From NCBI RefSeq assembly GCF_000227665.2, contig NZ_CP007030.1, forward strand, positions 930,001 through 994,000: 64,000 bases of DNA. Reading direction: 5' to 3'. This document shows positions 1 through 64,000 of the stretch, one piece after another. The DNA comes from Thiomicrospira aerophila AL3 (GTDB taxonomy: Bacteria; Pseudomonadota; Gammaproteobacteria; Thiomicrospirales; Thiomicrospiraceae). The stretch's first letter is position 1, and each line of letters opens with the position of its first letter. Below the pieces are notes generated by a model that was given only the letters and a program-made list of their open reading frames with translations, was not told where the DNA came from and did not search any database. Position numbers and translations under genes: made by a program.

Positions 1-266
1 AAGCTACGACGAATTTTAATGTCCGACGTGTAAAGCACAGCACGGGGTTCGGGTGACCACCAGGTTACCGGTTCGTCATCGGCAGACCAGGGAAAAATGC
101 CACGGGGGTAGGCTTGGCGCAACAAATCAACGGTAATTCTTGAGCTGAGGGCGAGCAGGCCAGGTGGGTCATCAAATGCCAATGAGCTAGGTGGAAACGG
201 CTGTTGAATGCCGTCTTCAAGCCACGCGGGTAGATGGGTGTCAAGACTGCGCCATGGCTTGCTCAT
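1..266 (-). CDS. aat: Leucyl/phenylalanyl-tRNA--protein transferase, N-terminal part (cut by window edge)
   Basis: The minus-strand frame from the ATG at 266 stays open to the window edge (88 codons). It contains the segments RGIFPW and TWWSPEPRAVLY, typical of the start of the Aat fold. Aat transfers Leu or Phe from tRNA to proteins with N-terminal Lys or Arg, marking them for ClpS/ClpAP degradation. The gene is divergent from dnaE, with about 90 bp between the two starts that must hold both promoters. The C-terminal part lies outside the window, so intactness cannot be judged. Confidence 0.88.
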   Translation of the reverse strand, partial: MSKPWRSLDTHLPAWLEDGIQQPFPPSSLAFDDPPGLLALSSRITVDLLRQAYPRGIFPWSADDEPVTWWSPEPRAVLYTSDIKIRRS

Positions 267-358
267 AGCGGTCCTGCCGAAATTAGCTGGCACAAAGCCA
301 TCGAGTTCTTTAGAATAGCGAGTTCCATTTTCAATACTTTTGGCTCACATTGACAGTT

Positions 359-3300
359 ATGGCTGATACTCCAGCAACCTTTGTACATTTGCATTTGCAT
401 TCTGAATTTTCAGTCAGAGATAGTTTACTCCATATTAAACCGCTGATGGCAAAGGTCAAGGAAGAAGGGCAACCTGCGCTGGCTTTGACTGATCAATCCA
501 ATATGTTTGCGTTATTAAAGTTTTATAGCGCCGCCCGCAGTCAAGGTATTAAGCCTATTTTAGGTGCTGATTTGTGGGTTCACCATGATGGCCAGGTATT
601 TAGTATTACCTTGCTATGTCAGGATGCCACCGGCTACCTTAATTTATCGAAACTCATCTCGAAAGCCTATTTAACCAATCAGCAAGTCTATCAAGCCAAT
701 CAATTGCCTCTGGTGGAGCAGGCCTGGTTAAGCGAACATCAAGCAGGCTTAATTGTATTGTTGGGCTTGCACAGTAATATTGGCCAAGCCTTGTCAAAAG
801 ACAATAAAACCCTCGCTAAAGAGCAGCAGGCCTGGTGGCAGGCGCATTTTGCCAATCGTGTTTACTTGGAGCTCGTGCGTACCCAACGCCCCGGTGAAGA
901 GGCATTTATTCAACAGGTGTTGCCGCTCGCGCAGACTTGGCAGTGGCCGGTGGTGGCGACCAATGATGTACGGTTTTTAGCCCGTGATGACTTTGATGCC
1001 CATGAGATTCGGTGCTGTATTCATAGTGGTTATGTCATTGAAGACCCGAATCGCCCCCGTACCTATTCCGAAGAGCAGTATTTAAAATCCAGCGCTGAAA
1101 TGGAGGCTTTATTTGCCGATATTCCGCAGGCCATCACCAATACGTTACTGATTGCGCAGCGCTGTAATTTTAGTCTGGCCTTGGGCACCTATTATTTGCC
1201 CGAGTTTCCGATTCCACCTGAGTTGACGCTGGATCAGTTTTTTCGGCAAGAATGCCATCAGGGTTTGGATGCGCGATTAGAGTTTTTGTTTGGTCATTTG
1301 GCCGCGGATGAGTTTAACGCCAAGCAGCAGGAATATCGTGAACGCCTCGATTTTGAGTTAAACACGATTTTGCAGATGGGATTTCCGGGCTACTTCTTAA
1401 TCGTTGCCGACTTCATTCAATGGGCTAAAAACCATCAAATTCCGGTTGGACCGGGGCGGGGTTCGGGTGCCGGTTCGTTGGTGGCCTATTCGCTAAAAAT
1501 TACCGATTTGGATCCGATTCAATATGACCTGCTGTTTGAACGATTTTTGAACCCTGAGCGGGTTTCGATGCCCGACTTTGACGTCGACTTTTGTATGGAG
1601 CGACGCGATGAGGTGATTGATTATGTGTCACGCCATTATGGTCGGGATCACGTGTCGCAAATTATTACCTATGGCACCATGGCCGCTAAAGCGGTGGTGC
1701 GCGATGTAGGGCGTGTGCTCGGGCATCCCTATGGCATGGTCGATGGGGTGGCCAAGCTGATTCCAAACGAGTTAGGCATTAAGCTGAAGGACGCGTTAGA
1801 AAAAGAAGAGGATTTACAACAGCGCTATCGTGACGATGAAGAAGTTAAAACGCTGTTGGATTATGCGCTTAAGTTAGAGGGTACTGTGCGTAATGTGGGT
1901 AAGCACGCCGGTGGGGTGGTCATCGGTCCGCGTCCGTTGGATACCTTTTGCCCGCTCTATTCTGAAGCCGATGGCCGTGGTGTCGTCACCCAATTAGATA
2001 AAAACGATGTGGAAACCATCGGCTTGGTCAAGTTCGACTTTTTGGGCTTGCGAACGCTGACCATTATTGACTGGGCGTTGCAGGCCATTAATGCCGGTAA
2101 GCAGCCGGATGATGACGGCTTTGTTGATATTAACCGCATTCCATTGGATGATCCGAAGGTATTTGAGCTGATAAAAACCGGTAAAACCACCGGGGTGTTT
2201 CAGTTGGAATCGGCGGGGATGCAAGATCTGATTCGGCGCCTGCGTCCAGATTGCTTTGAAGATATCATCGCCCTAGTGGCCTTATTCCGTCCTGGTCCAT
2301 TGGAATCGGGGATGGTTGATAACTTTATTGCGCGTAAGCATGGTAAAGAGGCGGTGTCTTATCCCGATGCGCAGTATCAACATGAAAGCTTAAAAGAGAT
2401 TTTAGAGCCGACTTACGGCATTATTTTGTATCAAGAGCAGGTGATGCAGATTGCGCAGGTGCTGTCCGGTTATACGCTGGGTGGTGCGGATATGCTGCGT
2501 CGTGCCATGGGTAAGAAAAAGCCCGAAGAAATGGCCAAAGAGCGTGGCAAATTTGAGCAGGGTGCAATTGATAATGGCGTCGATGGCCATCTAGCCATGA
2601 AAATCTTCGATTTGGTTGAAAAGTTCGCTGGCTATGGTTTTAACAAATCTCACTCGGCGGCCTATGCGTTGGTGTCTTATCAGTCGGCGTGGCTCAAAAC
2701 CCATTTTCCGGCCCATTTTATGGCCGCGCAAATCTCGTCTGACATGGACAACACCGATAAGGTGGTGCACATGATTAATGAGTGTTATGCGATGAACTTA
2801 ACCCTGTTGCCACCGGACATTAATCGCTGTGCGATTCGCTTTCAAGCAGCGGATGCGCAGACCATTATTTATGGCTTAGGCGCGATTAAGGGTGTTGGCG
2901 AGGCGGCATTGGATCAGGTGCTGGCGGATCGGCAGGCCAATGGCCCTTTTAGCGATTTATTTGATTTTGCCAATCGCGCCGGTAAGAAAATTAACCGTCG
3001 GGTGTTAGAAGCCTTGATTCGTGCCGGTGCATTTGATCGATTACATGATAATCGTCATGCCATGCTTGAATCGGTGACCATGGCGCTTACGCAGGCAGAT
3101 CAATTTCTTGCCAATGCGCAATCCGGTCAGAGTGACTTATTTGGTGATGCTGATTTGGCTTTAGCGCCACCGGCTAGTTTAGTTCAAGTCGCTGAAATGC
3201 CTGAGCGACAAAAGCTGCAAGGGGAAAAGGATACGCTCGGATTGTATTTAACCGGTCACCCTATTGAAGCCTACCGCCAAGAGTTGGCCGACTATGCCCG

Positions 3301-3865
3301 CTTAACGCTGGCGCAATTGACGCCGAATAAATATGAAAAACGTTGGGTAGCAGGCCTGGTGGTCGCGATTCGCACTAAAAATACCCGCAGTGGTGACAAG
3401 ATGGCGTTTATTACCTTGGATGATCGGACGGCGCGGCTTGAGGTCGTCTGTCGTCCGGCCGTATTTGATGCAGTGCGCGACTGGCTGAGCATCGATGAAG
3501 TGGTGTTGATTAAGGGGGCGGTAACGGAGGACAGTTTTAATGGCGGGATAAAACTCGATGCCGAGCAACTGGTGACCTTAGCCGAGATGCGCGCGCAAGA
3601 GGCACGTGCCATTAAACTTTATTGTGATGTCGCGCAGCTTAATGAGGCGAAAGTCGCTGCGTTAGCTGACCAGTTGCTGCCCTATTGGGCACAGCCCGAC
3701 CAGCAGGGGTTGCCGCTAGTGGTCGAGTGTTACCAACAGCATGATCACGCGCGGGTCAGTATGCAACTTAAATCGAATGGGCTGGTGCGCCCAGATGATG
3801 CCTTATTAGAGTTATTACATCAGCAGGCCTGGTCAGTTGAGGTGGTTAAAAAGCGTGCGCAATGA
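359..3865 (+). CDS. dnaE: DNA polymerase III alpha subunit
   Basis: Replicative polymerase, 1168 aa, close to the 1160 aa of E. coli DnaE. The N-terminus has the PHP signature HLHLHSEFS. The catalytic PDFDVDF motif puts the metal-binding aspartates at about D408 and D410. The C-terminal third has helix-hairpin-helix and OB-fold segments (KGVGEAALDQV; AGLVVAIRTK). The ATG at 359 is preferred over an in-frame TTG at 350, because MADTPATFVHLHLHS matches the usual family start; neither has a clear Shine-Dalgarno. Four CAGGCCTGGT motifs lie in the gene (719, 827, 3351, 3824). No terminator follows before acs. Confidence 0.97.
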   Translation: MADTPATFVHLHLHSEFSVRDSLLHIKPLMAKVKEEGQPALALTDQSNMFALLKFYSAARSQGIKPILGADLWVHHDGQVFSITLLCQDATGYLNLSKLISKAYLTNQQVYQANQLPLVEQAWLSEHQAGLIVLLGLHSNIGQALSKDNKTLAKEQQAWWQAHFANRVYLELVRTQRPGEEAFIQQVLPLAQTWQWPVVATNDVRFLARDDFDAHEIRCCIHSGYVIEDPNRPRTYSEEQYLKSSAEMEALFADIPQAITNTLLIAQRCNFSLALGTYYLPEFPIPPELTLDQFFRQECHQGLDARLEFLFGHLAADEFNAKQQEYRERLDFELNTILQMGFPGYFLIVADFIQWAKNHQIPVGPGRGSGAGSLVAYSLKITDLDPIQYDLLFERFLNPERVSMPDFDVDFCMERRDEVIDYVSRHYGRDHVSQIITYGTMAAKAVVRDVGRVLGHPYGMVDGVAKLIPNELGIKLKDALEKEEDLQQRYRDDEEVKTLLDYALKLEGTVRNVGKHAGGVVIGPRPLDTFCPLYSEADGRGVVTQLDKNDVETIGLVKFDFLGLRTLTIIDWALQAINAGKQPDDDGFVDINRIPLDDPKVFELIKTGKTTGVFQLESAGMQDLIRRLRPDCFEDIIALVALFRPGPLESGMVDNFIARKHGKEAVSYPDAQYQHESLKEILEPTYGIILYQEQVMQIAQVLSGYTLGGADMLRRAMGKKKPEEMAKERGKFEQGAIDNGVDGHLAMKIFDLVEKFAGYGFNKSHSAAYALVSYQSAWLKTHFPAHFMAAQISSDMDNTDKVVHMINECYAMNLTLLPPDINRCAIRFQAADAQTIIYGLGAIKGVGEAALDQVLADRQANGPFSDLFDFANRAGKKINRRVLEALIRAGAFDRLHDNRHAMLESVTMALTQADQFLANAQSGQSDLFGDADLALAPPASLVQVAEMPERQKLQGEKDTLGLYLTGHPIEAYRQELADYARLTLAQLTPNKYEKRWVAGLVVAIRTKNTRSGDKMAFITLDDRTARLEVVCRPAVFDAVRDWLSIDEVVLIKGAVTEDSFNGGIKLDAEQLVTLAEMRAQEARAIKLYCDVAQLNEAKVAALADQLLPYWAQPDQQGLPLVVECYQQHDHARVSMQLKSNGLVRPDDALLELLHQQAWSVEVVKKRAQ

Positions 3866-3976
3866 GTTCTAGCTTAGGATTAATAAGCAGCGAGGGAAAA
3901 AAATCGCTAAAATACGCGTCATATCGTGTAATAAAACGTCAAATATATTTTTATTAGGGACCTAGTTGGAGGAAAG

Positions 3977-5932
3977 ATGTCGAACAATATCGAGTCAATT
4001 TTGACAGAAACACGGGTCTTTGAACCCTCAGCAGCCATCAAACAACAAGCCGGTATTAATGCCGACAAGCTGGCCGCCATGTATGCCAAAGCCGAGCAGG
4101 ATCATGTTGGTTTTTGGGCTGATTTAGCCAAAGAGAAATTGAGCTGGCATAAACCATTCACCCAAGCATTAGATGATTCAAAAGCGCCGTTATACCGTTG
4201 GTTTAGCGATGGTGAATTGAATGTTTCCTATAACTGTATTGATCGCCACTTGGACACTAAAAGTGATAAGTTAGCGATTATTTTCGAAGGTGATAAAGGC
4301 GATGTCCATCACTATACCTATCAAGAATTGCACGACGAAGTCTGCCGATTTGCGAATACCTTAAAAACCCAGGGCATCAAGCAAGGCGATCGCGTCATTA
4401 TTTATATGCCGATGATTCCGCAGGCGGTCATTGCGATGCAAGCCTGTGCACGTGTTGGGGCCATTCATTCGGTGGTGTTTGGCGGCTTTTCCGCCGAAGC
4501 CTTAAAAGACCGCGTTGAAAATGCGGCTGCGAAAATGATCATTACCACGGACGGCGGTTTGCGTGGTGGTAAAGCGATTCCACTAAAAGGTGCGGTCGAT
4601 CAAGCCTTAGCAAAAGGCTGCGATTCGGTAAAAAAAGTAATTGTGTATCAGCGCACCAAACAAGATGTGCCGATGCAAGCAGGGCGCGATATTTGGTGGC
4701 ATGAAGCTGAAGCCGGCATGAGTAATTATCATGATCCGGTGATGTTGCCCGCTGACCATCCGTTGTTCTTACTTTACACCTCCGGTTCAACCGGGACGCC
4801 AAAAGGGGTACAGCACGGTAGCGGGGGCTATTTGTTAAATGCGATGCTCACCAATGAGTGGATGTTTGATTTAAATGACCAAGATGTGTTCTGGTGTACC
4901 GCTGATGTTGGCTGGATTACCGGCCATTCTTACGTCGCTTATGGCCCGTTGGCGATGGGTGCGACCATTGTGATGTTTGAAGGTGTGCCGACCTATCCAG
5001 ACGCGGGACGTTTTTGGCAGGTTTGTCAGGATCATGGCGTCACCGTCTTTTATACCGCACCGACTGCAATTCGTGCCTTGATGAAGTTTGGCAAAGATAT
5101 TCCGGCGCAATATGATCTGTCTAAGTTACGTATTTTAGGTACAGTGGGCGAGCCGATTAATCCAGAGGCTTGGATGTGGTATCACGAGGTGATTGGTCGG
5201 GGTGAATGTCCGATTATTGATACCTGGTGGCAAACCGAAACCGGTGCGCATATGATTGCACCTTTCCCAGGCGTGACCCCACTTAAACCGGGTTCTTGTA
5301 CGCGCCCATTACCGGGCATCGATGCGATTGTAGTCGATGAAGAAGGCAATGAGATTGGTAATAACTCAGGCGGCTATTTAGTCGTACGCAAACCTTGGCC
5401 ATCGATGCTGCAAACCGTTTGGGGAGATGACCAGCGTTATATCGATACCTACTATGCCAAGTTTAATAACAAATATTATGTGGTGGGCGATAGTGCGCAC
5501 AAGGATGCCGATGGGTATATTTGGATTCTTGGCCGTATTGATGATGTATTAAATGTGTCAGGTCATCGTTTAGGCACGATGGAAATTGAATCAGCCCTGG
5601 TGGCACACCCCAAAGTGGCTGAAGCGGCGGTAGTGGGTAAACCTCATGATGTGAAAGGGGAGTCTGTATTTGCATTTGTGGTGCTTAATACTGACTTGCC
5701 AGCCGGTGCTGAGCGCGATGCAATGGTTAACGAGTTGCGTAATTGGGTGGCGCAAGAAATTGGCCCGATAGCCAAACCGGATGATATTCGTTTTGGGACC
5801 AATTTGCCTAAAACCCGTTCTGGCAAAATCATGCGTCGTTTATTGCGTACCATTGCTAAGGGTGAAGAAATTACCCAGGATACTTCAACACTTGAGGATC
5901 CATCGATTTTAAAACAGTTACAGCAGGCTTAG
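3977..5932 (+). CDS. acs: Acetyl-CoA synthetase (AMP-forming)
   Basis: Activates acetate to acetyl-CoA through acetyl-AMP. The 651 aa length is standard. The adenylate-forming P-loop [11 protein letters not shown] is near residue 264, the WWQTETG motif near 417, and the C-terminal [14 protein letters not shown] contains K617, the lysine that is reversibly acetylated in this family. A strong ribosome site (GGAGGAAAG) precedes the ATG. The genes downstream (DUF485-type protein, ActP, DUF294 regulator, exonuclease) form the acetate uptake and control neighbourhood common in gammaproteobacteria. In an autotroph it probably serves acetate assimilation or overflow recycling (inference). Confidence 0.97.
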
Positions 5933-5966
5933 TGACTTTGAGCCGCTTGTAAGGTCGGTCTTTTTG

Positions 5967-5997
5967 GGGCAGGTGCAAAAAATCTTTGCGCGTGCCC
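5967..5997 (+). terminator. Imperfect stem-loop between acs and the actP genes
   Basis: GGGCAGGTGCAAA and TTTGCGCGTGCCC form an imperfect 13-bp stem (one mismatch, one G-U pair) with a 5-nt loop. It is followed by TAAAAAC rather than a T-run, so it is more likely a weak terminator or mRNA-stability hairpin lowering actP relative to acs. The rest of the 195-bp gap shows nothing else clear. Confidence 0.4.
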
Positions 5998-6128
5998 TAA
6001 AAACTTTTGTGTGTCTTAAAAGCGAAAATATTGCGAAGTTTGCTTTCACTACACATAATAATGAGCAACTCTGTCCGAGCGTAACCCGTTTTGACAGTAG
6101 TTTTTTTTCTTAACGAGGAGCAAGCAAT

Positions 6129-6173
6129 ATGATGTTTAATCCAATACATCAAGCAGGAGGCGCGAATGAATAG
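6129..6173 (+). CDS. Possible 14-aa leader peptide overlapping the next gene
   Basis: A short open frame, MMFNPIHQAGGANE, starts behind its own purine-rich ribosome site (GAGGAG, 6115-6120). Its stop codon (6171-6173) lies just inside the start of the DUF485-type gene (ATG 6166). The ribosome site of that gene (AGGAGG) lies within the leader. The arrangement suggests translational coupling. There is no codon-usage or conservation evidence that the peptide itself matters, and it may be a chance frame. Confidence 0.3.
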   Translation: MMFNPIHQAGGANE

Positions 6174-6396
6174 TCCAAAAATAAAATTCGCGGTTATCTT
6201 GTTGATCATTTACACCGTCCTGTACTTTGGGGTGGCATTAATGACTTCGGCATCATTTAAAGATGTCGCGGCAATGGAAATTATCGGTTTACCTTTGGCG
6301 GTTTGGGGTGGACTGTTAATAATCATCGCTGGCGTTGTCATTACCCGTTTGTATTTACGCAAACTTGAACAACTCGAAGAAGAAGGAGCGAAATAA
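6166..6396 (+). CDS. DUF485-type small membrane protein, ActP partner (YjcH-like)
   Basis: A 76-aa protein with two hydrophobic helices (about residues 7-27 and 41-62) and a charged C-terminal tail (RKLEQLEEEGAK). In enterobacteria the comparable gene yjcH sits between acs and actP and encodes a small inner-membrane protein of poorly known function. Here it also lies between acs and actP, with a good AGGAGG ribosome site and only 1 bp before the actP start. The sequence is not close to E. coli YjcH by eye, so the family call rests mostly on position, size and topology. Confidence 0.7.
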   Translation: MNSPKIKFAVILLIIYTVLYFGVALMTSASFKDVAAMEIIGLPLAVWGGLLIIIAGVVITRLYLRKLEQLEEEGAK

Positions 6397-6397
6397 G

Positions 6398-8014
6398 ATG
6401 GAAAATATCGTTGCCTTTGGGGTGGTTGTTTTAGGTATTTTGTTGTCGTTGTATATCAGTTATTACCATCGTCGTTCAACGGCATCCACGGCTAACTTCT
6501 ATGTAGCTGGTGGCGGTATCTCACCACGCGTTAATGGTATGGCCATGTTTGGTGACTATGCCAGTGCCGCGAGTTTCTTGGGTGTGGCCGGTGCGGTAGC
6601 CTTGATGGGTGTAGATGGTTGGTGGCTAGCGCTAGGCTTTTTTGCGGCCTGGATTGTGGTGCTACTCGTTATTGCTGGACCCTTGAAAAATGTCGGTAAA
6701 TTTACTGTAGCCGACGTATTAAACGCTCGTTATGAAGGCAGTGAAAAAGGCATTCGCATGATTGCGATGATCTCAACCCTGGTATTGTGTGTCATGTATT
6801 TGGTGCCACAGATCGTGGGTGCCGGTCTATTGTTCGGTCTATTGTTGGGCTGGGACTACTTACCGACCGTTATCGTAACCGGTTCATTAATGGCGATTTT
6901 CGTTATTATGGGCGGCATGAAGGGAACCTCTTATAACCAAGCGGTACAGGGTGCGATTCTATTTGGCGCACTGATGTTCTTGTTAATCTTCGGTATTATT
7001 GCCTTCTTTGGTGGTAACCCCGTTGGGATGGTTATCGAAGGTAAAGAGATTGTGCCGCCTTTAGTTGCTGCAGGTAATGCTGAAGCCGTTGCTGCGATTG
7101 CAGGGATGACCAATGCGGAAAGTGCGGTGGCGATTGAAACCGTGCGTGGCATGATGACTGAAGCACCGAATGCGATTTCACCAGGTGTCGGTTTACGTGA
7201 CTTAATGAACAATGCCAGTTTGGTATTAGCCTTGTTCTTGGGTGTGTTGGGTTTGCCACACATTTTGATTCGTTTTTATACCGTATCGAATGCAAAAGAT
7301 GCCCGTCAATCAGCTGAGTTCACCATTTGGGGCCTAGCGATTTTCTACGGTAGCGTATTCTTCGTGGGCTTGATTGCCATGTATGCTTTGTACCCAACGC
7401 TTGTTGAGTTGTTGGCAGCCGGTCAGCGTGGTGTTGCCACTAACATGACCATGCCGATGCTAGGTGACATGATGGGCGGTCAGTTGTTGATGGGTGTGAT
7501 TGCAGCCGGTGCCATGGCCGCAATGCTCAGTACTTCAGCAGGCCTGCTGATTTCAGCCACCACCAGCTTGTCGCACGACTTGTATAAAGGCGTGTTACGC
7601 CCTAACTCAACGGATGCGGAACAAGTTCGTTTTGCCAAAATTGGTGCCGGTAGCTTAGCAATTATTGCGATTGGTATGTCAATTTGGTTAAAAGAGCAGA
7701 ACGTAGCCATGTTGGTTGCGATGTGCTTTGGTATTGCAGCGAGTACTTTTGCACCAGCGTTGGTATTTGCAGTATGGTGGCGTAAGCTGACTAGCCAAGC
7801 GGTTATTATCGGTATGGCAGTCGGTTTAGTATCATCATTAGTCTTTACGTTTGCAGCCTTCTTTGGGGTCAAAACAGTGCTAGGTATTGATGTATTGGTT
7901 AACCCAGCGCTTTACTCTGTACCGCTTGCGGTGATTGTAACGGTGGTGGTGAGCTATCTAACCAGCAACCGTGGTAATACTGAGGAGTTCATGGCGCAAG
8001 CGCATGGCAAATAA
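6398..8014 (+). CDS. actP: Cation/acetate symporter, sodium:solute symporter family
   Basis: 538 aa, about the size of E. coli ActP (549 aa), with 13-14 hydrophobic helices. Typical features are GDYASAASFLGVAGA near residue 50, a long loop around 210-265 and GAMAAMLSTSAGLL near 375. The start is the ATG at 6398, behind GAAGGAG at the end of the preceding gene; a longer in-frame start upstream would overlap that gene by about 60 bp and is unlikely. It imports acetate for acs. One CAGGCCTGCT motif lies at 7549. A terminator hairpin follows directly. Confidence 0.93.
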   Translation: MENIVAFGVVVLGILLSLYISYYHRRSTASTANFYVAGGGISPRVNGMAMFGDYASAASFLGVAGAVALMGVDGWWLALGFFAAWIVVLLVIAGPLKNVGKFTVADVLNARYEGSEKGIRMIAMISTLVLCVMYLVPQIVGAGLLFGLLLGWDYLPTVIVTGSLMAIFVIMGGMKGTSYNQAVQGAILFGALMFLLIFGIIAFFGGNPVGMVIEGKEIVPPLVAAGNAEAVAAIAGMTNAESAVAIETVRGMMTEAPNAISPGVGLRDLMNNASLVLALFLGVLGLPHILIRFYTVSNAKDARQSAEFTIWGLAIFYGSVFFVGLIAMYALYPTLVELLAAGQRGVATNMTMPMLGDMMGGQLLMGVIAAGAMAAMLSTSAGLLISATTSLSHDLYKGVLRPNSTDAEQVRFAKIGAGSLAIIAIGMSIWLKEQNVAMLVAMCFGIAASTFAPALVFAVWWRKLTSQAVIIGMAVGLVSSLVFTFAAFFGVKTVLGIDVLVNPALYSVPLAVIVTVVVSYLTSNRGNTEEFMAQAHGK

Positions 8015-8055
8015 TCAGTTTTTACTGGTGATTTAATGGGTTTCAACCCATAATT

Positions 8056-8079
8056 AAGGGAGCTTCGGCTCCCTTTTTT
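8056..8079 (+). terminator. Rho-independent terminator after actP
   Basis: AAGGGAGC-TTCG-GCTCCCTT, a perfect stem with a stable UUCG tetraloop and a run of six T. It ends the acs/actP transcript before the DUF294 gene. Confidence 0.9.
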
Positions 8080-8105
8080 GTATGAGCTAATCATAAGGAT
8101 CTACG

Positions 8106-9935
8106 ATGGCGATGTCAGAATTAATTGGTTTTTTAGCCCAGGTGCATCCGTTTGATCGGTTGCCTGAGGCAGAATTGCAAACAGCCGCCCAGGCGATGGA
8201 CTTGGTTTATTTTGCGCGTGATCAAGCGATACCGTTATCGCAAAAAACCGATCCTTATTTGTATTTGGTGCTCAAAGGGCGTGTAGCAGAATGCCATGAT
8301 GAAGAAGGCGGCAATCATTGCGCGCTTTATGGCCCTAATGCGCAGTTTGGTGCGGCGATGTTGCTACAGCAACAAACCCAACTTACCTATCATGCGGTAG
8401 AAGAAACCTTGACCTATCGGATGGCAAACAGCACCTTTCAACGGCTATTAAATAACCCCGATTTTGAAGCCTTTTATTTTAATGACATTACCGAAAAGTT
8501 AAGCCGCTTTCACCAACAGCTGCAAATGGAATCTTCTTCAGAGGCGATGATGGATGCGGTCAAAATTGCGCCCCTGCATGCGCTAGTCACCCTAGGTGCT
8601 AGCACCTCAATCAAAGTGTGTGTTGAACAAATGGAAGCTTATAAAACCGATGCGTGTTTAGTTACTAACGGAGATAAACAGGGCGTAATTACCTCGTCGG
8701 ACTTGTTGCGGGGCTTGGCCATCCATGGCTTTGACCTGACCAGCTCCATTGCTGATATGGTGAGTTATCCGGTGATATCCATTGATAAAAATGATTATTT
8801 GTTTAATGCGCTGTTAAAAATGACCCGTTTTGGCGTAGATCGTTTGATGGTGCGCGACAAACAGGCGTTTATTGGCGTATTGCATCAAAAAGAATTGATG
8901 AGTTTGTTTGCCAATCAATCAGGCCTGGTTATGCTGACGCTTGAGCGTGCCACGAGTGTTGCGGATTTGCAAAAAGTGACCCAGCAAATTGATGATCTAG
9001 TGGCAGGCTTATCAAATAAAGGGGTGAAAACGCACTATATTGCTAAGTTGGTCAATGAATTGCATCGCAAGTTGCAGGCTAAACTTTGGCAGATTTTAGA
9101 CACTGATCAACAGTTTACTGAAGTCACCTTTATTGTGATGGGCAGTGAAGGGCGTTCTGAGCAGGTTGTGCGCACTGACCAGGATAATGCGGTGATTTTT
9201 GATGAAGCGGTTGATTCACAGGCCCTGGCTCAATTTTGTCAGACCTATTCAGCCGAATTAATTCAGCTCGGCTTTCCGCCTTGTCCTGGCAATATTATGG
9301 TATCCAATCCACAGTGGTGTCTGAGTGAAGCGGCGTTTGCGCAACAGGTGATTGACTGGTTTGAAAACCCGTCGCAAGAGCGCTTTATGCATTTATCTAT
9401 TTTGTTGGATGCGCAAGCGGTGCAGGGCGATCCTAGTCGGTTGGAGCGTTTAAAAGCTGTGTTGTCTGCGCAAGTGAAAAAACGCCAGATGTTTTTAGCC
9501 CAGTTTGCGCGCAGTGTGATGCAGTTTGACACGCCGATTGGATTGTTTGGCCGTTTGATTACCCAAAAAGATGCCGGCCATTCGATTGATCTAAAAAAGG
9601 GGGGCATTTTTCCGATTATCCATGGCGTGCGTTGCTTGGCGTTGGAGTATGGCATTGTTAAAACAAACACCCATTGGCGCATTCGCGATCTGATTAACCA
9701 CCATGTATTTGACGAGAAATTTGGCGTGGAATTAGGTGAAACACTCAACTTCTTGAATACGTTACGTTTGCAAGGTATGTTGCACCAAAAGTCTATGGCT
9801 TTGCCGATTGATAACTCGATAAAAACCGACACCTTGAGTCAGTTGCAGCAGGATTTATTAAAAGATGCGTTTGGAGTGGTCAACAACTTTAAAAAGTTTG
9901 TTGAACAGCATTATAAGATGGAAGGGGCCTTGTGA
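8106..9935 (+). CDS. cNMP-binding/CBS/DUF294 putative nucleotidyltransferase regulator
   Basis: 609 aa with four parts: a cyclic-nucleotide-binding-like domain (about 10-125), a pair of CBS domains (about 150-270), a DUF294 nucleotidyltransferase-like domain with GSEGRSEQ (from G346) and TDQDNA (T357-D360), and a C-terminal helical substrate-binding-like domain. Proteins of this build lie beside acs/actP and a DnaQ-like exonuclease in many gammaproteobacteria, and a role in sensing nucleotides or energy state for acetate use is plausible but inferred. The next gene overlaps its stop codon (TGATG), so the two are translationally coupled. Confidence 0.88.
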   Translation: MAMSELIGFLAQVHPFDRLPEAELQTAAQAMDLVYFARDQAIPLSQKTDPYLYLVLKGRVAECHDEEGGNHCALYGPNAQFGAAMLLQQQTQLTYHAVEETLTYRMANSTFQRLLNNPDFEAFYFNDITEKLSRFHQQLQMESSSEAMMDAVKIAPLHALVTLGASTSIKVCVEQMEAYKTDACLVTNGDKQGVITSSDLLRGLAIHGFDLTSSIADMVSYPVISIDKNDYLFNALLKMTRFGVDRLMVRDKQAFIGVLHQKELMSLFANQSGLVMLTLERATSVADLQKVTQQIDDLVAGLSNKGVKTHYIAKLVNELHRKLQAKLWQILDTDQQFTEVTFIVMGSEGRSEQVVRTDQDNAVIFDEAVDSQALAQFCQTYSAELIQLGFPPCPGNIMVSNPQWCLSEAAFAQQVIDWFENPSQERFMHLSILLDAQAVQGDPSRLERLKAVLSAQVKKRQMFLAQFARSVMQFDTPIGLFGRLITQKDAGHSIDLKKGGIFPIIHGVRCLALEYGIVKTNTHWRIRDLINHHVFDEKFGVELGETLNFLNTLRLQGMLHQKSMALPIDNSIKTDTLSQLQQDLLKDAFGVVNNFKKFVEQHYKMEGAL

Positions 9936-10567
9936 TGTGGCCGATTCAATTACCTCATCGCTTGCAGCAGGCCTGGTGGCACTGGCAATTAAAAGACCCG
10001 GCCTATCAATTTTTGTTTGGCCCTGTTCACTCGGATGAGGTGGTGTGTTTTGATTGTGAGACCACCGGCCTTGATCCAAAGCAGGATAAGATTGTTACGC
10101 TAAGTGCGATTAAAATTCGTGGCCGTGAGATCTTAACCAGTGAGAGTTTAAATTTACAATTTAAACAACAGCGCGATATTAACCCTGAAAGTATTTTAAT
10201 TCATCAGTTGCGTAATATGGATGTCACGGTTGGATTGGATGAGCGTGATGCCATAGATCAGTTTTTAACGTTCATTGGTTCAAGACCGCTGGTCGGTTAT
10301 TATTTGTCTTTTGATGTTGGCATGGTGAATGCGGTGGTAAAACCTTGGTTAGGCATTCGGTTGCCTAATCCGCAACTTGATGTAGCGGAGTTGTATCATC
10401 AGCAGTTCTATCAAGATTGGTTGCAACCTGACCATGAGGTGTTTGATCTGAGCTTTAAAACGATGTTAGCCAAGTTAAATTTGCCGACCTTGGGTCAGCA
10501 TGATGCATTTAACGATGCGTTGATGACGGCGATGATTTATGTCAAGTTGCAGGCGAATCGTGATTGA
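9935..10567 (+). CDS. DnaQ-like 3'-5' exonuclease (DEDDh)
   Basis: 210 aa from the ATG at 9935; a GTG three bases upstream is the alternative. Exo I is FDCETTG with D40 and E42, Exo II is around GYYLSFDVG, and Exo III is GQHDAFNDALMTA, giving a DEDDh active site. It is a stand-alone exonuclease, not the polymerase III epsilon subunit, since it lacks the usual C-terminal alpha-binding tail. It overlaps the DUF294 regulator by one base, a pairing often seen next to actP. The nucleic-acid substrate is unknown. One CAGGCCTGGT lies at 9968. Confidence 0.88.
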   Translation: MWPIQLPHRLQQAWWHWQLKDPAYQFLFGPVHSDEVVCFDCETTGLDPKQDKIVTLSAIKIRGREILTSESLNLQFKQQRDINPESILIHQLRNMDVTVGLDERDAIDQFLTFIGSRPLVGYYLSFDVGMVNAVVKPWLGIRLPNPQLDVAELYHQQFYQDWLQPDHEVFDLSFKTMLAKLNLPTLGQHDAFNDALMTAMIYVKLQANRD

Positions 10568-10591
10568 GCTGGCTTTATCTAGCTTTGTGCC

Positions 10592-10620
10592 TTGACAAAT
10601 GCGTTTTAGCTGATTATCCT
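10592..10620 (+). promoter_or_regulatory. Sigma-70 promoter upstream of rimP-nusA-infB
   Basis: TTGACA (10592-10597), a 17-bp spacer and TATCCT (10615-10620). The -35 is perfect and the -10 matches 4 of 6. Transcription from here would meet the hairpin at 10702-10725 before rimP, so the message has a leader of about 140 nt. Confidence 0.65.
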
Positions 10621-10701
10621 TTGTGCAGTTTTTCAAATAGCCGTGTTGGTAACCTTTGATTTTTGTTTTATGCAAAATTCAAGGGGATGCCAATAATTGA
10701 G

Positions 10702-10725
10702 AACCCCGTTTTTACGGGGTTTTTT
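10702..10725 (+). terminator. Terminator/attenuator hairpin upstream of rimP
   Basis: AACCCCGT-TTTT-ACGGGGTT followed by a T-run. It lies downstream of a good promoter and 41 bp upstream of the rimP start. It may end the exonuclease transcript, release a short RNA of about 100 nt, or attenuate the rimP-nusA-infB operon. Confidence 0.85.
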
Positions 10726-10765
10726 GTTGGTTTAAGTCATAGATGATGACACGCAAGGATAAGGC

Positions 10766-11221
10766 ATGACGCTGGAACAAAAAATTGCAGGCCTGGTAAC
10801 CCCAGCCATTGAAGCCCTCGGGATGACACTATGGGGTTGCGAATATATCGCCGCGGGTAAGGATTCAACCCTTAGAATTTATATTGATCGTCCAGATGTT
10901 GGGGTAAATGTTGATGATTGCGCCCTGGCCAGTCGCCAAATTAGCGCCATTATGGATGTAGAAGACCCTATTTCGTCTGCCTATTACCTTGAAGTGTCTT
11001 CACCTGGCTTGGATCGTCCCTTCTTTAAACCTGAACAATATGCTGCGTATGTGAACAAAACAGTCAATGTACGCACGCGTACGCCTGAGATGGGGCGTCG
11101 TAAGTTTAAAGGTAAGTTGGTTGAAGTCCAAGCTGAACAAATTTTGGTGGAAGTGGATCGTGAAGTCTATGAGATTCCATTTTCGAATATTGATAAAGCA
11201 AATTTAGTTGTTGAATTGTAA
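10766..11221 (+). CDS. rimP: Ribosome maturation factor RimP
   Basis: 151 aa, the usual length. Family marks are ALGMTLWGCEYI near residue 18, the acidic segment DVGVNVDDCALASRQI, and YYLEVSSPGLDRP near 75-87; the C-terminal half is the SH3-like domain. RimP assists 30S subunit assembly. It is first in the conserved rimP-nusA-infB-rbfA-truB operon, 12 bp before nusA. A GCAAGGATAAGGC purine stretch precedes the ATG. One CAGGCCTGGT lies at 10788. Confidence 0.96.
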   Translation: MTLEQKIAGLVTPAIEALGMTLWGCEYIAAGKDSTLRIYIDRPDVGVNVDDCALASRQISAIMDVEDPISSAYYLEVSSPGLDRPFFKPEQYAAYVNKTVNVRTRTPEMGRRKFKGKLVEVQAEQILVEVDREVYEIPFSNIDKANLVVEL

Positions 11222-11233
11222 GGCGGTAACAGC

Positions 11234-12721
11234 ATGAGTAAAGAAGTATTATCCGTTGTAGAGATCATGTCGAATGAAAAAGGCGTGGACGAGGAAATCA
11301 TTTTTGATGCGATTGAAACCGCCTTAGCTATGGCTACTGTCAAAAACTACGATGATAAATATGATGTGCGCGTTGAGATTAATCGCCACACGGGCGACTA
11401 CAAAACCTTTCGTCGTTGGTTGGTCATTGAAGATGATGTGGCCATTGAAGGCGAGCCAGAAATGTTTTTGCGCATGATGGATGCCACCGATATTGATCCG
11501 CATATTCAGCCTGACGAATATATCGAAGAAGAAATCGAGTCAATCGAGTTTGGTCGTATCGGGGCACAAACAGCCAAACAAATTATTATTCAAAAAGTAC
11601 GCGAAGCTGAAAGACGCAAAATGGTCGAAGACTATCAACCACGCGTTGGCGAAATCCTAACCGGTCAGGTCAAGCGCATTGATCGCGGTGATGTGATTTT
11701 AGACATGGGCGATAACGTTGATGCCATCATCCCACGCAGTGAGCTAGTGGGGCGTGAAACCTTCCGCATGGGCGATCGTGTGCGTGCCTTCTTGCAGGCT
11801 GTTGATTTCCGTCCACGTGGTCCGCAATTGTTCATGTCACGTGCTTGTAAGGAAATGCTGATAGAGTTGTTTAAAATCGAAGTACCAGAAATTGGTGATG
11901 ATTTGATTGATGTGATGGCAGCGGCTCGTGATGTTGGCTTCAGAGCTAAAATTGCAGTGCGTGCTAATGATCCGCGTTTGGATCCAATCGGAGCTTGTGT
12001 CGGTATGCGTGGCGGACGTGTTCAAGCGGTTACTAACGAACTTAATGGCGAGCGTATCGACATTATCCAATGGGATGCGAATGATGCGCAGTTTGTCATT
12101 AATGCGATGGCACCGGCAGAAATCACCTCGATTATGGTCGATGAAGATCGTCATGAAATGGATCTAGCCGTTGAAGACGAGCAGTTGTCATTAGCGATTG
12201 GCAAGGGCGGACAAAACATCCGTTTAGCGTCTGAGCTAACCGGTTGGGAATTGAATGTCATGAGCAAAACGGCCATGCAGGAAAAACACAATACCGAAGC
12301 CAGTAAGCAAATTGATTTGTTTGTAGCCCATCTAGAAGTGGATGAAGAATTGGCTGAGGTATTGGTGAATGAAGGGTTTACCACACTAGAAGAAGTGGCC
12401 TATGTCCCGACAGCCGAAATGCTAGAGATTGATGGCTTTGATGAAGATTTGGTCAATGAGTTAAAGCAACGTGCAAAAGACGCGTTATTAACCTTGGCGA
12501 TTGTGAATGAAGAAAAAACGGCCTTGGCCGAACCCGCTGACGATTTATTAGCCCTTGAAGGCATGACCGTTGATTTAGCAAAAACCTTAGCCGGACAGGG
12601 TGTTGTAACCCAAGAAGATTTGGCTGAGTTGGGAACAGATGAGTTGTTGGAGTTAGTTTCTCTACCAGAGCAGGCTGCGGCTGAATTGATTATGAAGGCT
12701 CGTGCGCCTTGGTTTGAGTAA
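11234..12721 (+). CDS. nusA: Transcription termination/antitermination factor NusA
   Basis: 495 aa, as in E. coli. An N-terminal RNA-polymerase-binding domain is followed by an S1 domain ([20 protein letters not shown] near 139), two KH domains ([11 protein letters not shown] and [15 protein letters not shown]), and two C-terminal acidic helix-hairpin-helix repeats ([34 protein letters not shown]) as in gammaproteobacterial NusA. It acts in pausing, termination and rRNA antitermination. Its stop is 19 bp before the infB start. Confidence 0.97.
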
Positions 12722-12740
12722 CAGAAAGAAAGAGGTAAGT

Positions 12741-15236
12741 ATGACAGAAGTATCGATATCCAAGTTTGCAGAGACACTAAATCTTTCTGTAGAAAAACTC
12801 CTAGCCCAGTTAAATGCATCCGGTGTCAAGGGTAAAAAAGCGTCTGACGCGATTAGCGAAGATGAAAAACGCACTTTGTTGGCCTATTTAAAAGGTTTGC
12901 ACGGTGACGGCGGTGATCTAGAGCCAAAAAAAGTAACCCTGCACCGTAAACAAGTCAAAACACTTAACCTATCGTCTGGTTCTGGTAAGCGAACGGTGAA
13001 TGTTGAAGTACGCAAAAAACGTACTTATGTCAAACGAACAGAAGCTGAAGCTTCAGCAGATGTGCCGGAAGTGACGCCTGAAGTTGTCGCGCCGACACCG
13101 GTTGAAACCCTTGCACCATCAGTTGCCGCAACGGCCCCGATTGTTGAATCGACGCCAGTGATTAACGACATTCCGGTTGAGCCTAGGATTGAAATAGCCA
13201 AAACAGACGTTGGCGCAGCTGACGAAACAGCGGTGAAAAAGCCGAAAGTTGTTGGCGAAGATGCAGAATCGAAAGCGAATAAAAAGCCAAAAGATAAAAA
13301 AGCCAAAAGTCTGGAAAGCCGCTTAGAAGACGGCCCACCGAAGGCCAAAAAGACCATCAAAACCAAAATTGTTACGGATGATGCACCTGCTACAGGTGGG
13401 CGTCGTAAAGTTAAGAAACGTCATGATTCGCGTCATGCAGCGCAAGATAATCAACATGGTTTCCAACGTCCTGCCGGTCCGGTGGTGCGTGATGTTACCT
13501 TGCCTGAAACTATTCAAGTCGCTGAATTAGCAGACAAAATGGCGGTTAAGGCGGCTGAAGTTATTAAGTTTATGATGACGATGGGCACCATGGTCACCAT
13601 TAACCAAGTGTTAGATCAAGAAACAGCAGCGATTGTGGTCGAAGAATTAGGTCACAAACCTATCTTGTTAAAAGAAAATGCGCTCGAAGAAGAAGTACTT
13701 CAGCAAGAGTATCACGGTGAATATGTGCATCGTGCACCGGTGGTAACGATTATGGGTCACGTTGACCATGGTAAAACCTCGTTGCTTGACTATATTCGTA
13801 AAGCGAAGGTCGCACATGGTGAAGCGGGTGGAATTACCCAGCATATCGGTGCATATCACGTTGAGACGCCAAATGGTGATATTACTTTTATCGACACCCC
13901 AGGTCACGAAGCCTTTACTGCTATGCGTGCCCGTGGTGCGAAAGCCACCGACATTGTTATTATCGTGGTGGCGGCTGATGATGGCGTGATGCCGCAAACC
14001 AAGGAAGCTATTCAGCATGCTAAAGCGGCCGGAGTACCTATGGTCGTTGCGATGAACAAAATGGATAAAGAGGGTGTTAATCCAGACCGCGTTATGCAAG
14101 AGCTTGCTGCGCTTGATGTCGTGCCTGAAGCTTGGGGTGGGGATGTTCAGTTTGTGCCGGTATCGGCTAAAAAAGGTACCGGTATTGATGACCTACTTGA
14201 AGCCATATTGCTAAGTGCGGAAATCCTAGAATTAGATGCGCCAGTTGAGGGGCATGCTAAGGGTGTGGTGATTGAATCTCGCCTTGACAAAGGCCGTGGC
14301 CCGGTTGCAACCGTATTGGTTCAATCAGGTACCTTGAAGAAGGGTGATATTGCCCTGTGTGGTATGGAGTTCGGCCGTGTTCGTGCATTGGTCAACGAAT
14401 TAGGCAAACAGGTCGATTCTGCCGGTCCGTCTATCCCAGTTGAAATTTTGGGCTTATCCGGTGTACCTTCTGCCGGTGATGAAATGATCACCGTTGATAA
14501 CGAGCGTAAGGCGCGTGAAGTCGCTCTGTTCCGCCAAGGCAAGTACAAAGAAGTGAAGATTGCCCGTCAGCAAAGTGCCAAGTTAGACAATATGTTTAAC
14601 AAAATGGCTGAAGGCGAAACCAAGTCGGTCAATATCGTGCTGAAAGCCGATGTACAGGGTTCCATTGAAGCGATTGCCAATGCCTTAACTGATCTAAGTA
14701 ATGAAGAAGTGAAGGTGAATGTAGTGAGCAGTGGCGTGGGTGGCATTACTGAAAGTGATGTTAACTTGGCGATTGCCTCTGAAGCCTTAGTATTTGGCTT
14801 TAACGTCCGTGCCGATGCGACAGCCAAGCGTTTAATTGAGCGTGAATCAGTTGGGCTTTACTACTACAGCATTATTTATGAAGTGGTCGATGAAGTGAAG
14901 CGCGCTATTGAAGGTAAGTTATCTGCCGAAGAGCGTGAAGAAATTATTGGTATTGCTGAAGTACGTGATGTTTTCAAAGCACCGAAGATTGGTTTAATTG
15001 CCGGTTGTATGGTTATCGAAGGTACGGTTGAACGTAGCCAGCCAATCCGCGTATTGCGTGATAACGTGGTTATTTATGAAGGTGCACTAGAATCATTACG
15101 CCGCTTTAAAGATGACGTTAAAGAAGTGCGTCAGGGCATGGAGTGCGGTATCGGCGTGAAGGACTATAATGATGTTCGCGTGGGTGACCAAATTGAAGTG
15201 TTTAAGCGTTACGAAGTTAAACGGACCTTAGATTAA
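12741..15236 (+). CDS. infB: Translation initiation factor IF-2
   Basis: 831 aa. The start at 12741 ([17 protein letters not shown]) has an AGAGGT ribosome site and matches the family; a longer frame would run into nusA. An N-terminal IF2_N domain is followed by a low-complexity Lys/Ala/Pro-rich linker (about 60-250), a second IF2_N segment, and the G domain with [12 protein letters not shown] (G1), DTPGHEAF (G3) and NKMDK (G4); C-terminal domains bind fMet-tRNA. The stop overlaps the rbfA start by one base. Like its neighbours nusA, rbfA and truB it has no CAGGCCTG motif. Confidence 0.97.
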
Positions 15237-15592
15237 TGAGTCAGGAATTTAGTCGCACGGATCGTGTGTCGCAAGAAATTTTTCGTGTGTTGTCCAACTT
15301 GTTGCGCCGCGAGATTAAAGACCCTCGTTTGCAAACCTTAACCCTGACCGAGTGTCAGGTGAGTAAGGATTTGGGTATTGCGAAGGTTTATTTTTCAGTG
15401 CTAGGCGCAAAAGAAGGCGATCAGGCCGTGATGGATGCTGAACAAGCACTCAAAAAAGCCACGGGTTTTATGCGTTCTGAGCTGGCACAGGCGTTAAGAT
15501 TAAGAGTGACGCCACAATTGCGTTTTTATTATGATACTGTGCCTGATCGTGTCGATCATATCGAGGCGCTGATTCGTAAAGCCCTGTACTAA
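15236..15592 (+). CDS. rbfA: 30S ribosome-binding factor RbfA
   Basis: 118 aa, KH-fold family. It has RVSQEIFRVLSNLLRREIKDPR near the N-terminus and KVYFSVLG and the C-terminal LRFYYDTVPDRVDHIEALI segment. It acts in late 16S rRNA 5'-end maturation and cold adaptation. The ATG overlaps the infB stop (TAATG), and truB follows after 2 bp, so the three are translationally linked. Confidence 0.95.
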   Translation: MSQEFSRTDRVSQEIFRVLSNLLRREIKDPRLQTLTLTECQVSKDLGIAKVYFSVLGAKEGDQAVMDAEQALKKATGFMRSELAQALRLRVTPQLRFYYDTVPDRVDHIEALIRKALY

Positions 15593-15594
15593 CC

Positions 15595-16551
15595 ATGTCT
15601 AATTCTAGACAGCGTCGCCGTGTCGTCAACGGTATCGTGTTAGTTGATAAACCTGTGGGTATGACCTCAACCGAGGTGGTCAAGCAGGTTGTCAAAGCCT
15701 ATCGTGCTAAAAAAGCTGGCCACTCCGGTACGCTTGATCCTTTTGCAACCGGATTATTGCCGGTGTGTTTAGGCGAGGCGACCAAAGTATCTAGCATGTT
15801 ATTAGCTTCGGACAAACGTTATATTGCGACGCTTGACTTAGGTCAAAAAACCGATACCGGCGATCATGATGGTGAGGTGATTGAAAGCTTGCCTGTGCCC
15901 GATTTAACCGCTGAGATGATTGAGCAGGTGCTTGCATCCTTTCGGGGTGAGATTGCGCAGGTGCCGCCTATGTATTCATCGATCAAATTTGAAGGTAAGT
16001 CTTTGCATGTCTATGCGCGTAAAGGCATAGAGATTGAACGAGAACCGCGTAACGTCACGATTCACGAGCTAAAATTACTTGATTTCAACGTCGCGCAAAT
16101 TCGTTTTGAGGTGCATTGTTCAAAAGGAACCTACATTCGCGTATTGGGGGCTGAAATCGCAGAAGCCCTTGGCACCGTGGGTCATTTAACGGCCTTGCAC
16201 CGCACCCAAACGGGTATTTTTCATGCAAAAGATATGCGCCCGCTACATGAGATTTGCACCTATCCCAATTCATCGATTCATCCGTTGGATATTGCGTTGT
16301 TGGAGTATCCGGCACTCTATTTAACCGCGGCTCAAAAAGAGCATCTTTGGTTAGGTGGCTTTTTATTTGACCTATTGCCTGAGCAAACCGATGTGACTCA
16401 CATGATTCGACTTTATGACGATCAAGGGATGGTGTTTGCAATGGGTGAGTGGCAGGCGGATAAACAACGTCTAAAGATAAAGCGGGGTTTTCACTTAAAT
16501 CCTGATGATCCCAATGCGCTCTGTGCCACCCAGCCACGCCTCGATAGCTGA
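15595..16551 (+). CDS. truB: tRNA pseudouridine(55) synthase
   Basis: 318 aa. The N-terminal VNGIVLVDKPVGMTSTEVV is followed by KKAGHSGTLDPFATGLLPVCLGEATK, which carries the catalytic aspartate (GTLDP). It continues with IAQVPPMYSSIKFEG and the CSKGTYIRVLGAEIAEALG motif, then a C-terminal PUA-like domain. It converts U55 to pseudouridine in the T-loop of tRNA. It is last of the conserved operon, and a methyltransferase frame overlaps its 3' end by 47 bp. Confidence 0.96.
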   Translation: MSNSRQRRRVVNGIVLVDKPVGMTSTEVVKQVVKAYRAKKAGHSGTLDPFATGLLPVCLGEATKVSSMLLASDKRYIATLDLGQKTDTGDHDGEVIESLPVPDLTAEMIEQVLASFRGEIAQVPPMYSSIKFEGKSLHVYARKGIEIEREPRNVTIHELKLLDFNVAQIRFEVHCSKGTYIRVLGAEIAEALGTVGHLTALHRTQTGIFHAKDMRPLHEICTYPNSSIHPLDIALLEYPALYLTAAQKEHLWLGGFLFDLLPEQTDVTHMIRLYDDQGMVFAMGEWQADKQRLKIKRGFHLNPDDPNALCATQPRLDS

Positions 16552-17362
16552 TTCGCTTTGTTGGCTTGATACGCGTGAATCGAGTCAGTTCTTGCAGGCG
16601 CGATTTGAGCAAGCTTATCCATGGCAACTTCCAGCGCATGCTGATTGCCTTAATCAATTGCCCAGCCGGGATGTACCGCTAGGTTTAATCGCAGCGGCAG
16701 ATCAGTTGCCTGATTATCAGGCCTGGTTAGCCGCTAAAGGCTATGATTTGCAGGCCTGCTTAACGATCGCGCAATTTAATCAGCTAGATCCCAGCCTCTG
16801 GCCTAAGGTCAGTGGGTCGCAGGCTAAGCGGTTATGGCAAGCCAATGCTTTTTTATTGGCTCAGGTCGCGGATGTAGCATTGTTTAATCCCGCATTGCAC
16901 TTGCAGGCGCTTGACTTGGGCTGTGGCGGTGGTCGCGAAGCTGTTGCACTCGCTAAACAGGGCTGGAAGGTGGTCGCCGTGGATAATCAACCACCGGCAT
17001 TGCGTTGTGCGCAGGATTTAGCGCAAGCAGAGCAGGTGTCGGTTGATTTTCGCTTAGCGGATTTAACCCAGCCAACGCAACGCCCCACTGAAAGGTTTGA
17101 TTTGATTTATCAACTGCGTTTTTTAGACCGGCATTTGTTTGACTATATTGAAACCCATATAAAACCGGGTGGTTATCTGCTAATTGAAACCTTTCACGAA
17201 GGTGTGCAAGCCTTCGGATCCCCTAAAAACCCGCGTTTTATTTTACAGCCAGGCGAATTGGCGCAACGCTTTGCGCATTTTGACATAATTGTTGATAAAC
17301 TATGCACTTTGCCAGACGGTCGGCCGATGAATGCGTTCTTAGCACGCAAGCCGACACATTAA
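16505..17362 (+). CDS. Rhodanese-like/SAM-dependent methyltransferase fusion
   Basis: 285 aa if the first ATG is used; ATG 16514 and GTG 16523 are alternatives and none has a ribosome site, so translation may depend on coupling to truB. Residues about 20-85 look like a rhodanese fold (WLDTRESSQF, then VPLGLIAAADQ) but the active-loop cysteine is missing. Residues about 135-280 are a class I methyltransferase with motif I LDLGCGGGREA and a later KPGGYLLIETF strand, similar to TehB/UbiE-like proteins. Substrate unknown. Two CAGGCCTG motifs lie in the N-terminal half (16718, 16751). Confidence 0.75.
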   Translation: MIPMRSVPPSHASIADSLCWLDTRESSQFLQARFEQAYPWQLPAHADCLNQLPSRDVPLGLIAAADQLPDYQAWLAAKGYDLQACLTIAQFNQLDPSLWPKVSGSQAKRLWQANAFLLAQVADVALFNPALHLQALDLGCGGGREAVALAKQGWKVVAVDNQPPALRCAQDLAQAEQVSVDFRLADLTQPTQRPTERFDLIYQLRFLDRHLFDYIETHIKPGGYLLIETFHEGVQAFGSPKNPRFILQPGELAQRFAHFDIIVDKLCTLPDGRPMNAFLARKPTH

Positions 17363-17376
17363 ATCGAGGAGTGACC

Positions 17377-17868
17377 ATGACCAAAGTCAAAAGTAATGAA
17401 TTATTTGAATACTTCCAGACCAATGCGATTTGTGAGTCGCTTACTCGTGAAGAAGTCGAAACCTTAACCGCCTACTTAATTGAACGCAGTTATGAACAGA
17501 ACGAAGTGATTTCAGACTTAGGTGAAGTAGGCGATGCAATGATGTTTATCATCAAAGGGCGGGTTGGTTTTGTCAGTTTTGATGGCCAAGATGAAGTGAA
17601 CGTCGGTAGCCAAGGCGTTGGGAATTTGATTGGTGAGATGTCTTTTTTTGATCGTAAACCACGTAATTTACGTATGTATTGCGAATCGAAAAAGGTGAAG
17701 CTACTTGTTTTGACCCGCCCTATGTATGACCGCTTGAAAGTTGAGCATCCTTTTATCGCCGTGAATATCCTAGAGAATGCCGTGGTGAGCCTGGATCATT
17801 TGGTGCGCGCAATGAGTGAGAATATGGCGCAGATTGAGCATTATATGCATGGGTTTGGCCGCCACTAA
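17377..17868 (+). CDS. Cyclic-nucleotide-binding domain protein
   Basis: 163 aa with a single CAP-type cNMP-binding fold: EEVETLTAYLIERSYEQNEVI, DAMMFIIKGRVGFV, then GNLIGEMSFFDRKPRNLRMYC, which corresponds to the phosphate-binding cassette region. There is no DNA-binding helix-turn-helix; the C-terminus is a helix (VSLDHLVRAMSENMAQIEHY) that could mediate dimerisation. The ATG at 17377 has a GAGGAG site, 14 bp after the methyltransferase stop. A sensory or adaptor role is inferred. Confidence 0.8.
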   Translation: MTKVKSNELFEYFQTNAICESLTREEVETLTAYLIERSYEQNEVISDLGEVGDAMMFIIKGRVGFVSFDGQDEVNVGSQGVGNLIGEMSFFDRKPRNLRMYCESKKVKLLVLTRPMYDRLKVEHPFIAVNILENAVVSLDHLVRAMSENMAQIEHYMHGFGRH

Positions 17869-17952
17869 CTAAAACCTAGCTGCGTTGCGGCTACTTTGTT
17901 AAAGCTAGCATTCAAAAATGCTCATTTACTTTTTGTAAACTCCGCTTTTTTC

Positions 17953-17993
17953 AGCCAGCTTTGCCTTGTATCCGCTGCCTCGCTGACGGTTTT
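17953..17993 (+). repeat. 41-bp direct repeat, copy 1
   Basis: Starts AGCCAGCTTTGCC and ends GACGGTTTT. It matches the copy at 18085 at 39 of 41 positions. It directly follows the small hairpins after the cNMP-binding gene. Confidence 0.85.
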
Positions 17994-18084
17994 AATATAT
18001 TCCTAATTCTTTGAGCTGTGCTCCAGCCGCCGCGTTCTTTAAGTTTTCACGAAGGTTTTTAAAACGGTGACAGGTTGTTTGATT

Positions 18085-18125
18085 AGCCAGCTTTGCCTCG
18101 TATCCGCTGCCTCGCTAACGGTTTT
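18085..18125 (+). repeat. 41-bp direct repeat, copy 2
   Basis: Same unit as at 17953, with two transitions. It lies 21 bp upstream of the rpsO -35 element, so it may be near regulatory DNA. Confidence 0.85.
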
Positions 18126-18146
18126 ATTGTTTTTCGTTAAAAAACC

Positions 18147-18174
18147 TTGAACACACCTTTAAAACATGGATAAT
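18147..18174 (+). promoter_or_regulatory. Promoter of rpsO
   Basis: TTGAAC (18147-18152), a 16-bp spacer and GATAAT (18169-18174). The transcript would begin near 18181 and carry a leader of about 60 nt. Confidence 0.6.
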
Positions 18175-18191
18175 GCTTCCATCTTTCTGCT

Positions 18192-18227
18192 ATCGGTCGC
18201 GGAAACGATGCCTTTATATCGACCGAT
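18192..18227 (+). promoter_or_regulatory. Leader stem-loop, candidate S15 autoregulatory site
   Basis: ATCGGTCG (18192-18199) and CGACCGAT (18220-18227) form a perfect 8-bp stem with a 20-nt loop. It ends 4 nt before the TTTGGAG ribosome site of rpsO. S15 is known to repress its own translation by binding leader RNA in E. coli; that this hairpin does so is inference. Confidence 0.5.
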
Positions 18228-18243
18228 CACTTTGGAGAAAAAT

Positions 18244-18510
18244 ATGATTAATGCTGAAACTAAAGCAAAAGTCGTCGCTGAATTCGGCGCGAATGCACAA
18301 GATACCGGTTCAACTGAAGTTCAGGTAGCCTTATTAACGCACCGCATCAAATATTTAACTGAACATTTTAAAGCCCACAAGCAAGACAATCACTCACGTG
18401 TTGGCTTGTTGCGTTTAGTTAGCCGTCGTCGTAAGTTACTTGATTATTTACACAAAAAAGACGGTCAGCGTTATTTAGACTTGATCGCTCGTTTAGGCTT
18501 ACGTAAGTAA
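18244..18510 (+). CDS. rpsO: 30S ribosomal protein S15
   Basis: 88 aa from the ATG at 18244 ([11 protein letters not shown]), behind TTTGGAG; E. coli S15 has 89 aa. The core [21 protein letters not shown] and [10 protein letters not shown] are typical. It is a primary binder of the 16S rRNA central domain. A longer in-frame start at 18166 would fall in the promoter and is rejected. A terminator separates it from pnp, the usual downstream partner. Confidence 0.97.
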
Positions 18511-18535
18511 GTTTTAACTAGCAGGCCTGGTCTTC

Positions 18536-18564
18536 AAAAAGCCCCGCTTAGTCGGGGCTTTTTT
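18536..18564 (+). terminator. Rho-independent terminator after rpsO
   Basis: AAAAAGCCCCG-CTTAGT-CGGGGCTTTTTT. A CAGGCCTGGT motif (18522-18531) sits just upstream. Confidence 0.92.
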
Positions 18565-18668
18565 GTGGCCGTTTTCTAGTGCTATTCCTATCCGTAGGGT
18601 TAAATTAAGGCTACAATAGCGCAGACAAACAGAATTTATGATATTAAAAATTAAGTAGGTAATAACGC

Positions 18669-20753
18669 ATGGCAAAACATTTAACTCGTTTCCAATACGG
18701 TCAGCATCAAGTCACCTTTGAGACGGGCGAAATTGCTCGGCAAGCAGATGGCGCCGTTATCGTCGGTATGGGTGATACCCGCGTATTGGTCACGGTCGTG
18801 GGCGCAAAGCAGGCGAAAGAGGGACAGGATTTTTTCCCTTTAACGGTTAATTATCAAGAAAAAGCCTTTGCAGCGGGCAAAATCCCTGGTGGCTTTTTAA
18901 AGCGTGAAGGCCGTCCGTCTGAGTATGAGACGTTGACTTCACGTTTAATTGACCGTCCTATTCGTCCTTTGTTTCCCAAAGGTTTTATGAATGAAGTGCA
19001 AATTATTGCCACCGTGCTAGCCTTAGACCCAGAAGTGGGCACCGAAGTGCCTGCGATGCTGGGCACCTCAGCGGCCTTAGCCATCTCAGGTATTCCGTTT
19101 AATGGCCCGTTAGGTGCCGCGATTGTTGGCTATCGTGATGGTGAGTATTTATTGAACCCATCAAAATTAGAGCTAGAAACCTCTGACCTTGAGTTGAGTG
19201 TTGCTGGCACGGAAACCGCCGTATTAATGGTGGAATCAGAAGCCAGCGAATTACCCGAAGATGTCATGTTAGGCGCGGTGATGTTTGGTCATCAGCAAAT
19301 GCAGGTTGCGATTCAAGCGATCCGTGATATGGCAACGGCTTGTGGCAAGCCACGTTGGGACTGGCAGCCTGCGCCAGAAAACACCGAACTTAAAAATCAA
19401 GTATTTGATCTAGTCCGTGCCGATGTTGAAGCGGCTTATACCATTGCAGACAAAGTAGCGCGTTATGCGGCGTTGGATGCGGCGAAAGCGAAACTCATGG
19501 CGCAGCTTGCCGTTTCAGAAACCCATCCTGATGGCGCGTCTGAAAAAGAATTAGAAGGCTTGTTTGGTAAGTTACAAAAAACCATTGTACGTGGACGTTC
19601 GGTAGCGGGTGAGCCGCGTATTGATGGTCGTGATAACCACACTGTTCGCGCAATTGATTGTAAAGTCGGCGTCTTGCCCAAGGTGCATGGTTCAGCGTTA
19701 TTTACCCGTGGTGAAACCCAAGCCTTGGTTGTGACGACACTCGGTACAGAAACCGATGCCAAAATTGTTGATGAACTCACCGGTTCCTATAAAGACCGTT
19801 TTATGTTGCACTACAACTTCCCGCCTTACTCAGTAGGTGAGTGTGGTCGTATGGGCACGCCGGGTCGTCGCGAAATCGGTCATGGTATGTTAGCACGTCG
19901 TGGTGTGGCAGCCATGTTACCGACGGCTGATGAATTTCCTTATACCATTCGTGTGGTGTCAGAAATTACTGAATCCAATGGTTCAAGTTCGATGGCGACC
20001 GTCTGTGGTACCAGTATGGCGTTGATGCATGCTGGTGTGCCGATTGCCGCTCCAGTAGCGGGTATTGCGATGGGCTTGATTAAAGAAGACGCTGGTTTTG
20101 CGGTCTTGTCTGACATTTTGGGTGACGAAGATCATTTAGGTGATATGGATTTTAAGGTAGCCGGAACCGATCAAGGTGTCACCGCGTTGCAGATGGATAT
20201 TAAAATAGAAGGTATTACCGAAGAAATCATGCGTATTGCGCTTGACCAGGCCAAAACAGGTCGGTTGCATATTTTGGGCGAGATGGCTAAGTCAATTAAT
20301 TCGTCCAATACCCAGGTGGCTGACACCGCACCGCGTTTTACTACTATGAAAGTGAAGGCCGATAAGGTTCGTGAAATTATTGGTAAGGGTGGTGCGACTA
20401 TTCGCGCGATTACGGAAGAAAGTGGTGCGGTAATTGAATTAGAAGATGATGGCACGGTGCGTATTGCCGCGACGGATCAAGCTTCTGCTGATATTGCGAT
20501 TTCCAAGATTAATGCAATAGTTGCCGAGCCTGAAATTGGTAAGGTATATAATGCAAAAGTAATGAAGATTGTTGATTTTGGTGCATTTGTGTCTTACATG
20601 CCTGGTCGTGAAGGCTTAGTGCATGTTTCTCAAATCGCTGAAGAGCGCGTTGAAAACGTGGCAGATTATCTTCAGGAAGGTCAAGATATTCAGGTGCGTT
20701 TGTTAGAAATTGACAAGCAAGGTCGCGTGAAGTTATCAATTAAGGGTGTGTAA
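18669..20753 (+). CDS. pnp: Polyribonucleotide nucleotidyltransferase (PNPase)
   Basis: 694 aa. Two RNase PH-like domains (first with [21 protein letters not shown]; second with RTVRAID-type start at [12 protein letters not shown] and [12 protein letters not shown]), then a KH domain ([17 protein letters not shown]) and an S1 domain ([20 protein letters not shown]). Phosphorolytic 3'-5' RNA degradation, normally in the degradosome. A possible -10 (TACAAT, 18612) lies upstream without a good -35. No CAGGCCTG motif inside. Confidence 0.97.
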
Positions 20754-20783
20754 TCACTAGAATTGGGTAGTTTTTTAAGTTTT

Positions 20784-20858
20784 TTCCTGTCTGTATGGGC
20801 CAGCGACGCCTCTTTTTGCGCAGCAAAAATCGAAGGAGCAGGTTCATACAGACAGGAA
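20784..20858 (+). repeat. Intergenic inverted-repeat element, copy A
   Basis: Perfect 14-bp arms, TTCCTGTCTGTATG (20784-20797) and its complement (20845-20858). The enclosed core (20805-20838) begins GACGCCTCTTTTT and ends CGAAGGAG. The core recurs, reversed, between prfB and lysS (57386-57420) with about three mismatches and one indel. Outer A/T runs roughly extend the stem. Confidence 0.85.
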
Positions 20859-20894
20859 TACTTATAAAAAACGTCACTCCAATCCCATACAACC

Positions 20895-20919
20895 AAAACC
20901 GTTGCAAAACGGTTTTTTT
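20895..20919 (+). terminator. Terminator after pnp
   Basis: AAAACCGTT-GCA-AACGGTTTTTTT hairpin ending 14 bp before the M16 peptidase start. Confidence 0.8.
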
Positions 20920-20933
20920 ATTTGTGAGGTTTT

Positions 20934-23849
20934 ATGCCAACCAGTTACGAAACATTTGAATTTATAAGCGAACACCTGATTGAAACCCTATCAGTGAATG
21001 TACAAACCTTCCGCCACAAACATACCGGCGCGATGCATTATCATCTGGCGGCCGATGACGATCATAAAGTATTTATGGTCGCGTTGCGTACCGTGCCAGA
21101 AGATTCCACCGGGGTGGCGCATATTTTAGAACATACGGTGTTATGCGGTTCGGAGCGTTTTCCGGTGCGTGATCCGTTTTTTATGATGATTCGCCGCTCT
21201 ATTAATACTTTTATGAACGCGTTTACCTCCAGCGATTGGACGGCGTATCCATTTGCGACCGAAAACGACAAGGATTATCAAAACCTGCTGCAAGTCTACA
21301 TGGACGCGGTGTTTTTCCCCAATATAGACCCGTTGGATTTTGCCCAAGAAGGCCATCGTTTTGAATTTGAAACCCTAGCCGATGCTAACTCGCCTTTAAC
21401 CTATAAAGGCGTGGTGTTTAATGAAATGAAAGGCGCGATGAGTTCGCCGGTTTCAACCCTGTGGCAGGTATTGACCGGCGAGTTGTATCCGACCTCAACC
21501 TATCATTACAACAGCGGCGGTGAGCCGGAAGCGATTCCGGATTTAACCCATCAGCAGTTGGTGGACTTTCATCGCACCCATTATCATCCGTCGAATGCGG
21601 TGTTTATGACCTATGGCAATCAAAATCCGGCGTCATTACAGGCAGATTTCGAAGCCTTGGCGTTAGCGCGTTTTGAACAACCGATTGAACCGATTTATGT
21701 CAAAACCGAGCAGCGTTTTAATACACCAAAAGTGATTGAACAAGCCTATGCGTTAGATGAAGAAGACGTGTCCAACAAAACCCATATCGTGATGGGTTGG
21801 TTATTGGGCTTAAATAAAAACCCGATGGACGTGCTAAAAGGCCATTTATTAGCCTCAGTGTTGCTGGATAACAGCGCGTCACCGTTGCGTTTTGTATTGG
21901 AACAAACCGAATTGGCGACCGCACCATCGCCGTTATGCGGCTTGGAAGATTCCAATAAAGAAATGGCGTTTGTGGTCGGTGTGCAAGGGTCTGAACCGGA
22001 ACATGCGCAAGCGATAGAGGACTTAATTATCAATGAGTTACAACGTATTGTGCAAGAAGGTGTGGAACAATCGCAAGTCGAAGCCATGTTGCATCAATTG
22101 GAATTAAGTCAGCGTGAAGTCGGGGGCGATAGTTATCCGTATGGCTTGGAATTGATGTTGGCGGCGTTACCGGCGGCGTTACATCAAGGTGATCCGGTCG
22201 CGTTATTGGATGTGGATAAGGTATTACTGCAATTACAACAAGACGTGTCGCATCCGGACTTTATTCCCAAGTTGGTACAGGCCTGGTTGTTGGATAATCC
22301 GCATCGTGTGCGCTTAACCTTAAAGCCGGATACCGAGCTGAGTGCGCAACGTGAACAAGCTGAAAAAGCGAAATTGGCGCAGATTCAAGCTGGTTTAACC
22401 GATTCACAAAAGCAGGCAATTATCGAGCAAGCGGTGGCGTTGGAGCAACGCCAAGCGCAACAAGATGATCCGACTATTCTGCCGAAAGTCACCAAAGAGG
22501 ATGTCACCCCGGAGATTATTCAGGTTCTGCCGAAGCAAACCCTTCTGCAAACGGGTGGCAAAGTGACGGCTTATGAGCGCGGCACCAATGGATTGGTGTA
22601 TGAACAGTTAATTGTTGATATGCCCGATTTAACCGCGGAAGAACAAGCGTTAATGCCGTTGTTTAACAGTTGTTTAACCGAAGTCGGCAGCGGCGGGCGT
22701 GATTATCTTGATACTCAGTCCTTGCAAGCGGCGGTGACCGGCGGTGTTTCGGCGCGTTCTGCCGTACGTGCGGATTTAGCGGATAACACCGCGTATCACA
22801 GCCATTTTATGCTCACAGGCAAAGCGTTAAATCGTCATCATCAGGATTTAGCGATTTTGATGCAGCAAACCCTATTGACGCTGGATTTCAGCGAAACCGA
22901 ACGCTTACGTGATTTGGTCGGTCAAATTCGTTCATCAATGGAACATCGTATTACTGGCTCCGGTCATAGTTTGGCGATGAGTGCGGCAACCCAGGCGTTT
23001 TCGCCGGTTGCACAATGGAATTTCCAACGTTCAGGTTTGGCGGGTATTCAGTTTATTAAACAACTCGATAAGTCGTTAGAAGATGAATCGGCTTTGCAGG
23101 CCTTTGCGCAACAATTAGCCGTTATTCGCGACAAAATTGCGCAAGCACCGAAACAAGCGTTATTGGTGGCGGATGAAACCGGCTACCACCAGGCCTGGTC
23201 GGGCATGAGTGCGTTATTGGATGAATGCTCCGGTACGCAAAACAGTCGTTTAACCTTGGCGCAACCGCAACCGCTAGCGATTAACCACCAGGCCTGGTTG
23301 ACTTCAACCCAAGTCAATTTCTGTGCGCAAGCCTATCCGGCGGTGCTGTGGGGGCATGACGATGCACCGTTATTGTCGGTGATGAGCGCTTGTTTACGTA
23401 ACGGCTTTTTGCACAGCGCGATTCGTGAAAAAGGCGGCGCCTATGGCGGCGGGGCGAGTTTCGATGCCGAAGCCGGTGCGTTGGTCATGTATTCCTATCG
23501 TGATCCGCGTTTGATGGATACCTTTGCCGATTTTGAACGCGCGTTGGATTGGTTAATGACTTCCGCCACCCAAGAGCAAGTGGACGAAGCGATTTTAAAT
23601 ATCGTCAGTGCGATGGACAAACCCGGTTCTCCGGCGGGTGAAGCCAAAAAAGCCTTTTATCAAGAGCTGTATGGTCGTGATCATGTCAAACGCACCGCCT
23701 ATCGCCAAGCGGTTTTAAACGCGGATTTAGCACAAGTTCGTGCGGTGGGTGAACGGTATTTGCAAAGCCAAGCGACACGCGCGGTGTTAACCCAAGCTAG
23801 TCAATCGGACCAATTAACTGCGAATGGCTTTGAGTTAATTAAGTTGTAA
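20934..23849 (+). CDS. M16C family zinc metallopeptidase (presequence-protease-like)
   Basis: 971 aa, the length of the PreP/falcilysin group. The inverted zinc motif HILEH gives H63, E66 and H67; the distal glutamate is probably in KGVVFNEMKGAMSS. The C-terminal half is the second, inactive pair of M16 domains (REKGGAYGGGASFD). There is no signal peptide, so it is likely cytoplasmic, degrading peptides inside a closed chamber. It has a GTGAGG ribosome site and converges on fabI. Three CAGGCCTGGT motifs (22278, 23190, 23289) encode QAW. Confidence 0.92.
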   Translation: MPTSYETFEFISEHLIETLSVNVQTFRHKHTGAMHYHLAADDDHKVFMVALRTVPEDSTGVAHILEHTVLCGSERFPVRDPFFMMIRRSINTFMNAFTSSDWTAYPFATENDKDYQNLLQVYMDAVFFPNIDPLDFAQEGHRFEFETLADANSPLTYKGVVFNEMKGAMSSPVSTLWQVLTGELYPTSTYHYNSGGEPEAIPDLTHQQLVDFHRTHYHPSNAVFMTYGNQNPASLQADFEALALARFEQPIEPIYVKTEQRFNTPKVIEQAYALDEEDVSNKTHIVMGWLLGLNKNPMDVLKGHLLASVLLDNSASPLRFVLEQTELATAPSPLCGLEDSNKEMAFVVGVQGSEPEHAQAIEDLIINELQRIVQEGVEQSQVEAMLHQLELSQREVGGDSYPYGLELMLAALPAALHQGDPVALLDVDKVLLQLQQDVSHPDFIPKLVQAWLLDNPHRVRLTLKPDTELSAQREQAEKAKLAQIQAGLTDSQKQAIIEQAVALEQRQAQQDDPTILPKVTKEDVTPEIIQVLPKQTLLQTGGKVTAYERGTNGLVYEQLIVDMPDLTAEEQALMPLFNSCLTEVGSGGRDYLDTQSLQAAVTGGVSARSAVRADLADNTAYHSHFMLTGKALNRHHQDLAILMQQTLLTLDFSETERLRDLVGQIRSSMEHRITGSGHSLAMSAATQAFSPVAQWNFQRSGLAGIQFIKQLDKSLEDESALQAFAQQLAVIRDKIAQAPKQALLVADETGYHQAWSGMSALLDECSGTQNSRLTLAQPQPLAINHQAWLTSTQVNFCAQAYPAVLWGHDDAPLLSVMSACLRNGFLHSAIREKGGAYGGGASFDAEAGALVMYSYRDPRLMDTFADFERALDWLMTSATQEQVDEAILNIVSAMDKPGSPAGEAKKAFYQELYGRDHVKRTAYRQAVLNADLAQVRAVGERYLQSQATRAVLTQASQSDQLTANGFELIKL

Positions 23850-23880
23850 AGAAACCAAAAATTGACGGGAGGGTGTCGAT

Positions 23881-23909
23881 AAACCTCTTTCAGTGATTGA
23901 AAGAGGTTT
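23881..23909. terminator. Hairpin between convergent M16 peptidase and fabI
   Basis: AAACCTCTTTCA and TGAAAGAGGTTT form a perfect 12-bp stem with a 5-nt loop, 31 bp after the M16 stop and 19 bp from the fabI stop. There is no clear T-run on either strand, so termination efficiency is uncertain, but the position fits a shared bidirectional terminator. Confidence 0.65.
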
Positions 23910-23928
23910 GAAGTGAAGGGCGTAAAGA

Positions 23929-24708
23929 TTAAGTTGACGCGGTGGTGTTGTAGCCGCCATCAACATAGGTGATTTCACCGGTGATGCCTGAGGCTAGGTC
24001 TGAACATAAGAAAGCACAAGTATTGCCGACTTCTTCAATGGTCACATTGCGGCGTAATGGGGTCGCCTGTGCTGCTTTGTCTAGCATTTGGCGGAAGTCT
24101 TTAATGCCAGATGCCGCTAGGGTACGAATCGGGCCGGCTGAAACCGCATTGACCCGGATACCGTCTTGGCCTAAATCGGCCGCCAAATAACGCACGGTTG
24201 CTTCAAGCGAGGCTTTGGCAATTCCCATGACATTGTAGTTAGGCACCGCACGTTCTGCACCTAAATAGGAAATGGTCATCACCGAGCCTTGGCGGGCTTT
24301 TAGCATTTCATAGCCGGCTTTGGTTAAAGCAGTCAGGCTGTAAGCACTGATGTCATGCGCAACTTTGAAGCCATTGCGGGTCGAGGCATCAATCATACGG
24401 CCTTCCAATTCTTCGCGCGGCGCAAAGGCGACCGAATGGACTAAAATATCCAAGCCTTCCGGCCAGTGATTTTTCAATTCAGCGAACACATCAGTGATTT
24501 GCTGATCATCCGCTACATCAAGCGGTAGCACAATGTTAGAACCTAATTCTTCTGCTACCTTTTCTACACGACTTTTCAGTTTTTCAGTTTGAAAGGTCAG
24601 TGCAATCTCTGCGCCTTGCTCATGCATTTGTTTTGCAATACCATAGGCGATGGATTTGTTATTCGCGACGCCCACAATTAAGGCGCGTTTGCCGGTTAAA
24701 AAGCCCAT
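23929..24708 (-). CDS. fabI: Enoyl-[acyl-carrier-protein] reductase (NADH)
   Basis: 259 aa short-chain dehydrogenase family enzyme for the last step of fatty-acid elongation. [13 protein letters not shown] is the nucleotide-binding start, and [10 protein letters not shown] has the Tyr-x6-Lys catalytic pair. The ATG at 24708 ([12 protein letters not shown]) is chosen because GGAG lies 6 nt upstream and the family begins here; an in-frame ATG at 24720 lacks a site. Divergent from the ABC importer genes. Confidence 0.96.
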
Positions 24709-24785
24709 ATTTTTCTCCATTTTGGCTAAATGTGACTCGTTAAAATGCCAACATTATAGCGTGAATCCTAAAGGTGAACCAAACA

Positions 24786-27002
24786 ATGCAATTAACCAGG
24801 CCTGGTCAGTACTTCGCGTTTTTAGTCAAACCTTTTATTGTATTAGCTATCGCACTAGGTTTAGTGGCTTGTGCTGATCAATGGAATCGACCTTACACGG
24901 AAGAGGCGGTGGCATCAAATACTTTATTTACCGCCTTTTCAACACCGCCCAAACACCTTGATCCGGTGCGCGCTTATAGCTCAAATGAATGGCAAATTAT
25001 CAGCCAAATTCTTGAGCCACCGTTGCAATATCATTATTTAAAACGTCCGTTCACGCTTGAACCCTTGACGCTGACTGAGATGCCCAAGGTGCGTTATTTT
25101 AATGCCGAGGGGGTTGGGGTCGAACAGGGTGCAACCGATCTGGCCTATTCTGAATTTACTTTAAATTTAAAACCGGGTATTCAATTTCAACCTCATCCGG
25201 CGTTTGCCCGAGATGAGCAGGGCGATTTTGTGTATTTGACGCTGAATGCGCGCAAAGCGGCGAATTTGCGTTCGCCGTTTGAATTGTCGCAGCTTGCCAC
25301 GCGTGAACTCACCGCCGCCGACTATGCCTATGCGATTAAACGCATGGCGGTGCGACAAAACCATTCGCCGGTATTGGATACGATGATGGGTTATATTGTC
25401 GGTTTGCGTGAATTCAGTGAGCAGGTCAGTGCCGACCGCGCCGAGGTGGCGCGTGAGGCGTTTTTCGATTTGCGTCCTTACCAAATCCCAGGCGTGAAGG
25501 TGGTCAATGATCATCAATTACGTATTCAGATTGAAGGTGTTTATCCGCAATTTATGTATTGGCTGGCGATGAATTTCTTTGCGCCGATACCCTGGGAAGT
25601 GGAGCAGTTTTATGCACAACCAGGCCTGGTGGCACGCAATATTAACTTCAATACCTTTCCGGTCGGTACCGGGCCATTTTTCTTAGAAGAGAATAATCCT
25701 AATCTACGCATGCGTTTGGTGCGTAACCCGGTATTTCATGAACAGTTTTATCCTGACTCTGGTTTGACTTATTACATGCCAGATAGTTTATTGCGAGATG
25801 CCGGCAAGCGTTTGCCGCTGTTAGACCAGGTGGTCTATACCCTGGAAAAAGAAAGTGTGCCTTATTGGAATAAGTTTTTGCAAGGTTACTACGATGCCTC
25901 GGGTGTAAGTTCGGATAGTTTTGATCAGGCGGTGCAGGTGTCGGTTAGCGGTGAGTTGAACTTGACCGGTGAAATGGCAGAAAAGGGTATTCAAATGCGA
26001 ACAGCAGTGGAACCGACGGTGTTTTATTTAGCGTTTAATATGCTCGATGAGGTGATTGGGGGCTATAGTAGTGACCGCCAAAAATTGCGCCAAGCGATTA
26101 GCATTGCAGTGAATTATGAAGAGTTTATTTCAATTTTTATGAATGAACGCGGTATGGCAGCGCAAGGGCCGATTCCACCGGGGATTTTTGGGCATATTGA
26201 AGGTGAGGAAGGCGTTAACCCTTATGTGCATGATTGGGTGAATGGCGAATATCAACGTAAATCATTGGCCACCGCGCGAGAGTTACTGGCGCAAGCGGGC
26301 TATCCGAATGGGTTGAATCCGGCCACCGGGCGCCCTTTGCAACTGCATTTTGATGCGGTCGCCACCGGGCCGGATGATCGTGCACGGATGGATTGGATGC
26401 GCAAACAGTTTGAAGAACTGGGCATCGAGTTGGTGATTCGTGCCACTGACTTTAATCGCTTTCAAGACAAGGTACGTAATGGCGATGCGCAGATTTTCTT
26501 TTGGGGTTGGGGCGCGGATTACCCGGATCCAGAAAACTTTTTATTCCTGCTTTACGGGCCAAATGGATCGGTCGCCACGGGCGGTGCCGGGATTAATTCA
26601 GCCAATTATGCTAATCCACAATTTGATCGCTTGTTTGAACAAATGCGCAATATGGAAAATAGCCCCGAACGTTTAGCGATTATTCAAGACATGTTGGAGA
26701 TTGTGCGCCAAGATGCACCTTGGGTATTTGCTTTGCATCCGCGTTCGTTGGCGCTTTATCACAGTTGGTATCACAATGTCTGGCCGAATCGTTTAGCCAA
26801 TAACAGTGTGAAATATTTGTCGGTTGATCCTGAACTTCGGCTGCAAAAACAAGCTGAATGGAATCGTCCGGTGGTCTGGCCTTTGTGGTTAGCAGGCCTG
26901 CTTATGATTGGTTTGTCGATTTGGGCGGTTAGCGCTTATCGTGCGCGTCAACAACAACGGATTCAGCCGCAATCGTCTAAAACGGGAGGGCGCAATTTAT
27001 GA
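24786..27002 (+). CDS. ABC transporter substrate-binding protein, family 5, membrane-anchored
   Basis: 738 aa, longer than typical DppA/OppA (about 540). The N-terminal hydrophobic stretch ends in a lipobox (LVAC, C29). The SBP_bac_5 fold is seen in PKHLDPVRAYSSNEWQI, NPVFHEQFYPD and WGWGADYPDPENF. Unusually, a second membrane segment near the C-terminus (VWPLWLAGLLMIGLSIWAV) is followed by a basic tail, so both ends may be anchored. Start ATG 24786 has AAGGTG upstream. It overlaps the permease by 4 bp. Substrate is likely a peptide, not specified by sequence. Confidence 0.88.
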   Translation: MQLTRPGQYFAFLVKPFIVLAIALGLVACADQWNRPYTEEAVASNTLFTAFSTPPKHLDPVRAYSSNEWQIISQILEPPLQYHYLKRPFTLEPLTLTEMPKVRYFNAEGVGVEQGATDLAYSEFTLNLKPGIQFQPHPAFARDEQGDFVYLTLNARKAANLRSPFELSQLATRELTAADYAYAIKRMAVRQNHSPVLDTMMGYIVGLREFSEQVSADRAEVAREAFFDLRPYQIPGVKVVNDHQLRIQIEGVYPQFMYWLAMNFFAPIPWEVEQFYAQPGLVARNINFNTFPVGTGPFFLEENNPNLRMRLVRNPVFHEQFYPDSGLTYYMPDSLLRDAGKRLPLLDQVVYTLEKESVPYWNKFLQGYYDASGVSSDSFDQAVQVSVSGELNLTGEMAEKGIQMRTAVEPTVFYLAFNMLDEVIGGYSSDRQKLRQAISIAVNYEEFISIFMNERGMAAQGPIPPGIFGHIEGEEGVNPYVHDWVNGEYQRKSLATARELLAQAGYPNGLNPATGRPLQLHFDAVATGPDDRARMDWMRKQFEELGIELVIRATDFNRFQDKVRNGDAQIFFWGWGADYPDPENFLFLLYGPNGSVATGGAGINSANYANPQFDRLFEQMRNMENSPERLAIIQDMLEIVRQDAPWVFALHPRSLALYHSWYHNVWPNRLANNSVKYLSVDPELRLQKQAEWNRPVVWPLWLAGLLMIGLSIWAVSAYRARQQQRIQPQSSKTGGRNL

Positions 27003-27976
27003 TGGCGTATATTGTTCGTCGCTTGATTTATGCCATTCCGATTTTGATTGGCGTCAATTTTATTACCTTTGTATTGTTCTTTATGGTCAACACGCCGGAT
27101 GACATGGCGCGCGCGCAACTGGGCGCCAAGCAAACCACACCGGAGCTGATTCAAAGCTGGAAGGCCGAACGCGGTTATGACAAGCCGTTGTTTTTTAATA
27201 GCGATGCACCAGGCCTGGTGAAGTTGAGCGATACCTTGTTTGTTGAGCAGTCGTTGAAGTTGTTTGTGTTTGACTTTGGCAAATCCGATGCCGGACGCGA
27301 TATTGCTTCGGACATTAAAGAACGCATGTGGCCGAGTTTGGCGATTGCCTTGCCGACCTTTGCGATTGGCTTGATTACCACCATTACGCTGGCGTTGCTG
27401 ATCGTGCTATTCCGTGCCACGGTGCTGGATACCGCCGCGATGGTGATTGCGGTGATGATTATGTCGATATCCGGCCTGTTTTATATTATTGCCGGGCAGG
27501 TGCTGTTTAGCAAAATCCTGCATTGGGTGCCGATATCCGGCTATGAACCCGGCTGGGCGAGTGTGAAGTTCTTGATTCTGCCGGTCTTGATTGGTGTGTT
27601 TGCCGGTTTAGGGGCGGGCACCCGTTGGTATCGCAGTATTTTCTTGGAAGAAATTAACCGCGATTATGTGCGCACCGCGCGCGCCAAAGGCTTGTCGGAA
27701 ATCAGTGTGTTGTTTAAACACGTGTTGCGCAACGGTATGTTGCCGATTCTAACCGGCGTGGTGGTGGTGATTCCGAGCCTGTTTATGGGCAGCTTGATTA
27801 TGGAATCCTTCTTTGGCATACCCGGTTTAGGCAGTTATACCATTGATGCGATTAACGCCCAGGATTTTGCGATTGTGAAAGCGATGGTGTTTTTCGGCGC
27901 GGTGCTCTATATCATCGGGCTGATTCTGACCGATATTTCCTATACCATTTTTGATCCAAGGGTGCGTTTATCATGA
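26999..27976 (+). CDS. ABC transporter permease, OppB/DppB type
   Basis: 325 aa with about six membrane helices. The start MMAYIVRRLIYAIPILIGVNFITF is typical of the OppB family, and EINRDYVRTARAKGLSEISVLFKHVLRNG is the cytoplasmic EAA coupling loop region that contacts the ATPase. GGGAGGG precedes the ATG at 26999 (a second ATG follows directly). It overlaps both the binding protein and the next permease by 4 bp, so the three are co-translated. CAGGCCTGGT at 27210. Confidence 0.93.
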   Translation: MMAYIVRRLIYAIPILIGVNFITFVLFFMVNTPDDMARAQLGAKQTTPELIQSWKAERGYDKPLFFNSDAPGLVKLSDTLFVEQSLKLFVFDFGKSDAGRDIASDIKERMWPSLAIALPTFAIGLITTITLALLIVLFRATVLDTAAMVIAVMIMSISGLFYIIAGQVLFSKILHWVPISGYEPGWASVKFLILPVLIGVFAGLGAGTRWYRSIFLEEINRDYVRTARAKGLSEISVLFKHVLRNGMLPILTGVVVVIPSLFMGSLIMESFFGIPGLGSYTIDAINAQDFAIVKAMVFFGAVLYIIGLILTDISYTIFDPRVRLS

Positions 27977-29373
27977 TGTGGGTATGGCTTTGGACAGATA
28001 TTATGGTGTGGGGGTTGGTGCTTGCACTCGGCGCTTGGGGCTGGACGATTTCGCGCTCGCCACAGGTTAAGGCGCAATGGCTGGCGATTTTTCGTTCCAA
28101 AATTGCGATGAGTTCAGCGATTATTTTGCTGTTTTATTTGTCAATTGCGCTGCTGGATTCACTGCATTTCCGTTTAGCCTTGCCGGATCAAACACCGGGA
28201 CAGGAACGCCAATATGCCGGTCAAACCACCAGCGCCTTAGACTGGGTGTTTAATGAAATTCGCAGCCAAACCGAGCGCACCTACTCGGCGCCTTTTGCGC
28301 TCAAAGAGCATAGCACTTCCATTGTTAAAGACGAACAGGGGCGGGTACTGCAGCAGCATTTAGACCTAGTGCATGCCGGTGCGCATTTAGCGGATGCGTC
28401 ACAGCGTGCCGCCGATATCACCCAAAAATCCGTGTTTGCTGTGGCGGTCGCCTTGGCGATAAGCGGGCTATTAATCAGTTTGCATTTAGTCTGGCGTGCG
28501 CGTGCCTTGGGACGTCGATTTGGCGAACAAGCAGGCCTGGTGTTAAAAGGCCAAGCGGATTTGCCCTGGCGCACGGGGTATCTGACTTTTACGCTGGGCT
28601 TGGTCATCTTGGCTTGGTTGTATTATTTGGGGCACTATTATCATGTGCTCGGCACCGACAAGGTCGGTGGTGATGTGCTCTATCAAAGTTTTAAAAGCGT
28701 GCGCACCGGCGTGTTAATTGGCGTGCTGACCACCTTGGTCATGTTGCCCTTGGCGTTGATACTTGGCATCAGTGCTGGGCTGTTTCGTGGTTGGGTGGAT
28801 GATGTTATTCAATATGTCTACACCACGCTGAACTCGATTCCGGGGATTTTGTTAATTGCCGCCTCGGTGTTGGTGATGCAAACCATTATTACCAATAACC
28901 CGCAGTGGTTTGAAACCGCGACTGAACGGGCGGATTTCCGCTTGTTGGTACTGGTGCTGATTCTAGGCCTGACCTCCTGGACCAGTTTGTGTCGATTATT
29001 GCGCGCCGAAACCTTAAAAATCAGCCAAGTCGAATATGTCACCGCCGCGCGTGCTTTTGGTGTTAGCCGGTTCAAAATCATTGTGCGCCATATTCTGCCA
29101 AACGTGATGCACATTGTGCTGATTGCGGTGGTACTGGATTTCAGCGCGTTAGTGCTAGCGGAAGCGGTCTTGTCCTATGTGGGTGTGGGGGTTGACCCGA
29201 CCATGCATAGCTGGGGCAATATGATCAACCAAGCGCGTTTAGAAATGGCGCGCGAACCGATGGTCTGGTGGTCGTTGTTTAGCGCGTTTGTGTTTATGTT
29301 CATCCTTGTGCTCGCCGCCAACCTCTTCTCCGACCGCGTCCAACGCGTGTTAGACCCGAAGAATAACGCATGA
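27973..29373 (+). CDS. ABC transporter permease, OppC/DppC type, enlarged
   Basis: 466 aa, against about 300 in DppC. Extra N-terminal material includes membrane segments near residues 7-25, 40-58 and 158-175, with a long non-membrane insertion (about 60-155) between. The C-terminal half is the standard permease with the EAA loop VEYVTAARAFGVSRFKIIVRH. The enlarged form resembles permeases associated with YejE-like importers. The matching ATPase is not next but 1.9 kb downstream, beyond the inserted small genes. CAGGCCTGGT at 28532. Confidence 0.9.
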   Translation: MMWVWLWTDIMVWGLVLALGAWGWTISRSPQVKAQWLAIFRSKIAMSSAIILLFYLSIALLDSLHFRLALPDQTPGQERQYAGQTTSALDWVFNEIRSQTERTYSAPFALKEHSTSIVKDEQGRVLQQHLDLVHAGAHLADASQRAADITQKSVFAVAVALAISGLLISLHLVWRARALGRRFGEQAGLVLKGQADLPWRTGYLTFTLGLVILAWLYYLGHYYHVLGTDKVGGDVLYQSFKSVRTGVLIGVLTTLVMLPLALILGISAGLFRGWVDDVIQYVYTTLNSIPGILLIAASVLVMQTIITNNPQWFETATERADFRLLVLVLILGLTSWTSLCRLLRAETLKISQVEYVTAARAFGVSRFKIIVRHILPNVMHIVLIAVVLDFSALVLAEAVLSYVGVGVDPTMHSWGNMINQARLEMAREPMVWWSLFSAFVFMFILVLAANLFSDRVQRVLDPKNNA

Positions 29374-29396
29374 TTAATAGCTTTGTAAGCTTGATA

Positions 29397-29409
29397 CATA
29401 CATTGTATG
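29397..29409 (+). promoter_or_regulatory. Palindrome upstream of toxin-antitoxin pair
   Basis: CATACA-T-TGTATG, a perfect inverted repeat 9 bp before the toxin start. Its place suggests an operator for the antitoxin. No binding data; inferred. Confidence 0.45.
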
Positions 29410-29418
29410 GTAATATTT

Positions 29419-29694
29419 ATGTTTGAGTGGAATGAAGAAAAGAACAAGCTATTGAAGAAAGAGCGTGGAATAGGCTTTGAAGATATTGTAATGGCGATTG
29501 ATGATGGTGGCATTTTGGATGTTTTAGATCACCCAGACCAATCACGCTATCCTGGTCAAAAAATTTATGTTGTTTCTGCGTTAGGTTATGTGTACATGGT
29601 GCCATATGTTCGCTCAGAACAGGCTATATTCTTAAAAACGATCATTCCAAGTCGTAAAGCTAAAAAACAATATTTAGGTGATTCAAATGTTTGA
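29419..29694 (+). CDS. BrnT-like toxin
   Basis: 91 aa from the ATG at 29419; an ATG at 29407 lies in the palindrome and is less likely. It begins MFEWNEEKNKLLKKERGIGFED, which matches the DUF497/BrnT pattern (FEWDxxKxxxNxxKHGxxFE), and continues with VSALGYVYMVPYVR and an acidic-basic C-terminus. BrnT proteins are RelE-fold ribonucleases. The antitoxin follows with an 8-bp overlap, toxin first, as in brnTA. The reading is from pattern, not from a search. Confidence 0.7.
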   Translation: MFEWNEEKNKLLKKERGIGFEDIVMAIDDGGILDVLDHPDQSRYPGQKIYVVSALGYVYMVPYVRSEQAIFLKTIIPSRKAKKQYLGDSNV

Positions 29695-29953
29695 TGAAGA
29701 AGAATTATCCATTCTGGAGGCGCTCGAGTCAGGGGCTTTAAAATCGTCGATTGACGCTGAGCAGGAAATTGCTTTAGCACGCCAAGCCGCTCGCGAGAAT
29801 TTATCAAAATCCAAGAATATTACCCTGCGTTTAAATATGGCAGATGTGGTAGCTGTCAAACGCAAAGCTCAAGAAAGCGGTATTCCTTATCAAACCTTAA
29901 TATCGGCATTGATTCATCAATATGCGGTTGGCAAGGTTCAGATTGAAGCTTAA
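29687..29953 (+). CDS. Antitoxin of the BrnT-like pair (ribbon-helix-helix type)
   Basis: 88 aa from the ATG at 29687 with AGGTG upstream. The C-terminal part ITLRLNMADVVAVKRKAQESGIPYQTLISALIHQYAVGKV is a ribbon-helix-helix DNA-binding unit as in CopG/BrnA antitoxins; the N-terminal acidic part probably contacts the toxin. Confidence 0.7.
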   Translation: MFDEEELSILEALESGALKSSIDAEQEIALARQAARENLSKSKNITLRLNMADVVAVKRKAQESGIPYQTLISALIHQYAVGKVQIEA

Positions 29954-29967
29954 TTAAAGGGCATAAG

Positions 29968-30573
29968 ATGGCTTGGTTTGCAGCACCGTTGATTGTAAAG
30001 GGTTTGGCTTGGGGCGCTGGGGTAGCGGCGAGTGTGTTGGCTGGTAAAAAAACCAAAGACTGGGTGAGCGAAAAGCTGGAGCAGAAAACTCGCGATAAAA
30101 TGCAAGCGGAACTCAGTGCGCACGCCAGCGCCTATTTAACTCAGCTTGAGCAGGCCTGGCATCGTGCGTTTTGGCGTTATTTTGCTATTCAAAATGGGTT
30201 ACTGTTTGTGGCATTGGGGTTGAGTTTTTGGCTAGGGAGTGGGCTGTTTTTTGTTGGCTTGGCGTTGGTGTTTGTTTGGAACGCTGTATTAGTCTATGGC
30301 TATAAATCGACATTAATCGCTTTTTGGCAGCATAAAAGCTTGCAGCGACTGCTGGCCGCGCGTTTAAACGAAGAGCTCACGCGCCATCTGCAAAACCTCT
30401 CGCACATTGAACAACGTTGGGTGGATTGGTTTATCGCCGAAAAACAGCAAGAAATATGTCAACAAACCGCCGAACACCTAGTGCCCAGAGTGCGTTTTGC
30501 GATGATTAACGTGGCGTTGATGTTAGTATTAAGTTTCGTGGTCTTCCGCCTAGCGGTCGTCCCTTTTGTTTAA
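29968..30573 (+). CDS. Hypothetical membrane protein
   Basis: 201 aa, not recognised. Hydrophobic helices at about 5-25, 70-90 (two closely spaced, to about 112) and 180-198, with amphipathic charged stretches rich in Gln/Glu between. AAAGGG lies before the ATG. It sits 14 bp after the antitoxin and 12 bp before the UPF0175 gene, in the middle of the insertion in the ABC operon. A role in membrane-active toxicity or as a passenger gene cannot be decided. It carries one CAGGCCTG motif (30151), unlike its small neighbours. Confidence 0.6.
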   Translation: MAWFAAPLIVKGLAWGAGVAASVLAGKKTKDWVSEKLEQKTRDKMQAELSAHASAYLTQLEQAWHRAFWRYFAIQNGLLFVALGLSFWLGSGLFFVGLALVFVWNAVLVYGYKSTLIAFWQHKSLQRLLAARLNEELTRHLQNLSHIEQRWVDWFIAEKQQEICQQTAEHLVPRVRFAMINVALMLVLSFVVFRLAVVPFV

Positions 30574-30585
30574 AGAGGTTTAGTC

Positions 30586-30828
30586 ATGCAAATTACCATT
30601 GATTTACCCGAACCATTAATAAAATTTGAATCCATTGCATCCATTCAAGCAGACATGAAGCTAAGCTATGCATTGTGGTTATTTAAGCAACAAAAAGTCA
30701 CTTTATCTAAGGCGGCGGAACTAGCTGGCTTGGATATGTATAGTTTTATGAAACTTTGCCATCAAAATGATGTGCCTGTCATTAATATGACCCCAGAAGC
30801 ATTGGATGCAGAGCTGGAAGGCTTGTAA
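30586..30828 (+). CDS. UPF0175 family putative antitoxin
   Basis: 80 aa. The pattern ALWLFKQQKVTLSKAAELAGLDMYSFMKLCHQNDVPV is the small helix-turn-helix of UPF0175. Members commonly precede a DUF3368 protein and are predicted antitoxins. AGAGG lies upstream; the stop overlaps the next start (TAATG). Confidence 0.82.
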   Translation: MQITIDLPEPLIKFESIASIQADMKLSYALWLFKQQKVTLSKAAELAGLDMYSFMKLCHQNDVPVINMTPEALDAELEGL

Positions 30829-31304
30829 TGTTATTGATTGCTGATGCATCTGCACTGATCGCGTTAACGGCCTGTAAGCAATTGCCGCTATTAGAAAAAC
30901 TCTTTGATAAAGTTGTTGTTTCATCGGTTGTTTATGATGAATTAACAGCAGACTTGTCAAAGCCGTTTGCAAAAGAGTTATCAGCTTACTTAATTGATAA
31001 GCGTATCGAACTTGATAGCCACAACATTATTCTGCTTGATGCTTATTCAGATGCGGGTGAAATTTCAAGCATGGTTTTATTTAAACAATTACAGGCTGAT
31101 CGATTATTGATTGACGATGCTAGAGGAAGAAAAGTGGCAGCAGTGAATCAAATTCCCGTGATTGGTTCGATGGGCGTATTAGTGTTAGCTAAGCGTAAAG
31201 GTTTCATTCAGTCAGCATCCCAATCAATTGAATTAATGTTAGATGCAGGGATTTACATCCACCCTGATCTCGTTGCCCATGTTAAGCAACTTACAAACGA
31301 ATAA
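30828..31304 (+). CDS. DUF3368 PIN-like putative toxin
   Basis: 158 aa. N-terminal IADASALIALTAC has the first PIN-domain acidic residue; a second acidic cluster is DAGEISSMVL, and LLIDDARGRKVA has the third. These are the spaced acidic residues of PIN ribonucleases. It is the usual partner of UPF0175. It ends 11 bp before the ABC ATPase start and shares its transcription direction, so it may be read with the transporter. Confidence 0.82.
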   Translation: MLLIADASALIALTACKQLPLLEKLFDKVVVSSVVYDELTADLSKPFAKELSAYLIDKRIELDSHNIILLDAYSDAGEISSMVLFKQLQADRLLIDDARGRKVAAVNQIPVIGSMGVLVLAKRKGFIQSASQSIELMLDAGIYIHPDLVAHVKQLTNE

Positions 31305-31315
31305 AGGAAGTCAGT

Positions 31316-32926
31316 GTGAAAAAGCCGGTATTAGCGATTCAGAATTTAGTGGTCAAGGTCGGTGACTCGGCGCTAATTAATCGCATTAGCTTTCAGATTG
31401 ATGCCGGCGAGATTTTTGCGCTGGTCGGCGAATCGGGCAGTGGCAAATCCTTAACGTCATTAGCCGTGATGCGCCTATTGCCGGAAGCCTTAACTATCGA
31501 AGCAGGGGATATTCAGCTGCATCAAACATCCCTGCTTAGCCTAACCGAAGCGCAAATGCAAAAAGTGCGCGGCAAATCGATTGCGATGATTTTCCAAGAA
31601 CCGATGACCTCGCTTAATCCGGTGATGCGCGTCGGTGATCAGGTCGCCGAAGTCTTGCGGGTGCATTTAGGCTTGTCGTCCAAAGCCGCACAAGCCAAAG
31701 CGATAGAGCTGTTTGCCGAAGTCGGCATTCCTGAACCGGAACAACGCATCAACTGGTATCCGCATCAACTGTCCGGTGGGCAAAAACAACGGGTGATGAT
31801 TGCAATGGCGCTGGCGTGTGAACCGGATTTATTGATTGCCGACGAACCGACCACCGCGTTGGATGTCACCATTCAAGCTCAAGTACTCAAACTGCTCAGA
31901 AAACTGCGTGACGAGCGCGGCCTGTCGATCTTATTTATCACCCACGATATGGGCGTGGTGGCGGAAATGGCTGACCGTGTTGCGGTGATGCAAAAAGGTC
32001 AGATTGTCGAAACCGCCGAAGTCGAGCACTTTATCAAAGCCCCGAGCCATCCTTATACCCAACAGCTGCTCGCCGATGCTTTGCCTCAACGCAATTACAA
32101 ACCGGCGGCGGAACAGGCATCTTTGCTTGATTTAAAAGGCCTAAAAGTCCATTTTCCGATTAAAAAGGGCATATTGCAGCGCACCGTGGGGCATGTCAAA
32201 GCTGTGGATGGCGTGGATTTAACCATCCGACGCGGTGAAACCCTTGCCTTAGTAGGTGAGTCGGGCAGTGGCAAAAGCACCATCGGCCAAGCGATTCTGC
32301 GCTTGATTGACAGCACCGAAGGCGAAATCCGTTATCAAGACGTCAATCTCGCCCAACTCACCGAGCGCAAAATCAAACCGTTACGCAAAAAAATTCAAGT
32401 GATTTTCCAAGACCCCTATTCTGCGCTCAACCCGCGTATGACCATAGGCGAAATCATTCGCGAAGGCATGGTCAGTCTAAAAGTCGGTTCGCAAGACAAA
32501 ACCGATCAAGAACGACGCATCGACGAACTACTGCAACAAGTCGGTCTATTGCCGGAACACAAACTGCGCTATCCGCACGAGTTTTCCGGTGGTCAACGCC
32601 AACGCATCGGCATCGCGCGCGCGTTAGCGGTAGAGCCGGAATTAATCATTTGCGACGAACCCACCAGCGCGTTAGATGTCACCGTGCGCGCGCAGGTGTT
32701 GGATTTGCTCAACCACCTGCAACAAACCTACAATTTATCTTTATTGTTTATTACCCACGACCTATCGATTATCCCGCGCATTGCGCATCGCGTCGCGGTG
32801 ATGTCCGAAGGCAAAATCGTCGAACAGGGCGACGTGCAATCCATCCTCGAAAACCCACAACACACCTACACCCAAACCCTACTGGCGGCGGCACCGAGTT
32901 TTCATGATATGCGGCAGGGTGGTTAA
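31316..32926 (+). CDS. ABC transporter double ATPase (DppD-DppF fusion type)
   Basis: 536 aa with two complete nucleotide-binding domains. The first has Walker A GESGSGKS near 38 and signature LSGGQKQRV; the second has Walker [10 protein letters not shown] near 311 and signature [10 protein letters not shown]. Each is followed by an oligopeptide-importer C-terminal segment ([26 protein letters not shown]). The start is GTG at 31316 with AAAGGAAG upstream. It completes the importer encoded by 24786-29373, as in yejABEF, but is separated from it by five small genes. GC content rises through its 3' half. Confidence 0.93.
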
Positions 32927-32991
32927 ACTTGAATGACAGTTCGCAGGTTTTTGACAATGCCACGGTTAATGATGTGTATTTTTAACAAACC

Positions 32992-33255
32992 CTAGCCATG
33001 ATTAGACTCTTGAACCCGTTTAAACGCTTTTTGTACTGCTAACTTAACCTTCATCTGTATCTCGTCATATTCATCTGGGGTCATATAGAAACTCATATCA
33101 ATGTCATGACGAATATACCGAGGCGGGATTAGGTTGAGAGCAATACAGCCCATATCAGCTAATTGTTCTTCATTAAGGCCTGATTTCAGATAGTTATCGG
33201 TAATTTCATTGATAACATGACGTTCGTAAAAGTTATGAATCGTATCAAATTGCAT
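32992..33255 (-). CDS. ComFB-like late competence protein
   Basis: 87 aa. NEITDNYLKSG followed by DMGCIALNLIPPRYIRHDIDMSFYMT fits the ComFB pattern (ALNxLPPRYV), though the usual cysteine pair is not present. ComFB is encoded in the Bacillus competence operon but its role is unsettled; in proteobacteria it occurs alone. AAAGGA lies 8-9 nt before the ATG. It is on the opposite strand to its neighbours. Confidence 0.68.
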   Translation of the reverse strand: MQFDTIHNFYERHVINEITDNYLKSGLNEEQLADMGCIALNLIPPRYIRHDIDMSFYMTPDEYDEIQMKVKLAVQKAFKRVQESNHG

Positions 33256-33456
33256 AGTGAGGTCCTTTTACTTAAGGTTAGAATCATACTTTTCGCATTC
33301 TAACCTAGTTGACCTTGAGTAGTGAATTAAATTATTTTGAAGCAGCATGGCAGCTAATTTAAGTTTTAGCAGAACTGAAGAGAACTGAAAGGACACCCAT
33401 AATAGATTGACTCCTCCTTAGCGTTTTCCTATAGCGCGATTAAATTATCGGATTCG

Positions 33457-33648
33457 TTGGCGCAACAAGCCAAGTTGTATGCCGCTGTTAGCCATTGGTC
33501 TGTACCCAAGCAAATTGAGTATTGGCGTCGGATTGGCAAGTTAGCCGAAGAAAACCCTGATTTGCCTTTTAGCTTCATTCAAGAAACCCTTTTGGCACTG
33601 GAAGAAAGTAAAGACAGTGAGAATCTAACACCATACCAATTTGGCTAG
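33457..33648 (+). CDS. ParD-like antitoxin, orphan, start codon unclear
   Basis: At least 63 aa. SVPKQIEYWRRIGKLAEENPDLPFSFI matches the ParD-like antitoxin family (QIEHWARIGKxAEENPDLP). The open frame continues upstream to 33406 and encodes the expected family N-terminus (AIKLSDSL), but there is no ATG or GTG there, only TTG at 33457 after that part. The start may have been lost by mutation or a rare codon may be used. No toxin gene follows. Confidence 0.55.
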   Translation: MAQQAKLYAAVSHWSVPKQIEYWRRIGKLAEENPDLPFSFIQETLLALEESKDSENLTPYQFG

Positions 33649-33744
33649 AGATTATTAGGTGATATAAAGTTGGCGAGATTCTTATGATGTATCTGCATAA
33701 CCAAGCCTCAACCCAATAAATGCTTCTCCCTAAATTTTAAACTT

Positions 33745-33954
33745 ATGAATCCAGAAGACTTAAAAAAACTCGTTACCGTCACCATGCCTTATGGCAAATA
33801 CAAGGGGCGAATTATTGCGGATTTGCCGGGACATTACCTGAATTGGTTTGCACGTGAGGGTTTTCCATCGGGTCATTTAGGGCAGTTATTGGCGCTCATG
33901 CATGAGCTGGATCACAATGGTTTGAAACACCTGCTTGATCCGTTAAGAGAATAA
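33745..33954 (+). CDS. DUF3820 family protein
   Basis: 69 aa. TMPYGKYKGRIIADLPGHYLNWFAREGFPSG and LLALMHELDHNGL are the full DUF3820 pattern. Function not established; some members are annotated as quorum-sensing-regulated. A monocistronic gene; a CAGGCCTGGT motif follows at 33973 in non-coding DNA. Confidence 0.85.
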   Translation: MNPEDLKKLVTVTMPYGKYKGRIIADLPGHYLNWFAREGFPSGHLGQLLALMHELDHNGLKHLLDPLRE

Positions 33955-34044
33955 ACTTCAAATTAGCACAACCAGGCCTGGTTGTTTTTATCTGTTCTAG
34001 TGCTCACTTGTTTGGATTTCCGTCTAAGTCAACTCGATAAAACG

Positions 34045-34067
34045 TTATAGCGTTATGGTGCTATAAT
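34045..34067 (+). promoter_or_regulatory. Promoter/operator of a RelE-type module
   Basis: TTATAGC (34045-34051) and GCTATAA (34060-34066) are inverted repeats with an 8-bp spacer. The right arm overlaps a perfect -10 (TATAAT, 34062-34067). Antitoxin binding here would block transcription; inferred. Confidence 0.55.
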
Positions 34068-34105
34068 CTTGTCATGTTCTAAGCCTGTTTTGTAAGAGGA
34101 TTTTA

Positions 34106-34342
34106 ATGATGAGTCAGTTATCCAAGCGTTCTACCGTGTATTTTGATCCGGCGATTCATACCGCTCTTAAAATGCGTGCGGCACAAACCCAGGTTTCTGT
34201 GTCTGAGTTAGTCGATGAGGCTTTGAGATTATTAATGCGCGAAGATCAGGAAGATTTAGCGACTTATGCGGAACGGGTCTCTGAGCCGACGATGAGTTAT
34301 GAAGCCTTGCTAAATGATTTAAAGCAGCATGGCAAAATATAA
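34106..34342 (+). CDS. Ribbon-helix-helix antitoxin of RelE-type pair
   Basis: 78 aa. RSTVYFDPAIHTALKMRAAQTQVSVSELVDEALRLLM is a CopG/RHH DNA-binding unit; the acidic tail (EDLATYAERVSEPTMSYEALLNDL) would neutralise the toxin. AGAGGA precedes the ATG, with a second ATG directly after. It overlaps the toxin by 14 bp. Confidence 0.85.
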   Translation: MMSQLSKRSTVYFDPAIHTALKMRAAQTQVSVSELVDEALRLLMREDQEDLATYAERVSEPTMSYEALLNDLKQHGKI

Positions 34343-34592
34343 GCTTGAGTTTAAACAGTCGGTTGCTAAGGATTTGCGCTCGGTTCCCAATGCCGATGTT
34401 AGGCGCATTCTTAATCGCATCGAACAACTGGCTGAAAACCCGCGTGCCGAAGGTTGTATAAAGTTAACCGGACAAGATGTTTATCGAGTTCGAGTCGGTT
34501 TATATCGGATTTTGTACCAAATAATAGACGAGGTTTTAGTCATTGATGTGATTAAAGTCGGGCACCGTTCTAGTGTCTACAAAACACATTAA
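34329..34592 (+). CDS. RelE/ParE family toxin
   Basis: 87 aa. YKLEFKQSVAKDLRSVP, KLTGQDVYRVRVGLYRILYQI and VIDVIKVGHRSSVYK form a complete RelE fold with the C-terminal basic residues (H78, R79) of active members. Likely an mRNA interferase. It is intact with its antitoxin. A CAGGCCTGGT motif lies 8 bp after the stop (34600). Confidence 0.88.
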   Translation: MAKYKLEFKQSVAKDLRSVPNADVRRILNRIEQLAENPRAEGCIKLTGQDVYRVRVGLYRILYQIIDEVLVIDVIKVGHRSSVYKTH

Positions 34593-34829
34593 ATCGAACC
34601 AGGCCTGGTGATTACACGGTTTAAATTGGGTTTAGATGTCATGAATAGGCAAATCGATATCTCATTCATCAGAGATACACAATCATTTGTAAAGTTGGGC
34701 AGGATGCGATTGTTTTGCTTGATATTTTTAAATGGCTACTACGCTAATTAAAGCGACATAGTATTGCAGCGTGAAATCATAGAGTTGTGTTATGATTTTT
34801 TAGTCGTTTTGTTTATGGAAGGGGCAAAT

Positions 34830-35054
34830 ATGGATATTAAACACATTGCAGAGCAGGCTTTTCAATTGCCTGAGGCCGCCCGTGAATTATTGGCTGAAGC
34901 TCTAGTAGAAAGTTTAGATCACGATGATTCCTTTGAATTGTCTGATGAATGGAAGGCTGAAATTGAAAAGCGATGTGCTGAAGTCGATCAAGGACTTACC
35001 AAGTTAATTCCGGCGGAAGAGGCCATCAAAAAATTACGTGCTCGTTATAAATGA
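34830..35054 (+). CDS. Addiction module component, antitoxin-like
   Basis: 74 aa from the ATG at 34830 (GGAAGGGG upstream); ATG 34815 is an alternative. AFQLPEAARELLAEALVESLD and ELSDEWKAEIEKRCAEVDQG are the putative addiction module component (TIGR02574) pattern. Its partner starts on its stop codon (ATGA). Confidence 0.85.
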   Translation: MDIKHIAEQAFQLPEAARELLAEALVESLDHDDSFELSDEWKAEIEKRCAEVDQGLTKLIPAEEAIKKLRARYK

Positions 35055-35380
35055 TATTGGATTTTCATCCTAAGGCTTTGGCTGACATTGAGCAGGCAGA
35101 ACTTTACTATTATGAAAAGCTTTCAGGCCTTGGGGGGAGGTTTATTAATGACCTTGAAGAAGCGTTGGGTCGAATTCAATCTCAGCCTTTGATCTACAGA
35201 ATGGTAATGCCATCTATTCGAAAATGTCGATTCAAACATTTTCCTTATGCATTGTTGTATCGAGTTCAGGAGTAAAAGATTCAAGTTATGGCTGTGATTC
35301 ATTTGCGTAAAGATCCGAGCAGTTGGCTGCCAGGCGTTCATGAGCCTTCGGCTCGATATATGATTTCAGAAAAACGCTAA
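35051..35380 (+). pseudogene. ParE-type toxin with in-frame stop
   Basis: The frame from ATG 35051 encodes DFHPKALADIEQAELYYYEKLSG and FPYALLYRVQE, then stops at TAA 35273-35275. The same frame then continues with KIQVMAVIHLRKDPSSWL, the normal last strand of this family, up to TAA 35380. A single nonsense change thus removes the last strand, which usually carries residues needed for activity. The toxin is probably inactive while the antitoxin is intact. A stop-codon readthrough is possible but less likely; a sequencing error cannot be excluded. Confidence 0.8.
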
Positions 35381-35385
35381 TTAAT

Positions 35386-36540
35386 ATGGAATTGCGTTTA
35401 GTTCGACAGATTGCGGATATAGATCGCCAGGCCTGGAATGGGTTGGTAACGGATAATAATCCGTTTTTGCGCCATGAGTTTTTGCAGGCGTTGGAAGACC
35501 ATCAATGCGTGAGTGCGGAATTTGGTTGGTATCCGCAGCATGTCGGTTTGTATGACCAAGGGCGTTTAATCGCCGCGATGCCGTTATATGCGAAAACCAA
35601 TTCCTATGGCGAATTTGTGTTTGACCAGGCCTGGTCGCAGGCGTGGCAGTCGGTGGGGTTGCCGTATTTTCCGAAATGGGTCAGTTCTATTCCCTATGCA
35701 CCGGTGACCGGTTCGCGGTTTTTAATCGCCTCTGATCAGAATACGGATCAGATCCGGCAGCTCTTAATGAGTCATCTTCAAAAGCTGGCGTATGAGCACA
35801 ATATTAGCGGCTGGCATATTTTATTTGCCGAACAGGAGGGTGAACGCAGCGACCAGGCCTGGTTAAATCGGCAGAAGGATTGGTTAATTCGTCACGATTG
35901 TCATTTCCACTGGTTTAACCGAAATTACCAGACCTTTGATGATTTCCTAGCTGAACTCAAACAGAAAAAACGTAAAAATATCAATCAAGAACGCCGTAAA
36001 GTTGAAGCAGCGGGCGTCACCTTAAAACGTCTAAATGGTCACACCGCAACCGAGCAAGATTGGCAGGATTTTGCCTATTTTTATCAAAAAACCTTTCACG
36101 AAAAATACAGTGTGGCGACCTTAAACAAAAGCTTTTTCCAAGCGGTAGCGCAGGCGTTACCGGATCAAGTGCTGTTGGTGATGGCGCAGCGTGATGGCAA
36201 GAACATCGGGGGTTCGTTGATGTTTCACAGCGACACGACTTTGTTTGGTCGCCATTGGGGGTGTATTGAAGAGGTCGATTCGCTGCATTTTGAAGCCTGT
36301 TATTATCAGGGGATTGAGTTTGCGATCGAGCAGGGATTGCAGAAATTTGAGCCCGGCGCAGGCGGTGAACATAAAATCGCGCGGGGATTTGAACCGGTTA
36401 AAACCCAATCAGCGCATTGGCTGACACAAAATCCGTTTGAGCAGGGCATTGCTGGGTTTTTAGCTGACGAAAAACGAATGATTGCGGATTATTATCTAGA
36501 CTGTCTAGCCCACAGTCCTTATCAGTCAGTTACTCCATAG
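35386..36540 (+). CDS. FemAB/GNAT-like acyltransferase (COG3146 type)
   Basis: 384 aa. WYPQHVGLYDQGRLIAAMPLYAK, LKQKKRKNINQERRKV and GGSLMFHSDTTLFGRHWGC match the 'peptidogalycan biosynthesis'/GNAT family found across proteobacteria. The C-terminus FEPGAGGEHKIARGFEP is the family signature. Function not established experimentally. Three CAGGCCTGG motifs (35428, 35626, 35854) each encode QAW. No ribosome site is visible at the ATG. It converges on efp. Confidence 0.87.
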   Translation: MELRLVRQIADIDRQAWNGLVTDNNPFLRHEFLQALEDHQCVSAEFGWYPQHVGLYDQGRLIAAMPLYAKTNSYGEFVFDQAWSQAWQSVGLPYFPKWVSSIPYAPVTGSRFLIASDQNTDQIRQLLMSHLQKLAYEHNISGWHILFAEQEGERSDQAWLNRQKDWLIRHDCHFHWFNRNYQTFDDFLAELKQKKRKNINQERRKVEAAGVTLKRLNGHTATEQDWQDFAYFYQKTFHEKYSVATLNKSFFQAVAQALPDQVLLVMAQRDGKNIGGSLMFHSDTTLFGRHWGCIEEVDSLHFEACYYQGIEFAIEQGLQKFEPGAGGEHKIARGFEPVKTQSAHWLTQNPFEQGIAGFLADEKRMIADYYLDCLAHSPYQSVTP

Positions 36541-36552
36541 AGCGCAATAACA

Positions 36553-36583
36553 AACGCCCCGCATTTTATTAATACGGGGCGTT
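36553..36583. terminator. Bidirectional terminator hairpin
   Basis: AACGCCCCG and CGGGGCGTT form a 9-bp stem with a 13-nt loop between the convergent acyltransferase and efp genes. Confidence 0.8.
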
Positions 36584-36608
36584 GTTATTATTCCGTTCTG
36601 CTTAAAAA

Positions 36609-37169
36609 TTAAGCGCGCTTGCGGAACTCACCGGTGCGTGAATCGATTTCGATTTTTTCGCCGATTTCGATAAAGGCCGCTACCTGTAATTCGTAGCCAG
36701 AGGTTAAGCGAGCAACCTTCATGACTTTACCAGAAGTGTCACCACGCGCAGCGGGTTCAGTGTAAGCCACTTCACGCACAATAATGGTTGGCATTTCAAT
36801 AGAAATCGGCTTGCCTTCATAGAAGGTCACTTCGCACTGATCTTCCATGCCGTCTTCAATGAAGTTGATGGCATCACCTAAGTTGTCTTTTTCAATTTCA
36901 TATTGGTTGTATTCTTCGTCCATAAAAACATACAACGGATCAGCAAAGTAGCTGTAAGTACAAGGTTTTTTCTCTAGAATAACCTGATCAAACTTGTCAT
37001 CTGCTTTATAAACTTGCTCGGTGGCACTGCCATTAAGCAAGTTTTTCATTTTCATTTTAACAACAGCCGCGTTACGACCTGACTTGTTAAACTCGGTTTT
37101 TAGAATGACCATCGGGTCATTACCGATCATAATTACGTTACCTACGCGAAACTCTTGTGCCGTTTTCAT
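36609..37169 (-). CDS. efp: Elongation factor P
   Basis: 186 aa with three beta-barrel domains. It relieves ribosome stalling at proline runs. From the ATG at 37169 ([11 protein letters not shown], with AGGAT upstream) the loop KSGRNAAVV puts arginine at position 32. This is the residue rhamnosylated by EarP in Pseudomonas and Neisseria; EF-P of the EpmA type has a lysine here. The EarP gene lies next on the same strand, upstream, in agreement. An upstream TTG gives one extra residue and is not needed. Confidence 0.97.
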
Positions 37170-37211
37170 CAAATCAATCCTAAATCAATGGTAATAAAAA
37201 AATTTAGCGCA

Positions 37212-38333
37212 TTATACCTTGCTTTTTACAAACTTGACTAGATTCGTGCTCAATTCTCCAAGTTTTTCCAACTGTTGTTGCCAGTTTTTAGCCTGTTGTT
37301 GCCATGCTGACCAGTGTTGAATCAGCATCAACCAGGCCTGCTGATCCAATTTTTGCCGGTTCCATGCTTGTTGCCAGTGGCTGATGGTATGGGCTAGCTC
37401 ATGCGGAATCCCTGCTTGATAAGCATTATTAAATGCCTGGAGCTTATCCCAGTGTGCGCCATCATCGGTTGGATAAATATGCCAAATAAAGGGTTTGGCA
37501 GCCCATTGTGCGCGCACAAAGGATTCTTCACCGCGCACAAAATTGAGGTCGGCTTGCCATAAAAGATGGTCATAATCGGCTTGTGACATAAAAGGTAAGC
37601 GGTAAAGGCTAAGTTGCCCTTGCTGCCAGCAGGCCTGCTTAGCAAGGCTGAGTTGAATAGCGGCGCTGAGTCCACCCAGGGTACGGCCTTCGGGAATAAG
37701 TAAACTGACCGATTGATACCCTACAGGTAAAGGTATTTCTTTTTCAATTAATAGATTAACTAAATCTTGTAGTGCTTTGTTTTCATAAGAAAAAACTGAT
37801 ATTTTAAAGTTATTGTCGGCACGTTTTAATCTGTCAGTGTTTTGAGCAAGCCGTTGCGCATAATCGGCTTCACGCATTAAGCCGCCGGTTCCGGGTAACA
37901 TGCCAGGAAAGAAAAAAGTTTTATCCAGACCGCAGGCCTGCTTAGAGGGGCGTAAGTGAAAATCGACGGCCCAGGGTTCTGCCGTCAGGTACTCTAAATT
38001 GATCCAAATCGGGCGCTGGGTTGCGGGTAACGCCCGCATGGCATCGAGATAGGGACTTGGTAACTCGCAACCAAAGGTTTCAATCACCACCTCGGCGGGT
38101 TGCGTTTGCTCAAAATCCTTTTGCCAGTGCCTGACTTCAATACCTTGACAGTGTTGTTGCGACACATCGGGCTGATAAAGTGGCTCCATGGCAGCAAGTG
38201 CTTGAGGTTGGTCGAGCCACAAGCGCACCTGTTGCTGGTGGTCATGGTGCAACAGTTTGGCAAGACGCCAGCTGACGCCAATATCGCCATAATTATCGAT
38301 GACGCGACAAAATATATCCCAGTATTTATGCAT
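37212..38333 (-). CDS. earP: EF-P arginine 32 rhamnosyltransferase
   Basis: 373 aa, former DUF2331. The N-terminus WDIFCRVIDNYGDIGVSWRLAK contains the catalytic aspartate region, WINLEYLTAEPW and KTFFFPGMLPGTGG are family motifs, and SFVRAQWAAKPFIWHIYP near the C-terminus binds the nucleotide sugar. It transfers rhamnose from dTDP-L-rhamnose to EF-P Arg32. It is 42 bp upstream of efp on the same strand. Three CAGGCCTGCT motifs (37333, 37630, 37933) are in the gene, read on its coding strand as AGCAGGCCTG and encoding QAW or QAC. Confidence 0.95.
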   Translation of the reverse strand: MHKYWDIFCRVIDNYGDIGVSWRLAKLLHHDHQQQVRLWLDQPQALAAMEPLYQPDVSQQHCQGIEVRHWQKDFEQTQPAEVVIETFGCELPSPYLDAMRALPATQRPIWINLEYLTAEPWAVDFHLRPSKQACGLDKTFFFPGMLPGTGGLMREADYAQRLAQNTDRLKRADNNFKISVFSYENKALQDLVNLLIEKEIPLPVGYQSVSLLIPEGRTLGGLSAAIQLSLAKQACWQQGQLSLYRLPFMSQADYDHLLWQADLNFVRGEESFVRAQWAAKPFIWHIYPTDDGAHWDKLQAFNNAYQAGIPHELAHTISHWQQAWNRQKLDQQAWLMLIQHWSAWQQQAKNWQQQLEKLGELSTNLVKFVKSKV

Positions 38334-38530
38334 GATTGGTTTGGGTAGCTACTAATAATAAATTGCTTGTTATTGTAACGATTTTTACAGTGCATGCTGC
38401 TACTGGCTTTATTAAGTTAATTTTGCGCAAGCGGCATTAATCTAATGGGTCTTTATTTGAAAAGTGTTACAATGTCATAAAGTTAAGCGTAACGTAATTC
38501 AAAAAAGGCTATTAGAAAATAGGAGGCAGG

Positions 38531-39874
38531 ATGGCGGTGTTTGCATTGGTGGATGCTAATAGTTTTTATGCGTCCTGTGAAATTTCATTTCGGCCAGACC
38601 TCGCAAAGCGTCCAGTGGTGGTGCTATCGAATAATGATGGCTGTATTGTCGCAGCCAATCATATTGCGAAGGACTTGGTTAAGCACCATGCCCGTGATTA
38701 TGGGCAAGGAGGCTATGCCGCGGCCAAGCCGACCAGCATGATGTTTCAACCCTATTTTAAAGTCGCTGATGTATTAACCCGTTACAACACAGCCGTGTTT
38801 AGTTCTAATTATGAACTCTATGGCGATATGAGTGCGCGTATGCACCGTATGCTAGGTGAATATGCCGCGGGACAAGAAATCTATTCAATTGATGAATCCT
38901 TTTTAGATCTGTCGGGCATGACGGCGTGGAATTTAACTGATTATGCCCAACTGATGCGCAGCAAAATTAAACAGGGGTTAGGTTTACCGGTCGCAGTCGG
39001 CATAGGCGGATCCAAAACCCTGGCTAAACTGGCTAATCATTTGGCTAAAAAGCAGGTACAGTTTGACGGTGTGTTGGATTTGACTGCGCTGAGTCTTCCC
39101 ACTCAAACTGCGTTATTGCGTCAAGTACCCATAGAGGATGTCTGGGGCGTGGGCCGACGCATGGCGCCCAAGTTACAAGCCTTAAATATTCATACTGCCT
39201 ATGATTTACAGCAGGCCAACCCCAAGCAATTACGCCGTCACTTTTCGGTAGTAATGGAACGATTAATTGCTGAGCTAAACGGCGAAAGTTGCTTAAGCCT
39301 TGAAGCGGTGGCACCGGCCAAGCAACAGATTATTCGTTCGCGCTCATTTGGTCAGCCAATAGTAGCGTTTGACTGGTTAGCGCAAGCGGTGGCGAGTTAT
39401 ACCGCACGGGCCGCTGAAAAATTGCGCCAGCAAGGCTCGGTTTGCCAACATATTCATGTTCACCTGCGTACCAATCCTTATGATAGCAAACAGCCTTATT
39501 ATGCTAATTCGCATGGTATGGGATTGGTCTATCCCACCGATAATAGCCAATTGTTGATTAAACTGGCCAAGCGTTTACTCAAGCGCGTTTGGCAACCAGG
39601 TCTGGCCTATCACAAAGCAGCGGTAACCTTATCGGCTATTAGTGATAAAGGGCCATTACAGCTAGATGTATTTGCCCCAGAACCTAAATTCTCAGCTAAT
39701 CCAAAATCAGACGCACTGATGACGACCCTCGATGCCATTAATCAAAAAATGGGTCGTGGCAGTATTCAATTTGCCGCCGAAGGCTTGGCGGATAAGGCGC
39801 AGTGGGCGATGCGTCGCGCCCATTGTTCACCGCGTTATACCACGCGTATTGATGAAGTCTTGGTGGTGAGTTAA
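38531..39874 (+). CDS. umuC: DNA polymerase V catalytic subunit UmuC (Y family)
   Basis: 447 aa. FALVDANSFYASCE has the first catalytic aspartate, YSIDESFLDLSG the second Asp-Glu pair, and GLPVAVGIGGSKTLAKLANHLAK is the Y-family thumb motif. The helix-hairpin-helix VWGVGRRMAPKLQALNI and the UmuC-specific C-terminal domain follow. GGAGG precedes the ATG. There is no umuD before it; instead umuD comes third, after a nuclease fusion. No CTG-N10-CAG LexA box was seen in the 197 bp upstream, so SOS control may use another sequence or lie further away. Confidence 0.95.
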   Translation: MAVFALVDANSFYASCEISFRPDLAKRPVVVLSNNDGCIVAANHIAKDLVKHHARDYGQGGYAAAKPTSMMFQPYFKVADVLTRYNTAVFSSNYELYGDMSARMHRMLGEYAAGQEIYSIDESFLDLSGMTAWNLTDYAQLMRSKIKQGLGLPVAVGIGGSKTLAKLANHLAKKQVQFDGVLDLTALSLPTQTALLRQVPIEDVWGVGRRMAPKLQALNIHTAYDLQQANPKQLRRHFSVVMERLIAELNGESCLSLEAVAPAKQQIIRSRSFGQPIVAFDWLAQAVASYTARAAEKLRQQGSVCQHIHVHLRTNPYDSKQPYYANSHGMGLVYPTDNSQLLIKLAKRLLKRVWQPGLAYHKAAVTLSAISDKGPLQLDVFAPEPKFSANPKSDALMTTLDAINQKMGRGSIQFAAEGLADKAQWAMRRAHCSPRYTTRIDEVLVVS

Positions 39875-41347
39875 ATGACGCAAACCTGGACTTGGTGGGC
39901 AGCTAAACCGGCTACATTTACGCTCAATGATTGGGTGCTGGTTGATATAGAAACCACAGGCGGCAAACCGGGGCGTGATGAGATTATTGAAATTGCGGTG
40001 CAGCGCTTTCACGAAGGCGAATGGGTGCAATCTTGGCAACAACTTATTCGCCCCCAGCGCACGATTCCGCCTTGGATTACCCGTTTAACCGGGATTACTA
40101 ATGCCATGGTCGCGGATGCGCCGCGTTTTGATGAGATCGCTGATGAATTAGCGGCCTTGTTAGCCGATAAAGTGTTTGTTGCACACAATGCCCGTTTTGA
40201 CTATGGCTTTATTAAACATCAGTTTAAGCAACTCGGCTTAAACTGGCGAGCGACGACGCTGTGTACCGTTAAATTATCTAAACAGCTCTTCCCGCAGTAC
40301 CCGCGGCATGGCCTAGATCATTTGGTGGCGCGCTATGACTTACCCCAAGTAGATCGTCACCGAGCCATGGGCGATGTGGAGCTGATGGTCGCATTTTTGG
40401 CAAAACTGAGTGATGAGGTTGCACCAGAACAGCTATGGTCTATGCTGGCGCAACTGCTAGTACAGCCAAGTCTGCCAGCGCATTTAGATCCACATGCGTT
40501 GGATGAGTGTGAAGATGTGCCCGGCGTCTATCGTTTTTATGGCGAATGCGGACGGCTGCTCTATGTTGGGAAATCGGTACAGCTACGCACGCGCATTTTA
40601 AGCCATTTTAATCCAGATCAACGCACGGCTAAAAATCTTAAAATGCTTAGCGAAATTCACCATCTTGATTGGACAGAGTGTGAAGGGGATTTAACCGCGC
40701 AACTGCTTGAATCTAATAAAATCAAAGAGTTATCGCCTAAATATAATGTTAAGTTACGCAAACAAACACGCTTGTGGCGTTGGGTAAAGTCGCTGGATAA
40801 GCAGGGTTACGCACAGTTGAAGTTAGTGGCCAGTGATGCGTTAACCGTTGAGGATTTACGGGATAGCTATGGTTTGTTTCGCTCACAAAAACAAGCTGAA
40901 GAAGCCATGCGTAATAAGGTTAAGGAAGCAAATTTGTGTCAGCGCTTAACCGGTTTAGAAAGAAAATCGCACGGCGCTTGCTTTGCCTATCAACTCAAAC
41001 AATGCCGTGGTCCTTGCGTGCAAGAAGAGTTACCGAACCAGTACAATTTGCGCCAAGATATTGCACTGCTGAGTTGGCAGCAGCAGGCCTGGCCGTGGTC
41101 AGGACCGGTGTTAGTGCGTGAAACAGCCGAAAGCGAGCGTGGGTTAGTGATTTATCAATGGCAAGTGGTGGCGGAAGTGGATGATGAGAGTGAATTAGCG
41201 GCGTGTTTAGCTAGCAGGCCTGCTAAGGGCCAAGCTCTAGACTTGGATAGCTATCGTATTTTATGTAAATTTTTACTTAAACCGCCTAAAGGCATGATAA
41301 TTCAGCCTTTAAAGTGGCTGGCAGCGCGAGAGGTGTGTGATGAATAA
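39875..41347 (+). CDS. DEDDh exonuclease/GIY-YIG nuclease fusion (Cho-like)
   Basis: 490 aa. Residues about 18-185 are a DnaQ-type exonuclease (VLVDIETTGGKPGRDEIIEI; VFVAHNARFDYGFI; HRAMGDVELM), a full DEDDh set. Residues about 210-290 are a GIY-YIG domain (VPGVYRFYGECGRLLYVGKS; LRTRILSHF; LLESNKIKEL) as in the UvrC N-terminus and Cho. The rest resembles the Cho/UvrC tail with a Cys cluster (ACFAYQLKQCRGPC). Such fusions occur in several bacteria, including mycobacteria; here it starts on the umuC stop (0 bp gap) and overlaps umuD, pointing to a job with translesion synthesis. Confidence 0.9.
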   Translation: MTQTWTWWAAKPATFTLNDWVLVDIETTGGKPGRDEIIEIAVQRFHEGEWVQSWQQLIRPQRTIPPWITRLTGITNAMVADAPRFDEIADELAALLADKVFVAHNARFDYGFIKHQFKQLGLNWRATTLCTVKLSKQLFPQYPRHGLDHLVARYDLPQVDRHRAMGDVELMVAFLAKLSDEVAPEQLWSMLAQLLVQPSLPAHLDPHALDECEDVPGVYRFYGECGRLLYVGKSVQLRTRILSHFNPDQRTAKNLKMLSEIHHLDWTECEGDLTAQLLESNKIKELSPKYNVKLRKQTRLWRWVKSLDKQGYAQLKLVASDALTVEDLRDSYGLFRSQKQAEEAMRNKVKEANLCQRLTGLERKSHGACFAYQLKQCRGPCVQEELPNQYNLRQDIALLSWQQQAWPWSGPVLVRETAESERGLVIYQWQVVAEVDDESELAACLASRPAKGQALDLDSYRILCKFLLKPPKGMIIQPLKWLAAREVCDE

Positions 41348-41930
41348 GTCAGTGAAATCAGGACATGGTGGTAAGCGAGCAGGGGCTGGGCGCAAAGCAG
41401 GCAGTGGGCCTTTTGGTGAAGCGACCAAAGTAATGCGTGTGCCCGCATCCAAAGTCACTTTAATTAAAAGTTGGTTACATAGTTTGTATGACCCTTCTGC
41501 AGCATCGATTTCTGACTGGCAGCTTGTTGACCCGTCCAGTAAGATTGCACTGCCGGTATTTAGTCATAAAGTGATTGCCGGTTTTCCATCACCTGCTGAT
41601 GATAACCTGGAAGAGACGATTGATCTGAATGAAGCTTTTGTGCCCAGTGTCAATACCAGTTTTGTGGTGCGAGTGCAGGGCGATTCGATGCTAGAAGCAG
41701 GGATTTTACCGGGTGACCAATTGGTTATAGATCGCAGTATTGAGCCGGTATCAGGGAAAATTGTTGTGGCGTCGGTAGATGGCGATTTAACGCTGAAACG
41801 CCTTATTAAACAAAAAGATAAGCTATGGCTTTATCCAGAGAATAGCCAATACCAACCTATTGCAGTACATGAAAACACAGAATTGGTTATTTGGGGTGTG
41901 GTGGTGTCTGTGCTGCGGAAGCTTGATTGA
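41340..41930 (+). CDS. umuD: UmuD-like S24 self-cleaving protein with extended N-terminus
   Basis: 196 aa from the ATG at 41340 (GAGAGG upstream); E. coli UmuD has 139. The core is intact: predicted cleavage at A80-G81 (VIAGFPSP), nucleophile S116 (GDSM) and K153 (LTLKRL). The spacings, 36 and 37 residues, equal those of E. coli (C24/S60/K97). The extra 57 or so residues begin with a basic GGKRAGAGRKAG stretch, possibly DNA-binding. It overlaps the nuclease gene by 8 bp. RecA-stimulated cleavage would activate UmuC. Confidence 0.92.
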   Translation: MNKSVKSGHGGKRAGAGRKAGSGPFGEATKVMRVPASKVTLIKSWLHSLYDPSAASISDWQLVDPSSKIALPVFSHKVIAGFPSPADDNLEETIDLNEAFVPSVNTSFVVRVQGDSMLEAGILPGDQLVIDRSIEPVSGKIVVASVDGDLTLKRLIKQKDKLWLYPENSQYQPIAVHENTELVIWGVVVSVLRKLD

Positions 41931-42177
41931 CCTGGTGAGCGAAAACTAATACCTGTGCCACAGCTTGAAATAAAGGTTTTGGAATGCGTGCTTCTAACGG
42001 CAGTTGTGCAAGCACCGCAGTGAGTTCGGGGTCTTGGTAAAGCGGGATGTTATGTTCTTGAGCGCGTTTGATGATGGTTTCGGCTACAGAGCCTTTGCCT
42101 GCAGCGGTCACTCGTGGCAAATCCCCTTGATCATATTGCAGTGCAACGGCTTGAGCAAGGGGTTTGGATTGGGACAT
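41887..42177 (-). CDS. FlhB C-terminal-domain-like protein
   Basis: 96 aa. LAQAVALQYDQGDLPRVTAAGKGSVAETIIKRAQEHNIPLYQDPELTAVLAQL is the cytoplasmic domain of the FlhB/YscU export switch without the membrane part and without the NPTH cleavage site. Such short FlhB-like proteins accompany flagellar or chemotaxis genes. It lies 4 bp after the STAS gene, and its 3' end overlaps umuD by 44 bp in the opposite direction. Confidence 0.82.
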   Translation of the reverse strand: MSQSKPLAQAVALQYDQGDLPRVTAAGKGSVAETIIKRAQEHNIPLYQDPELTAVLAQLPLEARIPKPLFQAVAQVLVFAHQVNQASAAQTPPHPK

Positions 42178-42181
42178 GAGT

Positions 42182-42454
42182 TTAAAGTTGTAAGGCGTCA
42201 GTTAAACCAAGATTTTCAGCACTTTTGATTAAAGGCTCTGCAGGGTCTTGCCAGCTAAAATTAAACCCTTCACGTTGTATTTTCGTGATAAGTGCGAGTA
42301 ATAACTGCAATCCAGCCGTATCAATATTAATAATATTATCTGCGACCAATGTAATATTAGGTTCGCAGTCTACAAGCAAGTCCGTTATGCGAGCATATTC
42401 CGATTGTACAGACTGGATGGTGAGTGTTTCGGGTAAACTTATCACACTACTCAT
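42182..42454 (-). CDS. STAS-domain protein
   Basis: 90 aa from the ATG at 42454, with AAGGA upstream; an upstream TTG would add two residues. NIINIDTAGLQLLLALITKIQREG is the STAS signature, with the Asp-Thr-Ala-Gly loop holding the potential phospho-acceptor threonine. It is 20 bp after a CheY-type gene. CheY-STAS pairs usually begin a chemotaxis operon with cheA; none is present here. Confidence 0.85.
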   Translation of the reverse strand: MSSVISLPETLTIQSVQSEYARITDLLVDCEPNITLVADNIINIDTAGLQLLLALITKIQREGFNFSWQDPAEPLIKSAENLGLTDALQL

Positions 42455-42474
42455 GACCAATATCCTTTTGGTTA

Positions 42475-42834
42475 TTAAATAACTCGACTAATTACGGAGA
42501 GTAGTTTTTCTGGGCTGAAAGGTTTAACAATCCAACCTGTTGCACCCGCATCTTTACCCTTAACTTTCATGTCACCCGAAGACTCCGTAGTTAGACACAA
42601 AATTGGCGTAAACTTGTAGTTAGGCAAAGCTCTTAATGCTGTGATTAGCTCAATGCCATTCATGTTGGGCATATTGATATCAGTTACCACTACATCAAAT
42701 TGCTCTTGCTTAGCAATGTTTAATGCAGCTGCACCATCTTCGGCTTCAACAACTTGGTGACCAGCAGAGGTAAGTGACATAGTTACCATTTGGCGCATAG
42801 ACTTAGAATCATCAACAGCTAAAATTTTCGGCAT
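42475..42834 (-). CDS. CheY-like response regulator
   Basis: 119 aa receiver domain alone. Acid pair in LAVDDSKSMRQMV, phospho-acceptor Asp in VVVTDINMPNMNG, Thr in LCLTTESS and Lys in WIVKPFSPEKL are all present. It resembles CheY variants of large gammaproteobacterial che clusters. Upstream is an A/T-rich 90-bp promoter region. The partner kinase is not in the window. Confidence 0.9.
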   Translation of the reverse strand: MPKILAVDDSKSMRQMVTMSLTSAGHQVVEAEDGAAALNIAKQEQFDVVVTDINMPNMNGIELITALRALPNYKFTPILCLTTESSGDMKVKGKDAGATGWIVKPFSPEKLLSVISRVI

Positions 42835-42926
42835 ATTTTTAACTCGCTTTAATTAATTTTTTCGATTTAAGGAATTCTACGCTGATTTTTAAAAAGAGTA
42901 AACAATCTTTACGTAACGTTAATATG

Positions 42927-44342
42927 TCATAACACTTCAGATGCAAATTCAGCCAACCTTGAACGTTCACCTTGCTTCAAGGTCATGTGAGCGCCATGTG
43001 CCCAATCCTTAAACCGATCAACAACATAGGTTAAACCAGAGGTGGTTTCCGTTAAATAAGGTGTATCGATTTGACCTATGTTGCCCAGACAAATAATCTT
43101 CGTTCCAGCCCCAGCGCGTGTAATCAATGTTTTCATTTGTTTCGGAGTAATATTTTGTGCTTCATCAATAATGATGTATTTTTTCATGAAGGTTCGCCCA
43201 CGCATGAAGTTCAATGATTTGATTTTGATGCGTTTATTTAAAAGCTCACTGGTGCTTTGTTTTTCCCAGTCGGTATGTTGGCCGTCACTAGCGGTAAGCA
43301 CTTCTAGGTTATCCATCAATGCGCCCATCCATGGCGTCATTTTTTCTTCTTCGGTTCCGGGTAAGAAACCTATGTCTTCACCAATCGGAATGGTGGCGCG
43401 TGTCATGATGATTTCATTGTAAATGCCACTATCTAAAGTTTGTTCTAATCCGCAGGCAAGGGCTAGCAGCGTTTTGCCTGTCCCGGCAGGACCGAGTAAC
43501 GAGACAAAGTCGATATCAGGATCCATTAAAAAATTCATCGCCATGTTCTGTTCGGTATTACGCGCATTAATACCCCATACAGCATGCGTCTTAGATGAAT
43601 AATCAGTTAGGGTTTCTAGCGTGGCAAGTTCCCCATCAATCTTGCGGATGATAGCACTAAACCCTGAGTCATTTGGGCTAATTAAGCATTGATTCGGATA
43701 CCAATGGCTATTTGGCGCCATTTTTAATTCATAGTAACTACGACCCTCACTTTGCCAAGCCTTCATATGTTCACTGTGCTGTTCAAAGAAGTTTTCGGCT
43801 AACACTTCATACCCCGTGTAGAGCAGGTCGGCATCTTCAAGCACACGATCGTTGTAGTAATCTTCTGAATGCAAGCCCACAGCGGAGGCTTTGATACGCA
43901 TGTTGATGTCTTTTGTCACCAGTGTCACATTGCGCTCTGGAAACTCAGCTTGCAGCGCTAGACCTACTTTGAGAATTTGGTTGTCCGCTTTATGGCTTGG
44001 AATAGCTACAGGAAGGTCGGCATCAAGCGGCGCTGTTTCAAAAAATAATTTACCTAAATGACTGACATCTGCCTTGCGCTTGGTAGGGTGAATGTTTTCT
44101 AATTCCAGGCCGGCTTTAAGCATTTCAAAGCTAGAACCGTTAATAATTTGATCAAGTAACCGGTTGGTTTCCCTCACGTTTCGAGCAACTTCTGACATGC
44201 CTTTTTTGGCAGAGTCTAACTCTTCTAGTACGGTCATCGGGATGAAAAGATCATGCTCGTCAAAGTTAAACAGTGCCATCGGGTCGTGCATAAGCACATT
44301 CGTATCGAGGATGAAAAGTCTAGGCTGATTAGTTAGAGTCAT
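42927..44342 (-). CDS. PIN domain-PhoH ATPase
   Basis: 471 aa. The N-terminal PIN ribonuclease-like domain (LFILDTNVLMHDP; VLEELDSAKKG; VTKDINMRIKA) is joined to a PhoH ATPase with Walker A GPAGTGKT and the Walker B segment YIIIDEAQNITPKQMKTLITRAG. This is the YlaK/PhoH2 class, proposed to be RNA helicase-nucleases. It is 18 bp downstream of the Bcp gene on the same strand. Confidence 0.93.
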   Translation of the reverse strand: MTLTNQPRLFILDTNVLMHDPMALFNFDEHDLFIPMTVLEELDSAKKGMSEVARNVRETNRLLDQIINGSSFEMLKAGLELENIHPTKRKADVSHLGKLFFETAPLDADLPVAIPSHKADNQILKVGLALQAEFPERNVTLVTKDINMRIKASAVGLHSEDYYNDRVLEDADLLYTGYEVLAENFFEQHSEHMKAWQSEGRSYYELKMAPNSHWYPNQCLISPNDSGFSAIIRKIDGELATLETLTDYSSKTHAVWGINARNTEQNMAMNFLMDPDIDFVSLLGPAGTGKTLLALACGLEQTLDSGIYNEIIMTRATIPIGEDIGFLPGTEEEKMTPWMGALMDNLEVLTASDGQHTDWEKQSTSELLNKRIKIKSLNFMRGRTFMKKYIIIDEAQNITPKQMKTLITRAGAGTKIICLGNIGQIDTPYLTETTSGLTYVVDRFKDWAHGAHMTLKQGERSRLAEFASEVL

Positions 44343-44360
44343 TTAGCGTGTTCTCCGAAA

Positions 44361-44837
44361 TTAAATGCGCTTAAGAAGAGTGAGTACGTCTTGGGCGTGC
44401 TGGGGTACCCGTACTTTTCGCCAGGATGCAACTACCTGTCCAGTTTCGTTTAATAAAAAGGTTGAGCGCTCAATGCCCATGTATTCTTTACCAAAATTCT
44501 TTTTGAGTTTGATTACATTAAACGCTTGACACAATACCTCATCTGGGTCACTGATTAACTCAAATGGAAAGGCATACTTTTCTTTAAAATTTTGATGCTG
44601 CTTTAGGCTGTCCTTAGAGACACCAAAAATTTGGCAGTTAAGTTGTTGGAATTCGTTGTATAAGTCACGAAAATCCTGTCCCTGTTGCGAACAACCTGGT
44701 GTGTTGTCTTTCGGATAGAAATACAGGATGGCATATTGCCCCAATAGTGTTTGGTCAGTAATCTGTTGGTCCGGAGTAGCTGGAAGGTTAAAGGCAGGAA
44801 GGCGTAGCTGTTGATCGGTCATGGCCGCAAAATCCAT
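44361..44837 (-). CDS. bcp: Peroxiredoxin, Bcp/PrxQ family
   Basis: 158 aa. The peroxidatic cysteine is C49 (NTPGCSQQG). The resolving cysteine five residues later in E. coli Bcp is Gln here; C68 or C103 could serve instead, or it may act as a 1-Cys enzyme. It reduces peroxides with thioredoxin. ATG 44837 is used; ATG 44822 is an alternative. It is divergent from dapA across about 200 bp containing no gene. Confidence 0.9.
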   Translation of the reverse strand: MDFAAMTDQQLRLPAFNLPATPDQQITDQTLLGQYAILYFYPKDNTPGCSQQGQDFRDLYNEFQQLNCQIFGVSKDSLKQHQNFKEKYAFPFELISDPDEVLCQAFNVIKLKKNFGKEYMGIERSTFLLNETGQVVASWRKVRVPQHAQDVLTLLKRI

Positions 44838-45041
44838 AGTGGTGAATTCCTTTCAGGTTGGATTAAACATCATGCTCTTAGTATGGCGTTAAACCGGCTT
44901 AGTCGCAACCATTGCGCTAATCATTTGTTATAAAGCCGATTGGCGGTTGAACTAATTACCCCTTAGCGTTAATATTACGCCTTTGAAGCGGCGTTTTTTA
45001 CGTCGATACTCGATGAATTATTTTGGTGTTTGGAGTTAGCC

Positions 45042-45923
45042 TTGGCATTGACTGGCAGCATGGTGGCATTGGTCACCCCGATGAATGAAAACGAAACAGT
45101 GGATTACTCGGCTTTAGCCAGTTTAATCGAATGGCATATTGCTGCCGGCACTCAAGCCATTGTAGCGGTGGGTACCACCGGTGAGTCTGCAACACTTGAT
45201 ATGACTGAACATTGTGCAGTCATTAGATTTGTTGTTGAAAAGGTGGCTGGACGGATTACGGTTATTGCCGGTACCGGTGCTAATTCAACGACTGAAGCAA
45301 TTGAACTAACGCAATGCGCAAAAGCGGCTGGGGCAGATGCCTGTTTACTTGTCACACCTTATTACAACAAACCGACCCAAGAAGGCTTGTTTCTTCATCA
45401 CAAGAAGATTGCTGAAGCGGTTGATATTCCACAGATTCTTTATAATGTCCCTGGGCGGACCGCTTGTGATATGCAGCCAGAAACAATTGGACGCCTTGCT
45501 ACTATCCCCAACATTATTGGCGTTAAAGAAGCGACCGGTGATTTGTCACGCGTTGCCAAAATTCAAGCTTTAGTGCCAGCCGATTTCTACCTATATAGTG
45601 GCGATGATGCAACTGCAGTTGATTTTATTTTACTTGGTGGGCATGGTGGGATATCAGTCACAGCCAATGTTGTGCCTGAGCAAGTTGCTCGTGCTTATCA
45701 GGCGGCCTTAGCTGGCGATGCAACATTAGCACATCAAATTGACCAACCACTTGCCTTATTGCATCAACGACTGTTTGTTGAAGCCAATCCGATTCCGGTA
45801 AAATGGGCGCTGGCAAAAATGAACAAGATTAGCCCCGCAATTAGATTACCCTTAACGCCTTTATCTGAGCCTTTTCATGGTTTAGTGTCTGAGGCTATGA
45901 ACCAAGCAGGAGTAGGTATTTGA
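45042..45923 (+). CDS. dapA: 4-hydroxy-tetrahydrodipicolinate synthase
   Basis: 293 aa from a TTG start, placed because GGAG lies 6 nt upstream and MALTGSMVALVTPM matches the family start. A TTG at 45030 gives four more residues. GTTGESATL, PYYNKPTQEGL, YNVPGRTACD (catalytic Tyr) and GVKEATGD (Schiff-base Lys) are intact. First step of lysine and diaminopimelate synthesis. bamC overlaps its stop, as in E. coli dapA-bamC. Confidence 0.96.
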   Translation: MALTGSMVALVTPMNENETVDYSALASLIEWHIAAGTQAIVAVGTTGESATLDMTEHCAVIRFVVEKVAGRITVIAGTGANSTTEAIELTQCAKAAGADACLLVTPYYNKPTQEGLFLHHKKIAEAVDIPQILYNVPGRTACDMQPETIGRLATIPNIIGVKEATGDLSRVAKIQALVPADFYLYSGDDATAVDFILLGGHGGISVTANVVPEQVARAYQAALAGDATLAHQIDQPLALLHQRLFVEANPIPVKWALAKMNKISPAIRLPLTPLSEPFHGLVSEAMNQAGVGI

Positions 45924-46972
45924 ACGCAACATACAAAGCAGCAGGCCTGGTGGCCGCGTTAGCACTTCTAGGTGGTTGTTCAGTTTTTAAAGGCGGTGAA
46001 ACCGATTTTAGGGATAGCGAAGGGCGTTTATTACAAGGTATTGAATTACCCCCTAACTTTGTATCCCCCGGTCAGCAACGTGCGCAAGCGAATGAGCGCT
46101 TGGTTGCCCCTGTGCTACAACAACAAGATAGCTTGCCGAGAGCATCGGCAACCGGTGTAAGCGTAGAGTCAAATTTAGTTCAGCGCTGGCTGGTGTTTGA
46201 AAATAAAACCAGTTTTGAAGTTTATAACCTGTTGCAACGCTTTGTGGCCGGTCAAGGCTTTGATATTGCTACGGCTAATTTCGAGCTAGGTTTGATTCAG
46301 ACTGACTACTTGGCACGGACTGATATTGCACCTGTGGCTTTAGAGGTAGGGTTATTAACGCGTTTACTTAACCGTTGGCGTGATGAGCGCGTAACCGGGC
46401 TTTTTGACCGATATAGTTTTCAAATTATAGAACAAGACGGTCAAGTTTCAGTGTATGTGCAACACAATATGATGACCGCAGATTCGTCGGGCGATATCAC
46501 TCAGTGGCGCTTACGTCCTTATGATCCGATGATGGAAATGCTTGCTTTGTATCGCTTTTTGGTGTTTGTAGGTGAAACGGGCGAAAGTGCCATCGACAAA
46601 ATTGCTCAAGCGCCTTATTATCATGAAGTGCTTCGAGGTGAAGAAATTCGTGGTATTGCTTTGGCTGCGCCTTTAGACCAGGCTTGGGATTATTTACAAG
46701 CCCAAGCAGTACGTGCAGATTGGAAAATTGTTAGTCAATCACGCAATGAACGTATTATTATTGTCGAAGTAAGCGAAGATATTAGTAGCTTAAACTGGCT
46801 AAACCGTTTGTTTGCTAGTCAGCGTAGTCGCGTGTTGGTGTTAATGCTGGAAGCAGACGCTGAACGTGATGGGATTACCCTCGTTGAACTGAACGCACAA
46901 GCAAGCGATACACCGCTCAATGGTGAGCAGCGACGCGCCTACCTTGAACAGCTTGGTCTATTATTCGATTAA
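45920..46972 (+). CDS. bamC: Outer-membrane assembly lipoprotein BamC
   Basis: 350 aa, TTG start with AGGAG upstream. Signal peptide and lipobox LGGC (C20 or nearby), then the unstructured segment (DSEGRLLQGIELPPNF) that binds BamD, then two helix-grip domains (FELGLIQTDYLART; RNERIIIVEVSEDIS). It is a component of the BAM complex that inserts beta-barrel proteins. The CAGGCCTGGT at 45942 falls in the signal peptide, encoding AGLV. Confidence 0.9.
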   Translation: MNATYKAAGLVAALALLGGCSVFKGGETDFRDSEGRLLQGIELPPNFVSPGQQRAQANERLVAPVLQQQDSLPRASATGVSVESNLVQRWLVFENKTSFEVYNLLQRFVAGQGFDIATANFELGLIQTDYLARTDIAPVALEVGLLTRLLNRWRDERVTGLFDRYSFQIIEQDGQVSVYVQHNMMTADSSGDITQWRLRPYDPMMEMLALYRFLVFVGETGESAIDKIAQAPYYHEVLRGEEIRGIALAAPLDQAWDYLQAQAVRADWKIVSQSRNERIIIVEVSEDISSLNWLNRLFASQRSRVLVLMLEADAERDGITLVELNAQASDTPLNGEQRRAYLEQLGLLFD

Positions 46973-46988
46973 ATCATTTCGACTCAAC

Positions 46989-47011
46989 AACCCTCGTCAT
47001 GAGGGTTTTTT
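46989..47011 (+). terminator. Terminator between bamC and purL
   Basis: AACCCTC-GTCAT-GAGGGTT followed by TTTT, 17 bp before the purL start. Confidence 0.85.
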
Positions 47012-47027
47012 CATTGGAAGTTAGGTT

Positions 47028-50000
47028 ATGTACATTATCTGGGGTCAGTCTGCCCACTCTGAATATCGTCTGCAGCAATTGTCAGTAAAATTACAACAGC
47101 AAGGCCCATTAAGCCAGCTGCGCAGTCAATGGTTTTACATGGTGACTAGCCATGTACCCTTGACTGATGCAAGACGCGCAAGTTTAAGTTTGTTATTAAA
47201 TGGACAAGAGCACGAAATAGCTGCAATGGTTGCACAACCAAGTTGCCTAATCACACCACGTGCCGGCACTATTTCGCCCTGGTCAAGCAAGGCTACCGAT
47301 ATAGCGCATTTATCTGGCTTTAGCGAAGTGACACGCGTTGAGCGTGGCACCGCCTACTATTTATCAGGCTATGATACTCATCAAGCCAGTGCCTATTTTG
47401 CCAAACTCTATGATCGCATGACATCACAGGTTTGGACGGATCAAGCTGAGTTAGCGAGTCTATTTGAGCAGGGGCAGCCACGTAATGTCAATCATATCGA
47501 TATCTTACAAGGTGGTCGTGAGGCGTTGGTCCAAGCTAATCAGTCCCTAGGCCTAGCGCTAAGTGCGGATGAAATTGATTATTTAGTGACTAACTTTAAA
47601 CAATTACAACGCAATCCTACTGATGCAGAGTTAATGATGTTCGCGCAAGCGAACTCCGAGCATTGCCGCCATAAAATCTTTAACGCCGACTGGATTATTG
47701 ACGGGCAGGCAAAAGATCAAACCCTATTTGGCATGATTCGCAATACTTATCGGCACCATTCAGACGGTGTGTTATCAGCCTATAGTGATAATGCTGCAGT
47801 ATTGGCTGGCCCCCAAGCTACGCGCTTTTTTCCTGACGCAAAAACCGCTGAATATGGTTATTCCAATGAACCGACTCATATTCAGATTAAAGTCGAAACC
47901 CATAATCACCCTACAGCCATTTCACCTTTTCCAGGTGCGGCAACAGGAGCGGGTGGGGAGATTCGAGATGAAGGTGCCACCGGGCAGGGTTCTAAGCCCA
48001 AATCTGGCTTAACGGGTTTTACAGTGTCTAACCTCAACATTCCAGGGTTTAAACAACCTTGGGAGCGCGATTATGGTCGTCCAGGACGCATTGTTTCGGC
48101 ATTGGATATTATGCTTGAAGGGCCTTTAGGCGCAGCTGGCTATAATAATGAATTTGGCCGTCCAGCGATCAATGGCTATTTTAGAACCTACGAAAACCCT
48201 TTATTGACCGAAGAAGGCGAAGAAATGCGTGGTTATCACAAGCCAATCATGTTGGCAGGTGGTTTAGGCAACATTCGTGATATGCACGTCAAAAAGCAAG
48301 ACATTCCTGTCGGTGCTAAGTTAGTAGTATTGGGCGGTCCGGCCATGTTAATTGGTTTGGGTGGCGGAGCTGCATCCAGCGTCGATACCGGCGCCGGCGC
48401 CGAAGACTTAGATTTTGCTTCCGTACAGCGCGATAACCCTGAAATGGAGCGTCGTGCGCAAGAAGTGATTGATCGTTGTACTTATTTAGGTCACGCTAAT
48501 CCGATTGCGTCAATTCATGATGTGGGGGCGGGCGGATTGTCGAATGCCTTCCCTGAGTTAGTCAACGATGCCGGTCGTGGCGGTTTATTTGACTTGCGCA
48601 AGGTGCCTAATGATGAACCCAGCATGTCGCCGATGGAAATTTGGTGTAATGAATCACAAGAGCGTTATGTGTTGGCCATTTATCCTGATCGCTTAGCTGA
48701 GTTTGAGGCTATTTGCCAACGTGAGCGGGCTGTATATGCCATTGTAGGCGAGGCAACTGCCGAACAGAAACTGCAAGTGCGCGATAGGTTGTTAGACGCT
48801 AATCCAGTTGATTTACCCTTAAATGTATTACTAGGTAAGCCTCCTAAGATGCAGCGTGACGTAGCAACCCGTGTGATTGGTCAGCCTGGTTTTGAATCAG
48901 CCATTCTTAATCTTGAAGAAGTGACCGAGCGCTTGCTAAAACTGCCCACCATTGCGAGTAAATCATTTTTAATTACTATTGGTGATCGTTCGATTACTGG
49001 CATGGTCACGCGTGATCAAATGGTCGGCCCTTGGCAGGTGCCGGTGGCTGATGTGGGCGTGACTGCCGCAGATTATCAAGGTTATTTTGGTGAAGCCATG
49101 GCGATGGGTGAACGTCCACCGGTTGCGTTAATCAATCCGAAAGCGTCAGCGCGGTTAGCTGTCGCGGAGGCGATTACCAACGTTGCTGCCGCCAGAATTG
49201 AAAATCTCAGTGACATCAAGATGTCAGCTAACTGGATGGCGGCGGCGGGGCATCCGGGTGAGGATGCCGCGTTATTTGCCGCTGTTGAGGCGGTCGGGAT
49301 GGAATTGTGTCCAGCGCTTGGCATTGCGATTCCTGTCGGTAAGGACTCAATGTCTATGAAAACCGTTTGGCAGGAGCAAGGTCAGCATAAAGCCGTAATT
49401 GCGCCGGTATCTTTAAATATTACCGCTTTTGCGCCTGTACTCGATGTGCGTAAAACCTTAACGCCACAATTGCGCACCGATATAGGTGCGACCCAGCTGC
49501 TTGTCATTGATCTTGGACGGGGGCAAAACCGCTTAGGGGGCAGTTGTCTAGCCCAGGTTTATAATCAGGTGGGTGAGTGCAGCGCCGATCTGGATAGCGC
49601 GCAGGATTTAATTGCGTTTTTTAATGCTATTCAGCAAATGAATGAACAGGGATTGATTCATGCTTATCATGATCGTGCCGATGGTGGCTTGCTCGTGACC
49701 TTAATGGAAATGGCTTTTGCCGGTCATTGTGGTATCGATATTGATGTCAGTGCGCTAGGTAATGAACCGATTGCGGCTTTGGCAGCAGAAGAACTAGGTG
49801 CGGTACTACAAGTTAAGCAAACTGATTTAGAAAAGGTCAATGCTATTCTTGTTGATTTGGGCTTGGACAGCCTTAGTCACTGGATTGGTCAGTTAAACAA
49901 TCGCGACGAAATCAAGTTTGTACATAATGGTCACACTTTGCTCAGTGGCGCACGATCGCATTACCAGGCCTGGTGGTCTGAAACGTCTTATCGGATGCAA

Positions 50001-50900
50001 GCTTTGCGTGACAATGCCGATTGTGCTCAGCAAGAGTTTGATGCGATCACCGATAGTGAAGCGACCGAGTTGGTTGCCAAAGCCACATTTGATATTAATG
50101 ACAATATCAGTGCACCGTTTATTAAGACTGGCGTACGTCCAAAAGTGGCGATTCTACGTGAACAGGGAGTAAATGGTCAGCAAGAAATGGCCGCTGCGTT
50201 TGATCGCGCCGGCTTCAGTGCGGTTGATGTACATATGAGTGATATTCTTGAAGGGCGCATTTCGTTACAGGACTACAAAGGTTTAGTGGCCTGTGGCGGT
50301 TTCTCCTATGGTGATGTCTTAGGAGCGGGGCGTGGCTGGGCGAGTTCTATTCTATTTAACCCAAGAGCGCGCGATGAATTTGAAGCCTACTTCAACCGTG
50401 ATGATGCCTTTAGTTTAGGGGTATGTAATGGCTGCCAAATGATGTCGAATTTAAAAACAATCATTCCTGGTGCGCAGCATTGGCCCGCTTTTGTGCGCAA
50501 TCGCTCGGAGCAGTTTGAAGCGCGTTTATCCTTAGTTGAAGTGCAAGAATCGCCCTCCATTTTATTGGCCGGAATGGCAGGCAGTCGTATTCCTGTTGCT
50601 GTTGCGCATGGTGAAGGTCGGGTTGATTTTAACCTCGCAGGGGGCGACGCGACGCAGGCTCATATTGGCTTGCGTTATGTTAACGCGAAAGGTGTACCTA
50701 CCGAACGTTATCCCTTTAACCCAAATGGATCGTCTCAGGGTATTACTGGTTTAACCACCGATGATGGTCGTGTCACTATTATGATGCCGCATCCTGAGCG
50801 GGTTTTTCGTGCGGTACAGCATTCTTGGTGTCCTGATGATTGGACTGAGGATGCACCCTGGATGCGATTATTCCGTAACGCGCGCCGTTGGGTTGGTTAG
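47028..50900 (+). CDS. purL: Phosphoribosylformylglycinamidine synthase, large type
   Basis: 1290 aa, the fused gammaproteobacterial form. FGAM-synthase linker domain, ATP-binding and PurM-like halves ([50 protein letters not shown]), then a class I glutamine amidotransferase with [11 protein letters not shown] (nucleophile Cys) and MPHPERVFR (His, Glu). Fourth step of purine synthesis. One CAGGCCTGGT (49965) in the inter-domain segment. Confidence 0.97.
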
Positions 50901-51016
50901 TAGCAAGAAATCTGCGCTCATAAAGTAACTTTAGAGCGCTATAAGATAATTCTTTAGTAAGAACTAATAGGCTAGTTTGACTTTATTCCGGCTTTTGGTT
51001 AACTTAGTTGGACTTT

Positions 51017-51045
51017 TTGGGAAGCGCTTGCGCTTAATTTATAAT
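51017..51045 (+). promoter_or_regulatory. soxB promoter with a palindrome in the spacer
   Basis: TTGGGA (51017-51022), a 17-bp spacer and TATAAT (51040-51045). The spacer begins with a perfect inverted repeat AAGCGC-TT-GCGCTT (51022-51035). A weaker alternative, TTGACT at 50977 with TAACTT, lies upstream. The palindrome's position suits an operator. Confidence 0.55.
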
Positions 51046-51064
51046 TATAAAACGGAGAGACCTT

Positions 51065-52987
51065 ATGTCTTTGAGTCGTCGTGAGTTTTTACATGTAATG
51101 GCTGTAGCCGCTGCGGCAGGTATGTTACCTGCTGGTGCACGTGCAATGGGTGGCAAGCCAAGTGGCGCTGATCTTTCAATGTATGATATGCCAATGAAAG
51201 GTAATGTTCGTTTGCTGCATACTACTGATACTCACGCGCAGCTAAAACCTATTTTCTTCCGTGAACCTAACGTAAACTTGGGTGTTGGGCCAGCACATGG
51301 TCAGCGTCCACACATCGTGGGTAAAAAGTTATTAGAAAGCCTAGCTGAAAGTGGCGTAAAAATCGAAGAGGGTTCTGCTGAAGCTTATGCCTTCACCTAC
51401 CTAGACTTTGATGAAGCGGCGAAAAAATATGGTCGCTTAGGTGGTTATGCTCACCTTAAAACCTTAATGGATATGTTGCGCAAGCAAGCAGGCGGTCGTG
51501 AAAATACTATCCTTATGGATGGTGGCGATACTTGGCATGGTTCTGCTACTGCTTTGTGGACACGTGGTATGGATATGGTTGAAGCAACCAATATCCTAGG
51601 TGTGGATGTGATGACTGGGCATTGGGAATTTACTTATGCACAAGAAGAAGTATTACGTAACCTGCAAGCATTCAAGGGTGAGTATATTTCACAAAACACC
51701 CGTCTTCGTGAAGATGCGTTATTTGGTGATGAATATTATGCACTAGCCGAAAAATATGGCCATGGTTTATACAACGAAGACGAATTGCGTCCGTTTAAGC
51801 CTTATACAGTAAAGACCATCAACGGTAACCGTATTGCTGTGATTGGTCAAACTTTCCCACGTATGTCAAACGCTAACCCAATTGCTAACTTCCCAGACTG
51901 GTCTTTCGGTCTACGTGAAGAAGAATTACAAGAAACGGTTGACCATATCAAGGCAAACGAAAACGTGGCCGCTATTGTGGTTATTTCTCACAATGGTATG
52001 GACGTGGATATCAAAATGGCCGGCCGCGTGTCAGGAATCGACGCCTTCTTTGGTGGTCACACCCACGATGGTATGCCTGCACCAACTAAAGTACAGCGCC
52101 CAGATGGCGGCACCTGTTATGTGACCAATGCGGGTTCAAACGGCAAGTTTGTTGGCGTAATGGACTTAGACATTAAAGATGGCAAGCTACAAGATGTGCA
52201 TTACCGCCTGTTGCCGGTATTCGCGAATATCCTGCCTGCTGATCCAGAAATGCAGAAGTTTATTGATGACTTGTATGCACGCAAGTATGACGAAAACGTT
52301 ATCGAAGCGCGTAATCCTAAGTATCGTGTTAATCCAGATCGTTTAGGTAAAACCTACGGTGAGATTTTGAGCGAAGAACTCGCCATTGCAGGTGAAACAC
52401 TCTATCGTCGTGGTAACTTCATGGGAACCTGGGACCAGATCATCGTTAACGCATTGCGTGAAGAGCATGATGCTCAAATCGCTATGTCTGCGGGTGTTCG
52501 CTGGGGTACCTCAGTCATGGCCGGTGAGATGATTACCATGGAGCGTCTAATGGACGAAACTTCATTGACCTATGGTGAAACCTACCGTACTGAGTTAACC
52601 GGTGCACAGCTTAAAGACATTTTTGAAGGCATTGCGGAAAACCTTTTCGTTATCGACCCTTACCTGCAATCAGGTGGTGACATGGTACGTTTAGGTGGCA
52701 TGGATTACACCATTGATCCAAACGAAGCCTTAGGCAACCGTATTTCTAATATGGTGTTGGATGATGGCACCCCAATCGAAATGGATAAATCTTATTCTGT
52801 TACTGGTTGGGCACAAGTTGATACAGTAGGTGATGGTCGCTTAGTATGGGACATCGTAGCTGATTATCTACGCCGTGAAGCCAAGAAAAACAACGGAGTT
52901 GTGAAGCTTGATAAGGTGAATCACCCAACCTTGATCGGTGTTAAGAATGATCCAGGTTTAGCAGACTATGCAGGCAAGTTAATTTAA
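51065..52987 (+). CDS. soxB: Thiosulfohydrolase SoxB
   Basis: 640 aa. The twin-arginine signal SRREFLHVMAVAAAAG directs folded export to the periplasm. The dimanganese metallophosphatase-like core is seen in LLHTTDTHAQLKP, MDGGDTWHG, GHWEFTY, VISHNGMDVD and GGHTHDGMP; the C-terminal 5'-nucleotidase domain follows. SoxB releases sulfate from the SoxYZ-bound S-thiosulfonate. GGAGAG precedes the ATG. No other sox gene is in the window, in keeping with the split sox loci known in this bacterial group. Confidence 0.97.
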   Translation: MSLSRREFLHVMAVAAAAGMLPAGARAMGGKPSGADLSMYDMPMKGNVRLLHTTDTHAQLKPIFFREPNVNLGVGPAHGQRPHIVGKKLLESLAESGVKIEEGSAEAYAFTYLDFDEAAKKYGRLGGYAHLKTLMDMLRKQAGGRENTILMDGGDTWHGSATALWTRGMDMVEATNILGVDVMTGHWEFTYAQEEVLRNLQAFKGEYISQNTRLREDALFGDEYYALAEKYGHGLYNEDELRPFKPYTVKTINGNRIAVIGQTFPRMSNANPIANFPDWSFGLREEELQETVDHIKANENVAAIVVISHNGMDVDIKMAGRVSGIDAFFGGHTHDGMPAPTKVQRPDGGTCYVTNAGSNGKFVGVMDLDIKDGKLQDVHYRLLPVFANILPADPEMQKFIDDLYARKYDENVIEARNPKYRVNPDRLGKTYGEILSEELAIAGETLYRRGNFMGTWDQIIVNALREEHDAQIAMSAGVRWGTSVMAGEMITMERLMDETSLTYGETYRTELTGAQLKDIFEGIAENLFVIDPYLQSGGDMVRLGGMDYTIDPNEALGNRISNMVLDDGTPIEMDKSYSVTGWAQVDTVGDGRLVWDIVADYLRREAKKNNGVVKLDKVNHPTLIGVKNDPGLADYAGKLI

Positions 52988-53013
52988 TTAACGCCTTTAA
53001 GTTAATGATTGTT

Positions 53014-53039
53014 AACCCAGCCTACGGCTGGGTTTTTTT
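53014..53039 (+). terminator. Terminator after soxB
   Basis: AACCCAGCC-TAC-GGCTGGGTT followed by TTTTT. It separates soxB from sulP. Confidence 0.9.
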
Positions 53040-53052
53040 ATTCGGAAAAATT

Positions 53053-54546
53053 ATGTTACTTTCTCAAAAACGAAAAGACTGGCTAGGAAATATCCGAGGC
53101 GATGTACTGGCGGGTATCGTAGTGGCTTTAGCGCTTATTCCTGAGGCGATTGCTTTTTCAATTATCGCCGGCGTGGATCCTAAAGTGGGTTTATATGCTT
53201 CATTTACCATTGCCGTGGTGATTGCGATAGTCGGTGGGCGTCCGGGGATGATTTCCGCAGCGACCGCGGCGACCGCTTTGCTGATGATTAATCTTGTTAA
53301 AGACCATGGCCTAGAATATTTATTGGCGGCGGGTATCTTAGCAGGCCTGCTGCAAATCTTGGCCGGGTATCTTAGATTAGATCGTTTTATTAGTTTTATC
53401 TCACGCTCAGTAATGACGGGGTTTTTAAACGCGCTGGCGATTTTAATTTTTATGTCGCAATTACCTGAGCTTACCAATGTGACGTGGCATGTTTATGCTT
53501 TAACAGCACTCGGTTTAGTCATTGTATATTTATTTCCGTATATCCCTAAAATTGGCCAATTGATTCCATCGCCTTTGGTGGTCATTATTGTGCTGACAGC
53601 CATTGTTCTCGCCATGGGGATTGATGTACGCACCATTGGTGATTTAGGTGAGTTACCCGATAGCTTACCGGTATTTTTGCTGCCTGATGTGCCATTTAAT
53701 TTAGAAACCTTATGGATCATTTTGCCTTATGCGGTTGCGATTGCCCTAGTTGGGTTATTAGAGTCCTTGTTAACTGCACAAGTGCTCGATGAAATGACCG
53801 ATACGGATTCAGACAAGGCCCGTGAGTGCAAAGGTCAGGGTGTGGCGAATATTGCATCAAACCTAACCGGTGGTATGGCAGGTTGTGCGATGATTGGTCA
53901 ATCGGTTATCAATATTAAATCGGGTGGACGCGGGCGTTTATCAACCTTTACCGCAGGCGTGATGCTATTGGTGATGGTGGTCTTTGTAGCAGACTATTTA
54001 GCGGTTGTGCCAATGGCCGCGTTAGTAGCGATTATGATTATGGTGTCTATCGGGACCTTTAGTTGGGTGTCGATTCCGGAAATGCGTACTAATCCTATGT
54101 CCGCAACGATTGTGATGTTGGCGACTGTTATTATTACGCTTTGGACACATAATTTAGCCTTTGGTGTGATATCTGGTGTGATCTTAGCCGCGTTATTTAT
54201 GGCCTATAAGATGACACAATTTATGGCGGTTGAACAAGATTATGACCCGCAGCAGGATATTCGCACCTACAGAATACTGGGTGATGTGTTCTTTAACTCA
54301 GCAGATAAGTTTATTAATAGTTTTGATTTCAGAGCGGTATCCAGTAAGGTCGTGATTGATGTGAGTGGCGCCCATTTTTGGGATATTAGCGCCGTTTACG
54401 CCCTCGATAAAGTGGTCATTAAATTACGCCGTGAGGGGGCGGATGTAGAAGTGTTAGGTTTAAATCATGCCAGTGAAAGCTTGGTGGATAAATATGCTGT
54501 GCATCAGGATCCTAAGAAAGCGGCAAAATTGATGGGGGAACACTAA
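53053..54546 (+). CDS. SulP family anion transporter with STAS domain
   Basis: 497 aa. The start is ATG 53053 (MLLSQKRKDWLGN); a longer frame would begin inside the terminator. The Sulfate_transp signature is DVLAGIVVALALIPEAIAFSIIAG, with about 10-12 helices, then a C-terminal STAS domain (VSSKVVIDVSGAHFWDISAV). Substrate may be sulfate, as waste of thiosulfate oxidation, or bicarbonate, as shown for some SulP proteins of this bacterial group; sequence alone does not decide. The usp gene follows with no gap. CAGGCCTGCT at 53342. Confidence 0.92.
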   Translation: MLLSQKRKDWLGNIRGDVLAGIVVALALIPEAIAFSIIAGVDPKVGLYASFTIAVVIAIVGGRPGMISAATAATALLMINLVKDHGLEYLLAAGILAGLLQILAGYLRLDRFISFISRSVMTGFLNALAILIFMSQLPELTNVTWHVYALTALGLVIVYLFPYIPKIGQLIPSPLVVIIVLTAIVLAMGIDVRTIGDLGELPDSLPVFLLPDVPFNLETLWIILPYAVAIALVGLLESLLTAQVLDEMTDTDSDKARECKGQGVANIASNLTGGMAGCAMIGQSVINIKSGGRGRLSTFTAGVMLLVMVVFVADYLAVVPMAALVAIMIMVSIGTFSWVSIPEMRTNPMSATIVMLATVIITLWTHNLAFGVISGVILAALFMAYKMTQFMAVEQDYDPQQDIRTYRILGDVFFNSADKFINSFDFRAVSSKVVIDVSGAHFWDISAVYALDKVVIKLRREGADVEVLGLNHASESLVDKYAVHQDPKKAAKLMGEH

Positions 54547-55413
54547 ATGGATAAGTTACAACAGCATTGGGTCATAGCCTGTATTGATGGCTCAGCCATG
54601 TCGGATCATGTAGTGGATGCGGCGGCTTGGATTGCCGAGCAAGTGAATTCGCCGCTTGAAATTATGCATACACTTGAGCGCGATGGGTTGACTCGTCCGA
54701 TTGATCATTCAGCGAGTTATCGACCGAATATGCGTGAAGATTTGATTCAAGAATTGGCAGAGCAAGAACGCGCAGAAAGTAAACGCCTTATTGTAGAGGG
54801 TAAGCAACTGCTGGACGCCCAAAAACATCGTTTGGCCGGTCTTGCGATTAAAAATATCATGACCAAACAACGTCACGGTAATTTAGCTGAAGCACTTAAA
54901 GGCATTGAAGATCAGATTCGTGTGTTAGTGGTGGGGCTGCGCGGTGAAGACCATGAAGACCAAGAAAAAGTGATGGGCGCGCAACTCGAAGACACCATTC
55001 GCGCAATACATAAGCCTATTTATGTGGTTAATGGTGTCTTTCAAGCGCCTAGGAGTCTATTGCTGGCCTACAACGATACCGAGGCTGCGCGTAAAGCGTT
55101 AAAGTTCGTTTGTGAAAGTCCGCTCTATGCTGACATTGAGATTCACCTGGTACACGTTAATGATAAGCCACAGATTGGTCAGGCTATTTTAGAGGCGGCT
55201 GAAGTATCACTAATCCGTTCAGGCCGACACTATAGCACTGCCTTGTTAAATGGCGATCCACAAACCGCTTTGTTAACCTATCAACAAACCCAAGCTATTG
55301 ATTTAATTGTTATGGGTGCATTAACCCATGGTTCATTACATCAATTATTTTTTGGTAGCATGGCGTTAAAAGTCCTGCAGCGCACCACCACTTCAGTGCT
55401 ATTGATTCGTTAA
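54547..55413 (+). CDS. Tandem universal stress protein
   Basis: 288 aa with two UspA domains, about 1-150 and 165-288. The second ends LIVMGALTHGSLHQLFFGSMALKVLQRTTTSVLLIR, the ATP-binding G-2x-G-9x-G(S/T) pattern; the first (IDGSAMSDHV ... VLVVGLRGEDHED) is degenerate. The ATG follows the sulP stop directly, so the two are co-translated and usp may regulate the transporter (inference). Confidence 0.9.
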   Translation: MDKLQQHWVIACIDGSAMSDHVVDAAAWIAEQVNSPLEIMHTLERDGLTRPIDHSASYRPNMREDLIQELAEQERAESKRLIVEGKQLLDAQKHRLAGLAIKNIMTKQRHGNLAEALKGIEDQIRVLVVGLRGEDHEDQEKVMGAQLEDTIRAIHKPIYVVNGVFQAPRSLLLAYNDTEAARKALKFVCESPLYADIEIHLVHVNDKPQIGQAILEAAEVSLIRSGRHYSTALLNGDPQTALLTYQQTQAIDLIVMGALTHGSLHQLFFGSMALKVLQRTTTSVLLIR

Positions 55414-55419
55414 ATAACG

Positions 55420-55457
55420 AAGCTGCAGACTTAGCCTTAGGGTTATGCCTGCAGCTT
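55420..55457. terminator. Hairpin between convergent usp and DUF5610 genes
   Basis: AAGCTGCAG (55420-55428) and CTGCAGCTT (55449-55457) form a 9-bp stem with a 20-nt loop; TTTTC follows on the plus strand. The right arm lies within the end of the DUF5610 gene. Confidence 0.65.
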
Positions 55458-56093
55458 TTCTAGCTGTTGCGCTCTAAAATCTTGTAAACCCTGTTGCACC
55501 AATTGATAGGTTTTTTCTGCATTATCTTTGATGCTGCCATCAAATACACCAAAACCGGTCAACATGTCAGTGGCTTGTTGAAAGCCTTGTTCAATGCCGC
55601 CACCAATCACCTCTAAAAATTTATCAAGAGCTGCTTCGCCTTCTAGCTTTGGATTAGCGGCTTTAAAGGCTTCAAACATCGCCGTTGTACCCTGTACAAT
55701 GCGTCCTGCAGTATTTTCCGGTGACCAATAATCCATCCCGCCTTGTTCCGCCAGACGTTCGGCGCTAATGGCATCAGGCCCTAAGTCAGCTTCGAGTGCT
55801 TGATTGATTTGATCGATGGCTTCCTGAAATAGAATTTTTAACGCATTTTGATCGCCAGTATTTTTATCGCCAAACAGGTGCTGAATAATGCTCGCTTGCG
55901 CTTGAATACGGGCGGTTTCTTTACTGGCTTGTTGTTCAACACCGCCAACATTCACCACCAGGCCTGGTGCTTGTCCGCCGGATTTTTCTTGTGCTTGATT
56001 TAAGCCTTTTTGCGCGGGGTTGTTTGCGTTGGCACTCGAATTGTTTTGTGCAGGGGTTAGTATAGCCTTTGCCGCAGGATTAATACTTGTCAT
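55443..56093 (-). CDS. DUF5610 domain protein
   Basis: 216 aa. A low-complexity Asn/Gln/Ala-rich N-terminus (about 1-55) is followed by a helical domain (MDYWSPENTAGRIVQGTTAMFEAFKAANP; IGGGIEQGFQQATDMLTGFGVFDG) typical of DUF5610 in proteobacteria. Function unknown. No signal peptide. GAGGACAG lies before the ATG. It is divergent from prfB. CAGGCCTGGT at 55959, encoding APGLVV. Confidence 0.8.
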   Translation of the reverse strand: MTSINPAAKAILTPAQNNSSANANNPAQKGLNQAQEKSGGQAPGLVVNVGGVEQQASKETARIQAQASIIQHLFGDKNTGDQNALKILFQEAIDQINQALEADLGPDAISAERLAEQGGMDYWSPENTAGRIVQGTTAMFEAFKAANPKLEGEAALDKFLEVIGGGIEQGFQQATDMLTGFGVFDGSIKDNAEKTYQLVQQGLQDFRAQQLEKLQA

Positions 56094-56214
56094 TTTTCTG
56101 TCCTCAGTAATGAGTTTGCTCTTAAAGCATTACGGCCAAACACGTTGAATCCTTAGGACAAAATTGCAGAAAAGTGCTATGATGCGCGCTTTAAAATTTG
56201 TTGTGAAGCAGGGT

Positions 56215-57310
56215 ATGGAACTCAATCCAATTTATAATCGTATCGAAGATTATGCCAGTCGTAGCCTCGTGCTTAGGGGGTATCTTTGACTATGAAACCA
56301 AATCAGAACGTCTAGTTGAAGTTTCGCGTGAACTCGAAGACCCAAAAATCTGGGATAACCCTGAAAGAGCGCAAGCACTGGGCAAAGAAAAAGTCCAACT
56401 GGATAAGATTGTCGGCACACTTGATGATTTAGCCGGTGGCCTAGACGCCTGTAAAGAATTGCTTGAAATGGCCGAAATGGATCAAGACGAAGCGATGGTT
56501 GCTGAAGTGGAGTCCGAATTAACGCAATTACAAAGCAAGTTAGATGAACTTGAGTTTCAGCGCATGTTCTCCGGTGAAATGGATGCCAATAACTGTTACT
56601 TGGAAATTCAGTCCGGCTCAGGCGGTACCGAAGCGCAGGATTGGGCGAGTATGTTATTGCGGATGTATTTGCGCTGGATTGAATCGAAAGGTTTTAAAGC
56701 CGAGGTGTTAGAAGTGTCCGACGGCGAAGTGGCCGGTATTAAAGGCGCCACCATTCATGTGGTGGGGGATTACGCCTATGGCTGGATGCGCACCGAAACC
56801 GGTGTGCATCGTCTGGTGCGTAAATCACCGTTTGACTCCGGTAATCGCCGTCATACCTCGTTTGCATCGGTGTTTATTTCGCCGGAAGTGGATGATAATG
56901 TTGAGATCGATATTAACCCAGCCGATCTTCGCATTGATGTCTATCGTGCCAGTGGCGCGGGTGGTCAGCACGTTAACAAAACCGAATCAGCGGTGCGGAT
57001 TACCCATTTGCCAACCAATACCGTGGTGCAGTGTCAAAATGGTCGCTCGCAACACCAGAACAAAGATGAAGCTTTTAAGCAGCTACGAGCCAAGCTCTAT
57101 GAGCTGGAAATGCAAAAACGTAATAGTGAAAAGCAAACCCTTGAAGAATCGAAATCGGATATTGGGTGGGGCAGTCAAATTCGCTCTTATGTATTAGATT
57201 CTGGGCGCATTAAAGATTTGCGTACCAGTGTAGAAACCGGCAACACCACCGCCGTATTGGACGGCGATTTAGATCAGTTTATTGAAGCCAGCTTAAAAGC
57301 CGGATTGTAA
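56215..57310 (+). CDS. prfB: Peptide chain release factor 2 (programmed +1 frameshift)
   Basis: The product is 364 aa from two joined frames, 56215-56286 and 56288-57310. The ATG at 56215 opens a 24-codon frame that ends at UGA 56287-56289; the main frame continues from GAC 56288. RF2 motifs are [10 protein letters not shown] (anticodon-like tripeptide SPF) and [16 protein letters not shown] (GGQ). The residue four before the GGQ motif is Ala, not the Thr special to E. coli K-12. RF2 reads UAA and UGA. lysS follows, as in E. coli. Confidence 0.97.
56273..56290 (+). promoter_or_regulatory. prfB autoregulatory frameshift site
   Basis: TTAGGGGGTATCTTTGAC: an internal Shine-Dalgarno (AGGGGG), then CTT at the slip position and the UGA C stop context. 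This is identical to the well-studied E. coli site. Low RF2 delays termination and favours the +1 shift that makes RF2. Confidence 0.97.
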
Positions 57311-57315
57311 TTGGA

Positions 57316-57480
57316 TTAACCACAGAGATACGAAGGCACGAAGTTTTTATAAGTTTTTTTAAGGTGCTTTCGCCTTGTGCCCCGACTCCTTCGGCTTTTT
57401 TCTGCGAAAAAAGAGGCGTCTCTGGAGCACAAAGGCTACGCACTTCACAAATTAAAAAAAGCTTCGTCTCTCTGTGGTAA
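57316..57480 (+). repeat. Nested inverted-repeat element between prfB and lysS, copy B
   Basis: The whole 165-bp gap folds back on itself. Outer arms: TTAACCACAGAGATACGAAG (57316-57335) with its near-complement (57462-57480). Next: GTTTTTTTAA with TTAAAAAAAG. Then GGTGCTTTCGCCTTGTGC with GGAGCACAAAGGCTACGCAC. The core, 57386-57420, is the reverse complement of the core of the element after pnp. It would be transcribed as a long hairpin between the two genes. Confidence 0.85.
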
Positions 57481-57507
57481 AAAAACAGACAAAATTAGGA
57501 ATGTAAC

Positions 57508-59031
57508 ATGTCAGAACAGCAATCAACATCTTCAAACACGCCTGAGCTAGACGAAAATAAAATTATTGCCGAGCGCCGCGCCAAGCTAGAGGGTTTACGT
57601 CAAACGGGTCAAGCCTATCCGAACACCTTCCGTCGTGATGTATTGGCGCAGGATTTGCAAAACACCTATGGTCATAAAACCAAAGAAGAATTGGCAGCAA
57701 TGGAGCCGGTTCGCGTTAAAGTGGCCGGTCGTATGATGTTGCGTCGCATTATGGGTAAAGCCAGTTTTGCGACTTTGCAAGACATGAGTGGCCGCATTCA
57801 AGTGTATGTCACCCGTGATGACTTGCCAGAAGGCTTCTATAACGAACAGTTTAAAAAATGGGACTTGGGCGATATCGTTGGGGTCAGCGGCTATTTGTTT
57901 AAAACCAATACCGACGAGTTATCTATTCACGTTGAATCGATTGAGTTGATTACCAAATCGCTGCGTCCGCTGCCGGATAAATTCCACGGCCTGCAAGACC
58001 AAGAAGTGCGTTACCGCCAGCGTTATTTGGATTTGATTATGTCTGAGCAAAGCCGTAAGACGTTTGAAGTCCGCTCCAAGGTGATTCACGCGATGCGCGA
58101 ATTTTTTGTGCGCAAAGGATTTATGGAAGTTGAAACCCCGATGATGCAAGTGATTCCCGGTGGCGCATCCGCAAAACCCTTTGTGACCCATCATAATGCG
58201 CTTGATATGCCGCTTTACTTGCGCATTGCGCCAGAGCTTTACTTGAAACGTTTGTTGGTCGGCGGCTTTGAAAAAGTGTTTGAAATCAACCGCAACTTCC
58301 GTAACGAAGGGCTATCAACCCGTCATAACCCTGAGTTTACCATGGTCGAGTTTTATGAAGCCTATGCCGACTATAACGACATGATGGATTACACCGAAGA
58401 AATGTTTAAAGAACTGGCGCACTTGGTGTTAAATTCCGGCGAAGTGCCTTACCAAGGACAGGTGTTCCATTTCGATCAGCCGTTTGCGCGTATTCCATTA
58501 AAACAATCGATTGCGATGTTCAACGAAGGTGTCAATGCCGATGATTTAGACGACATCGAATACTGCATCGCCTTGGCGGAAAAGCTGAAAATTGATATCA
58601 GGCCTGGTTATGGTTTGGGTAAAATCCAAACCGAAATTTTTGAAGAAACGGTTGAGCACCGTTTAATGGAGCCGACCTTTATCACCGAATACCCGGCAGA
58701 AGTGTCACCTTTGGCACGCCGTAATGATGCCAATCCGTTTGTCACCGACCGTTTTGAGTTGTTTATCGGTGGGCGTGAATTAGCGAATGGCTTCTCAGAG
58801 TTAAACGATGCCGAAGACCAGGCGGAACGCTTTATGGAGCAAGTTAAGGCGAAGGATGCCGGTGATGACGAAGCTATGCATTATGATGCCGACTTTATCA
58901 CCGCGCTAGAACACGGTATGCCACCGGCCGCCGGACAGGGCATCGGCATTGACCGTTTAGTGATGCTATTCACGGATTCAGCCAGCATCAAAGACGTATT
59001 GCTATTTCCGCACATGCGTCATCAAGGATAA
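57508..59031 (+). CDS. lysS: Lysyl-tRNA synthetase, class II
   Basis: 507 aa. N-terminal OB-fold anticodon-binding domain ([23 protein letters not shown]), then the class II core with motif 1 around [16 protein letters not shown], motif 2 [23 protein letters not shown] and motif 3 [21 protein letters not shown] at 58599 encodes RPG. Closest to E. coli LysS/LysU by length. A terminator follows. Confidence 0.97.
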
Positions 59032-59057
59032 ACTTTTTATCTGTAAGTGTGACACTC

Positions 59058-59084
59058 AAGCCCCAGTTTTCTGGGGTTTTTTTT
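59058..59084 (+). terminator. Terminator after lysS
   Basis: CCCCAG-TTTT-CTGGGG followed by eight T. Confidence 0.92.
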
Positions 59085-59103
59085 AATATCAGGAGTAACT
59101 AGG

Positions 59104-61416
59104 GTGACAGAGCAAACTTTTGCCAAGATTATTGCCAATGAATTAGCCGTGCAGCCGAATCAAGTTGCCGCCGCGATGGCGTTATTTGCTGAAGGCGCCA
59201 CCGTTCCGTTTATTGCGCGTTATCGCAAAGAAGTGACCGCTGGTCTTGAGGACCATCAACTGCGCGATATTGAAACACGCCTCGCTTATTTAACCAGCCT
59301 TGAAGAACGCAAACAAACAATTCTAAGCAGTATTGCCGCCCAGCAAAAACTCACCCCTGAACTTGAAGCTGATATCCTCGCCTGTGCGAGCAAAACGCTA
59401 TTAGAAGATTTATATCGTCCGTTTAAACCGGTGCGTAACTCAAAAGCCACCAAAGCAAAAGAAGCAGGCCTGGAGCCTTTGGCCTTGGCGCTGTTAGCTG
59501 ACCCCAATCTTAACCCCGAAGAGCAGGCGCAAGCCTTTGTTAACTCAGAGAAAGACATTGATTCCACAGCGACTGCGCTCAGTGGTGCGCAAGATATTCT
59601 GGTAGAGCATTTTGCACAGGCAGCAGGCCTGGTTGCTCAATTGCGCGAAAGGTTATGGCGTGAAGGTGTGGTGATGAGCACACAGATTAAAGATGCTGTG
59701 GATGAAGGTGAGAAATTTAAAGATTATTATGCTTATCAAGAAGCGATTAGCAAAATTCCATCGCATCGTGCTTTAGCCTTGTTTCGGGGGGAAGCGGCTG
59801 CGATTTTGCGCCTAAAACTCGAACTGCCAGATCAACAAGATTATGCGGTTCATCCCTATGTAGAACAGATGCGAGCTTTTTATCAATTACGCATCACCAA
59901 TACGCCTTGTGAAAGCTTGTTGATGCAGGCGTTGCAGCAGGCCTGGCGCTTAAAATTAGCCAAATCGCTAGAAACTGAATTATTTAGCCGTTTGCGTGAA
60001 CAGGCGGAGCAGACGGCCATTGAGGTATTTGCCCACAACCTAAAAGATTTATTGCTGGCCGCACCGGCGGGCGCCAAAGTCACTTTAGCGCTCGATCCAG
60101 GTTATCGAACTGGGGTGAAGCTGGCAGTAGTGGATCAAACCGGTAAGTTTTTGCATCAAGAGGTCATTTATCCTCATGTGCCGCAACAACAATGGCAGCA
60201 GAGTAAAGCTATCCTCGCTAAGCTGATTAAGCAATATCAGGTTGAGCTGGTCAGTATTGGCAATGGTACGGCGTCACGCGAAACCGATCAGTTGGTGGCT
60301 GAAACGCTAAAGGAGTTTGGGCTGACTAGCACGCAAAAAGCGATGGTTTCTGAAGCGGGTGCGTCGGTTTATTCAGCATCAAGTTTGGCCCAGCAAGAGT
60401 TTCCAAATTTAGATGTGACCATTCGTGGCGCCGTGTCGATTGCGCGACGTTTACAAGACCCCTTGGCAGAATTGGTCAAGATTGACCCAAAAGCAATTGG
60501 TGTCGGCCAGTATCAACATGATGTTAATCAAATCGCGTTGGCGCAAGCATTGCAGGCCACGGTTGAAGACTGTGTTAACTCGGTAGGAGTGGATTTAAAT
60601 ACCGCATCGAGCGCCTTACTAGGCTATGTATCTGGCTTATCACCGACTTTAGCCAACAATATTGTCGCTTGGCGTGATGCCAATGGCCGCTTTAATCAAC
60701 GCAAACAACTAAGGTTGGTGCCACGCTTAGGGCCAAAAGCGTTTGAGCAGGCGGCTGGCTTTTTGCGTATTCGTGACGGTGAAGATCCACTCGATCAATC
60801 GGCTGTTCACCCTGAATCCTATTCGATTGTGACCAAGATGGCCGCCCGTTTAGGGGTGAAAGTGGCTGATTTAATTGGTCAGCCGACCCTGATAAAGCAA
60901 CTTAAATTGAATGAGTTTGTGGCCGACACCATTGGCATGCCAACCTTAATGGATATTGTGGCCGAGCTTGAAAAGCCAGGGCGTGATCCGCGCCCCAGTT
61001 TTGTCACGGCGCGTTTTGATGAGTCCATCACGGAGCTCAAAGACCTTGCACCAGGCCTGGTGCTAGAAGGGGTGGTCACTAATGTGACGCACTTTGGTGC
61101 CTTTGTTGATGTCGGTGTTCACCAAGATGGCTTGGTGCATATTTCGCATTTAGCGGATCAGTTTGTCTCCGACCCACATCAAGTGATCAAAGCAGGCCAA
61201 GTGGTTAAGGTGACGGTATTAGACGTTGAAGTCGCGCGCAAACGGATTAGTTTGTCGATGAAGTCTAACCCCACGCTCAGTTCAGCAGGCCTGGCAGCGT
61301 CTGCTACACAAAACAAGGTTGAACGAAAAACCGCTGATCAAAAAACGGCCAAGCCAACACCAAACAATAATGGCTTTGGCACCTTGGCGGATAAGTTTGC
61401 CGCGTTAAAGCGTTAG
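59104..61416 (+). CDS. tex: Tex family RNA-binding transcription accessory protein
   Basis: 770 aa, GTG start with AGGAG upstream. N-terminal helical region (VPFIARYRKEVTAGLEDHQL), a YqgF RNase H-like domain (TLALDPGYRTGVKLAVVD), helix-hairpin-helix repeats (NTASSALLGYVSGLSPTLANNIVAWR) and a C-terminal S1 domain (GLVLEGVVTNVTHFGAFVDVGV), then a low-complexity tail. Homologue of Spt6-like Tex/YhgF. Five CAGGCCTG motifs (59465, 59624, 59938, 61052, 61286), the highest count in any gene here. Confidence 0.95.
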   Translation: MTEQTFAKIIANELAVQPNQVAAAMALFAEGATVPFIARYRKEVTAGLEDHQLRDIETRLAYLTSLEERKQTILSSIAAQQKLTPELEADILACASKTLLEDLYRPFKPVRNSKATKAKEAGLEPLALALLADPNLNPEEQAQAFVNSEKDIDSTATALSGAQDILVEHFAQAAGLVAQLRERLWREGVVMSTQIKDAVDEGEKFKDYYAYQEAISKIPSHRALALFRGEAAAILRLKLELPDQQDYAVHPYVEQMRAFYQLRITNTPCESLLMQALQQAWRLKLAKSLETELFSRLREQAEQTAIEVFAHNLKDLLLAAPAGAKVTLALDPGYRTGVKLAVVDQTGKFLHQEVIYPHVPQQQWQQSKAILAKLIKQYQVELVSIGNGTASRETDQLVAETLKEFGLTSTQKAMVSEAGASVYSASSLAQQEFPNLDVTIRGAVSIARRLQDPLAELVKIDPKAIGVGQYQHDVNQIALAQALQATVEDCVNSVGVDLNTASSALLGYVSGLSPTLANNIVAWRDANGRFNQRKQLRLVPRLGPKAFEQAAGFLRIRDGEDPLDQSAVHPESYSIVTKMAARLGVKVADLIGQPTLIKQLKLNEFVADTIGMPTLMDIVAELEKPGRDPRPSFVTARFDESITELKDLAPGLVLEGVVTNVTHFGAFVDVGVHQDGLVHISHLADQFVSDPHQVIKAGQVVKVTVLDVEVARKRISLSMKSNPTLSSAGLAASATQNKVERKTADQKTAKPTPNNNGFGTLADKFAALKR

Positions 61417-61478
61417 TTACATGCCAGTTGATGCGCAATAAAGTGCTGTATTTTCTGAATAATACCGTCAGTTGGGAT

Positions 61479-61736
61479 TTAGTCGTATGCTGGAACGAGG
61501 CTAGGAAATAAAAAACTCAACATATCACTGCCAAAATGCAAGGTAAACGGAGAGCGAACTGAATCCTCTAAATCCTTAATGACTCCTCGGTTTTTTAATC
61601 CCTTAAGGAGATCTCTGGCATGACGTTCGGTGCACCCCATCAGGTGGTGCGCTTCACCTTTTTTCATCGAACCCTTAATCAATAAATGGGGCACGCGCTT
61701 CAGATATTCAGGCGAAATCGGGTCATCGGTGGGCAC
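61479..61736 (-). pseudogene. Fic family C-terminal fragment, copy 1
   Basis: 85 aa from GTG 61736. SMKKGEAHHLMGCTERHARDLLKGLKNRGVIKD and FGSDMLSFLFPSLVP match the winged-helix C-terminus of about 370-aa Fic proteins (RGEVARxTGLPERTARRVL ... LEYLFPxLYP). The Fic domain itself (HPFxxGNGR) is absent. Stop codons precede the GTG in frame. A remnant, although it could be expressed as a small DNA-binding protein. Confidence 0.75.
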
Positions 61737-61909
61737 TTTTTATGGCTTTCTCAATATCAGCTGGGTGAGTCCCTTCGCTTTCAATAAGGTTTGCCTTTTG
61801 GGATTTGTTTCTGCGGGCAAAAATGGAGTTAGTTCATTCATATATAAGCGCTCATGTTCCGGTTTGTTTTCCGGTTAATTTGATTGTTATTTTCCGGTAT
61901 CTTTTATGG
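61491..61909 (+). repeat. Direct repeat of about 419 bp, copy 1
   Basis: Begins TGGAACGAGGCT and ends near CTTTTATGG. It matches 63511-63928 at an offset of 2020 bp; I estimate over 95% identity, with most differences in the first 160 bp. It carries the Fic C-terminal fragment and about 150 bp beyond. TTCCGG recurs at its right end and beyond (five times from 61856 to 61998). Confidence 0.9.
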
Positions 61910-62007
61910 GTTCACCGATTTTATTATACAAGGTTTTTTAATTTTTCCGATTGTGAGTTTGACTTATTTAACCGAACCATTCCGGTTTAATTTCCGGATA
62001 ATGTTCT

Positions 62008-62331
62008 TTGTTATATGGTGTACCGTTTCATGGTTATTTCCGCGATAATTCATTGATTAACAAATTTATCCCACACGCAGAAAGACCGGTGCCATTTCCG
62101 CAGATGTTGTTTATCGGCGATGGTGAAACCGATATTCCATCGATGCGACTTGTTAAGGATTATGGTGGTCATTCCGTTGCGGTTTATAATCCAAACACCA
62201 CAGAAAGAACGGCCGTTTCGCATTTAATCAAAGAAGGGCGGGTAAACGTAGGCATGGCGGCAGATTACCAAAAAGACAGCGAACTGACGCACTATGTTTG
62301 TTCGATCATTGATGGTCTTGCTAGAAAGTGA
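62008..62331 (+). pseudogene. HAD-family phosphatase, C-terminal fragment
   Basis: 107 codons from a TTG; TAA lies just upstream in frame. VPFPQMLFIGDGETDIPSMRLVKDYGGHSVAVYNP is the motif IV region of a HAD hydrolase (GDGxTDxP). Motif I (DxDxT) and the cap are missing. It begins abruptly after the 3' end of the upstream repeat and A/T-rich DNA, so a deletion or insertion has removed the 5' part. Confidence 0.75.
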
Positions 62332-62405
62332 TGACACGGTATTTGTATGAGTCGTCTAGCTAAACGCTAGATTAGATAGTGGCGGTGTCTTTGGTGTAAC
62401 CTCGT

Positions 62406-62684
62406 TTAACGATGCTCTTTAGTATGCCAGATGCGTAATATATAGATGGTGTCTTTTTGAAGTTCGTAACGCATCTCATAGTCACCGACTAAAATGCGGC
62501 GCACCTCTCTGTCGATAAATTCATCAAGTCGCTCACCGAGTCTTGGGTGGGTAATAAGATTGTTGGGTGCATGAGCGAGTGATTGTGTGACTTTAGCCGC
62601 TATCTGTTTGTTGTGTGGTTCTAAAAACGCATGAAGTCGAACAAGGTCTGACGTTGCCTTGCTTGTCCAGATCAGTTTGATCAT
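62406..62684 (-). CDS. parE: ParE-type toxin
   Basis: 92 aa. LIWTSKATSDLVRLHAFLEPHNKQIAAKV, PRLGERLDEFIDREVRRILVGDYEMRYEL and IYILRIWHTKEHR give an intact ParE/RelE fold with the terminal strand. The ATG overlaps the antitoxin stop (ATGA). Targets in this family include gyrase; not shown for this one. Confidence 0.88.
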   Translation of the reverse strand: MIKLIWTSKATSDLVRLHAFLEPHNKQIAAKVTQSLAHAPNNLITHPRLGERLDEFIDREVRRILVGDYEMRYELQKDTIYILRIWHTKEHR

Positions 62685-62950
62685 ATTGGAGTGGGCTTGG
62701 ATTGATTACTATTTAAACTCATCGCCCAAGCTTGAATGTCATCATGGCTAACAAAGTTGCCTTCGTCAACATCCGCAAGTGCTTCACGGGTTAAGCGTTC
62801 TCGTAAGGACTCTTGCTCAATCCAAGAAGCTAATGCTTGTTTGATAATCCAGCTTTTTGAGCGTTCAAGTTTTCCCGCCAGTTGGTCTATTTGATTGGCC
62901 ATATCAAGTGGAATGTGTGCGGTTAGTACACGAGTCTCTGTTTGAATCAT
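62681..62950 (-). CDS. parD: ParD/CopG-type antitoxin
   Basis: 89 aa. VLTAHIPLDMANQIDQLAGKLERSKSWIIKQALASWIEQE is a ribbon-helix-helix unit; the C-terminal EGNFVSHDDIQAWAMSL is the ParE-binding segment. AGGAG lies 7 nt before the ATG. It forms a complete pair with the ParE-type gene and is the only clearly intact module in the right-end region. Confidence 0.88.
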   Translation of the reverse strand: MIQTETRVLTAHIPLDMANQIDQLAGKLERSKSWIIKQALASWIEQESLRERLTREALADVDEGNFVSHDDIQAWAMSLNSNQSKPTPI

Positions 62951-62982
62951 GACGAGCTCCTATATAATTTTAATCAGATTCA

Positions 62983-63011
62983 ATAATAGTTATTCATTTA
63001 GAATAAGTCAA
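62983..63011 (-). promoter_or_regulatory. Promoter of the parDE pair
   Basis: On the minus strand TTGACT (63011-63006), a 17-bp spacer and TATTAT (62988-62983). It overlaps the end of the broken DUF4143 frame. Confidence 0.6.
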
Positions 63012-63512
63012 CTAGTTAAGCGTAACTCTATGACGAAACCAATTGTCGCTCTAAAGTTATTTACAAACACAAAGTTTTCCGTTACTGAGCCGCGATAAGG
63101 GCTTTGCCAAAAGCTGTCTAAATTCACTTGTAACATATTGCACAACACCCCGGTATCCATAAAAAACAATTTTGGCATTTTGACATGGCGTTTGGTGATG
63201 TAAGCGCCTATCCAAAGTTTTTGCAAACGTGCGTCGGAGAGGGTTTGCATTTCTGGATAACCACCACTTAGCATCTGTTCAATGACGGGTTTGTCTAACG
63301 TTGGTGTTTGTTGTGTTATTGCGCCATCGAATAAATCATCCAGCAGGTTTTGCGGGTGGTTATTGAGTTCACGCAGGCTAAAGGGAGTGAGTTCGAGCAC
63401 ACCTAAACGCCCAGCCAGCGAGTCTTGTACATTCTTCATGCCAAGCAGATTGGCTGACCCTGTGAGCAGGTAGCGGCCATTCTGACGATTTAAATCAATG
63501 TCTTGCTTACTG
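63008..63512 (-). pseudogene. DUF4143 AAA+ ATPase fragment with internal deletion
   Basis: The minus-strand frame is open from the repeat boundary at 63512. Before the ATG at 63439 it encodes QNGRYLLTGSANLLGM, then LAGRLGVLELTPFSL and a DUF4143 start (LSGGYPEM). ATPase Walker motifs are missing upstream. After GAYITKRHV the frame jumps to PKLFFMDTGVLCNML, so roughly 80-100 residues normally between are deleted. The C-terminal part is also short. The 5' end is cut by the second direct repeat. Confidence 0.8.
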
Positions 63513-63756
63513 GAACGAGGCTTGGAAATAAAAAACTCAACATGTCACTGTCAAAATGCAAGGTAAACGGAGAGCGAACTGAATCCTCTAAATCCTTAAT
63601 AACCCCTCGGTTTTTTAACCCCTTAAGGATATCTCTTGCATGACGTTCGGTGCATCCCATCAGGTGGTGCGCTTCACCTTTTTTCATCGAACCCTTAATC
63701 AATAAATGGGGCACGCGCTTCAGATATTCAGGCGAAATCGGGTCATCGGTGGGCAC
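63490..63756 (-). pseudogene. Fic family C-terminal fragment, copy 2
   Basis: 88 aa from GTG 63756; nearly the same protein as at 61479-61736 (LLKGL reads ILKGL here), with a different last few residues (VSKTLI) because the frame runs out of the repeat into the ATPase remnant. No Fic catalytic domain precedes it. Confidence 0.75.
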
Positions 63757-63928
63757 TTTTTATGGCTTTCTCAATATCAGCTGGGTGAGTCCCTTCGCTT
63801 TCAATAAGGTTTGCCTTTTGGGATTTGTTTCTGCGGGCAAAAATGGAGTTAGTTCATTCATATATAAGCGCTCATGTTCCGGTTTGTTTTTCGGTTAACT
63901 TGACTGTTATTTTCGGTATCTTTTATGG
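63511..63928 (+). repeat. Direct repeat of about 419 bp, copy 2
   Basis: Second copy of 61491-61909, one base shorter near the right end. It breaks the DUF4143 ATPase frame at 63511. The last 70 bases of the window after it are A/T-rich without a gene that can be seen. Confidence 0.9.
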
Positions 63929-64000
63929 TGGCAATCAATTGACTATACAGCGTTTTTTTATTGAATTAGCTTGAACTGTTTTGATTGTAAGTTTGTTTTA

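Follow-up and report, generated by a model that had tools for sequence, protein, structure and literature searches.

Organization of the umuC-fusion-umuD locus

In a 64,000-nucleotide stretch of DNA from Thiomicrospira aerophila AL3 (contig NZ_CP007030.1, positions 930,001 to 994,000; referred to here as the window), three genes follow one another on the forward strand. The first, umuC (38531..39874), was identified from its open reading frame and a domain search and encodes the Y-family catalytic subunit of DNA polymerase V (Pol V; 447 residues). It is followed by a gene (39875..41347) for a 490-residue fusion of a DEDDh 3'-5' exonuclease and a Cho-like GIY-YIG endonuclease, and then by umuD (41340..41930), whose 196-residue product has roughly 70 UmuDAb-like residues at its N-terminus, ahead of an S24 domain; both assignments draw on the open reading frame, domain matches and alignment. 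At the first junction, TAAATG, the umuC stop codon TAA runs directly into the ATG of the fusion, while at the second the end of the fusion gene overlaps umuD by 8 bp, with the umuD ATG at 41340 (ATGAATAA). The reading-frame coordinates and domain matches bear out an initial annotation of this DNA, which had named the three genes correctly, had placed them in one direction with abutting or overlapping ends, and had described the umuC-first order as the reverse of the classical operon, as it is in comparison with umuDC. Between 38200 and 42300 there was no excess of promoter-like sites (5, against 5.8 in shuffled sequences) or of terminator-like sites (5 against 5.7). Recent import of foreign DNA was rejected as an origin of the locus, given that the GC and GC3 values of umuC and the fusion gene lie inside the range of nine window genes; the GC3 of umuD (0.39) falls slightly under that range.

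UmuC carries the IMS, IMS_C and DUF4113 domains and matches the UmuC family model NF002955 at 448 bits (cut-off 431), identifying it as a UmuC protein. In the fusion protein, the exonuclease domain (PF00929, residues 21-172) and the GIY-YIG domain (PF01541, residues 217-291) both score above cut-off, in agreement with the earlier description of the middle gene as a proofreading-type exonuclease joined to a Cho/UvrC-type nuclease. A Cho-like stretch extends from about residue 201 to 469 and contains four conserved cysteines (355, 369, 377 and 381), but its match to the Cho model NF007833 (172 bits, cut-off 367) places the protein outside the Cho equivalog family. The combination of DEDDh domain, GIY-YIG domain and Cho-type C-terminal part with four cysteines instead makes it a member of the 'Cho-like+Exo' proteins, an architecture that is already known and not new. 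The DEDDh domain is PolC/epsilon-like in both sequence and fold, and the 50 PDB matches listed by Foldseek are, by their titles, exonuclease-type proteins or polymerases containing a domain of this type, a result that is uninformative for the GIY-YIG half. The nuclease residues are kept in 19 aligned relatives. The fusion protein is likely to nick damaged DNA and then degrade it.

UmuD resembles the repressor UmuDAb

UmuD scores above the cut-offs of PF00717 and NF007621 and is thus a UmuD family protein. Ala80-Gly81, Ser116 and Lys153 are invariant in 22 alignment rows, and we take the first pair to be the cleavage site and the latter two to be the catalytic Ser/Lys pair. Beyond the part found in classical UmuD, the protein has an N-terminal region of UmuDAb type, with 54% identity to UmuDAb across 46 residues; AlphaFold2 confidence in this region was low and gave no prediction of a DNA-binding fold. 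The UmuDAb protein of Acinetobacter (Moraxellaceae) is a LexA-like repressor with the operator TTGA-N4-GTnAC-N4-TCAA. The T. aerophila genome encodes only two S24 (PF00717) proteins, one of which is UmuD.

A candidate operator was found by motif search upstream of umuC. Its first arm (38457..38471, forward strand), TTGAAAAGTGTTACA, has the form TTGA-N5-GTTAC and is placed 74 bp ahead of the umuC start; its second arm (38489..38502) is inverted on the reverse strand and reads GTAACGTAATTCAA on the forward strand. The exact UmuDAb operator is absent, and the site consists of an inverted pair of arm-plus-core units with a spacing of 5. Because operator spacing and layout differ in this way, we refer to both the protein and the box as UmuDAb-like rather than UmuDAb. 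The initial annotation had passed over this UmuDAb-type N-terminus and its matching candidate operator, the most testable feature of the locus.

In 28 of 30 umuC loci from the order, which are the best 30 of 52 match rows with one G060 row left out, the sequence preceding umuC contains the box TTGA(N5)GTWAC. The box occurs only once elsewhere in 128,334 bases. Of the two umuC loci lacking it, L063 has just 264 bp of upstream sequence and L071 comes from an 83%-complete draft. Loose versions of the box number 4 in the window, compared with 0.8 in shuffled sequences, and two of the 4 are at this operon. Across the genus, the strict box gave 35 matches, 10 of them at umuC genes, against 27 for a reversed control. 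As the other 25 matches are at control level, we do not claim a wider regulon.

We also looked for signs of LexA. The LexA DNA-binding domain PF01726 was found in none of nine genus genomes and the window has no exact CTGT-N8-ACAG box, on which grounds LexA control of this operon was rejected. In the available excerpts of the open-licence PMC literature we recognised no report of Thiomicrospira with LexA and none of UmuDAb outside Acinetobacter. Judged from these sequence features, repression of the operon by its own UmuD appears well supported.

The linkage of the fusion to Pol V genes is rare but recurrent

The order umuC-fusion-umuD is common to three species of the genus, including G060 and G053, so that it is not specific to one strain, a check that the initial annotation had proposed. 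Two other genus members, G055 and G059, have the order fusion-umuC-umuD instead, with the operator between the fusion gene and umuC and not ahead of the fusion. The fusion tree suggests that these two linkages arose separately; both AU tests on it were run post hoc, once the tree and the gene orders were known, and the fusion branch of the G000 clade is long. In the order as a whole, 20 loci show both umuD and umuC; the two genes are transcribed away from each other in 16 of them and in the same direction, led by umuC, in the other 4.

Linkage to Pol V genes is found in 5 of the 16 fusion-bearing genomes of the order, the G037 fusion being on a 3.9-kb contig too short to be judged. The small number of genomes would suit a chance neighbourhood with no functional meaning. 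Nevertheless, we regard this as highly improbable, since the genes still abut or overlap in three species whose fusions have diverged to 77-94% identity and since the arrangement recurs in other contexts, namely the second order in the genus and the viral contigs described below.

In a class sample outside the genus, each of the 21 other full-length fusions lay apart from umuC and umuD, and so did the nuclease gene in all 27 of a further set of loci with flanks of 1.5 kb. Some flanks in these comparisons stop at contig ends, and one of the searches gave loci for 30 of 45 match rows. Because the fusion is unlinked in the class sample, its coupling to Pol V is optional. Among plasmid records 28 matched the fusion; two regions with annotation were inspected and had no adjacent umuC or umuD, and a third carries no annotation. 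In addition, 32 phage records matched it, none across more than 80% of its length. In the excerpts of open-licence PMC literature at hand we found no report of a Cho/GIY-YIG nuclease inside a umuDC operon and recognised none of a mycobacterial fusion in a Pol V-operon context. The fusion architecture itself is known; no account of it within a Pol V operon came up in that literature.

We additionally searched for control sites at non-embedded genes. In the 260 bp or less upstream of the aligned start, all 42 such fusion or cho genes (a set that excludes the three embedded fusions and includes G055, G059 and a few Cho-only genes) lack both the UmuDAb-like box and an exact CTGT-N8-ACAG site, although a LexA-like site with one mismatch occurs in 5 of the 42. 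General SOS control of the fusion was rejected on this basis. Embedding alone thus alters control, as would be expected if the fusion were a reserve nuclease for excision repair that ended up in a umuC operon and was kept there because damage induction suits it, with no mechanistic link to Pol V. Such regulatory hitch-hiking is a possibility that we consider somewhat doubtful. It agrees with the 21 of 21 unlinked fusions and, as far as the excerpts of these papers go, with E. coli, in which cho is LexA-controlled though it lies outside umuDC (PMC3820734), and in which NER-induced mutagenesis depends on uvrC and is independent of cho, which is not epistatic in it (PMC5521853). In contrast, that a similar nuclease neighbours Pol V genes in two genus arrangements and in viral contigs goes beyond what random landing would suggest.

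Of 16 viral-contig loci, which include three weak matches (L179-L181), 5 have a parallel arrangement, umuD-cho-umuC. Their nuclease is of the plain Cho type and lacks the exonuclease; three of the four scanned lie above the NF007833 cut-off and L170 lies below it. The arrangement was found in 1 of 36 genomes near G372, which was G372 itself; the L170 Cho had no match among phage records, and of 3758 plasmid records matching the viral stretch none did so over more than 80% of the query. These nuclease-plus-polymerase operons hint that damage excision and error-prone gap filling are at times combined in one unit. They also count against a quite different role, in which the DEDDh domain is a direct trans-acting proofreader or primer trimmer of Pol V and the Cho domain is secondary. 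The PolC/epsilon-like character of the domain would fit that role, which we nonetheless consider improbable.

A model for the operon

We tentatively propose, with less than even confidence, that the locus is a mutagenesis operon that is induced by damage and regulates itself, with UmuD acting as repressor as well as polymerase subunit. The fusion would have been captured into this operon, bringing excision under the same induction as Pol V. In undamaged cells, long UmuD would bind at the umuC promoter, on the inverted TTGA(N5)GTWAC boxes, and keep the operon repressed, as UmuDAb does in Acinetobacter. Upon damage, RecA filaments would promote self-cleavage of UmuD at Ala80-Gly81; loss of the DNA-binding part would open the operon and supply Pol V with UmuD'. 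Induced alongside, the fusion would work with Uvr proteins (the genome encodes UVR-motif proteins of 682 residues, UvrB-like, and 627 residues, UvrC-like), its Cho-type domain nicking 3' of the lesion and its DEDDh domain digesting in the 3'-5' direction, starting at the nick and passing through the lesion, to leave a gap primed by a 3'-OH. Such gaps would be filled by Pol V where damage is also present in the opposite strand or RecA is loaded. The model builds on the gene set, operon geometry, catalytic residues, operator, UmuDAb-like N-terminus and lack of a detected LexA domain as read from the DNA; from these we infer repression, cleavage, incision and resection, hand-over to Pol V and a biochemical coupling of the fusion to the polymerase.

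The coupling of incision, resection and translesion synthesis had been suggested in the initial annotation, and it stands in part. The apparently separate linkage in G055 and G059 and the 5 of 16 viral umuD-cho-umuC loci argue for it. The rarity of the linkage, the G055/G059 operator that does not precede the fusion and the dispensability of E. coli Cho in the available parts of two reports argue against; in these, NER-induced mutagenesis did not depend on cho (PMC5521853) and deleting cho left umuC_Y11A-dependent mutagenesis unchanged (PMC3820734). For the model as a whole, the tight geometry kept in three species counts in favour, and the 5-bp spacing and the lack of a predicted DNA-binding fold in the UmuD N-terminus count against. 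A bolder version appears rather unlikely: that of a self-contained 'excise-and-mutate' module, with UmuD as damage-response repressor and Pol V subunit, the Cho-exonuclease opening lesion-adjacent gaps for Pol V loading, and the pairing assembled independently by cellular and viral lineages.

In a few sulfur-oxidising bacteria, then, the Pol V gene pair encloses a nuclease gene, with all three predicted to be under one damage-type switch. If the model is correct, a single natural operon ties excision repair to induced mutagenesis, a link that is directly testable, and the roles of repressor and of polymerase subunit can fall to one protein. Repression of the UmuD type, known from Acinetobacter (Moraxellaceae), would then govern Pol V in a second group, whose genomes mostly have no detectable LexA DNA-binding domain.

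Comparison with known systems

As in classical umuDC (Pol V), UmuC and UmuD match their family models above the cut-offs, but here umuC comes first and umuD last, the nuclease gene lies between them, and there is no LexA box. With UmuDAb, the Thiomicrospira UmuD shares a homologous N-terminal region and S24 domain, and the operators have in common the TTGA/TCAA arms and the GTnAC core, although arm and core are 5 bp apart here and 4 bp apart in the UmuDAb operator. Acinetobacter lacks a canonical LexA, and no LexA DNA-binding domain was found in the nine genomes of the genus Thiomicrospira either. Here UmuD is linked to umuC and is the sole UmuD found in the genome.

The fusion shares the GIY-YIG and cysteine core of E. 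coli Cho (NF007833), a damage-inducible back-up enzyme for 3' incision according to the excerpts available (PMC1564403, PMC3820734, PMC518961), and differs from it in its added DEDDh domain and in scoring below the Cho cut-off. Its domain order, DEDDh followed by GIY-YIG with a Cho-like C-terminal part, is identical to that of the 'Cho-like+Exo' fusions of Mycobacterium and beta-proteobacteria (NCBIfam PRK07883 group), as described in the accessible parts of earlier work (PMC1564403, PMC518961, PMC1839093), one of which already put forward the nick-and-resect idea for exonuclease/GIY-YIG fusions (PMC1564403). The PRK07883-group models match the Thiomicrospira protein at no more than 249 bits, under their cut-offs, and what further distinguishes it from the 'Cho-like+Exo' fusions is that its gene sits within a Pol V operon.

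Organization of the three-gene cassette and its middle protein

The initial annotation described a codirectional cassette of umuC, a fusion gene joining a DEDDh exonuclease to a Cho-type GIY-YIG endonuclease, and umuD. This observation stands, with coordinates and junctions in agreement with the ORF calls for umuC (38531-39874), the fusion (39875-41347) and umuD (41340-41930) in a genome made up of one 2.16-Mb contig. The umuC stop codon abuts the fusion start (TAAATG), and umuD shares its first 8 bp with the end of the fusion gene. Upstream, a 197-bp gap separates the operon from the divergent earP gene, and the GC content of the locus is ordinary relative to the window. Downstream of umuD lies a convergent 96-aa ORF resembling the FlhB C-terminus, the 3' ends of the two overlapping by 44 bp (41887-41930).

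Pfam and NCBIfam searches bore out the domain composition proposed for the middle gene, assigning a DEDDh exonuclease to residues 21-172, a GIY-YIG domain to 217-291 and a Cho-like stretch up to 469. Across 19 aligned relatives, D24, E26, D109, H162 and D167 were invariant, as were Y219, Y230, G232, R240, E279 and N291, which we take to be the DEDDh and GIY-YIG catalytic residues, respectively. Also invariant were cysteines 355, 369, 377 and 381; in UvrC, cysteines of this kind bind an iron-sulfur cluster. The structure was predicted with confidence (mean pLDDT 87), and its exonuclease half resembles the exonuclease domains of DinG, DnaQ, PolC and ExoX. In addition, the genome encodes a 627-aa UvrC-like protein and a 682-aa UvrB-like protein with a UVR motif. 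The fusion architecture is already known: a passage in PMC1564403 catalogues it as 'Cho-like+Exo' and relays an older proposal that exonuclease digestion starts at the GIY-YIG incision and runs through the lesion, and passages in PMC518961 and PMC1839093 record it in beta-proteobacteria. On a Legionella israelensis plasmid (L075, 1987-4656), genes for a separate 3'-5' exonuclease, a small GIY-YIG nuclease and a full fusion adjoin one another.

Linkage of Cho-type nucleases to umuC and umuD

Searching 62 genomes of the order (E <= 1e-20) revealed fusion-type matches in 18, comprising 16 fusions and two proteins without the exonuclease part; umuC was found in 49. Five of the 16 fusions adjoin umuC, all in Thiomicrospira, where six of nine genomes carry a fusion. 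The order umuC-fusion-umuD, which the initial annotation had suggested seeking elsewhere, is shared by the window's genome (G000), G060, whose fusion is 94% identical, and G053; G055 and G059 have fusion-umuC-umuD, and G056 and G058 carry umuC-umuD but lack a fusion. One arrangement is flanked by earP; in the other, the fusion follows a conserved 150-175-aa gene, which is likewise found ahead of the unlinked fusions in G054, G049 and G033. The fusion tree sets the G000 clade apart from G054, G055 and G059 and does not resolve the deep fork. AU tests run after the tree had been inspected rejected monophyly of the six genus fusions (p-AU 0.007) and of the five umuC-linked fusions (p-AU 7e-5). 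We read two linkage events with umuC in the genus, with caution, as the G000-clade branch is long.

The 27 matches in a sample of 369 genomes of the class comprised 23 full-length fusions and four shorter matches. Two of the full-length fusions are from Thiomicrospira, and the fetched flanks of the other 21 (5-7 kb per side, some ended by contig ends) contained neither umuC nor umuD. In a sample of the phylum, 43 of 398 genomes matched the fusion; of 30 loci examined among 45 matches, 27 were new, and none of these had umuC or umuD within 1.5-kb flanks. One Methylophilaceae MAG (L024) has the fusion in divergent orientation to umuD-umuC, and at a related locus (L025) neither umuC nor umuD was seen. 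Between the divergent L024 genes, at ~4870-4915, an inverted repeat read by eye (TTATTGTACG/CGTACAATAA) is possibly a different candidate operator. In a further genome, G372 (L159, 7484-8983), umuD is succeeded by an open cho gene, whose product lacks an exonuclease part, and then by umuC homology confined to a short 5' stretch.

Codirectional umuD-cho-umuC genes were present in five of 16 viral-contig loci (L167, L170, L171, L174 and L175), closely packed in the first four. When four of the Cho proteins were scanned, those of L167, L171 and L174 passed the Cho cut-off and that of L170 failed. L171 has a phage-type integrase upstream, and a CTGT-N8-ACAG box lies near the likely umuD start in L171 and L174. 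Because of these cellular and viral-contig linkages, we conclude that a Cho-type nuclease has repeatedly come to lie within or next to a Pol V operon, the majority of such nucleases sitting elsewhere.

A candidate operator and a UmuDAb-like UmuD

Upstream of umuC, an inverted pair of TTGA(N5)GTTAC units (38457-38470 and 38489-38502) forms a candidate operator, which in G060 is a perfect 15-bp inverted pair. Of 30 umuC loci (the best 30 of 52 matches), 28 have a TTGA(N5)GTWAC unit 23-147 bp before the gene; elsewhere the unit occurred once in 128,334 bases. Since the genus has no more strict boxes away from umuC genes than the control (25 vs 27), the candidate switch looks dedicated to Pol V. 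A further inverted operator-core match, ATTGTAACGATTTT, lies at 38372-38385, 74 bp before the first arm's repeat. G060 also has a second umuC (L185, 4799-6142; 72% identical) with its own strict box upstream and neither umuD nor a fusion near it in an 11-kb stretch. The LexA DNA-binding domain (PF01726) had no match in any of the nine genus genomes or in 58 of the 62 order genomes, with the E. coli LexA domain detected as positive control.

Within 260 bp upstream of the 42 fusion or cho genes that are not behind umuC, neither a umuC-type box nor an exact CTGT-N8-ACAG was found, and five have a one-mismatch LexA-like site. In G055 and G059 a box falls within the short fusion-umuC gap; only the G000-clade layout places the fusion behind a candidate umuC operator. 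According to a passage in PMC8565304, predicted Bacteroidetes SOS networks contain a GIY-YIG exonuclease, which sets a precedent for putting a fusion of this kind under damage control.

The window's UmuD has ~70 residues ahead of its S24 domain, in which G15, G17-R18-K19, G21, G23, E27, T29, V31, R33, P35, S37 and W45-L46 are invariant among 22 family members. This N-terminal region is common to Acinetobacter UmuDAb (54% identity across 46 residues; 43% across the whole protein). Passages of PMC11332147 and PMC4807011 describe UmuDAb as a repressor resembling LexA, which Acinetobacter itself lacks, and its operator as having TTGA/TCAA arms, a GTnAC core and 4-bp spacing; we saw such an operator upstream of umuDAb in one fetched locus (L190). 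Control of this type is assigned to Moraxellaceae in a passage of PMC8565304, and we found no report of it in the window's group in the open-licence PMC papers searched. Besides UmuD, the genome encodes a single S24 protein, of 153 aa, and UmuD therefore probably serves as regulator and as Pol V subunit. The 153-aa protein (L073, 1402-1863, outside the window), the sole other PF00717 match, is LexA-like in its C-terminal part and has no recognised DNA-binding domain. On a Legionella sainthelensi plasmid, GTAACATCAATCAA (L191, 1736-1749) immediately precedes a umuD whose product has a short N-terminal region of this type, which hints that UmuDAb-like control may be wider still.

Proposed mechanism and comparison with E. 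coli

We propose that DNA damage would most likely cause UmuD to be cleaved at A80-G81 in a RecA-mediated reaction; this would strip off the DNA-binding part, derepress the operon and supply UmuD'. The fusion would then nick 3' of UvrB-marked lesions and digest 3'-5' through them, and Pol V (UmuC + UmuD') would fill gaps that ordinary polymerases cannot, such as those facing a lesion on the other strand. Sequence evidence supports the regulatory half of this mechanism; we infer the biochemical half (nicking, resection and gap-filling by Pol V). None of the open-licence PMC papers searched was found to report the operon, its UmuDAb-like control or the viral parallels.

The opposite-strand-lesion situation is described in a passage of PMC5521853 as NER-induced mutagenesis, and the odds that excision by the fusion feeds gaps to Pol V are lowered because this mutagenesis required uvrC, not cho. 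Similarly, a passage in PMC3820734 reports that umuC_Y11A-dependent mutagenesis was essentially the same after cho deletion. The Cho-independence of both results in E. coli counts against such coupling; the Cho-exonuclease may behave differently from Cho.
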